From positions 1-36,014 of IMG/VR virus record IMGVR_UViG_3300007735_000674: a DNA stretch of 36,014 nt, one strand, 5' to 3'. Shown here in pieces: positions 1 through 36,014 of the stretch. Every line of letters starts with the position of its first letter. The first letter of the stretch is position 1. The DNA is from a virus. The position numbers and the translations under genes were made by a program. The notes under the pieces were generated by a model, which was not told where the DNA came from, searched no databases, and saw only the letters and a list, made by a program, of their open reading frames with translations.

Positions 1-21
1 CCCAATTACCCGCAAAATGGG

Positions 22-50
22 TTGAGGAGGGGGGCCTAATGTGATACTAT
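22..50 (+). promoter_or_regulatory. Putative late promoter upstream of the terminase genes
   Basis: A TTGAGG box (22-27) is followed after exactly 17 bases by TACTAT (45-50). A TG one base upstream of that box (42-43) makes it an extended -10. Transcription would begin near 57, which is the A of the small terminase start codon, so the message may be leaderless. The purine-rich GAGGAGGGGGG at 24-34 looks like a ribosome binding site, but it lies 22 bases before that start and instead serves an ATG-TGA start-stop pair at 39-44. The same TG-N-TACTATTG core recurs at 3589. This is sequence reading only. Confidence 0.45.
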
Positions 51-56
51 TGGCGC

Positions 57-512
57 ATGAACCGACTTCCACCCGAACTCCACATCGTCCACGGCACCAA
101 AGCCGAACACAAAGGCAGGCCGTTGCCCGAGGCCATCCGCCAGCGCATCCCCAAACCCGTTTGGTTGGACGACCCTGATTTGTGGGACATGGATGTTTTT
201 ATTACCACCACCGCCGATTTTTTGTGGGACACCTACGGCATTGGCTCGGCGCAAGATCAGCACTTGCTGGGCGCTTTGGCTTTTCAGCTTGACGTTTTTG
301 TCAAATGTATCAAAGGATCAAGAGCCGGTGGGCCAGTGACTAAATTTAATGCTGGGGCAACAGTTGGAACAAACCCATACTTGACAACCGGCGAACGTGC
401 ATTGGGCCGAGCAATCATGATTATGAATGAATTGGGATTAACACCCAGGGGCAGGCTGGCAACCAACAAAGTGGAAAGCGGCAAATTTGCTGCACTGATG
501 GCTGGACCGTGA
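57..512 (+). CDS. terS: Terminase small subunit (P27-like)
   Basis: A 151-residue protein directly upstream of the large terminase. It is expected to bind the packaging site and load the motor on DNA. The middle and C-terminal part (LGALAFQLDVFVK at about residues 77-89, then MIMNELGLTPRGR at about 121-133) matches the layout of P27-type small terminases, which end in a helix followed by a GLTP-x-SR-like motif. Here the Ser position is Gly. It overlaps the terL start by four bases. The start is the first in-frame ATG and has no good ribosome binding site at normal distance, which fits a leaderless message. Family assignment is by pattern and position. Confidence 0.75.
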   Translation: MNRLPPELHIVHGTKAEHKGRPLPEAIRQRIPKPVWLDDPDLWDMDVFITTTADFLWDTYGIGSAQDQHLLGALAFQLDVFVKCIKGSRAGGPVTKFNAGATVGTNPYLTTGERALGRAIMIMNELGLTPRGRLATNKVESGKFAALMAGP

Positions 513-2170
513 ACTTTGAAGATGGCATTTTGTATGCCGTGCGAGTTGTCAAAGGCGAGATACCTGTTTGCCGAAACGTCACGCTTGCCTGCCAGCGGTT
601 TTTAAATCAGATTGAAGACAAAACCTGGGCATACGAATTCCATGCTGATTTTGTAAACCATTTTTTGATGTTTGCCAGCGAGTTGCGGCACACCAAAGGC
701 CCAGACGCAGGCAAGTTGTTGGTGCTGGAACCCTGGCAGTTGTTTATAGTTTGCGCCATTTACGGGTTTCGAAACAAGCGAAACAAATCTCAGCGCATGG
801 TCACAGACGTGATTGTGTTTGTACCCCGCAAGGCAGGCAAATCAACATTGACAGCAGTCATTGCCCTGTACGAATTAATTTGGGGCGAAGCAGGCGCAGA
901 GGTTTATACCCTGGCAACAACCAGGGAGCAGGCAGGAATTGTGTTTCACGCTGCCACCGGGTTTGTAGAAGCCATGCCGCAAAACATTGCCGCCCTGTAC
1001 AACGTAAGCAGGCACCAGATTACTAAAGCAGGCGACAGTCAAACAGTATTTAAAGCATTGTCCAGGGACACCAAAAAGACCGGCGATGGCATGAACCCGG
1101 CCTGTGCCATTGTGGACGAAGCCGCCCAAATCGTAGACCGCAATTCAATTGAAGTGCTGCACAGCGGCATGGTTGCCAGGCTTAACCCGTTGCGGATCTA
1201 CATTACAACCGCCAGTTTTACCAAGGAAACCAAATTCCATGAAGATTTAACCCTGATGGAATCCATGCTGACGGGCGAGGCTACTGATAACCCGCACTGG
1301 TTTGGTTTGCTGTACAGCCTGGATGCTGGTGACGATTGGCGCAATCCAAGCACTTGGGCCAAGGCAAATCCAATGCACGGCATCTCAGTTTTTGAGAGCG
1401 CAATTGCTGAACGGGCAGAAATGGCAAAGCACAAGCCAGCCGCTCTCAATGAATTCCTTTGCAAGACTTTAAACGTCTACGTAAGCGCCAACAGCGCCTG
1501 GGTTGACCGAGCATATTGGGATGATGTTAAATGCGCCCTAGTGCCTGGCAAACAGCCCGAGGCGGTATTTATTGGGTTTGACTTGGCAGCTACCCGTGAC
1601 CTCAACGCAGTCTGCACGCTTAAACGATTTGCTGACGATGACTATGAGGCAGAATTCAAATTTTTCCTGCCGTCTGACGGCTACGATTTAATCCCTAAAC
1701 ACTACAGCGACATTTTTGCAGTAGCTCGAGCATCAGGCATTTTGCACATCACGCAAGGCAATGTCATGGATGATCGGGAAATCAGCGAGTACATTATTAA
1801 GCAGTGCGAAAAATACGAAGTTAAAGAAATTGGCTTTGATGCCTACAATGCTGCCAGCCTAGTGGCTCGGCTTAACGATGCTGGCCTGCCGCTAAAAAAA
1901 GTGGGTCAAGGCATGGCGGTATTAAGCAACCCGTCAAAACACGTAGAAAAATTGCTGATGCAATACAGTATCAAGCATGATGGCAACCCGTTTGTTGGCT
2001 GGCAGCTTGGCAATTGCGAAGTCTATGAAGATGTTAACGGCAACGTCAAAGTGCGGAAAAACGAAGCTGACAAGTCTGCCAAAGTAGACGGCATTATCTC
2101 CCTCATAATCAGTATGCACTGCAATCTTGATAATCCAGTACAATCAGGGTTCGGTTTCAGAACTTTTTAA
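509..2170 (+). CDS. terL: Terminase large subunit (packaging ATPase/nuclease)
   Basis: The DNA-packaging motor of the phage, 553 residues, a usual length for the HK97-type family. The N-terminal ATPase has a Walker A-like PRKAGKST (residues 106-113) and a Walker B CAIVDEAA (199-206) with the D-E pair at 203-204. The C-terminal RNase H-like nuclease shows FIGFD (D358), IGFDAYN (D444) and KVDG (D527) as metal-binding acids. Translation starts at a GTG inside GTGA, overlapping the terS stop, so it is translationally coupled. A leaky ATG would cost many residues before the Walker box, so the GTG start is preferred. Nothing appears truncated. Confidence 0.95.
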   Translation: MNFEDGILYAVRVVKGEIPVCRNVTLACQRFLNQIEDKTWAYEFHADFVNHFLMFASELRHTKGPDAGKLLVLEPWQLFIVCAIYGFRNKRNKSQRMVTDVIVFVPRKAGKSTLTAVIALYELIWGEAGAEVYTLATTREQAGIVFHAATGFVEAMPQNIAALYNVSRHQITKAGDSQTVFKALSRDTKKTGDGMNPACAIVDEAAQIVDRNSIEVLHSGMVARLNPLRIYITTASFTKETKFHEDLTLMESMLTGEATDNPHWFGLLYSLDAGDDWRNPSTWAKANPMHGISVFESAIAERAEMAKHKPAALNEFLCKTLNVYVSANSAWVDRAYWDDVKCALVPGKQPEAVFIGFDLAATRDLNAVCTLKRFADDDYEAEFKFFLPSDGYDLIPKHYSDIFAVARASGILHITQGNVMDDREISEYIIKQCEKYEVKEIGFDAYNAASLVARLNDAGLPLKKVGQGMAVLSNPSKHVEKLLMQYSIKHDGNPFVGWQLGNCEVYEDVNGNVKVRKNEADKSAKVDGIISLIISMHCNLDNPVQSGFGFRTF

Positions 2171-2179
2171 GGGGAAATC

Positions 2180-3568
2180 ATGGCTTTATTTGACATTTTC
2201 AAACAAAAACAAGTCAAAGAATCCAATTCAATGTTTGGGCAAACCGCCCTGGGCAACAATGTATTGTGGGGCAGCAGCAACAAATACAACAGCGCCAACA
2301 GCCAGATTCTCTATGTCACCACGGGCAGCAGCACAGACGCTGGCAGACCCGTAGACATGAGCATGATGAGCCGTAATTCCACAATTATGGCTTGCGTGGG
2401 AGCAAAAGCCAGGGCAATGGCTCAATTGCCAATCCGAATTATGTGCGAAATGGACGATGGCAGCTACCACGATGCCGTCAAAAGCTCAAAGGTAAGCGCC
2501 AGGGACAAAGCCAAAGCCAAGCAAGTGGCTTATCTATTAGGCAACCCAAACAATTTCCAAAGTGCCTACGAATTTCTGTATCAGTACATCATGTGGCATG
2601 AACTGAGTGGCGAGGTGTATATCCTGTGGTGGCGCAAAGACCAAGAAAGCAGCACTCAAACCCCGTTGGAAATGTACGTTTTTGATAGCACTTTAATCAG
2701 TACAACGGTGAATGTAACCAGATACCCTAGCTATAGACTTAGCACCCCAGCATACGGATTTAACCGTGACGAACCACTTGCAGCTCATCAAGTTATGCAC
2801 CTAGTGGACGCTGCTTGGCAAGGAAATGGCGGCTTTAATAAAGGCATTTTGGCAGCAGAATTGATTGGCCTAGACCAAGATATTGACCTGTACGCCAACT
2901 ATGTGATGCAAAACGGGGCCAAACCAAGCGGAATGTTTGTGACTGAAAACGTAATCCCCGATGGCAAATACAAGGAAATTGCGGCACGGCTCAAAGAGGC
3001 ATGGTCATCAATGACGGGCAGCCGCAACGCAGACCCAAGCAAGCCAGGGCAAGGAATGTTGTTAGATCAGGGCATGAAATACCAGCCGCTGGATATGCTG
3101 ACGCTGCAAGACACAGACTGCGCCAAACTCAAAGAACAAACCATGAAACGCATTTGCGGTTTGTTTGGCGTGCCGCCAGCAATGATTGGCATTGCCGATC
3201 AGAAATACAACAATACCCAGACTATGCTGGATGAATTTTACAAAAGCAGTATGTACCCGCTGCTGGTAAATGTTCAGCAAAAGCTAAAACAGCACCTGCT
3301 TGTCGGATACCCGAATTTGTGTGTAGAATTTGACACAAGGGCATTTTTGCGTGGTTCACCCGTAGATCAAATGAATTTTTCGGTGGCTGGGGTAAACGCT
3401 GGCATAATGACCGCAAATGAGGCACGGGAATATCTTGGAATGAAAAACATGGACGGTGCAGACGAATTGAAAGCAGGAAAGCCTGGTGATACAATTCCTG
3501 GTAGCAGCCCTCAAGATACTGGCGGTGGCGGCGGTGGACAGACAAGGAAAATGAACATTGGCAAATAA
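2180..3568 (+). CDS. Portal protein (HK97 family)
   Basis: A 462-residue protein that would form the dodecameric DNA entry ring at one head vertex. The gene has the expected place between terL and the protease, with an AAGGGGA ribosome binding site eight bases upstream. Family-typical stretches are NSTIMACVGAKARAMAQLP (about residue 64 on), the KSGMF-like KPSGMF, a TDCAKLKEQTMKRICGLFGVPP segment and the following DQKYNNTQTMLDEFY. The C-terminus ends in a Gly-rich low-complexity tail, common in portals and usually disordered. I am confident in the role. The exact subfamily cannot be settled by eye. Confidence 0.93.
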   Translation: MALFDIFKQKQVKESNSMFGQTALGNNVLWGSSNKYNSANSQILYVTTGSSTDAGRPVDMSMMSRNSTIMACVGAKARAMAQLPIRIMCEMDDGSYHDAVKSSKVSARDKAKAKQVAYLLGNPNNFQSAYEFLYQYIMWHELSGEVYILWWRKDQESSTQTPLEMYVFDSTLISTTVNVTRYPSYRLSTPAYGFNRDEPLAAHQVMHLVDAAWQGNGGFNKGILAAELIGLDQDIDLYANYVMQNGAKPSGMFVTENVIPDGKYKEIAARLKEAWSSMTGSRNADPSKPGQGMLLDQGMKYQPLDMLTLQDTDCAKLKEQTMKRICGLFGVPPAMIGIADQKYNNTQTMLDEFYKSSMYPLLVNVQQKLKQHLLVGYPNLCVEFDTRAFLRGSPVDQMNFSVAGVNAGIMTANEAREYLGMKNMDGADELKAGKPGDTIPGSSPQDTGGGGGGQTRKMNIGK

Positions 3569-3588
3569 ACCACACGTTCCGCACAATC

Positions 3589-3597
3589 TGTTACTAT
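3589..3597 (+). promoter_or_regulatory. Extended -10 promoter-like site before the protease gene
   Basis: The 104-base gap between portal and protease (3569-3672) contains TG-T-TACTATTG, the same extended -10 core seen before terS. No -35 match lies at 16-18 bases, so it would depend on the TG extension or on an activator. It may allow extra transcription of the capsid genes. The rest of the gap holds no ORF or strong hairpin. Confidence 0.3.
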
Positions 3598-3672
3598 TGC
3601 TCGCAAAATATCGGTCAAAAAAGCCGCAGACAATACACGATATGGATAAGACCAAAACCAACGAGGTAATCC

Positions 3673-4428
3673 ATGAACGAAATGCTAATTGTCTGCGAAG
3701 CAAAACTAAATCTGAACCAGCAACCCGGCACAATTGAGGCTAGGGTCACAAGCTGGGGGCCACGAGAAGGCGCAGACGGGCGCAAGTTTAATTATCAGCC
3801 CGAAGGCTTTGCAGACTGGGCCAAAGAGTTTGAGGCAATGGGCAGGCCGTTACCCATGTTTGTCAATCACTCAGCAGATGCAATCCCCGTTGGCGAATGG
3901 ATGCGCTTTGAGTTTGACAATACCGGCATGACTGCCAGCGGCAGGCTGTACACCAACACCACGCAAGGCAGCGACCTTTACAACGTGATGAAAGAATCGC
4001 CAGCCATGTTTGGCGGGGTATCTGTTGGCGCTTACGCAGAATCGTATCAAATGGTCAACGCTGACGGCGAACCAGACCAATCTGACGAAGCATATTTTCA
4101 AATTACCAAGGGCGGCTTGCGGGAAGTGTCCGTGGTCATGTACCCAAACAATCCCGAAGCCTGCGTCAGCAAGCTGGAATACTTTAGGCCCGATGGGTCT
4201 GCAAATCTAAAGATTTTGGAGCAAGCCTTGCGTGATGCTGGGCTATCTAAAAGTGATGCGGTTGCCGCTGCATCGACTTTCAAAAAGGTGCTGGAGCAGC
4301 GTGATGTTGTCCAAATCCCAAATGAAATTGCGCCGAACCAGAGCGACTCTGATGCGGAGGCAACCATACTCGCAGCCCTTGAGCAGCGGGAATTACTGCA
4401 AACTTTGTCTAACCGCCTAAGGAAATAA
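3673..4428 (+). CDS. Prohead maturation protease (peptidase S78, HK97 family)
   Basis: A 251-residue serine protease that removes scaffold regions of the capsid protein before DNA packaging. The expected catalytic His lies in MFVNHSAD (His66) and the nucleophile in FGGVSVGA (Ser117), the spacing usual for S78 proteases. The C-terminal third (after about residue 165) is helical, charged and probably dispensable or scaffold-like. The gene lies directly before the major capsid gene, separated by two bases. An ACGAGGTAATCC leader gives a ribosome binding site at the chosen ATG. Confidence 0.9.
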   Translation: MNEMLIVCEAKLNLNQQPGTIEARVTSWGPREGADGRKFNYQPEGFADWAKEFEAMGRPLPMFVNHSADAIPVGEWMRFEFDNTGMTASGRLYTNTTQGSDLYNVMKESPAMFGGVSVGAYAESYQMVNADGEPDQSDEAYFQITKGGLREVSVVMYPNNPEACVSKLEYFRPDGSANLKILEQALRDAGLSKSDAVAAASTFKKVLEQRDVVQIPNEIAPNQSDSDAEATILAALEQRELLQTLSNRLRK

Positions 4429-4430
4429 TC

Positions 4431-5771
4431 ATGTCCCAAGTCATCATTGAAAAACTTGACGCTATCGAAGCCGCCAACGCCGCTAAGATTGCTGAAGTTA
4501 CCAGCGCAGCTACTGCTGCAATTGACACTGCCAAAAATGAAATGGCTGAGAAAATCTCGGCGCTAGAGGCAAAAATTAGCACTCTGCAAATGCCGCCTGT
4601 TATCCGCATTGCTAAAACAATTCGCACTGACGTTAATCGTTCTGTGCGTGAGCAACTGAAATCATTTTATTCCGCAAACAATCGGGTGGAAAAACCACTG
4701 AAGATTTTTGCCGATGAAAGTCAATATTTGGCCTACATGAACGAAGCCTCTGCACTAACCGGCGGCGGCAATGGTATTGGTGGACGCACTGGCTACGACC
4801 CTGTGTTTGCAGCAATGCGCTTGGCTAATCCCATGCGTGGTTTGAGCCGCACTGTTGTGACTGATGGCTCTAGCTATCAATTCCGCAGCAAAACCGGCAA
4901 TGCTGGCGCAACCTGGGGATATACCGTTCAAAACAACGGCGGCGCAACCACGCAAGACATGAATATCTGGCAACTGGTGCTGCAAGATTTGAACGTGCAA
5001 TTCCCTGTCCGCACTGCTGCATTGGACGACATCGATGGGTTGGAAGGCACCATTGTTGACGATATGCTAATGGAGTTTGCCCAGGCCGAAGCGCAATCCA
5101 TGATTCAAAACAGCGATCAAACCAACTCGCCTAATACCTACGGCGGCACATCCGGTTTGCGTGGTCTAGATCAGTATCCTGGCGCAAATGCTACCTATAC
5201 CGGAGGCACTACGAGCGCAGCGGCATACGGCACCAGCGGCACAGGCAGTGCTACCGGCTTGCACAGCATTGCAACTTACGATCAATTGACTAGCAACGTC
5301 AACACCGTTGGCGCAAATGCAATAACTTACAAAGACGTTATCAATCTTTGCTATGCATTGCCGCAACAATATTGGACGACTAGCGCCTGCTTTATGGTTA
5401 ACCCTGTGCTGGCTCAAGCCATCCGTGGCTTGCAAGACACCAACGGGCGTCCAATTTTCAACTCAATGGAATCGTTGAATCCAGACGGCATCATCGGGCA
5501 ATTGTTGGGCTTTAATGTCGTGATGAACAAGTATCTCGACAACCCAAGCCAAGCAACTACCGGCAGCGTAGGAACCACATCGTTCTATCCGATGTATTTT
5601 GGTGATTGGCAGCTTGGTCACAGCATCATTGATCGGATGGACATGGTTATGCGCCGCTACGACCAGACGACCCCTGGCTCAATTACGTTCTATGGCGAAA
5701 AACGGCTGGCAACCAGCATCCGTGACCCGAACGCCATCATCCGTTATCGCTCGACCGGAACATCGACCTAA
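4431..5771 (+). CDS. Major capsid protein, HK97 fold, with N-terminal scaffold region
   Basis: A 446-residue head shell protein. Residues 1-50 are an Ala/Glu/Lys-rich coiled coil like the delta domain that the S78 protease removes. The body starts around residue 104 (EASALTGGGNGIGGRT) and includes KTGNAG, the VQFPVRTAALDDIDGLE stretch and a C-terminal TPGSITFYGEKR...AIIRYR. A Ser/Thr/Gly-rich insert lies at about residues 235-280. It is followed by a perfect intrinsic terminator and then by a shorter paralogue. The upstream protease and the N-terminal coiled coil mark it as the main shell protein. Confidence 0.93.
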   Translation: MSQVIIEKLDAIEAANAAKIAEVTSAATAAIDTAKNEMAEKISALEAKISTLQMPPVIRIAKTIRTDVNRSVREQLKSFYSANNRVEKPLKIFADESQYLAYMNEASALTGGGNGIGGRTGYDPVFAAMRLANPMRGLSRTVVTDGSSYQFRSKTGNAGATWGYTVQNNGGATTQDMNIWQLVLQDLNVQFPVRTAALDDIDGLEGTIVDDMLMEFAQAEAQSMIQNSDQTNSPNTYGGTSGLRGLDQYPGANATYTGGTTSAAAYGTSGTGSATGLHSIATYDQLTSNVNTVGANAITYKDVINLCYALPQQYWTTSACFMVNPVLAQAIRGLQDTNGRPIFNSMESLNPDGIIGQLLGFNVVMNKYLDNPSQATTGSVGTTSFYPMYFGDWQLGHSIIDRMDMVMRRYDQTTPGSITFYGEKRLATSIRDPNAIIRYRSTGTST

Positions 5772-5780
5772 GTTGCCATT

Positions 5781-5812
5781 GCAGGGGGGGTTGGACTTCC
5801 CCTGCCTTTTTT
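5781..5812 (+). terminator. Intrinsic terminator between the two capsid genes
   Basis: A seven-base perfect stem, GCAGGGG (5781-5787) with CCCCTGC (5799-5805), an 11-base loop and then a CTTTTTT run. It lies ten bases after the major capsid stop and 20 bases before the second capsid gene. Since no promoter is evident before 5832, partial termination would lower expression of everything downstream relative to the capsid protein. Confidence 0.75.
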
Positions 5813-5831
5813 AACTATTCGGGAAAATCAA

Positions 5832-6863
5832 ATGACTACAGCACGCATTTTGTCGGGCATTAAACAAACGCTACACGAAGGCCATGCTGTCAAAATTGAT
5901 TTGACCGAAGCCTCTGCCCTCACTGGTTCTGGAAACGAAATCGGTGGGCGCACTTTCTTTGATAATGCTTTTGCTGCACTGCGATTTGGCAACCCCATCC
6001 GAGAAGCAGCAAGAGTAATTCCCGCCTTTGGCTCTAGCGTGCAATTTGTCGCAAAGACAGGTAACGCCGCAAACTCCACAAACCCGTGGCTTTATGCCGC
6101 TAGTCCAAACACCGGCTCACCCAACACCGCCACAAGCATTTGGCAATTGCCAACCCGTGTCGTTAGCGCCAGCCTGCCCGTGCGAACAGCTGTAATGTCA
6201 GACATTAATTATCTGAATGAAACCCTTGTTGAAGACATGATGCTTGAATTTGCTCAGTTGGAAGGTGCCAGCATGATTCTTAACAACGATCAAACCGGCT
6301 CTACAACGACAAGCACCGGAAGCACCAATGGTTTGCGTGGCTTGAATTATTATGCTAGCGGCTCTGCTGCATATGGCTCATCTGGCACAGCAATCACGGA
6401 CGGCATCCATACTCTATTGACGGTATCGCAAAATGCCGCTGCAATTTCTTACGATGATTTAGTAAATCTGGCTCAAAATTTCCCAGCACAATATTGGAGT
6501 TTGCCAGGAAATGCTTGGATGATGCACCCAGACACAATTCACGACTTGCGCCAACTTAAAGCAGCAAGCAGCGGTAACGCCAGCCGATTGTTAGCAGAAA
6601 CAGGCGATGACGATGGCGGCGCTGTAGCTAATTTGTTTGGCTGGCCTGTGATTCCAAACCCAAACATGGAAACCATTGCCGCAGGAAAATTTACGATTTA
6701 CCTTGCTAACTGGCCCAGGTTTGTAACTATTGCAGACGTAGAGGAAATGACTGTGCAAGCAATGGAGCAAAGCGCACCAGGATTTATCACTCTGTACGCC
6801 GAACGCCGAATGGTGTCTACCGTGCGTGACCCGTTTGCAGGCGTGCGTTTGGTTGGGGTCTAA
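5832..6863 (+). CDS. Second HK97-fold capsid protein paralogue, lacking the scaffold region
   Basis: A 343-residue protein clearly related to the preceding capsid protein over its body. Shared blocks include EASALTG-GN-IGGRT, FAA-RF/L-NP, K-TGNA, SLPVRTA, DI--L--T-V-DM-LEFAQ-E--SMI-N-DQT, NGLRGL, ISYDDLVNL, and a C-terminal APGFITLYAERR followed by VRDP. Only about 26 residues precede the homology, so the roughly 100-residue scaffold/N-arm of its neighbour is missing. It could be a minor shell, vertex or decoration-like subunit, or a degenerate duplicate kept for another role. It has a GGGAAA ribosome binding site upstream and an intact frame with no internal stop. Confidence 0.85.
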   Translation: MTTARILSGIKQTLHEGHAVKIDLTEASALTGSGNEIGGRTFFDNAFAALRFGNPIREAARVIPAFGSSVQFVAKTGNAANSTNPWLYAASPNTGSPNTATSIWQLPTRVVSASLPVRTAVMSDINYLNETLVEDMMLEFAQLEGASMILNNDQTGSTTTSTGSTNGLRGLNYYASGSAAYGSSGTAITDGIHTLLTVSQNAAAISYDDLVNLAQNFPAQYWSLPGNAWMMHPDTIHDLRQLKAASSGNASRLLAETGDDDGGAVANLFGWPVIPNPNMETIAAGKFTIYLANWPRFVTIADVEEMTVQAMEQSAPGFITLYAERRMVSTVRDPFAGVRLVGV

Positions 6864-6865
6864 GA

Positions 6866-7525
6866 ATGTCCAGCGAAATCCTTGGCGCACAAGGTGGGGC
6901 AACCCGCAACCCGTTCAATTACGCAAAAGTTGAGCAGGTAAATCGGGATGTAGTGACGCCCTGGCTCACGCTGGATGAAATTACTCAACAGCTAAATCTG
7001 TTTGATGACGAAAGCCAAGATGACTATCTGAGCAGCTTAGAACTGGCAACCAGGTTTGCCATAGAAGATTATCTCGGGATGTCAATATTTTCCATGACGT
7101 ATCGGGTTTGGTACGGCGCTCAAGGAACCATTACCGCACCAATGGCTCTGGACTTGCCTGAAGTCAGCCAAAATCTATATCCTACGCAGGCAGGCTTAAC
7201 AATCAACTCGGTTGGCTACTACAACAACAGCGCACCGCCAACACTTACTTTATTAACAGCATCAACTTACTATTACGATGCCAGCGGCAACCGGGTTATC
7301 TTAACCAGTCTGCCCACAATCACTAGTGACATGGCAAACCCGATTGTCGTCAACTACACCACCGCAGCCAATCCGCTACAGACGTATCCAGCAATTAAAC
7401 AAGCTGGCCTGCTGCTGCTTACGCACTTGTACAACCAGCGCAGCAACAGCACAGAGGCATCGTTAAAAAATATCCCATTTGGCGTAGACACCTTGTTGCG
7501 CCCGTACAAAGAATTGGTCATGTAA
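6866..7525 (+). CDS. Head-tail connector (HK97 gp6-like adaptor)
   Basis: A 219-residue protein in the adaptor position, right after the capsid genes. The segment LTLDEITQQLNLFDDESQDD (about residues 33-52), followed by the helix LSSLELATRFAIEDYLG, is the usual signature of gp6-like connectors: LT-LDE---HLR--, then a helix and ---A---IE--L. The C-terminal PAIKQAGLLLLTHLYNQRS helix fits too. It would sit under the portal ring. The start lies two bases after the capsid paralogue stop. Confidence 0.8.
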   Translation: MSSEILGAQGGATRNPFNYAKVEQVNRDVVTPWLTLDEITQQLNLFDDESQDDYLSSLELATRFAIEDYLGMSIFSMTYRVWYGAQGTITAPMALDLPEVSQNLYPTQAGLTINSVGYYNNSAPPTLTLLTASTYYYDASGNRVILTSLPTITSDMANPIVVNYTTAANPLQTYPAIKQAGLLLLTHLYNQRSNSTEASLKNIPFGVDTLLRPYKELVM

Positions 7526-7869
7526 TGGCGATTGCACGTTTTGAAAACATTGCAATCAACAATCTTACCTTTAGCAAGACGGCTTTTGGTGAGCAAACCA
7601 CGACCACAACAAAATGGTTTGACACCCGAGCCACAGTGTCGGCTGTAGGCAACAATTTAAAAATCTCAGAAAAATATCGTCTGTATGACAACCTAGTGCG
7701 GTTTCGTTTAAATTACACGCCGCATATGCAGACAATTGCTAACGCCCAGCATTTGTTTTCAATCACTTACCGGACGCAAGATTGGCGCATTAATGATGTC
7801 CAGGAATCAGACGACCGGATGAGCGTATTGATAATGTGCTATCGCAATGAACCGGTAACTGCAACGTGA
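7525..7869 (+). CDS. Head closure / head-tail joining protein
   Basis: A 114-residue, mostly beta protein in the stopper slot. It shares one base with the connector stop (TAATG). Features of head-tail joining proteins include the early TKTAFGEQTTTTTKWF-like strand and the LYDNLVRFRLNYTP...YRTQDWRINDVQES stretch ending in short strands. It would plug the portal channel after packaging. The call rests mainly on order, size and this pattern. Confidence 0.65.
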   Translation: MAIARFENIAINNLTFSKTAFGEQTTTTTKWFDTRATVSAVGNNLKISEKYRLYDNLVRFRLNYTPHMQTIANAQHLFSITYRTQDWRINDVQESDDRMSVLIMCYRNEPVTAT

Positions 7870-8285
7870 CCGCACAACAAAATCCAGTTACATATGCCAA
7901 GGCCATCCAAGCGGCATTGACCACTATTGTCACTCCGGTCCCCGTCTACGCCACATTTAACCGCAACTTTGCCACCGAGCCAAAATTTATCACCTGGATG
8001 CTGCGAAACGTTCACCAGCCGGTATACACCGGCAGTTATCAATCCGTCAAAGGCATTGATACGCCAGTATTTCAAATCAGTATTTTTACTCAAGTTATTG
8101 AAGACGGTTTTACAATTAGCAATCAGATACTACAATCACTGCACGGCTACAGCGGATTGTTTGGCGGCGCAACTTACGGCATACAAATTAGCAAGGCCGA
8201 TGTGCAATGGCTTTACAACACATACGACAATGACGAGAAACTTGGACAAGTAATCTTAGATTGCACACTAGATATACCGACCTGA
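7866..8285 (+). CDS. Tail terminator / tail completion protein (DUF3168-like)
   Basis: A 139-residue protein between the stopper and the tube protein, the slot of the tail terminator in HK97- and lambda-type genomes. It starts at GTG (7866) in a GTGA overlap with the previous stop. The layout fits: an N-terminal helix (AKAIQAALTTIV), a central strand pair with TPVFQISIFTQ, then a helix (ISNQILQSLHGYSG) and a final strand-rich DNDEKLGQVILDCTLDIP. The sequence match is weaker than the positional evidence. Confidence 0.6.
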   Translation: MTAQQNPVTYAKAIQAALTTIVTPVPVYATFNRNFATEPKFITWMLRNVHQPVYTGSYQSVKGIDTPVFQISIFTQVIEDGFTISNQILQSLHGYSGLFGGATYGIQISKADVQWLYNTYDNDEKLGQVILDCTLDIPT

Positions 8286-8327
8286 TAAGACAATAAATTT
8301 TCTTCTACCTCAACAAAGGAACTTATC

Positions 8328-8822
8328 ATGGCTCTCCCGACAAAAATTCTACCCGGCTTTTCTGCCACCTTGTACGCTCAACCCAGCGCAACGCCAACGC
8401 CTATCACTACAGCGAACTTGAGCGTGTTGGGTAGCATTTCTCCGCTTGCAATTAGCGGTAATTTGGTGCCTGTCGAAGCAATACCGGCATTTGGGCAAGA
8501 CGATGCGGTTGCATCTTTTATGGTGGCTGGCTCACGTCAAAGCGACAAAATCCCAGTGCAATCAGCGCCTACCAGCATGACTATTACAGCAGCCTGGAAC
8601 CCAAGCGATACCGTACTGCTGCTCCTGCGTGCAGACGCCTACAACGGCACCATTGACCGCACCTACGTGATTGCCGCAACTGATGGGACAAACACCATCT
8701 ATTACGCTTTCAACGGCAGGGTTAGTCAATGGACAATTGACAGCGCACCAGGTGCCGAGGCAAAGGTCAATTTCACAATTCATCCCCGTGGCAATCAATA
8801 CGGCTGGAGCAACACAGCATGA
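8328..8822 (+). CDS. Major tail tube protein
   Basis: A 164-residue Ser/Thr/Ala-rich protein preceded by AAAGGAACTTATC, a strong ribosome binding site, and by a 42-base gap without other signals. Its size, its beta-rich character, its place just after the tail terminator and before the chaperone and tape measure, and its C-terminal QWTIDSAPGAEAKVNFTIHP strands suit a siphovirus tube subunit. These polymerise into the tail between terminator and tip. I infer the role from synteny and composition more than from motifs. Confidence 0.7.
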   Translation: MALPTKILPGFSATLYAQPSATPTPITTANLSVLGSISPLAISGNLVPVEAIPAFGQDDAVASFMVAGSRQSDKIPVQSAPTSMTITAAWNPSDTVLLLLRADAYNGTIDRTYVIAATDGTNTIYYAFNGRVSQWTIDSAPGAEAKVNFTIHPRGNQYGWSNTA

Positions 8823-9010
8823 GCAACATAGATTCAGTGCTGGCAGAAATGACCAGCAGCTACGGCGACTTGGCTGCGCTTGCACGGCAGCAGGTAGTCA
8901 GCGCAGCGGAGATTGCCGAAGCGTTGGCAGAGGCAGACCCAGACTCAGCGGAGTATGTCTGCCTAAAACTTTTGGAAACAAATGTCCGAAAAAATACAGA
9001 ACACGAATGA
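8819..9010 (+). CDS. Small acidic protein of unknown function in the tail module
   Basis: A 63-residue acidic, Ala-rich, helical protein that starts in an ATGA overlap with the tube gene stop. It occupies a slot where tail assembly chaperones are often found, yet the canonical chaperone lies further on (9675). Its last 29 bases overlap the next ORF (8982), which sits in the +1 frame. An A-AAA-AAT slippery-like run lies at 8989-8995. A -1 shift there would stop after eight codons, whereas a +1 or -2 shift would enter the next ORF. No function is recognised. Confidence 0.55.
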   Translation: MSNIDSVLAEMTSSYGDLAALARQQVVSAAEIAEALAEADPDSAEYVCLKLLETNVRKNTEHE

Positions 9011-9203
9011 TCTGCTGAATTTTTTGGTAACTCAAGCCGAGTCCCGCAAGGATTGGTTTGGGTTTACCCAGCAAAAAATGACGGGCATACAACTGGTGCA
9101 TCAAATAGCTGCCAACCATGCCGACACAATGACGCCAGAGCAAATAGTGAAATTTGTCGTAGAACTTAACAATCTAATGTACAAAGACATCATCCGAGGA
9201 TGA
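8982..9203 (+). CDS. Small helical protein of unknown function in the tail module
   Basis: A 73-residue protein (MSEKIQNTNDLLNFLVTQ...) with helical, polar content and no recognised domain. It has its own TTTTGGAAACAA leader upstream of the ATG, which is a passable ribosome binding site, and it ends one base before the gp10-like gene. It could be translated independently or as a frameshift extension of the preceding 63-residue protein. An assembly chaperone-like role is possible but unproven. Confidence 0.55.
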   Translation: MSEKIQNTNDLLNFLVTQAESRKDWFGFTQQKMTGIQLVHQIAANHADTMTPEQIVKFVVELNNLMYKDIIRG

Positions 9204-9204
9204 C

Positions 9205-9678
9205 ATGAGCGTCAGCATAAAACTTGAAGGCATGGGCAGTGTCCAGGAAGTCTTTCGAGAATTAGCAGACGAAATTGGCGACAAAAAAGCCAACAGCAAA
9301 ATTCTAGTTCCAGCAGTACGGGAGGCCATAAAACCAGTATTGGCAAAAGCTAGGGCAGATGCACCCGTGGACACTGGTGGCTTAAAGCGCAGTTTGCAAG
9401 TAGAAGCACGCCGTCCCAATCGCAAAGACAAGCGGTCAAAATACATTGTCAACACTGACACCGTTATCTCGTTGGTGACTACAGCACCGGGCAAAAAGTT
9501 AGCTAAGCTGGGCATAAAAAGCGATGCCAGGGCAATAGCGCAAGAATTTGGCACTGTTAGAAACCCAGCACATCCATATTTGCGTACTGCGTTAGAATCA
9601 CAATCGACAAATGTGGTAAAAAATCTTGCTGAAATATTGGCAAGAAGAATTGACAAATACAAGAAAGCAAATTTATGA
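9205..9678 (+). CDS. HK97 gp10-like neck/tail protein
   Basis: A 157-residue basic protein with the features of the HK97 gp10 family: an N-terminal helix, then ARADAPVDTGGLKRS (about residues 49-63), a strand pair and the C-terminal AQEFGTVRNPAHPYLRTALES. In HK97 this family acts at the neck or tail end. Here it is placed after the tube gene and before the chaperone rather than between stopper and terminator, a modest rearrangement. The ribosome binding site is CCGAGGA, five bases before the ATG. Confidence 0.8.
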   Translation: MSVSIKLEGMGSVQEVFRELADEIGDKKANSKILVPAVREAIKPVLAKARADAPVDTGGLKRSLQVEARRPNRKDKRSKYIVNTDTVISLVTTAPGKKLAKLGIKSDARAIAQEFGTVRNPAHPYLRTALESQSTNVVKNLAEILARRIDKYKKANL

Positions 9679-10142
9679 CAAGACTATCCAGCGCACTGGG
9701 AACAGGCGCAGAATTCCGCATCAAGAAATTTGATCTTGGAGGCCACGCCTTCCGAGTGCGAGTGCCACTGGTGAGCGAAAGCGATGCCATGCACAGTCGC
9801 ATCATCAAACCAGACAGCGCCGCAATAGACAAAATTTACGCTGATTTAACAAAATCCCTAGACGAATTTAAGACGTTGAAAAACGAAGATTTGGTTTTTA
9901 CCGAAAACGATGTTGTTGTATCTGGGCGATCAATGCGGGAAGCCGCTACTAACAAAGCCATGATGGAGGCACGCATCACTGAGATGATTCGCCTGCTACA
10001 ACCCGAAAACCCAGCCAACACCCTGGACGACATTACTTACGCCGAGATTGAACTGGAATGGCCTTTGAGCGTCCAGCTTGCGTTAGTGGAAAAGATCAGT
10101 GAAGTTGTTAGCCCAGGCTACAAGGAGACACGGGGAAACTAA
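9675..10142 (+). CDS. Tail assembly chaperone, short form (gpG-like)
   Basis: A 155-residue protein immediately before the tape measure gene, starting in an ATGA overlap. The C-terminal AEIELEWPLSVQLALVEKISEVVSPGYKE resembles chaperones that coat the tape measure during tail assembly. Its last codons are CGG GGA AAC TAA, which contain a classical X-XXY-YYZ slippery heptamer. Reading past the stop in the -1 frame continues without interruption for 119 codons. This two-product arrangement is a hallmark of the lambda G/GT system and is the best support for the assignment. Confidence 0.8.
   Translation: MTRLSSALGTGAEFRIKKFDLGGHAFRVRVPLVSESDAMHSRIIKPDSAAIDKIYADLTKSLDEFKTLKNEDLVFTENDVVVSGRSMREAATNKAMMEARITEMIRLLQPENPANTLDDITYAEIELEWPLSVQLALVEKISEVVSPGYKETRGN
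10133..10139 (+). promoter_or_regulatory. Programmed -1 ribosomal frameshift site (G-GGA-AAC)
   Basis: In the chaperone reading frame the bases are G|GGA|AAC followed at once by TAA. Both tRNAs can re-pair after a one-base backward slip (GGG AAA). After the slip, translation continues CTA ATT GGC TCG into the downstream frame, skipping the stop at 10140-10142. The heptamer differs from the lambda site only in its last base. Confidence 0.8.
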
Positions 10143-10498
10143 TTGGCTCGTTAAGGGAACAAGTCGCAGCGGCGATGATCTTTAACGGGCACACACCAGA
10201 ATCAATTGCTGCCCTCGATCAAATCACCATGCTGCAAATCCAAACAATGTACGCTGATGGAGTGCTGGGCAATCATGGCCTGCTGGCGCAGCTTGCAGTA
10301 TTGACAACCGGCGTCTTTAACTACATCAGACCGCCCCACGCAGCCCCGTACCGGCTTGCAGGCACGCTCGGCGCAGTGCATGACTACCTGTACCCTCCAG
10401 CCAGCCAAGAACAGCTTGCAGCGCAGGCCAATGACAGTCTGTTAGCTTTTATGGTGCAGGCACCAGGTTTCAATTCGGAGAAATTCAATCATGGCTAA
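10139..10498 (+). CDS. Tail assembly chaperone T-extension (frameshift product, gpGT-like)
   Basis: This is the -1 frame segment joined to the short chaperone, giving a fusion of 274 residues from 9675. The frame is open from the slip point and reads LIGSLREQVAAAMIFNGHTP before the first ATG-led part at 10175, so the coding signal clearly runs upstream of any start codon. There is no convincing ribosome binding site before 10175. It ends inside the tape measure start (stop 10496-10498). In lambda the T domain recruits tube subunits to the tape measure, and the same role is inferred here. Confidence 0.75.
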   Translation, partial: LIGSLREQVAAAMIFNGHTPESIAALDQITMLQIQTMYADGVLGNHGLLAQLAVLTTGVFNYIRPPHAAPYRLAGTLGAVHDYLYPPASQEQLAAQANDSLLAFMVQAPGFNSEKFNHG

Positions 10499-12692
10499 CA
10501 TTGCTCGGCTCGGTGTAGCACTTGGTCTAAACAGCGCCGAATTTGTCACTGGCATTGCTGCTGCCGGGAAAAAGTTAGAGGAATTTGCAAGTAAAGCCGC
10601 TGGATATGGAAAAGTTGCAGCAACCGCTTTTGTAGCAGCGACAGTCGCAGCAATGGCATATGCTGATGAAATTGCAGATGTAGCCAAAGCCAATGACGTA
10701 GCAATTGATTCAGTCATTAAACTACAAAACGCATTAGCAAATTCTGGTGGCTCAGCAGACAACGCAGGAAAACTGCTATCGTCATTTAGCAAATTTGTTG
10801 ACGATGCGGCTGGCGGTTCTTTTGAGGCACAGCAAAAATTATCTAAGCTAGGCGTGTCTCTAAAAGACATTGGCAACTTATCCACTGATACGTTATTTCA
10901 AAAAACAATTAAAGGGCTTGCCGACATTGAAGACCCATTAACCCGTAGTGCCAGGGGCATGGATGCTTTTGGCAAAGCTGGCAAAGGTGTGGATTGGGTT
11001 GGCGTTGCTGAAGGCATGGCAAACGGAGCAGAGGCAAGTAAAAAACAAGCCAAAGCAATAGAAGACGCCGCCGCCGCTTTTGATATGTTAAAACAAGCAG
11101 GCAGAGATGTTAATTTACTTATTGCAGAAACACTTGGCCCATCATTAAAACTTACTGCTGAATACATAAAAGGAATAACAGATGGTTCAAATTTGTTGGG
11201 CAATGCCTTTAGAGTAGTATTTCAAACTATTGCAGTGCTTGGTTCAGATTTACAATTTATTTTTCAAGGTATAACAGACGAAATAGCACACACAATTGAT
11301 AATATAAAAATATTAACTACGGAAGGAATAAAAGCAGCAATTGCAGCTAATGAAGCATACGAAAAAAGACGGCAGCAAGCAAGAGCAGATTTAGATTTGT
11401 ACCAATCCCGTATTATGGGCATAGATGCTGGATTCATGGGTAAAGGCTTTGATGACTCTAGAATTGCTAAACCAACAACTGGAGGCAGACCAGTAACGCC
11501 AGGCATTGACACCAAAGCCGAAGCATTAAAAAAAGCAGCGCAAGCAAAAGAGTTTGAAATAGCTAAATTAAGATTAGAAAACGATTTGTCTATGACTAAT
11601 CTTTTTTTAAATGAACAACAAAAAATAAAACAAGAATATAATCAAAAAAATTCAATGGCTGTTTTAGAGAGAAATCAAAAAGATATTAGTGAAGAATATA
11701 AATTTAAAGAATTAAATGCTAGAATTTATATGTTGAAAGAAAGTCAATTGCATAACGAATTAATAGAAAAACAAAAACAATTAAAATTTAAAAATATGGC
11801 AGAAGAAGCAAAACAAGAAATGGCGTTGCAAGAAGAAGCTGCACAAGCCACTGCTGCTTTAGATGCTTTTTATGTTGCAGGAAATGTAGCACTTAGAGAA
11901 AAACAAGAATTAGAATATATTGCTTTGAATAGAGCGAAACAAATGTTTGTTTTAGAACAGGAATCTAGATATATAAAAACTGAAGATTATGAACTAGCAA
12001 AAGAAATGTTAGAAATACAATTTAAACATGAAGATGCTATAAAAGCAATAAATGCTGATGACAGATTAACAGCAGATGCTAAAAAGTTAGCATTATTAAA
12101 TGAAATTCAATATCAAGAAAAATTGATTGAATATGCTAAACAAAAAAATCAAATATTAAAAGATCAAAAAGAAGGTGGATTCATGGAGGGCTTTGAAGAC
12201 AAAATGAATCGCTTTGGTAAAAATATGAAAACCGCTTTTGAAGCTGGCGGCGAAGCATTTGATTCTGTTATGTCCAGCATGGAGCGAGGTTTAGAACAAT
12301 TTGTAACTACTGGAAAATTAAATTTTACTGATTTTGCCGGGTCAATTATAAAAGATATGCTCCGTATTCAACTAAGGCAATCAGCCAGCAGTTTGTTTTC
12401 AATGATTGGTCAATCTTTATTTGCAAGAGCAGACGGTGGCCCAGTAGAAAGTGGCGGCGCATACATGGTAGGCGAACGTGGGCCAGAATTGTTTGTACCC
12501 CGCAGCGCAGGCGCAATTGTGCCAAATCATTCAATGGCAATGATGGGCGGCTCTACAAATGTCACGAACTACAATATCCAAGCAATTGACACCAAATCGT
12601 TTGAAGATCGCATACTTGGCAGCAGCAAAGCAATTTGGGCAGCAAACGCCTACGGAGCTAAAAACTTATCGCTCGGCAGGGGAAGAACATGA
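10491..12692 (+). CDS. Tail tape measure protein
   Basis: A 733-residue tail length determinant. The N-terminal region (residues 1-220) is Ala-rich with an AATAFVAATVAAMAYADEIAD stretch and the LQNALANSGGSADNAGKLLSSFS-type motif of tape measures. The centre (about 345-565) is a long charged coiled coil. The C-terminus has the lambda H-like segment with GLEQFVTTGKLNFTDFA and then ADGGPVESGGAYMVGERGPE...VPRSAG. At roughly 1.5 angstroms per residue the tail would be about 100 nm. The coding DNA from about 11.1 to 12.2 kb is far more AT-rich than its surroundings, suggesting a mosaic exchange. A GGAG ribosome binding site precedes the ATG. Confidence 0.92.
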   Translation: MANIARLGVALGLNSAEFVTGIAAAGKKLEEFASKAAGYGKVAATAFVAATVAAMAYADEIADVAKANDVAIDSVIKLQNALANSGGSADNAGKLLSSFSKFVDDAAGGSFEAQQKLSKLGVSLKDIGNLSTDTLFQKTIKGLADIEDPLTRSARGMDAFGKAGKGVDWVGVAEGMANGAEASKKQAKAIEDAAAAFDMLKQAGRDVNLLIAETLGPSLKLTAEYIKGITDGSNLLGNAFRVVFQTIAVLGSDLQFIFQGITDEIAHTIDNIKILTTEGIKAAIAANEAYEKRRQQARADLDLYQSRIMGIDAGFMGKGFDDSRIAKPTTGGRPVTPGIDTKAEALKKAAQAKEFEIAKLRLENDLSMTNLFLNEQQKIKQEYNQKNSMAVLERNQKDISEEYKFKELNARIYMLKESQLHNELIEKQKQLKFKNMAEEAKQEMALQEEAAQATAALDAFYVAGNVALREKQELEYIALNRAKQMFVLEQESRYIKTEDYELAKEMLEIQFKHEDAIKAINADDRLTADAKKLALLNEIQYQEKLIEYAKQKNQILKDQKEGGFMEGFEDKMNRFGKNMKTAFEAGGEAFDSVMSSMERGLEQFVTTGKLNFTDFAGSIIKDMLRIQLRQSASSLFSMIGQSLFARADGGPVESGGAYMVGERGPELFVPRSAGAIVPNHSMAMMGGSTNVTNYNIQAIDTKSFEDRILGSSKAIWAANAYGAKNLSLGRGRT

Positions 12693-13339
12693 GTTTCCAA
12701 ACCATCTTTGAAATCAGCCAAAGCATCAGCGTCCAAAATCGGCGCACTGTTGGGCAGCAAGTCAGCAGATCAGGCCAGGTGCGGGTTGCTGAATACTTAA
12801 CCTCTGTGCCTTGGTCATTTACCGTCAGGCCACACGCTTATCTTTATTACCCACAAGTGCGAGGCGTTATCCAGGCCATTGACAACAAAGATCGCCAACT
12901 GCCCGAGACAATTACTTTTGCCAGCAGCTTGCTCAGTTGGTTTGATGATTACAAAGGCGGCTTGACCAGTGGGCAGGCAGCAGCCCTAACCCTTGCAGCA
13001 GTGCCAGCCGCTAACGCCACAACAATCAGTGTAGGCAACCTGCCAAGCGTATCGGCAGGCACAGTGGTGTTTGCGGCAGGCGATTTTTTACAGCTTGGGG
13101 TTTACCCGTACAAAGTCACAGCAGAGGTTTTGCGTGGTGGCGGCTCAACTGTCAGCGTAACTCTGCACCGCCCAGTAATTGGCACGCCCACGACAGGCAC
13201 CTTGACAGCAGTCGGCTCGGCCTGCACGTTTTATTTGCTGGCGGCACAATGTCCCACGTACACACTCAACCCAATGACCTCTGGCGCATTTGTGCAGTGG
13301 GACGGGGACTTTGTGTTTATTGAGGACATTACAGGATGA
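12689..13339 (+). CDS. Minor tail tip protein (distal-tail/gpM-like position)
   Basis: A 216-residue protein directly after the tape measure (ATGA overlap). This is the place of the lambda M or distal tail protein. The N-terminal half (FTVRPHAYLYYPQVRGVIQAID) looks like a beta sandwich, and the C-terminal LAAQCPTYTLNPMTSGAFVQWDGDFVFIED resembles baseplate-type proteins that contact the tube. An Ala/Val/Thr-rich insert in the middle may be an extra Ig-like domain. Assignment is mostly positional. Confidence 0.55.
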   Translation: MSFQTIFEISQSISVQNRRTVGQQVSRSGQVRVAEYLTSVPWSFTVRPHAYLYYPQVRGVIQAIDNKDRQLPETITFASSLLSWFDDYKGGLTSGQAAALTLAAVPAANATTISVGNLPSVSAGTVVFAAGDFLQLGVYPYKVTAEVLRGGGSTVSVTLHRPVIGTPTTGTLTAVGSACTFYLLAAQCPTYTLNPMTSGAFVQWDGDFVFIEDITG

Positions 13340-13983
13340 CCACCGCAATGGCTGCACTGAGCAGCCCATCCATCATTCAAGCAGAATTTATACGGCTTAT
13401 CACCAGCACGGCGACTTATTATTTTTGCAATGCAGCGGCAGCAATTACCGTGGATGGGATGACGTTTACTAACCTGGGCAGTCTGCTATCTATCAGCGCC
13501 ATTGACCGTAGCATCAAAGCCAACAGCGCCGACCTTGCAATTTCTTTAACTGGCGTGGACGGCACTAATGTCGCCGTAGTGCTTGCCGCCAACATCAAGG
13601 GAAGCAACATTGACGTATGGCGTGGATTCTTAGACAGCAACAATCAAATCATTACTAGCCCAAGCCAGCAGTTTTTTAAACGCTACTCTGGCATTGTCAG
13701 CAATTGTTCAATCACTGAAGATTTTAACGATCAATTGCGAACACGCATCGCCACGGTTGGCATAACCTGCGCCAGCTTTCGGACCATTCTAGAAAACCGC
13801 ATTCAGGGCATTAAAACGACTCCCAAGGCGTGGAATTTTATCTACCCTAGCGACACTAGCATGAACCGTGTCCCGGCGATTGCAGCTACCTATTTTGATT
13901 TTGGCAAACCACCACAATCAGCCACAGTCAGCAGCAATACCTCAAACGCTCAAACGACTTTTGAATCACCAGGAATAAATTGA
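13336..13983 (+). CDS. Tail tip protein, DUF2163/gpL-like
   Basis: A 215-residue protein that overlaps the preceding gene by four bases. The start (SIIQAEFIRLITSTATYYFCNAA) and the AVDGMTFTNLG-like strand fit the DUF2163 family found at the tip of GTA and siphophage tails. The segment with SADLAISLTGVDGTNV and IDVWRGFLDSN fits as well. The two Cys at about residues 120 and 137 could bind a metal or a cluster, as known for lambda gpL, but a full four-Cys set is not seen. It would join the distal ring to the hub. Confidence 0.55.
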   Translation: MTTAMAALSSPSIIQAEFIRLITSTATYYFCNAAAAITVDGMTFTNLGSLLSISAIDRSIKANSADLAISLTGVDGTNVAVVLAANIKGSNIDVWRGFLDSNNQIITSPSQQFFKRYSGIVSNCSITEDFNDQLRTRIATVGITCASFRTILENRIQGIKTTPKAWNFIYPSDTSMNRVPAIAATYFDFGKPPQSATVSSNTSNAQTTFESPGIN

Positions 13984-14432
13984 TGATTCGTGAAGCCAAC
14001 AAACACGATATGCCTCAGTTGCTGCAAATGATGCGGGACTACAGCACGCAGACGCCTGTGCCAGCCCTGCAAGCACCAGCAGCCCATGATGAGGCGCACG
14101 TTGCTAATTTAATGACGCAAATGATGGCAGGGCGTGGATTTGTGCTGATCGACAATGAATCAAGAGGGTTTATTGCTGCACTGATTACCACAAACGTCTG
14201 GTGTCCAGAAGTCTACGAACTGCATGAACTGGCGTGGTGGGTTAAACCCGAGCATCGTAATGGCACTGTGGGCGGCAGGCTCTGGAAAGAATTTGATCGC
14301 CTGGCTACAGATTTAATTGACGATGGACGCATTGATGTTGCAGTAACCGCAGTCATGGCAAACAACTCATGGATTGATTACACCAAACGAGGCTACAGCC
14401 CCATGCAAGCAACATTTTTTAGGGTGCATTGA
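13980..14432 (+). CDS. GNAT-family N-acetyltransferase in the tail-tip module
   Basis: A 150-residue acetyltransferase-like protein. The N-terminal IREANKHDMPQLLQMM is the usual GNAT strand-helix. The acetyl-CoA loop is in HELAWWVKPEHRNGTVGGRL (residues 82-101), with RNGTVGGR matching the Q/R-x-x-G-x-G/A motif. The C-terminal YTKRGYSPMQATFFR is the usual final strand pair. In lambda-like tails the gene between L and J often encodes a peptidase (K). Here a GNAT gene fills that slot, joined by a 4-base overlap upstream and a TGATG overlap downstream. Substrate unknown. Confidence 0.85.
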   Translation: MMIREANKHDMPQLLQMMRDYSTQTPVPALQAPAAHDEAHVANLMTQMMAGRGFVLIDNESRGFIAALITTNVWCPEVYELHELAWWVKPEHRNGTVGGRLWKEFDRLATDLIDDGRIDVAVTAVMANNSWIDYTKRGYSPMQATFFRVH

Positions 14433-17400
14433 TGGTAGCAACAATTATTGCGGCTGGAGCAGCTTTATTAGGAGGTGGCGCTGCGGCTTTAGCAATATCA
14501 ACATTTGCAGTTAATTTTGCCGTTAGCTACGTTGTTAATCGAATTTTTGCCCCAAATGACCCAACAGCAAATAAACCAGTAGATCAAGGCGTCAGGCAAC
14601 AGGTAGCACCAAACACTACTAACAGTTTGCCAATCGTATACGGCAGCGCATACATGGGCGGCACATTTGTGGACGCAGTGCTAACAATTGACCAGCAATC
14701 TATGTACTACGTGCTGGCAATCAGCAGCATTAGCCCTAATGGTCAATTCACTTTTGATCGCACCAAGTTTTACTACGGCGACCGTTTGGTGACTTTTGAT
14801 GCCTCAGATTTAACCAAAGTTGTTAGCTTGACAGACGGCGCTGGAAATGTAGACACAAAAATCAGCGGTTATCTTTATATCAATTTGTACACATCAACTG
14901 ATGCGGGTGCCATCACGACCATTACAGGTACTGCACCAAATACCGCAATGGGCGGCGCAGACATTATTTCAGCGGAACGCTGGCCTGCTGCCGTCCGACA
15001 AATGAATGGCTTGGCGTTTGCAATCGTAAAGCTAAACTACAACCAGGACGCAGGCACCACAAATCTACAGGCCATCACGTTCAACGTTACGCAAAATCTA
15101 AACGGCACAGGCGCAGCCAAGCCAGGAGATGTGTGGGCCGATTATTTAGGCAATGAAGTCTACGGCGGCGGCATGGCAGCAGGGTTAATTGATACTGCAT
15201 CTGCAACTGCGCTTAACACCTACGCAGACCAAACAATCACTTTTACCGACAGCAACGGCAACCCTGCAACTCAAGCCAGATACCGAATTAACGGCGTGTT
15301 GGATACAGGGCAAAATGTACTTGCCAACATTGACCGCATCATGCTGGCCTGCGATAGCTGGAACGCTTATAACGCAGCGTCCGGGCAGTGGTCAATTGTA
15401 ATTAACAAAGCGGAAAGCACCGCTTATGCGTTTGATGATACAAATATTATTGGCGACATAAAAGTCAGTTTGACAGATATTACAAACTCAATCAATCAAA
15501 TTGAGGCGCAATTTCCAAATAAATTAAATCGTGACCAACGAGATTTGGTTTATCTTGAAACACCGTCAAACCTGCTTTACGCTAACGAACCAATCAATAA
15601 ATTTTCATGCAATTTTGATTTAATAAATGAGTCTGTCCAAGTCAGTTATTTGGCAAATCGAGTGCTAGAGCAAGCCAGAGAAGATTTGATTGTCGGAATC
15701 AATGCAGCTTACCCAGCCATTCAGTTAGACGCTGGCGATGTGGTATCCATCACAAATACCAGTTACGGCTGGAGCGCCAAGTTATTTCGGGTAATGAAGG
15801 TTAGCGAGGTATCACTGCCTGACGGCAATTTAGGCGCAAGTCTAGAACTAAACGAATACAACGCCGCCGTCTATGACAACGCTACCATAGTCCAGTACAG
15901 CCCAGCACCCAATACGCAAATCACAGACCCGTCATTTTTTGGTGTGGTGCCTGCTCCAACAGTCACCGCCAGTTACCCCTCAGCGGCAGTGCCGACAATT
16001 ACAGTGCAACCGTATGTTGGGACCGCCAGCTTTGTAACTGTGGCAGAAATATGGTACTCAGCATTTGCCAGCCCAACACCAAATCAATTGTATTTGTTGG
16101 GTTTTACGCAAGTGCCAAGCAACGGCGTCCCTATTTCTCCAAGCCAATCACTGCCCACGATATCGGCTACGCTGCCTGGCGGCAATTGGTATTTGTTTGC
16201 CCGTCTTGTCAATGGGATTGCCACCAGCCAATATTCTGTAGCCTCAGCAGTTTTGCAATGGCGTCCGACCACTTTTCAATACACCGAGCGATACATCAAT
16301 GTCCGCTACGGCAACGATTTAGTGGGGACAGGCTTTACCACTAACCCAAGAAACAAAGCGTACTATGGCCTGCAAAACACGCCTAGCACTACTGGCAGTT
16401 CAAACGCATCGGACTACACCTGGTATTTGGCATCGTCTAATTTTTCGACTGATAAATATTTGTTGTATGTAAATCGAGGCAATCGCAAATTCAGTTTTGA
16501 AGTTGGAGAAGCGTCATTTGTAAATCTTAACGCTGCATTTGTTCCTACAAACACAGCGGTTTATGACCCAACAATATGGCTGGGATTAGAGGACGGCATT
16601 AACAGTATTGATTTAGACATCAGAACAGGACAACTAACAATTGTTGGAACAACGGCTGTATCACAGCAAGACGGCATTGTTTCCGTTACAAATAATACTA
16701 ACGGCACAATGGTGGTAAAACTAGCTAAATTTTTAAATTTTGGCGCAGGCGTTTATTCTAAGAATTTTGCAGCCGCTACATTGACAATTGATGTATTTGG
16801 GCGAGTAGTTGGTTTTACTTCCCCTGACAGTTTTTATTATACCGAGTCAACATTTCAAGCCACAGCAGCGCAAACAACATTTTCTGTAACGCACATTGTC
16901 GGTGATGTTTTAGTATTTAAAAATGGTTTGTTGCTTGATACCACAGAATACACCGAGACAAGCACCACTGTAGTTTTAGGAACAGGTTGCACAGTCAATG
17001 ATACTGTCATTATCATAAACATGAGGGCAGTTAGCACATCAGTTTTTTATGAAGATTTAGGATTATTTGTTGTTGATAACGGCGTGAATTATGTTGAGTA
17101 TGCCAATCAACCCTATCAAAATATAGTGGTAGGAGATATTCTTACATTTACAAATGTTGGAACACCAACTCAATACACGGTAACAGCGTTTTATCCAGGC
17201 ATTAGTATCGTTGAATTTAGCCCAAATCAAGGTGGCAATTTAAATGGTGCTAGTGTTTACCGCTACCGTGCGGCATCATCAACTTACCGACCGTGGTCAC
17301 GTTACAGCGCAGACGTTACTGCGGTAACAACTTACACACCGACAACAATCACAATTCAAAACGGGTTTGAATCAATCTACGTCAACGGCGTGCAATTCAG

Positions 17401-17728
17401 CGAGGTTGATTACGATTTAGATGGCCCTGCAATTGTTGGATTTCCAGGCGCAGTCACTGGCAAAATAACAATTATTCTTTACGCACCAAATAATTACAAC
17501 GTGCCTGCAAGCAACGTAACCAACAGCGTGGCATATTCTGTTAACGGCGCAATTACCTACACATTTCAGAGTAACCCATTAGCAATGGAAGTTTACGCCA
17601 ATGGAGTTATCCTAGCCAAAACTTATGATTACACCGCCAGCGCAGCAAATTACAACTTAGTTACTGCAATTCCAAATAATTACACTTTGCTAAACCAGCA
17701 AACATTTGCAAGAGATGGAGCCGCATAA
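14432..17728 (+). CDS. Tail tip hub / host specificity protein (J-like)
   Basis: A 1098-residue protein. The ATG at 14432 (TGATG overlap, AGGG upstream) is preferred over the TTG three bases earlier. Residues 1-38 form a hydrophobic Ala/Ile-rich segment, as in I/J-like fusions, followed by LPIVYGSAYMGGTFVD, which is typical of the hub N-terminus. The middle part (about 190-480) includes the hub-like WADYLGNEVYGGGM and DVVSITNTSYGW. The C-terminal part (about 800-1098) holds at least three similar beta units carrying QTTFSVTH...VFKNGLLL, ITIQNGFESIYVNGVQF and ITYTFQSNPLAMEVYANGVIL. These are structural repeats often seen in phage fibres. Confidence 0.8.
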   Translation: MVATIIAAGAALLGGGAAALAISTFAVNFAVSYVVNRIFAPNDPTANKPVDQGVRQQVAPNTTNSLPIVYGSAYMGGTFVDAVLTIDQQSMYYVLAISSISPNGQFTFDRTKFYYGDRLVTFDASDLTKVVSLTDGAGNVDTKISGYLYINLYTSTDAGAITTITGTAPNTAMGGADIISAERWPAAVRQMNGLAFAIVKLNYNQDAGTTNLQAITFNVTQNLNGTGAAKPGDVWADYLGNEVYGGGMAAGLIDTASATALNTYADQTITFTDSNGNPATQARYRINGVLDTGQNVLANIDRIMLACDSWNAYNAASGQWSIVINKAESTAYAFDDTNIIGDIKVSLTDITNSINQIEAQFPNKLNRDQRDLVYLETPSNLLYANEPINKFSCNFDLINESVQVSYLANRVLEQAREDLIVGINAAYPAIQLDAGDVVSITNTSYGWSAKLFRVMKVSEVSLPDGNLGASLELNEYNAAVYDNATIVQYSPAPNTQITDPSFFGVVPAPTVTASYPSAAVPTITVQPYVGTASFVTVAEIWYSAFASPTPNQLYLLGFTQVPSNGVPISPSQSLPTISATLPGGNWYLFARLVNGIATSQYSVASAVLQWRPTTFQYTERYINVRYGNDLVGTGFTTNPRNKAYYGLQNTPSTTGSSNASDYTWYLASSNFSTDKYLLYVNRGNRKFSFEVGEASFVNLNAAFVPTNTAVYDPTIWLGLEDGINSIDLDIRTGQLTIVGTTAVSQQDGIVSVTNNTNGTMVVKLAKFLNFGAGVYSKNFAAATLTIDVFGRVVGFTSPDSFYYTESTFQATAAQTTFSVTHIVGDVLVFKNGLLLDTTEYTETSTTVVLGTGCTVNDTVIIINMRAVSTSVFYEDLGLFVVDNGVNYVEYANQPYQNIVVGDILTFTNVGTPTQYTVTAFYPGISIVEFSPNQGGNLNGASVYRYRAASSTYRPWSRYSADVTAVTTYTPTTITIQNGFESIYVNGVQFSEVDYDLDGPAIVGFPGAVTGKITIILYAPNNYNVPASNVTNSVAYSVNGAITYTFQSNPLAMEVYANGVILAKTYDYTASAANYNLVTAIPNNYTLLNQQTFARDGAA

Positions 17729-18327
17729 TGACGCAAGCCTTCAATTTAGGACAACTAGCCAACAACCTTAACACTTCGGGTCAGCTTGATGCTACCGATG
17801 GCTTAGTGGGGGCCGTGCCAATTGCCAATGGCGGTACAGCTGCAACAACGGCAGCAACAGCCAGGACTAACCTAGACGTTGCCCAAGCCGTTTATTCGGT
17901 TCCGGCAGGCGGGATTATTATTTGGTCAGGCTCGCAAGCCAGCATACCGACCGGCTGGGTATTGTGTAACGGCTCAAACAGCACTCCTGATTTGCGAGAC
18001 AGGTTTGTTGTTGGGGCAGGGTCAAGTTATGCAGTCGGCGCTTCTGGCGGCTCTGCCAATGCAATTGTTGTCAGCCACACGCACACATTTGTTGGTGATG
18101 CAATGACTGCTCACAATCACAAACCTGTAAACGGTTACGCAATGGGTCTTAACCCTGGCGGCGGCGGCGGTTTTGGCGGAGGCGATCTTAACAGTGCCAG
18201 CGGCGATTTAAATACATCTTCAGTTTCGGCAGGCACTCCAACAGGAACAAACAGCACCACAGGCAGCAGCGGCACTAACGCCAATTTGCCGCCGTACTAC
18301 GCACTGTGCTATATTATGAAGTCATAA
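17728..18327 (+). CDS. Tail fibre protein with Collar domain
   Basis: A 199-residue fibre protein (TAATG overlap with the hub). Residues 30-50 carry the fibre motif NGGTAATTAATARTNLD. A Phage Tail Collar domain follows: IPTGWVLCNGSNSTPDLRDRF and VVGASGGSANAIVVSHTHTF. Its C-terminal half is Gly/Ser/Thr-rich with GGGGGFGGG and ends in LPPYYALCYIMK, the usual end of these proteins. The His-x-His and His-Asn-His pairs could bind metal as in T4-type tips. It is a candidate receptor-binding tip. Confidence 0.85.
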   Translation: MTQAFNLGQLANNLNTSGQLDATDGLVGAVPIANGGTAATTAATARTNLDVAQAVYSVPAGGIIIWSGSQASIPTGWVLCNGSNSTPDLRDRFVVGAGSSYAVGASGGSANAIVVSHTHTFVGDAMTAHNHKPVNGYAMGLNPGGGGGFGGGDLNSASGDLNTSSVSAGTPTGTNSTTGSSGTNANLPPYYALCYIMKS

Positions 18328-18341
18328 GACAAGAATCGTAG

Positions 18342-18359
18342 CCCTGCGAGTCAGCGGGG
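18342..18359 (+). other. Hairpin in the 61-base gap before a TTG-started gene
   Basis: CCCTGC and GCGGGG can pair (one G-U) around a GAGTCA loop. No T-run follows, so this is not a standard terminator. It lies upstream of the AGGGGA ribosome binding site of the next gene and may tune its translation or protect the message. The evidence is weak. Confidence 0.25.
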
Positions 18360-18388
18360 AGCGTCACCACCCGTGTTAGGGGAACATC

Positions 18389-18886
18389 TTGGCTAAATTT
18401 TCTAAAAATACGATCTCGCAGGTATCGGGGTTTGACAATCCCGTTATCGCTGGCGAGTTAGTCTACAACCAACAGACTTATTGGAACCTGACGCTCACAG
18501 CAGCAGACTCAGCAGGCGTCCAACAACCCGTAGATTTAACCGGCGTTACTATCAACGCACAAATTCTGCGGCGCACTGTCACAAATCTAATTGACACCCG
18601 CAACGGGCTTGTTTTTGACATTGGCAACTTCACGCCGCCGCCCACCGCAGTCGCATTGACTGTTAGCAACATTGTCACAGCGGCAGGCTCATTCACAATT
18701 ACGATTGATGACTCTACCTGGGGGCTGCTGACTACTGATGCCGAATTGGGCATTGATGTTACTAATCCAGTTTGCTTTTCTGGACGCATCAAGATTTCAT
18801 TCCCCGCCAACTCGCCAACGCCTGCCGAGGACAACATTATTTTTTTAATGTTCTTGGTACGTTCTGACGGCATTATAAAAATTTAA
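18389..18886 (+). CDS. Putative fibre/baseplate structural protein
   Basis: A 165-residue beta-rich protein started by TTG, with TTAGGGGA placed six bases upstream. No other start gives as complete a protein. It reads like an N-terminal BppU/fibre adaptor: QTYWNLTLTAADSAGVQQPVDLTGVTINAQILRR at about residues 29-62, followed by SFTITIDDSTWGLL and a last strand EDNIIFLMFLVRSDG. It sits between the collar-domain protein and the large fibre and may link that fibre to the tail. No firm family is recognised. Confidence 0.55.
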   Translation: MAKFSKNTISQVSGFDNPVIAGELVYNQQTYWNLTLTAADSAGVQQPVDLTGVTINAQILRRTVTNLIDTRNGLVFDIGNFTPPPTAVALTVSNIVTAAGSFTITIDDSTWGLLTTDAELGIDVTNPVCFSGRIKISFPANSPTPAEDNIIFLMFLVRSDGIIKI

Positions 18887-18898
18887 GGGGGAACAATC

Positions 18899-21800
18899 AT
18901 GGCAAATATGCAAGTCACTGTTGTAGATGGCAACAATGTCACCGTCAGTTTAGATCGTGGCGTAGCGGGTGTTGGCATTGCCAGCATTTCGCTGGTTGTC
19001 ATCAATCAAGCAAATTATTTGCTCATTACCTACACCAACGGCACAACTCAAACAGTTGGACCTGTGGGCGTTATCCAGTACAACGCAACCACGCCTATCA
19101 ATATTTCTGGCTCAACTATCAGCTTGTTAACAGTGCCGGTTAATCTTGGCGGTACTGGGCAAATTACGGCAAATGCAGGATTCAATGCTCTTGCTCCAAC
19201 TCAAACAACTCATGCTGGAAAATATTTAAAAACAGACGGCACAAATTCCGCATGGGATGCATTGGACATATCTACTGCTGACATCACCGGCACTTTGCCA
19301 ATTGTCAATGGTGGTACTGGACAGACAACGGCTAACGCTGGCCTCAATGCTTTGCTCCCGGCACAAGCAAGCCAGGCTAACAAGTACTTGCAAACAGACG
19401 GCACAAATGCATCCTGGGATGCCATCAGCTTATCTACAGCCGATATCACTGGCATCTTGCCTGTAGCCAACGGCGGCACCGGAGTCAGCACAAGCACAGG
19501 CACTGGCAACACAGTTTTGTCTACATCGCCAACGCTAGTCACGCCAGTGCTTGGCACACCCGCATCAGGCACCCTTACCAACGCCACAGGATTGCCCGTA
19601 GCGACCGGCATTAGTGGGTTAGGCACAGGCATAGCCACATTCCTTGCAACGCCCTCCAGCGCAAATTTAGCGGCGGCACTGACAGACGAAACAGGCACAG
19701 GCGCAGCCGTGTTTGCCACCAGCCCGACACTTGTTACACCCGCACTTGGGACACCGGCATCTGGCGTAATGACAAACGTCACCGGCACAGCGGCTGGTTT
19801 AACTGCTGGCAACGTCACCACTAACGCAAACCTAACCGGAATGGTGACATCGGTTGGCAATGCAACTACCGTAATAACTAACGCAAATCTAACTGGCGGT
19901 GTTACGTCAATTGGAAATGCAGCAACAGTAATTACTAACGCAAACTTGACGGGCGATATAACATCAGTCGGCAACGCAACTGCAATATCCGCTGGCGTAA
20001 TTGTCAACTCAGACATAAACGCATCTGCCGCCATTGACGACACCAAACTCGCAACAATTGCCACCGCCCTAAAAGTTAGCAATTCAGCGACCACGGCAGC
20101 ATCAGCAAACACCGCCAGCGCAATTGTGGCTCGGGACGCCAGCGGAAACTTTACAGCAGGAACTGTCACAGCAGCATTAACCGGCAACGCCAGCACAGCC
20201 ACCACTTTGGCAACGGGCAGAACAATCGCAATCACTGGCGACCTGGCCTACACATCGCCCAGCTTTGACGGCTCTGCAAACGTCACCGCAGCAGGCACCT
20301 TGGCAACTGTAGCAACGGCAGGCGTTACCGGCTCTAGCACCGCCATTCCAGTGGTGACAATCAATGCTAAAGGCTTGACAACCAGCATCACCACAGCAGC
20401 GGTCATTGCACCGGCAGGCACGCTATCAGGCAGCACATTAGCAGCTGGCGTTACCGGCTCATCATTAACAAGCCTTGGCACAATTGCTAATTTGTCGGTG
20501 ACGGCAGGCACAATTTCCACGACTCCATCAGCATCCACAGACATTGCAAACAAGGATTATGTCGATACCGTAGCCCAAGGGTTGGACCCTAAAGCCTCAT
20601 GCGTAGCGGCTACCACTGCCAACATTACGCTATCCGGCACACAGACAATTGACGGCGTTGCCTTGATTGCGGCAGACAGATGCTTGGTCAAAAATCAAAC
20701 AGCGCCAGCCGACAATGGCATTTACGTTGTAGCCGCTGGAGCCTGGGCCAGATCAATTGACATGAACGCTTGGGCAGAAGTGCCAGGCGCATTTGCGTTT
20801 ATTGAGCAAGGTACTACGCAAGCCGACACAGGCTGGGTCTGCACCTCAAACGCTGGTGGTACGCTAGGCACTACAGCAATCACCTTTGTGCAATTTGCAG
20901 GCGCAGGCAGTTACACCGCAAGCACCGGGCTGACTTTAACCGGCACAGCGTTTAGCCTCACGGCACCCGTCACAGTGGCCCTGGGCGGCACAAACTCTAC
21001 TAGCGCAGGCATAGCAGCGTTTAACAATATCACAGGCTACACGGCGTCAGGCGCAACCGGCACAACCTCAACCAACCTGGTGTTTAGCACCTCGCCAACT
21101 TTAGTTACTCCTGATCTTGGTACACCATCTGCCCTAATCGGCACAAACATTACAGGCACGGCAGCAGGGTTGACAGCAGGTAACGTGACTACCAATGCCA
21201 ATTTAACCGGCGCAATTACCTCTACAGGCAATGCCACGCTGCTGGGTTCGTTTAGCTCAGCTAACTTGGCTGGCGCTCTTACGGACGAAACAGGCACAGG
21301 CTCTGCTGTGTTTGCCACCAGCCCTACCCTTGTCACCCCAATCTTAGGAACGCCCACCAGCGTCACCCTAACCAACGCCACAGGCTTGCCCATCTCCACA
21401 GGTGTTAGCGGACTAGGCACGGGTGTCGTCACAGCCCTTGGCGTTAATACGGGCTCTGCTGGCGCTTTTGTCGTCAATGGCGGGGCGTTGGGTACACCTT
21501 CAAGCGGCACGGTGACTAACCTGACAGGCACAGCCTCAATCAACATCAACGGCACTGTCGGGGCTACAACTCCCGCTGCTGGTGCGTTTACATCAATTAC
21601 CGCATCCACAACCCTCGGCGTGACAGGTGTCTCCACACTAACCGCTGGTGCAGTTGTGCAGGGCTTGACCGTGGGGCTTGGCGCAGGTGCTGTGGGTAGC
21701 AATACTGCGGTGGGTTATCAAGCGCAAAATGCAATTGCAACTCTCGGAAGCACAACTGCTGTTGGTTATCAGGCCGCTTACTCAAATACGGGCGGAGAAG

Positions 21801-23782
21801 GTTTAACCTACATTGGTCGATGGGCTGGGTACTCAACGACAACGGGTTCAAACAATACTTCGGTTGGTGTGAACTCGCTTTTCTCCAACACAACTGGCGC
21901 TAACAATGTAGCCAATGGGCACAGTGCATTGTTTTCCAACACCACCGCCTCTAACAACACTGCTGTTGGTTATCAGGCGGCGTACACCAATACTACGGGT
22001 GCAACAAACGCCGCTCTAGGGTATCAGGCACTGTACTCAAGCACGACATCTTCTAGCCATGTTGCTGTTGGCTATCAGGCAATGTATGGCAACACAACGG
22101 GTTCAGCGAATATCGGTATCGGCTATCAGGCGCTTTATGCGGGTTCTACTTACTCTCAAAACACAGCAGTTGGCTATCAGGCTCTGAAAAACAATACCGC
22201 CAACAACAACACGGCAGTTGGTTTTAATGCTTCTGTGAGTAACACCACTGGCACTAACATTGTCGCTGTTGGTTACCAAGCCCTAGTTAACGCCGCCGCA
22301 GACCGCAATACTGCGATTGGCTTTAATGCGGGTTCTGCAATTACTTCTGGCGGCTACAACACTGCCATTGGTTCTTCGGCAATGGGTGGTTCAGTCAATA
22401 ACATTACCGGCTCTGACAACATCGCTGTTGGTGCTTGGCATGATGGCGTGATTGAGGGGCCACTGTCTCGCCTCTCAACGGGTAATTACAACGTCGCAAT
22501 TGGCAACGCCTCTATGCGATTGACCACAACAGGATCATCCAACACTGCGGTTGGTCAATACACTTTGACAAACAACACCACTGGCGGCACAAACACCGCC
22601 CTTGGTTACAGCGCCCTTGCAAACAATAGCACTGGCGCAGATAACGTCGCAATCGGAAATCTTGCACTTGGCTATACAAACACCAATACTGGTGATGGCC
22701 AAGTTGCGATTGGTGGCTCCGCACTGCGCCAAAACTCAACAGGAACCGCAAACACCGCCGTTGGTGGTGGAGTGCCGGGTGTGTATGCGGCGGCAATGCA
22801 AACCAACACCACGGGTTCATACAACACCGCCTTGGGTAATGGCGCATTAGGTAGCAACACCACTGGGAGTTACAGCACTGCTGTTGGCTATCAAGCCTTG
22901 TACTCATCTTCCAGCACAACAATCAACGATGCTTATGGTGCAAAGGCTCTGCTAAACAACACTTCTGGTGGACTTAATACGGCTGTTGGTTTCCAGTGCG
23001 CTCTTTCAAATACAACAGGTTCGCAAAACACTGCTGTTGGACGAGATGCGCTGTATAGCAACACCACAGCAAATTACAACACTGCTATTGGTTATCTGGC
23101 GGGGTATGGCATAACAACAGGTTCATACAACACAGCCGTTGGTAAAGACTCCCTTGGGTCGGGTGGAACCAAAACGGGCAATTTCAACACTTGCTATGGC
23201 TTTGAAACAGGCCGCTCATTGACTACTGGTAGTTACAACGTATTTGTGGGAGGCGATGCTGGCGCTCAAACAACAACTGGCGATGCAAACACTTTTGTTG
23301 GCGGTAACAGAGCAGGTTCTGCTTCTGGTTATCTTGTAACCACTGGTTCTGCAAACACCATCCTTGGCGGCTACAACGGCAATCAAGGTGGCTTAAACAT
23401 CACCACAGCAAGCAACTACATCGTGCTGTCTGATGGGGATGGGAATCCGGGCCTTGTGATTGACAGTGCGCAAAACACATCGACATACCGAAAAGAGTAT
23501 GGCGCAATCACAGCCTCTACAAATTACGATTGGACTGGAATTCCAAACGGAAATTACATTTTTACTTTCCGCTCTGCCGGAACATACCACGTTCAAGCGA
23601 CTGCGATTGTTCAGTTCTTTGATAGCGCAGACTTAGGCGCGACCGTGTTGTTGCAAACTTCCTACGGGACAACCATAACTGTTACCGCAGTGTATTCCTC
23701 GTACAACAACAACACCTTGCGCATCAGTGTGAATCAAAACCTTAGCGGCGCAAATGGCAAGTTGCTCCGTCTTAATTCTTGA
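18899..23782 (+). CDS. Giant repetitive tail fibre
   Basis: A 1627-residue fibre, by far the longest gene, with AAGGGGGAACAATC before its ATG. The N-terminal 80 residues are an adaptor. Residues 80-550 hold fibre repeats of the LGGTGQ-TANAGFNAL, TDGTN--WDA, TSPTLVTP-LGTP-SG and LTDETGTG types, including three near-identical 19-residue units. Residues about 555-680 are a domain with VAATTANITLSGTQTIDGV and VKNQTAPADNGIYVV, common in phage fibres. Residues about 935-1505 are some thirty 17-residue NTAVGYQAL--NTTG--type units that would fold as a beta-roll like YadA heads. The last 110 residues form a distinct beta domain, the likely tip. Binding partner unknown. Confidence 0.85.
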   Translation: MANMQVTVVDGNNVTVSLDRGVAGVGIASISLVVINQANYLLITYTNGTTQTVGPVGVIQYNATTPINISGSTISLLTVPVNLGGTGQITANAGFNALAPTQTTHAGKYLKTDGTNSAWDALDISTADITGTLPIVNGGTGQTTANAGLNALLPAQASQANKYLQTDGTNASWDAISLSTADITGILPVANGGTGVSTSTGTGNTVLSTSPTLVTPVLGTPASGTLTNATGLPVATGISGLGTGIATFLATPSSANLAAALTDETGTGAAVFATSPTLVTPALGTPASGVMTNVTGTAAGLTAGNVTTNANLTGMVTSVGNATTVITNANLTGGVTSIGNAATVITNANLTGDITSVGNATAISAGVIVNSDINASAAIDDTKLATIATALKVSNSATTAASANTASAIVARDASGNFTAGTVTAALTGNASTATTLATGRTIAITGDLAYTSPSFDGSANVTAAGTLATVATAGVTGSSTAIPVVTINAKGLTTSITTAAVIAPAGTLSGSTLAAGVTGSSLTSLGTIANLSVTAGTISTTPSASTDIANKDYVDTVAQGLDPKASCVAATTANITLSGTQTIDGVALIAADRCLVKNQTAPADNGIYVVAAGAWARSIDMNAWAEVPGAFAFIEQGTTQADTGWVCTSNAGGTLGTTAITFVQFAGAGSYTASTGLTLTGTAFSLTAPVTVALGGTNSTSAGIAAFNNITGYTASGATGTTSTNLVFSTSPTLVTPDLGTPSALIGTNITGTAAGLTAGNVTTNANLTGAITSTGNATLLGSFSSANLAGALTDETGTGSAVFATSPTLVTPILGTPTSVTLTNATGLPISTGVSGLGTGVVTALGVNTGSAGAFVVNGGALGTPSSGTVTNLTGTASININGTVGATTPAAGAFTSITASTTLGVTGVSTLTAGAVVQGLTVGLGAGAVGSNTAVGYQAQNAIATLGSTTAVGYQAAYSNTGGEGLTYIGRWAGYSTTTGSNNTSVGVNSLFSNTTGANNVANGHSALFSNTTASNNTAVGYQAAYTNTTGATNAALGYQALYSSTTSSSHVAVGYQAMYGNTTGSANIGIGYQALYAGSTYSQNTAVGYQALKNNTANNNTAVGFNASVSNTTGTNIVAVGYQALVNAAADRNTAIGFNAGSAITSGGYNTAIGSSAMGGSVNNITGSDNIAVGAWHDGVIEGPLSRLSTGNYNVAIGNASMRLTTTGSSNTAVGQYTLTNNTTGGTNTALGYSALANNSTGADNVAIGNLALGYTNTNTGDGQVAIGGSALRQNSTGTANTAVGGGVPGVYAAAMQTNTTGSYNTALGNGALGSNTTGSYSTAVGYQALYSSSSTTINDAYGAKALLNNTSGGLNTAVGFQCALSNTTGSQNTAVGRDALYSNTTANYNTAIGYLAGYGITTGSYNTAVGKDSLGSGGTKTGNFNTCYGFETGRSLTTGSYNVFVGGDAGAQTTTGDANTFVGGNRAGSASGYLVTTGSANTILGGYNGNQGGLNITTASNYIVLSDGDGNPGLVIDSAQNTSTYRKEYGAITASTNYDWTGIPNGNYIFTFRSAGTYHVQATAIVQFFDSADLGATVLLQTSYGTTITVTAVYSSYNNNTLRISVNQNLSGANGKLLRLNS
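19823..19990 (+). repeat. Three tandem 57-base units in the fibre gene
   Basis: The reading frame shows NANLTG-xx-TS-x-GNAT-xx-IT three times in a row, 19 residues per unit. The DNA copies differ mostly at third positions, so the repeat is kept at protein level. A related NANLTGAITSTGNATLL unit recurs around 21195-21245. Confidence 0.8.
21700..23420 (+). repeat. About thirty 51-base (17-residue) beta-roll repeats in the fibre
   Basis: The unit consensus is A-V-G-Y-Q-A-L-Y-x-N-T-T-G-x-x-N-T. It runs in near-perfect 17-residue register with a few longer insertions (for example around 22430-22490 and 22780-22800). Copies vary at DNA level and carry different surface residues. Such slip-prone modular arrays can lengthen or shorten by recombination. 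Confidence 0.85.
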
Positions 23783-23794
23783 TTGGGGAAAAGT

Positions 23795-24112
23795 ATGACG
23801 ACCTTCAATTGGGCCATTCTTTCAATGCCTGCCTATCCAAACGAGGCGGGTGAGACAGATGTTGTATTTCAAGTCAACTGGTGTTGCGGTGCTGATGACG
23901 CTGGGTACACGGCAACGACCTTTGGTACTGTGCCCGTCACCTACACCGCAGGATCACCTTTCACACCCTACGATCAACTCACACAAGAGCAGGTCTGGGG
24001 CTGGATCAACCCAAGCATTGACCGCCCTGAGATCGAGGCCAACCTTCAGGCCATGATTGATGCGCAGAAAAACCCACCCGTGGTAACCCCACCCCTACCT
24101 TGGAGCAACTGA
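23795..24112 (+). CDS. Small fibre-cluster protein, paralogue 1
   Basis: A 105-residue protein counted from the ATG at 23795, which has GGGGA six bases upstream. A TTG at 23783 would add MGKS. Its pattern is an N-terminal TTFNWAILSMPAYPNE strand, a Gly/Thr-rich middle, then SPFTPYDQLTQEQVWGWINP, and a C-terminal helix ending in TPPLPWSN. The family is common near phage fibres and tail tips, but I know of no assigned function. It is related to the next gene and may be a fibre cap, chaperone or virion component. Confidence 0.65.
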   Translation: MTTFNWAILSMPAYPNEAGETDVVFQVNWCCGADDAGYTATTFGTVPVTYTAGSPFTPYDQLTQEQVWGWINPSIDRPEIEANLQAMIDAQKNPPVVTPPLPWSN

Positions 24113-24113
24113 A

Positions 24114-24431
24114 ATGACCACTTTCACCACCACCATCACCAACCTGTACACCGTGCAGCAGCCCGACCCCGATTACGTGGTCAACGCACTGTGGACTGTC
24201 ACTGGCGTGGACGGCCAATACACGGCTTCCATCGACGGCAACACCATGTTCTCCAGCCAGCAAGGCCCGGACTTCATCCCCTACGACCAACTGACTGAAG
24301 CCACCGTCATTGGTTGGATTCCTGCTGAAGCTATTGCAAGCGCACAAGCGTGTGTACAGGGCCAGATTGACAGCATGATTACCCCGCCCGTTAGCCCCGC
24401 CAACACCGCATTGCCTTGGAGCGCAGCATGA
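24114..24431 (+). CDS. Small fibre-cluster protein, paralogue 2
   Basis: A 105-residue protein sharing the plan of its neighbour: N-terminal TTFTTTITNLYTVQ, a middle GQYTASIDGNTMF, then DFIPYDQLTEATVIGWIPAE and the closing NTALPWSAA. It starts one base after the previous stop, in a leader GGAGCAACTGAA. It probably arose by tandem duplication followed by strong divergence. Function unknown. Confidence 0.65.
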   Translation: MTTFTTTITNLYTVQQPDPDYVVNALWTVTGVDGQYTASIDGNTMFSSQQGPDFIPYDQLTEATVIGWIPAEAIASAQACVQGQIDSMITPPVSPANTALPWSAA

Positions 24432-24574
24432 CCCTAGAACTCGACGTAAACGAAATCAATTTCATCTTGCAAACCTTGGGTGAATTGCCCAGCAAAACAG
24501 GCGTGTGGCCTCTTATCGTCAAAGTCAAAGAGCAGGCCGAAGCGCAAGTAACGAAAGTTCAAGATGAGCCTTGA
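24428..24574 (+). CDS. Small conserved-type protein (48 residues)
   Basis: MTLELDVNEINFILQTLGEL begins a 48-residue acidic helical protein, overlapping the previous stop by four bases and the next gene by eleven. The pattern (L-L-x-V-x-E-[IV]-N-x-I-L-x-x-L-G-x-L-P) is one I recall from many phage genomes next to tail fibres, with unknown function. The coupling by overlaps on both sides supports it being real. Confidence 0.6.
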   Translation: MTLELDVNEINFILQTLGELPSKTGVWPLIVKVKEQAEAQVTKVQDEP

Positions 24575-24731
24575 AACACAATTCTCCAGCCACGAAGCCG
24601 TCTGCGCTGAGAGATACGCACAAATCAACGCACGGCTCAAGCGGCTTGAGGGCGTCATTATGAAGACCGCCGGGGTGTTGATTGTCTCAATGTCCGCTAT
24701 CGTCTATGCAAGCCTTACGCTGCACAGGTAG
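24564..24731 (+). CDS. Small single-TM protein (XhlA/holin-like candidate)
   Basis: A 55-residue protein with a basic amphipathic helix (ERYAQINARLKRLEGVI, residues 16-32) followed by one membrane segment (TAGVLIVSMSAIVYASLTL, 35-53). This layout matches XhlA-like haemolysin or holin partner proteins. The gene overlaps the previous one and precedes two more membrane proteins, a holin-like protein and an endolysin, so a role in lysis is likely. The exact role is inferred. Confidence 0.6.
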   Translation: MSLETQFSSHEAVCAERYAQINARLKRLEGVIMKTAGVLIVSMSAIVYASLTLHR

Positions 24732-24733
24732 TC

Positions 24734-24886
24734 ATGGAATTCTTCGAGGCATTAGCAAAAGGTTGGCCGATGCTGCTGGCGCTGATAACGCTGATCATTG
24801 TGCTGGCGAAAATGGATATTAAGATTGCCGTGTTAGAAGAAAAAGTTAAATCGTTGTTTGAGATATTTAATAGGAAAGACAAATGA
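24734..24886 (+). CDS. Small single-TM protein (lysis cassette)
   Basis: A 50-residue protein with one central hydrophobic segment (WPMLLALITLIIVLA, residues 11-25) and a charged C-terminal helix (MDIKIAVLEEKVKSLFEIFNR, 27-47). It starts two bases after the preceding stop and overlaps the next start by four bases. It could be a holin, an antiholin or a spanin-like partner. No family is recognised with certainty. Confidence 0.55.
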   Translation: MEFFEALAKGWPMLLALITLIIVLAKMDIKIAVLEEKVKSLFEIFNRKDK

Positions 24887-25338
24887 TTGACGTAACCAAA
24901 GCCATCGGAGCAGTTGCAGCCAGCATTGCAGCCATTGGCGGCGGTTATACGCTTGCCGACAAGTTTGGTTGGTTTGACCGGGCAATTCTGGAATGGTCAC
25001 CAGAGCATTTTAAAATTGTGGCAGAGCCTAATCAGCCCATCAACGTCACCGTGGCCCGAATTAAAAAGCGGGATGACTGCTCAGTTGAAAGTTTTACGCC
25101 AAGCATTAGGGACGCATCGGGCATGGTGCATGAGGCGACTACCACGGCAAGTAAATTTAGCGGCCCCGCTGGGCCAACGATTGACACGTTTACATACCAA
25201 TTGACTATGGTGCGAAAAGAAAAGATTGCACCGGGCACAGCCACTCTGCTGGCAACAATCAAGTACAAATGCCCCGAGGGGGAACGAGTGGTGCAGTACC
25301 CTCGCCATGCTAATTTGAGTTTTAATTTAGGAGGTTAA
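24883..25338 (+). CDS. Membrane-anchored protein of unknown function in the lysis cassette
   Basis: A 151-residue protein with an N-terminal hydrophobic anchor (AIGAVAASIAAIGGGYTLA, residues 7-25), then a soluble beta-rich domain containing NVTVARIKKRDDCSVESF and ATLLATIKYKCPEG. Its two Cys (about 65 and 130) could form a disulphide if the domain is periplasmic. The gene is linked to the preceding one by ATGA and to the holin gene by a two-base gap. Possible roles are spanin-like or lysis regulation, but there is no lipobox. Confidence 0.55.
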   Translation: MIDVTKAIGAVAASIAAIGGGYTLADKFGWFDRAILEWSPEHFKIVAEPNQPINVTVARIKKRDDCSVESFTPSIRDASGMVHEATTTASKFSGPAGPTIDTFTYQLTMVRKEKIAPGTATLLATIKYKCPEGERVVQYPRHANLSFNLGG

Positions 25339-25340
25339 CT

Positions 25341-25727
25341 ATGTTGGGACTAGACGCTATCCTTGGCATCGGCGGTAAGCTGATTGACAAACTAATCCCA
25401 GACCCTGCTGCCCAAGACGCTGCACGGTTAGAGTTGCTCAAGCTGCAACAGTCGGGCGAACTAGCAGCAATGACTGCCCAGACCGAGATTAACAAAGCAG
25501 AGGCCAGTAACCCGTCCGTATTCGTCAGCGGCTGGCGTCCAGCAATTGGCTGGGTCTGCGCTCTGGCAATGGGCTACCAGTACCTGGCTCGACCAATGAT
25601 GGTTGCCTTCATGCCTGCCTTGGCCTTCCCTGGCTTGGACGACAACCTTTGGCAACTCATGATGGGGATGCTGGGCCTGGGCGGTCTTAGGACGTTTGAG
25701 AAGACCCAAGGCGTAGCATCAAAGTGA
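25341..25727 (+). CDS. Holin, three-TM (GTA/HP1-type) family
   Basis: A 128-residue protein with the pattern of the three-TM holin family: an N-terminal amphipathic region (LGIGGKLIDKLIPDP), an AARLELLKLQQSGELAAMTAQTEINKAEA helix and then SGWRPAIGWVCALAMGYQYLARPM. The last part holds MVAFMPALAFPG and LMMGMLGLGGLRTFEK. The N-K-x-E-A-x-x...F-x-x-G-W-R-P motif is typical. It should permeabilise the inner membrane and release the endolysin encoded next. The ribosome binding site is TTAGGAGG, seven bases before the ATG. Confidence 0.85.
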   Translation: MLGLDAILGIGGKLIDKLIPDPAAQDAARLELLKLQQSGELAAMTAQTEINKAEASNPSVFVSGWRPAIGWVCALAMGYQYLARPMMVAFMPALAFPGLDDNLWQLMMGMLGLGGLRTFEKTQGVASK

Positions 25728-26128
25728 CCCCGCATTTCACGCTTGCGGAACTGACGCACACTGACCACCGGCTGTTGGACAACACTCCAAACGCTGCTGA
25801 GTTAACAAATTTAAAACGGTTGGCTGAGTTTCTAGAGACTGTCAAAACCACGCTAGGCGGCAAGCCAATAATGATTAACTCAGCCTTCCGCAGCAAGGCC
25901 GTAAATGACGCCGTGGGCAGCAAGGACACCAGTCAGCATAGGTTGGGCTTGGCGGCTGACTTCCGAGTGCCTGGGATGGCTCCTGATGCCGTGGTGAGGG
26001 CATTGCTGGCGTTGCCCTACGATCAGATCATCCGAGAGTTTGACGCCTGGACGCACATCAGCATTGCTGACAAGCCCCGGCGTCAGGCGCTAATCATTGA
26101 CAAGGCTGGCACCCGGCCCTTTATTTAG
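25724..26128 (+). CDS. Endolysin, M15 peptidase family
   Basis: A 134-residue zinc peptidase of the D-Ala-D-Ala carboxypeptidase fold. The N-terminal FTLAELTHTDHR, then SAFRSKAVNDAVGS and TSQHRLGLAADFRV, carry zinc ligands His72 and Asp79. The third ligand fits His111 in WTHIS. It starts at GTG in a GTGA overlap with the holin gene, so the two are translated together. It lacks a separate cell-wall binding domain, typical for phages of Gram-negative hosts. The end of the gene contains a hairpin that may serve as a terminator. Confidence 0.9.
   Translation: MTPHFTLAELTHTDHRLLDNTPNAAELTNLKRLAEFLETVKTTLGGKPIMINSAFRSKAVNDAVGSKDTSQHRLGLAADFRVPGMAPDAVVRALLALPYDQIIREFDAWTHISIADKPRRQALIIDKAGTRPFI
26104..26126 (+). 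terminator. Possible terminator at the end of the late operon
   Basis: GGCTGG (26104-26109) and CCGGCC (26113-26118) can form a six-pair stem with one G-U and a three-base loop, followed by CTTTATTT. It lies within the last codons of the endolysin gene, where the leftward operon meets it tail to tail with a four-base overlap. The T-run is interrupted, so the call is modest. Confidence 0.4.
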
Positions 26129-26358
26129 TTTCGAGGATACGGGCAATCATCTGGGACAAACGCCAGGCAGTGGACCGCTGAGTACTTGGTCCTGGTCTGC
26201 ACCCACCTATCAATGTAGACATCAGGCATCAGCGCAAGTGACCTGCTGATTTGAGATGCGCCAACGTCAAGCGCAAAGGACAGCTCACTGGCAGTCATGC
26301 CATCTGGTGCTTGGGCCAAAGCGTCACGAATTTTTTTTGACAGTACTGTAATAGTCAT
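26125..26358 (-). CDS. Small winged-helix-like DNA-binding protein
   Basis: A 77-residue protein at the end of the leftward operon. The segment SKKIRDALAQAPDGMTASELSFALDVGASQISRSLALM (residues 7-44) reads as a helix-turn-helix within a winged helix. It is followed by YIDRWVQTRTKYSAVHCLAFVP, a likely wing. Proteins of this plan are common in betaproteobacterial phages with no tested function, and a regulator is the obvious guess. Its stop overlaps the endolysin stop from the opposite strand. Confidence 0.65.
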   Translation of the reverse strand: MTITVLSKKIRDALAQAPDGMTASELSFALDVGASQISRSLALMPDVYIDRWVQTRTKYSAVHCLAFVPDDCPYPRN

Positions 26359-26361
26359 ATT

Positions 26362-26469
26362 TTAAAACGGTGCATCCTCATGGTTTTGCGGGTTGAATGG
26401 GATTGGTTTGGATGGTTGCGCTGGTGGCAACTCGGTGGGGAAGGGCCAGTTATCCATTGTTGCGCTCAT
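26362..26469 (-). CDS. Pro-rich small protein (35 residues)
   Basis: A 35-residue protein, MSATMDNWPFPTELPPAQPS at its start, ending in HEDAPF. It begins in an ATGA overlap with the upstream gene's stop and ends three bases before the next start, so it is well placed for translation. Its high Pro content and lack of helices suggest an extended peptide or linker. Function unknown. Confidence 0.5.
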   Translation of the reverse strand: MSATMDNWPFPTELPPAQPSKPIPFNPQNHEDAPF

Positions 26470-26837
26470 GTGTTTCGTTGCTCTAATGTGGTTTCAATTT
26501 CTGCCAAAAAAAATGCGCCAATTACTTGACCAAAATAATTCTCAAGATTAGTCCGTTCTTCTAGCGTCATGCCCTGCCACGGGCGTTGTGGTGGGGTGGC
26601 GTAAAGGGGTATTAGAGTTAATGTAGGAATATTGGCAACCGCAGCCATGGCCTTGCTGTAATCACTCCACATCCAAGCCCTATCTGAGGACATCCACGCC
26701 ACAGGCTCTTGTTTTGGCTGCTCAAGCGCAATGCGTAGGGCATCATGCGCCGCCATCAGCAGGTGCGTTTCACTTGCCCAATGCCACAGATGTATAGCCT
26801 CCAGAGCCTGCTGCGCGGCTTTCCGTAAGTAAGTCAT
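26466..26837 (-). CDS. Hypothetical protein, AAQQALEALE-type family
   Basis: A 123-residue protein when started at the ATG at 26837 (MTYLRKAAQQALEAIHLW), which overlaps the upstream stop as ATGA and has GAAGGAG before it. An ATG further upstream is possible but would run through the neighbour. The middle has ALEQPKQEPVAWMSSDRAW and TLIPLYATPPQRPW, a pattern frequent in Burkholderiales phages and prophages without known function. The C-terminal LEQRNT resembles the end of the upstream gene product (LKERNT). The pair probably arose by duplication of the start and end segments. Confidence 0.65.
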   Translation of the reverse strand: MTYLRKAAQQALEAIHLWHWASETHLLMAAHDALRIALEQPKQEPVAWMSSDRAWMWSDYSKAMAAVANIPTLTLIPLYATPPQRPWQGMTLEERTNLENYFGQVIGAFFLAEIETTLEQRNT

Positions 26838-27181
26838 GTGTTGCGCTCCTTCAGCGTAGCTTGAATAATTTTTGTCAGGCAAACCACTTTCCACAACAAA
26901 TCTCCAAAATCAACATCTATATCCGCAACTATGTCACTCATCTCCTCATCCGTCAGCCCTACCCATTGGCGCTGCGCTGCCTTAAATTCAGCGACAAAAT
27001 CAATTGCCTGTAGCCCGTATTCATCAAGGATATTCTTGATCAACGGCCACTCTGGTGGCGGCTCGGCTTGTTGCTCCAGCGCGGTGCGTAGGTTTTGTAA
27101 AACAGTGGCATCCGCAGCAAATGCCAGCCCACTCTCCAACGCCTCCAGCGCCTGCTGCGCCGCTTGTCTTAGGTCAGTCAT
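26834..27181 (-). CDS. Hypothetical protein, AAQQALEALE-type family, second copy
   Basis: A 115-residue protein beginning MTDLRQAAQQALEALESGL and ending TLKERNT. It shares both ends with the downstream gene while the centres differ, and here the centre includes WVGLTDEEMSDIVADIDVD. It starts in an ATGA overlap with the tiny membrane protein upstream. Proteins with this N-terminus often carry variable middles, as if a common translation-initiation segment were reused. No function is known. Confidence 0.65.
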   Translation of the reverse strand: MTDLRQAAQQALEALESGLAFAADATVLQNLRTALEQQAEPPPEWPLIKNILDEYGLQAIDFVAEFKAAQRQWVGLTDEEMSDIVADIDVDFGDLLWKVVCLTKIIQATLKERNT

Positions 27182-27300
27182 AACATTCCCCAGACAAAAC
27201 CAGCCAAGCCAGCAATGCCGACCAGGGCAAACAGCACCAGGATGCAGGTGGCAATCAGGTGCATCCAGTTTGCCAGTTCGTAATCGTCATCATCATCCAT
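27178..27300 (-). CDS. Small membrane protein (40 residues)
   Basis: Begins with MDDDDDYELANWMHLIATC and continues with a single hydrophobic segment, ILVLFALVGIAGLAGFVWG (residues 20-38). The acidic N-terminus followed by one TM near the C-terminus is unusual for a signal peptide and suggests a tail-anchored inner membrane peptide. Its stop overlaps the next start (ATGA). Function unknown. In an early operon such peptides sometimes interfere with host membrane proteins or superinfection. Confidence 0.55.
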   Translation of the reverse strand: MDDDDDYELANWMHLIATCILVLFALVGIAGLAGFVWGML

Positions 27301-27308
27301 GTTGCACC

Positions 27309-27551
27309 TCAAAATGCTAAATCGTCTTCGTCTTTGGGCAAGCCTTGATAACCGTCTTTAGGCTTAGGGTCATTGATGTATGCCCAGCCATCCCAACCAT
27401 TCTCACGCAGCGGGATAGCGTCCATCTTGAGCATTGGCCCATTCTTTGTTTCAATGATTGACCCAATTCGCTGATAGCGTTTCTTGCGCTCACCAGATGC
27501 GTTGTTGTACTCACCTGTGATGCAGGATATTTCTTTGATAATTTTTGGCAT
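27309..27551 (-). CDS. Conserved-type phage protein next to the recombination genes
   Basis: An 80-residue protein reading MPKIIKEISCITGEYNNASG, then a basic KKRYQRIGSIIETKNGPMLKMDAIPL and an acidic C-terminus DDLAF. The fold looks like a short beta barrel with an acidic tail. That layout, and its position right after an ERF and nuclease pair, would suit a single-strand DNA-binding or recombination accessory protein, but I cannot name the family. Function is inference. Confidence 0.55.
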   Translation of the reverse strand: MPKIIKEISCITGEYNNASGERKKRYQRIGSIIETKNGPMLKMDAIPLRENGWDGWAYINDPKPKDGYQGLPKDEDDLAF

Positions 27552-27559
27552 GATTTTCC

Positions 27560-28189
27560 TTAGTAGGTATGTTGTTTGCTAATTTCTTGAATAACCTGGT
27601 CATAGTAGACCCGTGCTGCTTGAACTTTAATTTTGATCTTATCTTCCAAAGCCGTGTCTCTGACGTAAGGCACGATGGTTACTCTCAATTCTCGATTGAT
27701 GTGATCAACTTTGTGCAATTGTTTGCTTTCGTAGCCAATCAAATCGTCTGGAGTGCTAACCAGGCAATACGCAATGTCTGCCCGTGGCTTGTCCCACAAC
27801 ATCATATAGGCCCGTAGCTGCCATTCGTACCCGATATCTCTGCCCTGGTCAGCCAGGACGGGAAAAGTGGTCAAGCACCAGCTGGACTTGATGTCAATGA
27901 TTCGGTCATCAGCAACAATGTCAGCCTCGCCAGTTATCCAGGCATTTGTTTTGCGCTCCGTGTTTTTGGCATGGCTGGTCAGATGTACGGCGTTGTACAA
28001 ATCAATTGATTCGTCTTCCACTATCAACCCTTTGTCCATGTACTTGCTGCTGACCTTTTCGTCATAGCCATAGATCATTTCCTTTGCCAGCTTTGTGACA
28101 TAAGTCTTAGCCCCAACAGACAATTCGTCTTTACCCTTGCCATCGGTCATGATTGCTGATAGTGCACTGGCCCGAAATAGTATGCTCAT
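27560..28189 (-). CDS. PD-(D/E)XK nuclease (RecB/YqaJ-like recombination exonuclease)
   Basis: A 209-residue protein with the motif WITGEADIVADDRIIDIKSSW (about 84-104, with Glu88, Asp99 and Lys101), the core of PD-(D/E)XK nucleases. A later helix, GYEWQLRAYMMLW (about 119-131), supplies the usual Q-x-x-x-Y motif. It is coupled (ATGA) to the ERF-family annealing gene, as in the exonuclease/annealase pairs of phage recombination systems. It would resect duplex DNA so that ERF can anneal the strands. Confidence 0.85.
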   Translation of the reverse strand: MSILFRASALSAIMTDGKGKDELSVGAKTYVTKLAKEMIYGYDEKVSSKYMDKGLIVEDESIDLYNAVHLTSHAKNTERKTNAWITGEADIVADDRIIDIKSSWCLTTFPVLADQGRDIGYEWQLRAYMMLWDKPRADIAYCLVSTPDDLIGYESKQLHKVDHINRELRVTIVPYVRDTALEDKIKIKVQAARVYYDQVIQEISKQHTY

Positions 28190-28782
28190 AGTTTTGCCTT
28201 TTGTGCGTCTTTGGCTTTGGTGATTTGCTCACGGGCGGCTGAGTTATTGCCTGCTGCTTTAATCCCATTGTAAAAAGCATCTTTCAATTCATCATGAGTT
28301 TTGCACTCAGCAATGTCTGCCAATATTGCTTTAATGGTTGCCTCGGTTGATTGCACAAGATGGGTAACAGCATCAGCATCATTGTCTGATTCGGTAGGGA
28401 TACTAAATGCCTGGAACGCTGCATATTTATAAGCCGCACTCATTGCTTTGTTTGTGGCTTTGTCCCCGCTATCCATTGCCTCACCAAAAGTTTTGACAGT
28501 GTGTTTGCTGCCATCCTCTGCCGAAACAAAATCAAACTCAACTTCAACCGTCACATAAAACAAAGCACCACCTGATTTGCTGATGCGCTCAACACATTCA
28601 CGGGTCAAAACTCTTGGCAAGATGCAAAGCCCGTGTTTTGCTAGAAGTGGACTGATTGCGTTGTAAACATCGTCAATCCCTCGGAATTTGTAGCCAGACC
28701 CTTGCGAGTTGGTGCGATCTTTTGTGATGCCAATGGTTGACAGTTCTGTTTGCACCGCATTGATTGCTTTGTAAATTTTCAT
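28186..28782 (-). CDS. erf: ERF-family single-strand annealing protein
   Basis: A 198-residue protein that begins IYKAINAVQTELSTIGITKD. It contains YKFRGIDDVYNAISPLLAKHGL (about 31-52) and the motif EAMDSGDKATNKAMSAAYKYAA (about 101-122). The latter is the typical G-E-A-x-D-x-G-D-K-x-x-x-K-A-x-[ST] signature of ERF recombinases of P22 type. It should promote annealing of homologous single strands during phage recombination or genome circularisation. It overlaps both neighbours by four bases. The C-terminal part is helical and charged and probably interacts with partners. Confidence 0.92.
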   Translation of the reverse strand: MKIYKAINAVQTELSTIGITKDRTNSQGSGYKFRGIDDVYNAISPLLAKHGLCILPRVLTRECVERISKSGGALFYVTVEVEFDFVSAEDGSKHTVKTFGEAMDSGDKATNKAMSAAYKYAAFQAFSIPTESDNDADAVTHLVQSTEATIKAILADIAECKTHDELKDAFYNGIKAAGNNSAAREQITKAKDAQKAKL

Positions 28783-28976
28783 ATCAATTCCTTGTAAGTG
28801 ATTTCAATTTCCAATTCCTTGCAGCGCTCTTGGGCGCACTCCAGCAGGTACGCCATCTCTTTCAGCGCACTGGTCAGCATCCCACACTCAAACGCCAGCC
28901 TGTCGGCAGGGTTGGCTCCAACATATGCACGATTGGCAATCGTGTTTATTTCTTCAATTGTTGCGTCAATTTTCAT
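28779..28976 (-). CDS. Hypothetical helical protein (65 residues)
   Basis: Begins MKIDATIEEINTIANRAYVG and contains ALKEMAYLLECAQERCKELE, an amphipathic coiled-coil-like helix. It sits upstream of erf with overlaps of four bases on both sides. No family is recognised. Its size and position suggest a helper or regulator expressed together with the recombination genes, without direct evidence. Confidence 0.5.
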   Translation of the reverse strand: MKIDATIEEINTIANRAYVGANPADRLAFECGMLTSALKEMAYLLECAQERCKELEIEITYKELI

Positions 28977-29230
28977 AGCGTCACCTTTTTGGTTTTAAAT
29001 CCACGATGCGTAAAACATTGCACAGCGCCATCAGCAAGTAACCGCCAGCCTGCGTTTTCACCACACATCTGCTGCGCTGCTGCTTCAAACCTAGCTTGGC
29101 GCTCTTGCTCAGTCTTAGCCGCCTTGTAAGCCGCCACAGCATCCTGCGCTGCCTCGATCTCGCTAGGCCAGTCCAAGTAGTGGCTAGTGCCCAGCACCAA
29201 GGCCACCAATCCCGCTGCCACCCAGTTCAT
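28973..29230 (-). CDS. Membrane-anchored small protein
   Basis: An 85-residue protein with an N-terminal hydrophobic stretch (NWVAAGLVALVLGTSHYL, residues 2-19), a charged helix (EAAQDAVAAYKAAKTEQERQ) and then ENAGWRLLADGAVQCFTHRG (about 58-77). The pattern of anchor, coiled coil and GWxLLxxGAVQCxTxRG is one I associate with betaproteobacterial phages. It could be exported or anchored, with two Cys available for a disulphide. Function unknown. Confidence 0.6.
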   Translation of the reverse strand: MNWVAAGLVALVLGTSHYLDWPSEIEAAQDAVAAYKAAKTEQERQARFEAAAQQMCGENAGWRLLADGAVQCFTHRGFKTKKVTL

Positions 29231-29379
29231 GCCTCACCCCGCCCACGGCAGGTCAGGCACACAGCACCGTCAAACTCGCCCTCTCCGCTGCCTTCACAGG
29301 CTGGGCAGATGTCAGTGTCGTATTCGCCAGGCCCATCATCAGCCATGTAAGCTGCCAGGTCTTCGTCGTATTCGTTCAT
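29227..29379 (-). CDS. Small zinc-ribbon protein with DnaJ-like CxxCxGxG motifs
   Basis: A 50-residue acidic protein with CPACEGSG (residues 25-32) and CLTCRGRG (41-48). The two C-x-x-C-x-G-x-G knuckles are the type found in the DnaJ cysteine-rich domain, and together they can hold one zinc ion. The rest is Asp/Glu-rich. It is joined by four-base ATGA overlaps to both neighbours. It may act as a mini-chaperone or nucleic acid binder. No function is established from sequence. Confidence 0.6.
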   Translation of the reverse strand: MNEYDEDLAAYMADDGPGEYDTDICPACEGSGEGEFDGAVCLTCRGRGEA

Positions 29380-29705
29380 GCTGCCACCAACTCAGTTACT
29401 GCGACCACCTGACCATCTTTACGGATGGCAGTTACCCCGGTTGCTGGGGCGTAAACATTTTGGGTGCCTGGCGGCAGCGCAGCCAGCACCATGCCTGAGA
29501 CAATGCACGGCAGCGGGACACCATTGGCATCACGCACCAGCCCTGTCACTGGGCCGTAGGTGTTGCGGACGACAGGGACACCTGCCACAACTGCGCCCGT
29601 AGGCGCAGCAATGATGCTGACCCGAGCAAGCTGGCCCGATGCTGGGTATGTCACATCCCCAGCAGGTGTCCGCAGGGTGATGTCATGGGGGGTAAGATTT
29701 ATCAT
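29376..29705 (-). CDS. Hypothetical protein (INLTPHDIT family)
   Basis: A 109-residue beta-rich protein, MINLTPHDITLRTPAGDVTY at the start, then PVVRNTYGPVTGL and a closing DGQVVAVTELVAA. The opening and the GPVTGLP-like segment are typical of a family widely seen in phage early regions with unknown function. The ribosome binding site TTTTAGGAC is shared in sequence with the first gene of the operon. A weak hairpin lies upstream (29731-29755). Confidence 0.65.
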   Translation of the reverse strand: MINLTPHDITLRTPAGDVTYPASGQLARVSIIAAPTGAVVAGVPVVRNTYGPVTGLVRDANGVPLPCIVSGMVLAALPPGTQNVYAPATGVTAIRKDGQVVAVTELVAA

Positions 29706-29724
29706 GGTTTTAGTCCTAAAAGTT

Positions 29725-29755
29725 AAAAATCCCTTTTTGCCTTGCGGCGTCAGGG
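29725..29755 (-). terminator. Possible attenuator or terminator inside the leftward operon
   Basis: On the minus strand CCCT and AGGG (29755-29752 with 29734-29731) enclose an inner GCC-GCAA-GGC hairpin (29748-29739). A T5 run follows at 29729-29725. The stem is short with internal loops, so read-through should be high. It separates the GYD-repeat gene from the rest of the operon. Confidence 0.3.
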
Positions 29756-29762
29756 CAGAGGA

Positions 29763-29891
29763 TTAGTCCTCTAGTGTGTAGCGACCAGTTCGGTCAAACC
29801 CTTGGCGGTCAACGCCAAAGACGTCATAACCCTCGGCGTCATAGCCTTGGGCGTCATATCCCTCGGCGTTGTAGGTGGCGGGGGCGCTCAT
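29763..29891 (-). CDS. GYD pentapeptide-repeat mini-protein (42 residues)
   Basis: Starts in an ATGA overlap with the upstream gene and reads MSAPATYNAEGYDAQGYDAE, then GYD, GVD and GFD units in strict five-residue register (about six units) before ending GRYTLED. The repeat unit is G-[YVF]-D-x-x. Such tyrosine/aspartate repeats are low-complexity and often seen in larger proteins with GYDRxG units. A metal-binding or adhesive role is conceivable, but no function is known. Confidence 0.55.
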   Translation of the reverse strand: MSAPATYNAEGYDAQGYDAEGYDVFGVDRQGFDRTGRYTLED

Positions 29892-30175
29892 GCCATCTCC
29901 CCCAGCTGCTCCCGAGCAGCCGCCAGCTCAGAGGACGACAGAGCGTCCCCGTTGGCGTGGTAAACCCAGGCGTTGCCGCCCTCGCCGCCCATGTCAAACC
30001 AGCAGGCCACAATGGTGGCAAGGCTAGTTGACCTCCGAGCCACACGCAAGCCCCAGCCTGCAACCCCTGCGTCATTGACGCAAAGGATATAGCCGCTTTT
30101 TGAGGCGGCGTGGATTACAGGGGTTTGAGCAACCCCGTTCACATATTTTGTCACTGTTACTGGTGATGAGTGCAT
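29888..30175 (-). CDS. First gene of the leftward operon, hypothetical
   Basis: A 95-residue protein, MHSSPVTVTKYVNGVAQTPV at the start, a beta-rich middle (ARRSTSLATIVACWFDMGGE) and a C-terminal helix SSSELAAAREQLGEMA. An AGGA ribosome binding site lies seven bases upstream. As the promoter-proximal gene it may be the most strongly expressed early product, so it is a candidate host-takeover or regulatory protein. No family is recognised. Confidence 0.55.
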   Translation of the reverse strand: MHSSPVTVTKYVNGVAQTPVIHAASKSGYILCVNDAGVAGWGLRVARRSTSLATIVACWFDMGGEGGNAWVYHANGDALSSSELAAAREQLGEMA

Positions 30176-30223
30176 GATGTTGTCCTAAAAAGACCCCTTG
30201 CGATGTTGCTGGGGAATAACTCT

Positions 30224-30251
30224 ATTGTAAACCATTTTCTTAACCTTGCAA
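30224..30251 (-). promoter_or_regulatory. Leftward operon promoter (PL-like)
   Basis: Minus-strand TTGCAA (30251-30246), a 16-base spacer and TACAAT (30229-30224) give a good sigma70-type promoter, with a start site near 30217. The transcript leader (30217-30176) begins with a CCCC...GGGG hairpin followed by TCTTTTT and the AGGAC ribosome binding site. The -10 region lies in a 22-base sequence repeated in inverted orientation at 30326-30347. Confidence 0.7.
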
Positions 30252-30325
30252 GTCTTTTTTTATCTTTTTTTATACAGAATTGTTATTTAGAACGTAAAAA
30301 ACCAAACTTTTTTATATAAAAGATG

Positions 30326-30347
30326 CTAAGAAAATAGTGTACAATAG
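30326..30347 (+). promoter_or_regulatory. Rightward promoter/operator, inverted copy of the leftward -10 region
   Basis: This 22-base stretch is 19/22 identical to the reverse complement of 30222-30243 and contains TACAAT at 30340-30345. A matching -35 box is not evident 16-17 bases upstream, so the rightward promoter is weaker or needs activation. If TACAAT is used, transcription would start about at 30352, the first base of the regulator gene. The paired sites are good candidates for operators of the encoded repressor. Confidence 0.6.
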
Positions 30348-30351
30348 TCGA

Positions 30352-30546
30352 ATGCACACGCTTGACCATCTCACCCAGGCTCACCAAAAGACCTTGCAAG
30401 ACGCTATTGCAAAAGCTGGCAGCAAGGCAATGCTGAGCCGCATCCTGGGAGTGACCAGAGCAGCGGTTACACAGTGGCGCAAATTGCCAGACAAACGCTT
30501 AGCGCAGCTACAGGCAAGCAGGCCAGAATGGTTTAATAGGTTATAA
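30352..30546 (+). CDS. Cro/YdaS-like helix-turn-helix regulator
   Basis: A 64-residue DNA-binding protein. Residues 25-45 (KAMLSRILGVTRAAVTQWRK) form a helix-turn-helix like that of YdaS/Cro proteins, with a C-terminal ASRPEWFNRL. The ATG at 30352 is preferred over GTG 15 bases upstream because that extension would overlap the -10 box. No ribosome binding site precedes the ATG, which fits leaderless translation as for lambda cI from PRM. It lies divergent from the leftward operon and probably represses one or both promoters. The 100 bases after it (30547-30646) hold no gene or clear hairpin. Confidence 0.75.
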   Translation: MHTLDHLTQAHQKTLQDAIAKAGSKAMLSRILGVTRAAVTQWRKLPDKRLAQLQASRPEWFNRL

Positions 30547-30646
30547 TTGGTTAAACACGGCTAGGGTAGCTCCCGAAAAGACGATTCTGATACCGTCCTG
30601 CCACCAGTGTTTCAGTATCGGCAACCGAAATCAGTAAGGTTACGCA

Positions 30647-30880
30647 GTGGCAACACTCACTCTCAAAAAGCCAAAATTCATTGGCAACAATCCCCTAGAA
30701 AACATTGCTTTAAAGTTTGTCGTAATGCGGCAGGCTAGGTCAGCTAAATCGTTTCGGTTTACTTGTTATCACGATTCATTTGATGCTGCAATCAAGGAGG
30801 CCACACGTTTAGCAAAAACTTGTGATACCGAGCGATTTTTAGTGCTGCAAGTGCATGGTTGGGCCGACTGGAGGCCGTGA
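30647..30880 (+). CDS. Hypothetical protein (77 residues)
   Basis: Starts at GTG with TAAGG placed eight bases upstream and ends in a TGATG overlap with the replication gene. The protein is basic, with an AKSFRFTCYHDSFDAAIKEA segment (about 33-52), a strand-helix, and VLQVHGWADW near the end. It resembles no domain I can name. Tight coupling suggests a role with the replication protein, for example as a loader or as a transcription factor. Confidence 0.55.
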   Translation: MATLTLKKPKFIGNNPLENIALKFVVMRQARSAKSFRFTCYHDSFDAAIKEATRLAKTCDTERFLVLQVHGWADWRP

Positions 30881-31650
30881 TGCACTACTACCAATTCAAC
30901 ATAGGCGACTATAGGGCTGCAACAGCTCACCTATCCAACGAAGAAGATTTGGCTTACCGCCGTCTTTTGGATATGTACTACGACACTGAAAACAAGATAC
31001 CCCTGGATACCCAGTGGGTTGCCAAGCGGTTGCGAGTGGCAATAAAAGTGGCGGATGAAGTCTTACAAGATATGTTTGTTAAGCATGAGGATGGGTGGTT
31101 TCACGCTAAGTGTGATGACTTGATACAACACTACCACGCTATGGCTGAGAAAAACAGGGTCAATGGACGCCTTGGTGGACGCAAAAAGAACCCAGTGGGT
31201 ATCCCAGTGGCTACCGACTCGCAACCCATCGCAAAGGCAACTATAAACTATAAACTAGAAACCAATAACCATAAGAATACAGATATATGTCCACCTGCCG
31301 GTGGCCCAGAGGTAAAAATTCCAGATTGCAATCATCAAGGGGTCATTGATTTGTACCACCAGCAGCTGCCTACCTTGCGCCGGGTTGAGGTTTGGAACGC
31401 TGCCAGGCAAGGCTACTTGAGACAACGCTGGCGGGAGGTGGCAACGGAACTGGGCAAAGACAAGCCGATCAGCGCTGATGCCGTTTTAGACTGGTTTGAT
31501 GATTTTTTTGGTCACATCAACAAATCAAAGTTTTTGATTGGCAAGGTGAACAGCAAAGACGGGCGAGCGTTTACTGCCGATTTAGAGTGGATTCTGAAAC
31601 CCAGCAATTTTGCAAAAATAGTGGAAGGAAAATATCATGGCGCTCACTAA
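30880..31650 (+). CDS. DUF1376-domain replication protein
   Basis: A 256-residue protein. The ATG at 30880 (GGAGG five to six bases before it) begins MHYYQFNIGDYRAATAHLSN, then EEDLAYRRLLDMYYDTENKI. This is the typical DUF1376/YdaU start found in phage replication initiators. A low-complexity linker follows (about 100-150). The C-terminal part (about 170-256) includes WREVATELGKDKPISADAVL and RAFTADLEWILKPSNFAKI, as in helicase-loader or primosome-type proteins. It probably recruits host replication machinery to the phage origin. No separate helicase gene is found. Confidence 0.85.
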   Translation: MHYYQFNIGDYRAATAHLSNEEDLAYRRLLDMYYDTENKIPLDTQWVAKRLRVAIKVADEVLQDMFVKHEDGWFHAKCDDLIQHYHAMAEKNRVNGRLGGRKKNPVGIPVATDSQPIAKATINYKLETNNHKNTDICPPAGGPEVKIPDCNHQGVIDLYHQQLPTLRRVEVWNAARQGYLRQRWREVATELGKDKPISADAVLDWFDDFFGHINKSKFLIGKVNSKDGRAFTADLEWILKPSNFAKIVEGKYHGAH

Positions 31651-31879
31651 CTTCAAAAAAGAGGAAATTTTCGAAGGCAAATCTGACCTGCTTTGCAGCG
31701 TGGACGGATGCACAAGCCGCTGGAGCGTGAGGATTGACGGGCAGCTACCGAAATGCAGTCATCACCAGTGGCAGCAGCCAAAGTACGGCAACACCAAAAC
31801 CTACCAGCAATACCTGGCAGACAAAAACAGCCCTGGCGTGCCGCCTGTCAGCACCTGGTACAACAAGGGGGCATGGTGA
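31637..31879 (+). CDS. Small protein with Cys/His-rich segment
   Basis: An 80-residue protein overlapping the replication gene by 14 bases. CSVDGCTSRWSVRIDGQ, then CSHHQW (residues 20-45), could hold a zinc ion. The C-terminal NTKTYQQYLADKNSPGVPPV is polar and flexible. Its stop (TGA, 31877-31879) is followed directly by the ATG of the alternate-frame ORF at 31880, and it overlaps the methyltransferase start by seven bases. Similar proteins follow DUF1376 genes in other phages as far as I recall. Function unknown. Confidence 0.6.
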   Translation: MALTNFKKEEIFEGKSDLLCSVDGCTSRWSVRIDGQLPKCSHHQWQQPKYGNTKTYQQYLADKNSPGVPPVSTWYNKGAW

Positions 31880-32820
31880 ATGAGCTGGCTTTATTCGCAG
31901 GCGCTGGTGGAGGAATTATTGGGGGACACCTCCTCGGATGGAGAACAGTCTGCGCTGTTGAGTGGGAACCCTATCCCGCAAGCGTACTGTGCGCCAGACA
32001 AAATGACGGCCTTCTCCCGCCTTTCCCGATTTGGGATGACGTTCAAACCTTTGACGGCAAGCCGTGGCAAGGAATTGTTGACGTTGTATCTGGAGGATTT
32101 CCATGCCAAGACATCAGCTCCGCTGGGGGGGGGGCTGGCATTGATGGAGAGCGCAGCGGGATGTGGCGAGAAATGGCGCGCATCATTCACGAAGTACGAC
32201 CCCAATTCGTCTTTGTGGAAAACTCACCAATGCTCACTTCTCGGGGACTTGGAACCGTTCTTGGAGACTTGGCCTCGATGGGGTTTGATGCGAAATGGGG
32301 AGTGCTGGGAGCAGCAGACGTTGGCGCAAACCACCAGAGGGACAGGATTTGGATTGTGGGCAACGCCAGATACTGGCACAGGCGGGACAAGCGGCTTATT
32401 GAAAGAGGGGAAATTTCACAGAGCAAATGGTCAGCCAATACAAATCAGGTTGGTGGATCAAGTGAACAATCCAAAAATGTGGCCTACACCCAGGAGTTGT
32501 TCGGCAATGGCAGCAACGATAACGCCAGAATCTGCTTGGGCAGAGAATCGGTTTCCAAACTTAGAAACGGTTGTGGGACGAAGACTTTGGCCTACGCCAA
32601 CAGTAAACGACAGCAAAAACTGTACGCTGCCTCCTTCGCAAGTGAAACACGACAACATCCCAGGGGCATTGTTGAGGAATGGCGAAAAGGCTGGTGGGAA
32701 ACTGAACCCAACGTGGGTCGAGTGGCTAATGGGGTGGCCGCTAGGGTGGACAGACTTAAAGCCATTGGAAATGGGCAAGTCCCATTGTGCGCCGCAACAG
32801 CTTGGAGATTGTTAAATTGA
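31873..32820 (+). CDS. C5-cytosine DNA methyltransferase
   Basis: A 315-residue enzyme that transfers a methyl group from SAM to cytosine C5 in a target sequence. Motif I LFAGAGGG (residues 7-14), the catalytic GGFPCQDIS with Cys78, motif VI FVFVENSPM (112-120) and motif VIII NHQRDRIW (153-160) are present. A variable target-recognition region follows (about 165-290), then motifs IX/X (RLKAIGNGQVP near 294-304). The glycine run after the catalytic loop is encoded by ten consecutive Gs. The start at 31873 lies only one base after a GGGGG run, so initiation may instead be at GTG 31876 or by coupling. It may protect the phage from restriction. A second frame is open across the gene. Confidence 0.9.
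   Translation: MVNELALFAGAGGGIIGGHLLGWRTVCAVEWEPYPASVLCARQNDGLLPPFPIWDDVQTFDGKPWQGIVDVVSGGFPCQDISSAGGGAGIDGERSGMWREMARIIHEVRPQFVFVENSPMLTSRGLGTVLGDLASMGFDAKWGVLGAADVGANHQRDRIWIVGNARYWHRRDKRLIERGEISQSKWSANTNQVGGSSEQSKNVAYTQELFGNGSNDNARICLGRESVSKLRNGCGTKTLAYANSKRQQKLYAASFASETRQHPRGIVEEWRKGWWETEPNVGRVANGVAARVDRLKAIGNGQVPLCAATAWRLLN
31880..32815 (+). CDS. Alternate-frame ORF inside the methyltransferase gene (WPTP-repeat protein)
   Basis: A 311-residue frame in +1 relative to the methyltransferase, beginning seven bases after its start and ending five bases before its end. It reads MSWLYSQALVEELLG at the start, ETWPRWGLMRNGECW (129-143), WATP (160-163), WPTP (201-204 and 237-240) and NPTWVEWLMGWP (276-287). 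I recall these motifs from proteins annotated as hypothetical in many phages. The AAGGGGG at 31865-31871 sits eight bases before this ATG, better spaced than for the methyltransferase, and the previous stop TGA abuts it. Whether both frames are translated cannot be decided from one sequence. If the protein is real, it is a full-length overlapping gene. Confidence 0.5.
   Translation: MSWLYSQALVEELLGDTSSDGEQSALLSGNPIPQAYCAPDKMTAFSRLSRFGMTFKPLTASRGKELLTLYLEDFHAKTSAPLGGGLALMESAAGCGEKWRASFTKYDPNSSLWKTHQCSLLGDLEPFLETWPRWGLMRNGECWEQQTLAQTTRGTGFGLWATPDTGTGGTSGLLKEGKFHRANGQPIQIRLVDQVNNPKMWPTPRSCSAMAATITPESAWAENRFPNLETVVGRRLWPTPTVNDSKNCTLPPSQVKHDNIPGALLRNGEKAGGKLNPTWVEWLMGWPLGWTDLKPLEMGKSHCAPQQLGDC
32125..32134 (+). 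repeat. Ten-G homopolymer inside the methyltransferase/alternate-ORF overlap
   Basis: Ten consecutive Gs encode the Gly-Gly-Gly run just after the catalytic PCQ motif. Since the +1 frame is also open, a gain of one or two Gs or a loss of one or two Gs may move translation between frames instead of causing an early stop. Such tracts are classical slipped-strand hotspots. The observed length keeps both methyltransferase halves in frame. Confidence 0.85.
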
Positions 32821-33059
32821 ATTACTTTCAAGCTCACAAACTGCTAGACGAAGTGCGCGATGGACACAATCACAGCTACGCCGACATCACTAAAGCACTT
32901 GAACTGGTTGGAGACATTGACCCAGACGTATGCGGAGATGGCACTAGCTGGTGGCGACCAGGCGCAAAAAGATGGCAGACGGGAATATCTGGTGCAACGG
33001 TTTGTCGAACTGGAACAGGATTTTCCAGGAATCACAGCAATAATTCACCAAAAAATTAG
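32817..33059 (+). CDS. Small hypothetical protein with TTG start (NYFQAHKLLDEV family)
   Basis: An 80-residue frame from a TTG with GGAG nine bases upstream. It overlaps the methyltransferase stop. The start MNYFQAHKLLDEVRDGHNHS, then YADITKALELVGD, resembles a family of about 40-residue phage proteins. Here the frame runs on for another 40 residues that read like the off-frame of the overlapping gene (32860-33072). The true protein may therefore have ended near residue 38 in the ancestor, with a lost stop. Function unknown. Confidence 0.5.
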   Translation: MNYFQAHKLLDEVRDGHNHSYADITKALELVGDIDPDVCGDGTSWWRPGAKRWQTGISGATVCRTGTGFSRNHSNNSPKN

Positions 33060-33072
33060 GGCCATGAAATGA
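32860..33072 (+). CDS. Small hypothetical helical protein
   Basis: A 70-residue protein, MDTITATPTSLKHLNWLETL at the start, ending in EQDFPGITAIIHQKIRAMK. Its stop overlaps the RusA start as ATGA, which argues that at least the C-terminal part is translated. An internal ATG at 32938 (MALAGGDQAQKDGRREYLVQ) is an alternative start. It overlaps the preceding frame by 200 bases. No domain is recognised. It may partner with RusA. Confidence 0.55.
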   Translation: MDTITATPTSLKHLNWLETLTQTYAEMALAGGDQAQKDGRREYLVQRFVELEQDFPGITAIIHQKIRAMK

Positions 33073-33491
33073 TTCAAATTTGTTTTGAAGTGCCAGGGCC
33101 ACCAAGAGGGAAGGGAAGACCGCGGTTTGCCAGGCGGGGTAATTTTGTCAAAACCTACACCGATGCAGCCACAGCCAGCTACGAAGATCAAATCAGGTTT
33201 TACGCACTACAAGCAATGGGAAGCAGCGAACCGCTTAAAACGGCGCTGGAGGCTTTTATTTACGTCAGGCTACCAGTGCCACAGTCTTACTCCAAAAAGC
33301 GCACTGAGGCTTGTTTAAGTGGCTTGGAGAGGCCATGCAAGAAACCAGACCTGGACAACATCATTAAAAGCATGATGGATGGCATGAACGGCATTGTTTA
33401 CGAAGATGATGACCAAGTGGTGGATTTGCACTCAACAAAACGGTATGCAATAAATGCTGGCGTGGATATTTTAATCAAGGAAAAAGAATGA
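33069..33491 (+). CDS. rusA: RusA-like Holliday junction resolvase
   Basis: A 140-residue nuclease that cuts four-way DNA junctions made during replication and recombination. It begins IQICFEVPGPPRGKGRPRFA and has the family signature KKPDLDNIIKSMMDGMNG (91-108), with Asp94, Asp96 and Asp104. This is followed by the acidic EDDDQV (112-117). Its size matches the family. It is coupled (ATGA) to both neighbours. With ERF and the nuclease on the other strand it forms a lambdoid-type recombination set. Confidence 0.92.
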   Translation: MIQICFEVPGPPRGKGRPRFARRGNFVKTYTDAATASYEDQIRFYALQAMGSSEPLKTALEAFIYVRLPVPQSYSKKRTEACLSGLERPCKKPDLDNIIKSMMDGMNGIVYEDDDQVVDLHSTKRYAINAGVDILIKEKE

Positions 33492-33667
33492 TTGAACGTA
33501 AATTTGATGCGCCCGGTAATCCCCCATATTATGTTTGCACGCTTTGCGGTTGGGCATATAGTGGATTGCACGAAGCAAATAAACACGCTTTGAGTTGTGG
33601 GTATAAAGAGCCGCAGCAATTTGCATTTCAAAGCATATCTAGAAAACCGCAGGCGCAAAAACAATGA
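33488..33667 (+). CDS. Small zinc-finger protein (59 residues)
   Basis: The ORF links RusA and NinB by ATGA overlaps on both sides. It carries CTLCGWAY (residues 17-24), then HEANKHALSC (28-37), giving a C2-H-x4-H/C zinc-finger-like motif. The C-terminus is basic and Gln-rich. It could bind nucleic acid. No family is known to me. Confidence 0.6.
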   Translation: MIERKFDAPGNPPYYVCTLCGWAYSGLHEANKHALSCGYKEPQQFAFQSISRKPQAQKQ

Positions 33668-34071
33668 AAATCGCAGTCTGGGAGCCTGTCCAGGCCCACA
33701 AAGAGATGATGACCGTGATCTGGCCTACGCTCAAATCCATGCTAATGGCAGGCCACAAAATGACAATTGAGATCAAGCAAAGCAGGCGTAGCGTGGAACA
33801 AAACGCAATGTTTCACAGTCTAATTGGCAAAATCAGCAAACAAATGGCCACAGCAGGCAGCACTTGGACGCCAGACGATTGGAAAAGATTATTGGTTGAC
33901 CAATGGGCGCACGACACAAACAGAAAGATTGGCAAGGTCTGCCCGAGTCTGGATGGCGAGCGCATTGTCCAGCTTGGCCTGCAAAGCCACAAATTCACTA
34001 CGGGCGAAAGCAGTGAATTTATTGAATTCCTACTGGCCTGGGCAGCGTTAAAAGGCATTGATGTATCCTAA
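33664..34071 (+). CDS. ninB: NinB-like recombination protein
   Basis: A 135-residue protein with the typical NinB pattern: KQSRRSVEQNAMFHSLIGKISKQ (about residues 39-61), WTPDDWKRLLVDQW (about 68-81) and the final EFIEFLLAWAALKGI. In lambda, NinB (Orf) binds single-stranded DNA and helps RecFOR-independent recombination. Here it lies with RusA, again lambdoid in style. It overlaps the next gene by 11 bases. Confidence 0.88.
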   Translation: MKIAVWEPVQAHKEMMTVIWPTLKSMLMAGHKMTIEIKQSRRSVEQNAMFHSLIGKISKQMATAGSTWTPDDWKRLLVDQWAHDTNRKIGKVCPSLDGERIVQLGLQSHKFTTGESSEFIEFLLAWAALKGIDVS

Positions 34072-34339
34072 ACACGTTTACTTCAGAGACAAAGCATTGC
34101 TAAAGCGTGTAGCCCTGCTAGACTGCCAGCACTGCGGCAGCGGGGAAATGGTGCAGGCAGCACATACTAATTGGGGCGGCGGCAAAGGCAGGGGCGTTAA
34201 AGCAGACGATAACCTGGTGGCTGCACTGTGCCAAAAATGCCATTGGGAAATTGACCAAGGCGTAAAATTGACAAAGCAGCAACGGCAAGAAATGTGGCAA
34301 GCAGCCCACGAAAAGACAATAAAGGCACTAAATGATTGA
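34061..34339 (+). CDS. HNH-like/zinc protein of phage recombination region (DUF1364-like)
   Basis: A 92-residue protein from the ATG at 34061. A TTG three bases earlier is also open. CQHCGSGEMVQAAHTNWGGG (about 22-41), then AALCQKCHWEIDQG (about 54-67), form a C-x2-C...H...C-x2-C-H pattern like the treble-clef of HNH and DUF1364-type phage proteins, followed by a helix KLTKQQRQEMWQAAHEKT. Many phages have this gene next to ninB. It could be a structure-specific nuclease, but activity is unproven. Confidence 0.7.
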   Translation: MYPKHVYFRDKALLKRVALLDCQHCGSGEMVQAAHTNWGGGKGRGVKADDNLVAALCQKCHWEIDQGVKLTKQQRQEMWQAAHEKTIKALND

Positions 34340-34841
34340 AATACAGTACAAAGCAACAGAGGATTTAATCCCCTACGCACGCAACAGCCGCACGCACAGC
34401 GCCGAGCAAGTGGCCCAAATAGCCGCCAGCATACGGGAATTTGGCTGGACAAACCCCATACTGATAGACGGCGAGAACGGCATTATCGCTGGGCATGGCA
34501 GGGTGTTAGCAGCACATAAGCTGGGCGAAACGCAAGTGCCAACGATTGAATTGGGACACATGAGCGCAACCCAAAAACGTGCTTACATTATTGCTGACAA
34601 CAAACTTGCATTAAATGCGGGTTGGGATGAACAAATGTTGGCATTAGAAATACAAGATTTAAAAGACGTTGGTTATGATTTGGAATTAACGGGGTTTAAT
34701 GTTGATGATATTAATAAAATTACAACAGAAATAAATTTTGACCCTGCAACAGAAGAAGAACAAGGAAAATTAGATGAACTAGACCCAAAATGGGTTACTT
34801 GTCCTCATTGTGGGAAAGAATTTGATGCAAGACAAACCTAA
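34332..34841 (+). CDS. ParB-like nuclease-domain protein
   Basis: A 169-residue protein overlapping the previous gene by eight bases. The N-terminal 90 residues are a ParB/sulfiredoxin-like domain: DLIPYARNSRTHS, QIAASIREFGWTNPILID, then GIIAGHGRVLAAHKLG and YIIADNKLALNAGWD. In many phages this domain is fused to a DNA methyltransferase. Here the C-terminal part is only an acidic linker plus a CPHCGKEF knuckle (about 157-164), and a Mom-like gene follows. It may guide or supply nucleotides to that modification. Base composition turns AT-rich in its second half. Confidence 0.85.
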   Translation: MIEIQYKATEDLIPYARNSRTHSAEQVAQIAASIREFGWTNPILIDGENGIIAGHGRVLAAHKLGETQVPTIELGHMSATQKRAYIIADNKLALNAGWDEQMLALEIQDLKDVGYDLELTGFNVDDINKITTEINFDPATEEEQGKLDELDPKWVTCPHCGKEFDARQT

Positions 34842-35517
34842 TTTAAAAATTGATTGGGCAAGTCATGATGCAGCTAAATATGCTTGCACGACATGGCATT
34901 ACAGTAAATGTGTTCCTGTTGGTAAATTAGTTAAAATTGGCGCATGGGAAAATGGAAAATTTATTGGTGTTGTTATTTTTGGTCGTGGGGCAACCCCAAA
35001 TTTAGGAAAACCTTATGGCTTAAAACAAGAAGAATGTGTTGAATTAGTTAGAATTGCATTAACAAATCATATAACGCCAGTTAGCAAAATTGTAAAGTTT
35101 GCATTAATGTTTTTGAAAAAAAACAGCCCATTGTTGCGTTTGGTTGTATCGTTTGCAGATCAATCTCAAGGGCATTATGGCGGCATATATCAAGCGGGCA
35201 ATTGGATTTATAGCGGTGAAGGAACACCAGCAAATTTTTACATGATTCATGGTAAATTGACGCATCCAAGATCAATTGGTGCAAAAGGATTGGTACAAAA
35301 CATAGTAGGCGCAAAAAAATTAGATAAAAATGCTACCATTGTGGAAGTTCCTGGAAAATATAGATATTTAATGGCACTTGACAATGATATGAAAAATCAG
35401 ATTAAAATATTATCAAAGCCTTATCCTAAGCGTGAGAAGCAGGCGATGGTCGATTCCCTCGACACAGCGGCGGTGCATCACCGACCCTTACGCTCCAATG
35501 CCAACGTACCCGCATAA
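34825..35517 (+). CDS. mom: Mom-like DNA modification protein
   Basis: A 230-residue GNAT-fold protein from the ATG at 34825 (GGAAAG upstream), overlapping the ParB-like gene by 17 bases. Matching the phage Mu Mom family are TTWHYSKCVPVGK (22-34), IGVVIFGRG (47-55), ECVELVRIALT (70-80) and SFADQSQGHYGGIYQAGNW (109-127). Mom converts adenine to N6-carbamoylmethyladenine and protects phage DNA from many restriction enzymes. The coding DNA is strongly AT-rich to about 35.42 kb, then returns to the local average for the last 30 residues. That suggests a recombination joint. Confidence 0.82.
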   Translation: MQDKPNLKIDWASHDAAKYACTTWHYSKCVPVGKLVKIGAWENGKFIGVVIFGRGATPNLGKPYGLKQEECVELVRIALTNHITPVSKIVKFALMFLKKNSPLLRLVVSFADQSQGHYGGIYQAGNWIYSGEGTPANFYMIHGKLTHPRSIGAKGLVQNIVGAKKLDKNATIVEVPGKYRYLMALDNDMKNQIKILSKPYPKREKQAMVDSLDTAAVHHRPLRSNANVPA

Positions 35518-35932
35518 CGTCAAATGTGCTGAATTGGGCTGCAAAGAACAAAAAAGCAGACTTAATTCGTTTTGTCTCAAACACGGGGGTAAAGACAATT
35601 TACAAGCAAGGCAGACAGACAGCGTATATCAAACACCAGCATGGCGCACAGTCAGGCAGCGTCAATTATCTATACAACCCCTATGCCAAGCCTGCTTAAG
35701 TAGGGGTAAGATAGAAGCAGCACAGCACGTTGACCATGTATTCCCTTGGAAACACATAGGCAAGCACGCCTTCCTTCACAACATTTTCCAAAGCCTATGC
35801 CATGCCGACCACAGTCACAAGACAGCGCAGGAACGTAAGGGTAACTACCTACACTGGACGATGCAAGGCGAGCGCACCTACACCCAAGCTGACTATGCCT
35901 ATGCAATGCGCCAAAATGTGCACACAAATTGA
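35498..35932 (+). CDS. HNH endonuclease (terminase-adjacent)
   Basis: A 144-residue nuclease from the ATG at 35498. An earlier in-frame start at 35432 would run through the mom gene end. Cys pairs at CAELGCKEQ and FCLKHGG come first, then LCQACLSRG and the HNH core EAAQHVDHVFPWKHIGK (His-Val-Asp-His), then NIFQSLCHADHSHKT. Genes of this kind lie next to terS in HK97-like phages, where HNH cleavage aids terminase action at the cos site. This supports circular or cos-type continuity with position 1. Confidence 0.85.
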   Translation: MPTYPHNVKCAELGCKEQKSRLNSFCLKHGGKDNLQARQTDSVYQTPAWRTVRQRQLSIQPLCQACLSRGKIEAAQHVDHVFPWKHIGKHAFLHNIFQSLCHADHSHKTAQERKGNYLHWTMQGERTYTQADYAYAMRQNVHTN

Positions 35933-36014
35933 CACAGTGCTCAAAACAAGCAAAAAATGGGCAAAACAGGGCGAAAAAGGCTAGAAACTTAAATATTTTA
36001 GTTTTATTGGAAAG

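Follow-up and report, generated by a model that had tools for sequence, protein, structure and literature searches.

Adjacent capsid paralogues with unequal N-terminal arms suggest a two-component head in a group of small HK97-type phages

The use of two different coat proteins in one phage head is best known from T4, a phage unrelated to the ones described here, in which gp23 makes hexamers and gp24 makes 11 pentamers (PMC9958956). During T4 maturation, gp23 sheds a 65-residue propeptide and gp24 sheds only 10 residues; gp24 is ~20% identical to gp23 and is probably a gp23 duplicate, and point mutations in gene 23 can bypass gp24 (PMC9958956). This separate vertex protein is an exception, as the major capsid protein also fills the pentamers in other well-studied phages (PMC9958956). 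A Bacillus siphovirus has also been annotated with two distinct major capsid proteins (PMC12786184). In HK97, by comparison, the product of one gene, gp5, makes both hexamers and pentamers. The gene transfer agent RcGTA has a single capsid gene as well.

The capsid gene pair and its N-terminal arms

We analyzed the 36,014-bp virus record IMGVR_UViG_3300007735_000674 (referred to as the window), which has a siphophage-like head and tail module in the order terminase, portal, S78 protease, MCP1, MCP2, connector, and tail genes (Table 1). Both MCP1 and MCP2 are members of the PF05065 Phage_capsid family, with profile scores of 106.2 and 76.2 bits, respectively, against a cut-off of 24.2, and they are 36% identical to each other by BLASTP (197 bits, E = 5e-64), with residues 103 to 438 of MCP1 aligned to residues 24 to 339 of MCP2. 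Because this alignment begins at MCP1 residue 103, MCP2 is without the N-terminal arm, which is predicted to be helical and is a likely scaffold; this bears out a sequence-only reading of this DNA in which the second protein was described as the body of the first without an arm of ~100 residues. The gaps between the protease and MCP1 genes and between the MCP2 and connector genes are each 2 bp, and the gap between the two capsid genes is 60 bp and contains a hairpin followed by a T-run.

Table 1. Head gene features in the window, with the evidence for each assignment
Feature	Coordinates	Strand	Evidence
Portal protein	2180..3568	+	PF04860, E 5.2e-59
Prohead protease, Peptidase_S78	3673..4428	+	PF04586, E 1.5e-9; phrog_80 head maturation protease
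MCP1, major capsid protein of HK97 type, carrying an N-terminal arm, 446 aa	4431..5771	+	PF05065, E 2.6e-30
MCP1 N-terminal arm, residues 1-102, likely delta/scaffold propeptide	4431..4736	+	Outside MCP2 alignment; predicted helix
Intrinsic terminator, stem-loop 5781-5805 plus T-run	5781..5812	+	Hairpin scan; spacer conservation
MCP2, capsid paralogue without N-terminal arm, 343 aa	5832..6863	+	PF05065, E 3.8e-21
Head-tail connector (gp6-like)	6866..7525	+	PF05135, E 1.9e-6; phrog_40

In a joint alignment with HK97 gp5, the HK97 cleavage position (K103/S104) corresponds to residues 107/108 of MCP1 and 28/29 of MCP2, with alanine in the S104 column of both proteins (A108 and A29, respectively). 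There are ~107 residues upstream of the cleavage-equivalent position in MCP1 and ~28 in MCP2, and the ~28 residues that remain show that loss of the pro-region in MCP2 is extensive but incomplete. Across 72 representatives, 97 to 115 residues precede the reference column in MCP1 (with one outlier, caused by an early start codon), compared to 19 to 42 in MCP2 (with one outlier, caused by an added module). The remnant pro-region of MCP2 is a short helix that is conserved, with the sequence MTITERILSGIKQTLETG in many members, and is predicted to span residues 2 to 16. For MCP1, AlphaFold predicts a long helix at residues 2 to 51, a block with a pLDDT of ~60 to 77 in a model that is otherwise mostly poor. 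The AlphaFold models of MCP1 and MCP2, made from 19-row alignments, have mean pLDDT values of 37 and 41 and are too poor to superpose.

Conservation of the pair and of the terminator between its genes

We collected at least 279 loci, including the window and Methylophilaceae phage P19250A, from four viral contig scans (IMG/VR), bacterial genome assemblies, and a phage collection; some contigs count as more than one locus in this total, and the queries were MCP1 and MCP2 themselves, so that distant single-gene relatives could escape such searches. Among the matches listed, MCP1 is followed by MCP2 in 259 of 279 loci, and in the remaining 20 a contig end lies at, or no more than ~220 bp from, the surviving gene. 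Since every exception is a contig-end case, the pairing is obligate, the outcome of a survey that the sequence-only reading had proposed as a check. At the DNA level there are at least 187 distinct complete pairs, and the occurrence of the pair in hundreds of contigs and one isolate rules out a sequencing or assembly artifact.

The median dN/dS values, which are approximate (Nei-Gojobori), are 0.16 for MCP1 and 0.18 for MCP2, and these low values show that both genes are under purifying selection and that MCP2 is maintained. Together with the intact pairs across loci, they exclude the possibility that MCP2 is a decaying gene or pseudogene, and the earlier claim of a second shell protein, to which decay of this gene in relatives would have been fatal, survives. 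Several apparent length outliers among the MCP1 and MCP2 proteins (L002, L003, L006, L134, L135, and L161) reflect only early in-frame start codons, and the others contain real insertions. At two loci (L189 and L157), an open reading frame of 199 to 209 aa, which by eye resembles a GIY-YIG homing endonuclease, lies between MCP1 and MCP2 and widens the spacer to ~645 bp.

We also compared the two families with five single-gene capsids (HK97, Bcep176, VW-6S, Azospirillum Cd, and RHph_X2_25) as outgroups. The MCP1 and MCP2 proteins each form a clade (support of 0.974 and 0.977, respectively) within a joint clade (support of 0.991), showing that the duplication is older than the whole group and separate from that of T4. 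Thus, the pair did not arise by a recent duplication confined to the genome of the window. Each outgroup locus has one capsid gene, in agreement with the earlier statement that most HK97-type phages carry a single shell gene. Representatives share on average 71% identity in MCP1 and 60% in MCP2, and the divergence of one is correlated with that of the other (Mantel r = 0.60, with none of 2000 permutations as high), as would be expected of either co-evolving partners or simple co-inheritance.

The MCP2 proteins of some relatives contain added domains. Those of one subclade (L203, L204, L206, L207, and L208) gained an extra N-terminal module of ~100 residues; in L203 (L203:5380-5691), the only one of the five compared with PHROGs, this module matches phrog_2859. 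Elsewhere, phrog_2859 is found at the N terminus of protease-capsid fusions in Roseobacter phage CRP-406 and Synechococcus phage S-CBS1 and, in a Vibrio phage, at the N terminus of a coiled-coil protein whose gene lies a short distance upstream of that for the capsid protein. The presence of the same module on MCP2 and on protease-capsid fusions ties MCP2 to head assembly. Two other MCP2 proteins, those of L272 (2870-4105) and L275 (4976-6214), contain ~65 residues of inserted beta-repeat in the E-loop region, after a KTGNA or NTGNA motif, and the L272 insert is related to phage tail-fiber repeats. The MCP1 length outliers contained no insertion of this kind. These sequences suggest that MCP2 tolerates additional domains, which might be expected of a scarce subunit.

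The hairpin between the capsid genes of the window has 11 pairs in our scan, is followed by CTTTTTT, and ranks first among the terminator-like sites of the first 19 kb. By itself, its folding energy of -19.3 kcal/mol is unexceptional (z = -1.25, with 21 of 200 shuffles equally good), and the significance of the terminator comes from its conservation across spacers rather than from folding energy alone. In a strict terminator scan (at least 6 pairs, 5 G-C pairs, and 4 T in 9), 156 of 161 distinct MCP1/MCP2 spacers were positive, compared to 13 of 1610 dinucleotide shuffles, and there were 94 distinct terminator stem sequences. The same scan was positive at none of 150 sites downstream of MCP2 and at 1 of 132 just upstream of MCP1. 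Thus, the strong hairpin and T-run noted earlier between the capsid genes are both present in the window and kept in the group. The spacers of L195, L203, L204, and L259 (4 of 161) retain the G-C hairpin and lack the T-run, and in these loci the hairpin may serve a function beyond termination.

The simplest reading of this arrangement is that the terminator would end high-level capsid expression, with read-through reaching MCP2, the connector, and the tail genes; MCP2, encoded downstream of the terminator like these other genes, would for that reason be produced in smaller amounts. In HK97, a putative terminator is annotated immediately downstream of the sole capsid gene, and by this comparison MCP2 would occupy the low-expression side. 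The effective number of codons is lower in MCP1 than in MCP2 in 69 of 72 representatives (means of 38.6 and 42.8, respectively), a stronger codon bias that agrees with higher MCP1 expression, although amino acid composition can also cause such a difference.

Candidate roles of MCP2 in the head

We propose that both head proteins descend from one HK97-type capsid gene that was duplicated long ago, that MCP1 retained the scaffold arm and would form the hexameric lattice, and that MCP2, having lost most of the arm, would be built into proheads together with MCP1, with the eleven vertices other than the portal vertex as the most probable site of MCP2 pentamers. That the head has two components is likely. 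We have moderate confidence in its fuller form, in which hexamers of MCP1 would be combined with eleven pentamers of MCP2, made at a lower level, in the manner of T4 gp23 and gp24. Paralogy and arm-length asymmetry as in T4, together with signs of unequal expression, make a vertex role our best guess, and we infer lower MCP2 expression, the presence of MCP2 in the virion, and its vertex position. A T=7 head is typical near 40 kb (cf. PMC8814770). Such a head would need 55 copies in pentamers and 360 in hexamers. A two-component shell with a set ratio had been proposed from the window by itself; the co-occurrence of the genes, purifying selection, the terminator, and codon bias give good support to a shell with unequally expressed components, and a set ratio would be an extrapolation from them. 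Of the placements suggested at that time for a minor subunit, at vertices or hexamer centers, the T4 parallel favors the vertices, as a matter of analogy, and the alternative of a maturation-independent form found no support.

It is also conceivable, although we think it unlikely, that MCP2 is a minor lattice subunit mixed into hexamers, at specific or random sites, rather than a pentamer protein, and that it might, for instance, relieve scaffold crowding or present accessory domains. MCP2 retains the whole HK97 body, and the E-loop inserts of L272 and L275 would suit display on the capsid; however, in the literature searched we found no example of a paralogue that co-assembles into the hexamers of a tailed phage, and the T4 precedent favors vertices (PMC9958956). 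MCP2 might instead have been derived from the capsid fold to serve in the neck or at the portal vertex, either in a ring or in completion of the head, which would fit the location of its gene immediately upstream of the gene for the gp6-like connector, with both genes past the terminator. However, gene position by itself is weak evidence, MCP2 has a full-length capsid body under capsid-like constraint, and we know of no precedent for an HK97-fold neck ring; we consider this role improbable. The domain-sized insertions found in MCP2, and not in MCP1, could instead point to a cement or decoration protein on the outside of the shell in which the HK97 fold has been preserved, but 66 alignment columns are conserved in both families and are spread across the whole fold, which suggests that lattice contacts are retained; we consider such a function improbable as well. 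Least probable of all is that MCP2 forms its own particle (a smaller shell, an inner compartment, or an encapsulin-like structure) without MCP1, which is raised because arm-less HK97-fold proteins can self-assemble and because the conserved N-terminal helix of MCP2 formally resembles that of encapsulins, but which is opposed by the lack of a recognizable cargo gene adjoining MCP2, its location inside the head operon, and its one-to-one pairing with MCP1; if true, the phage would carry an encapsulin-like shell beside a normal capsid gene.

Our results suggest that the heads of a widespread group of freshwater phages contain an abundant coat protein and a scarce one, the latter most likely dedicated to the corners. 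If so, this second, independent duplication, found in small HK97-type phages and present in hundreds of freshwater contigs, would show that hexamer and pentamer duties can be divided within the HK97 lineage itself. The group would also offer a small natural system in which to ask why a scaffold arm is needed in hexamers yet dispensable in a partner, and a structural role would be assigned to a protein labeled hypothetical in P19250A, the only cultured relative found.

Comparison with described capsid systems

P19250A (KX815270) has the same pair, gp5 and gp6, in the same order, with a terminator between them; identity is 58.7% between MCP1 and gp5 and 57% between MCP2 and gp6. The P19250A gp5 is annotated as a gene transfer agent capsid protein. 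The MCP2 orthologue, gp6 (KX815270.1; L001:6066-7124), is annotated as a hypothetical protein and could be re-annotated as a capsid paralogue. We found no description of the MCP1/MCP2 pairing, including that of gp5 and gp6, and no virion proteomics for such phages in the literature searched. OM43 phage Venkman was considered as a carrier of the same pair and ruled out, as its annotation shows one capsid gene and a separate scaffold gene.

Among solved structures, the RcGTA capsid protein Rcc01687 (PDB 6TBA) is the closest by sequence to both MCP1 and MCP2 (E = 2.9e-7 and 2e-4, respectively), although the similarity is remote. HK97 shares the gene order of terminase, portal, protease, capsid, and connector, but the phages described here have a second capsid gene past the terminator. 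In alignments, Q/S and G of MCP1 and MCP2 stand opposite K169 and N356, which take part in the HK97 cross-link, while E363 is conserved.

The nearest system whose workings are established is that of T4. As in T4, one genome carries a pair of paralogous capsid proteins, which for MCP1 and MCP2 are of HK97 type by profile match, and in both systems the minor or presumed minor paralogue has a much shorter N-terminal pro-region, with the lengths taken here from alignment. In contrast to gp23 and gp24, MCP1 and MCP2 belong to PF05065, are encoded in genomes of 36 to 39 kb, have a higher identity to each other (36% compared to ~20%), and are products of adjacent genes with a conserved terminator between them that arose by an independent duplication; their division into lattice and vertex proteins is a proposal. 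Membership of the T4 Gp23 family by descent was rejected, since PF05065 was the only Pfam match and the two proteins form sister clades relative to five PF05065-type outgroups. Thus, MCP1 and MCP2 may resemble T4 gp23 and gp24 at most in function and not in descent.
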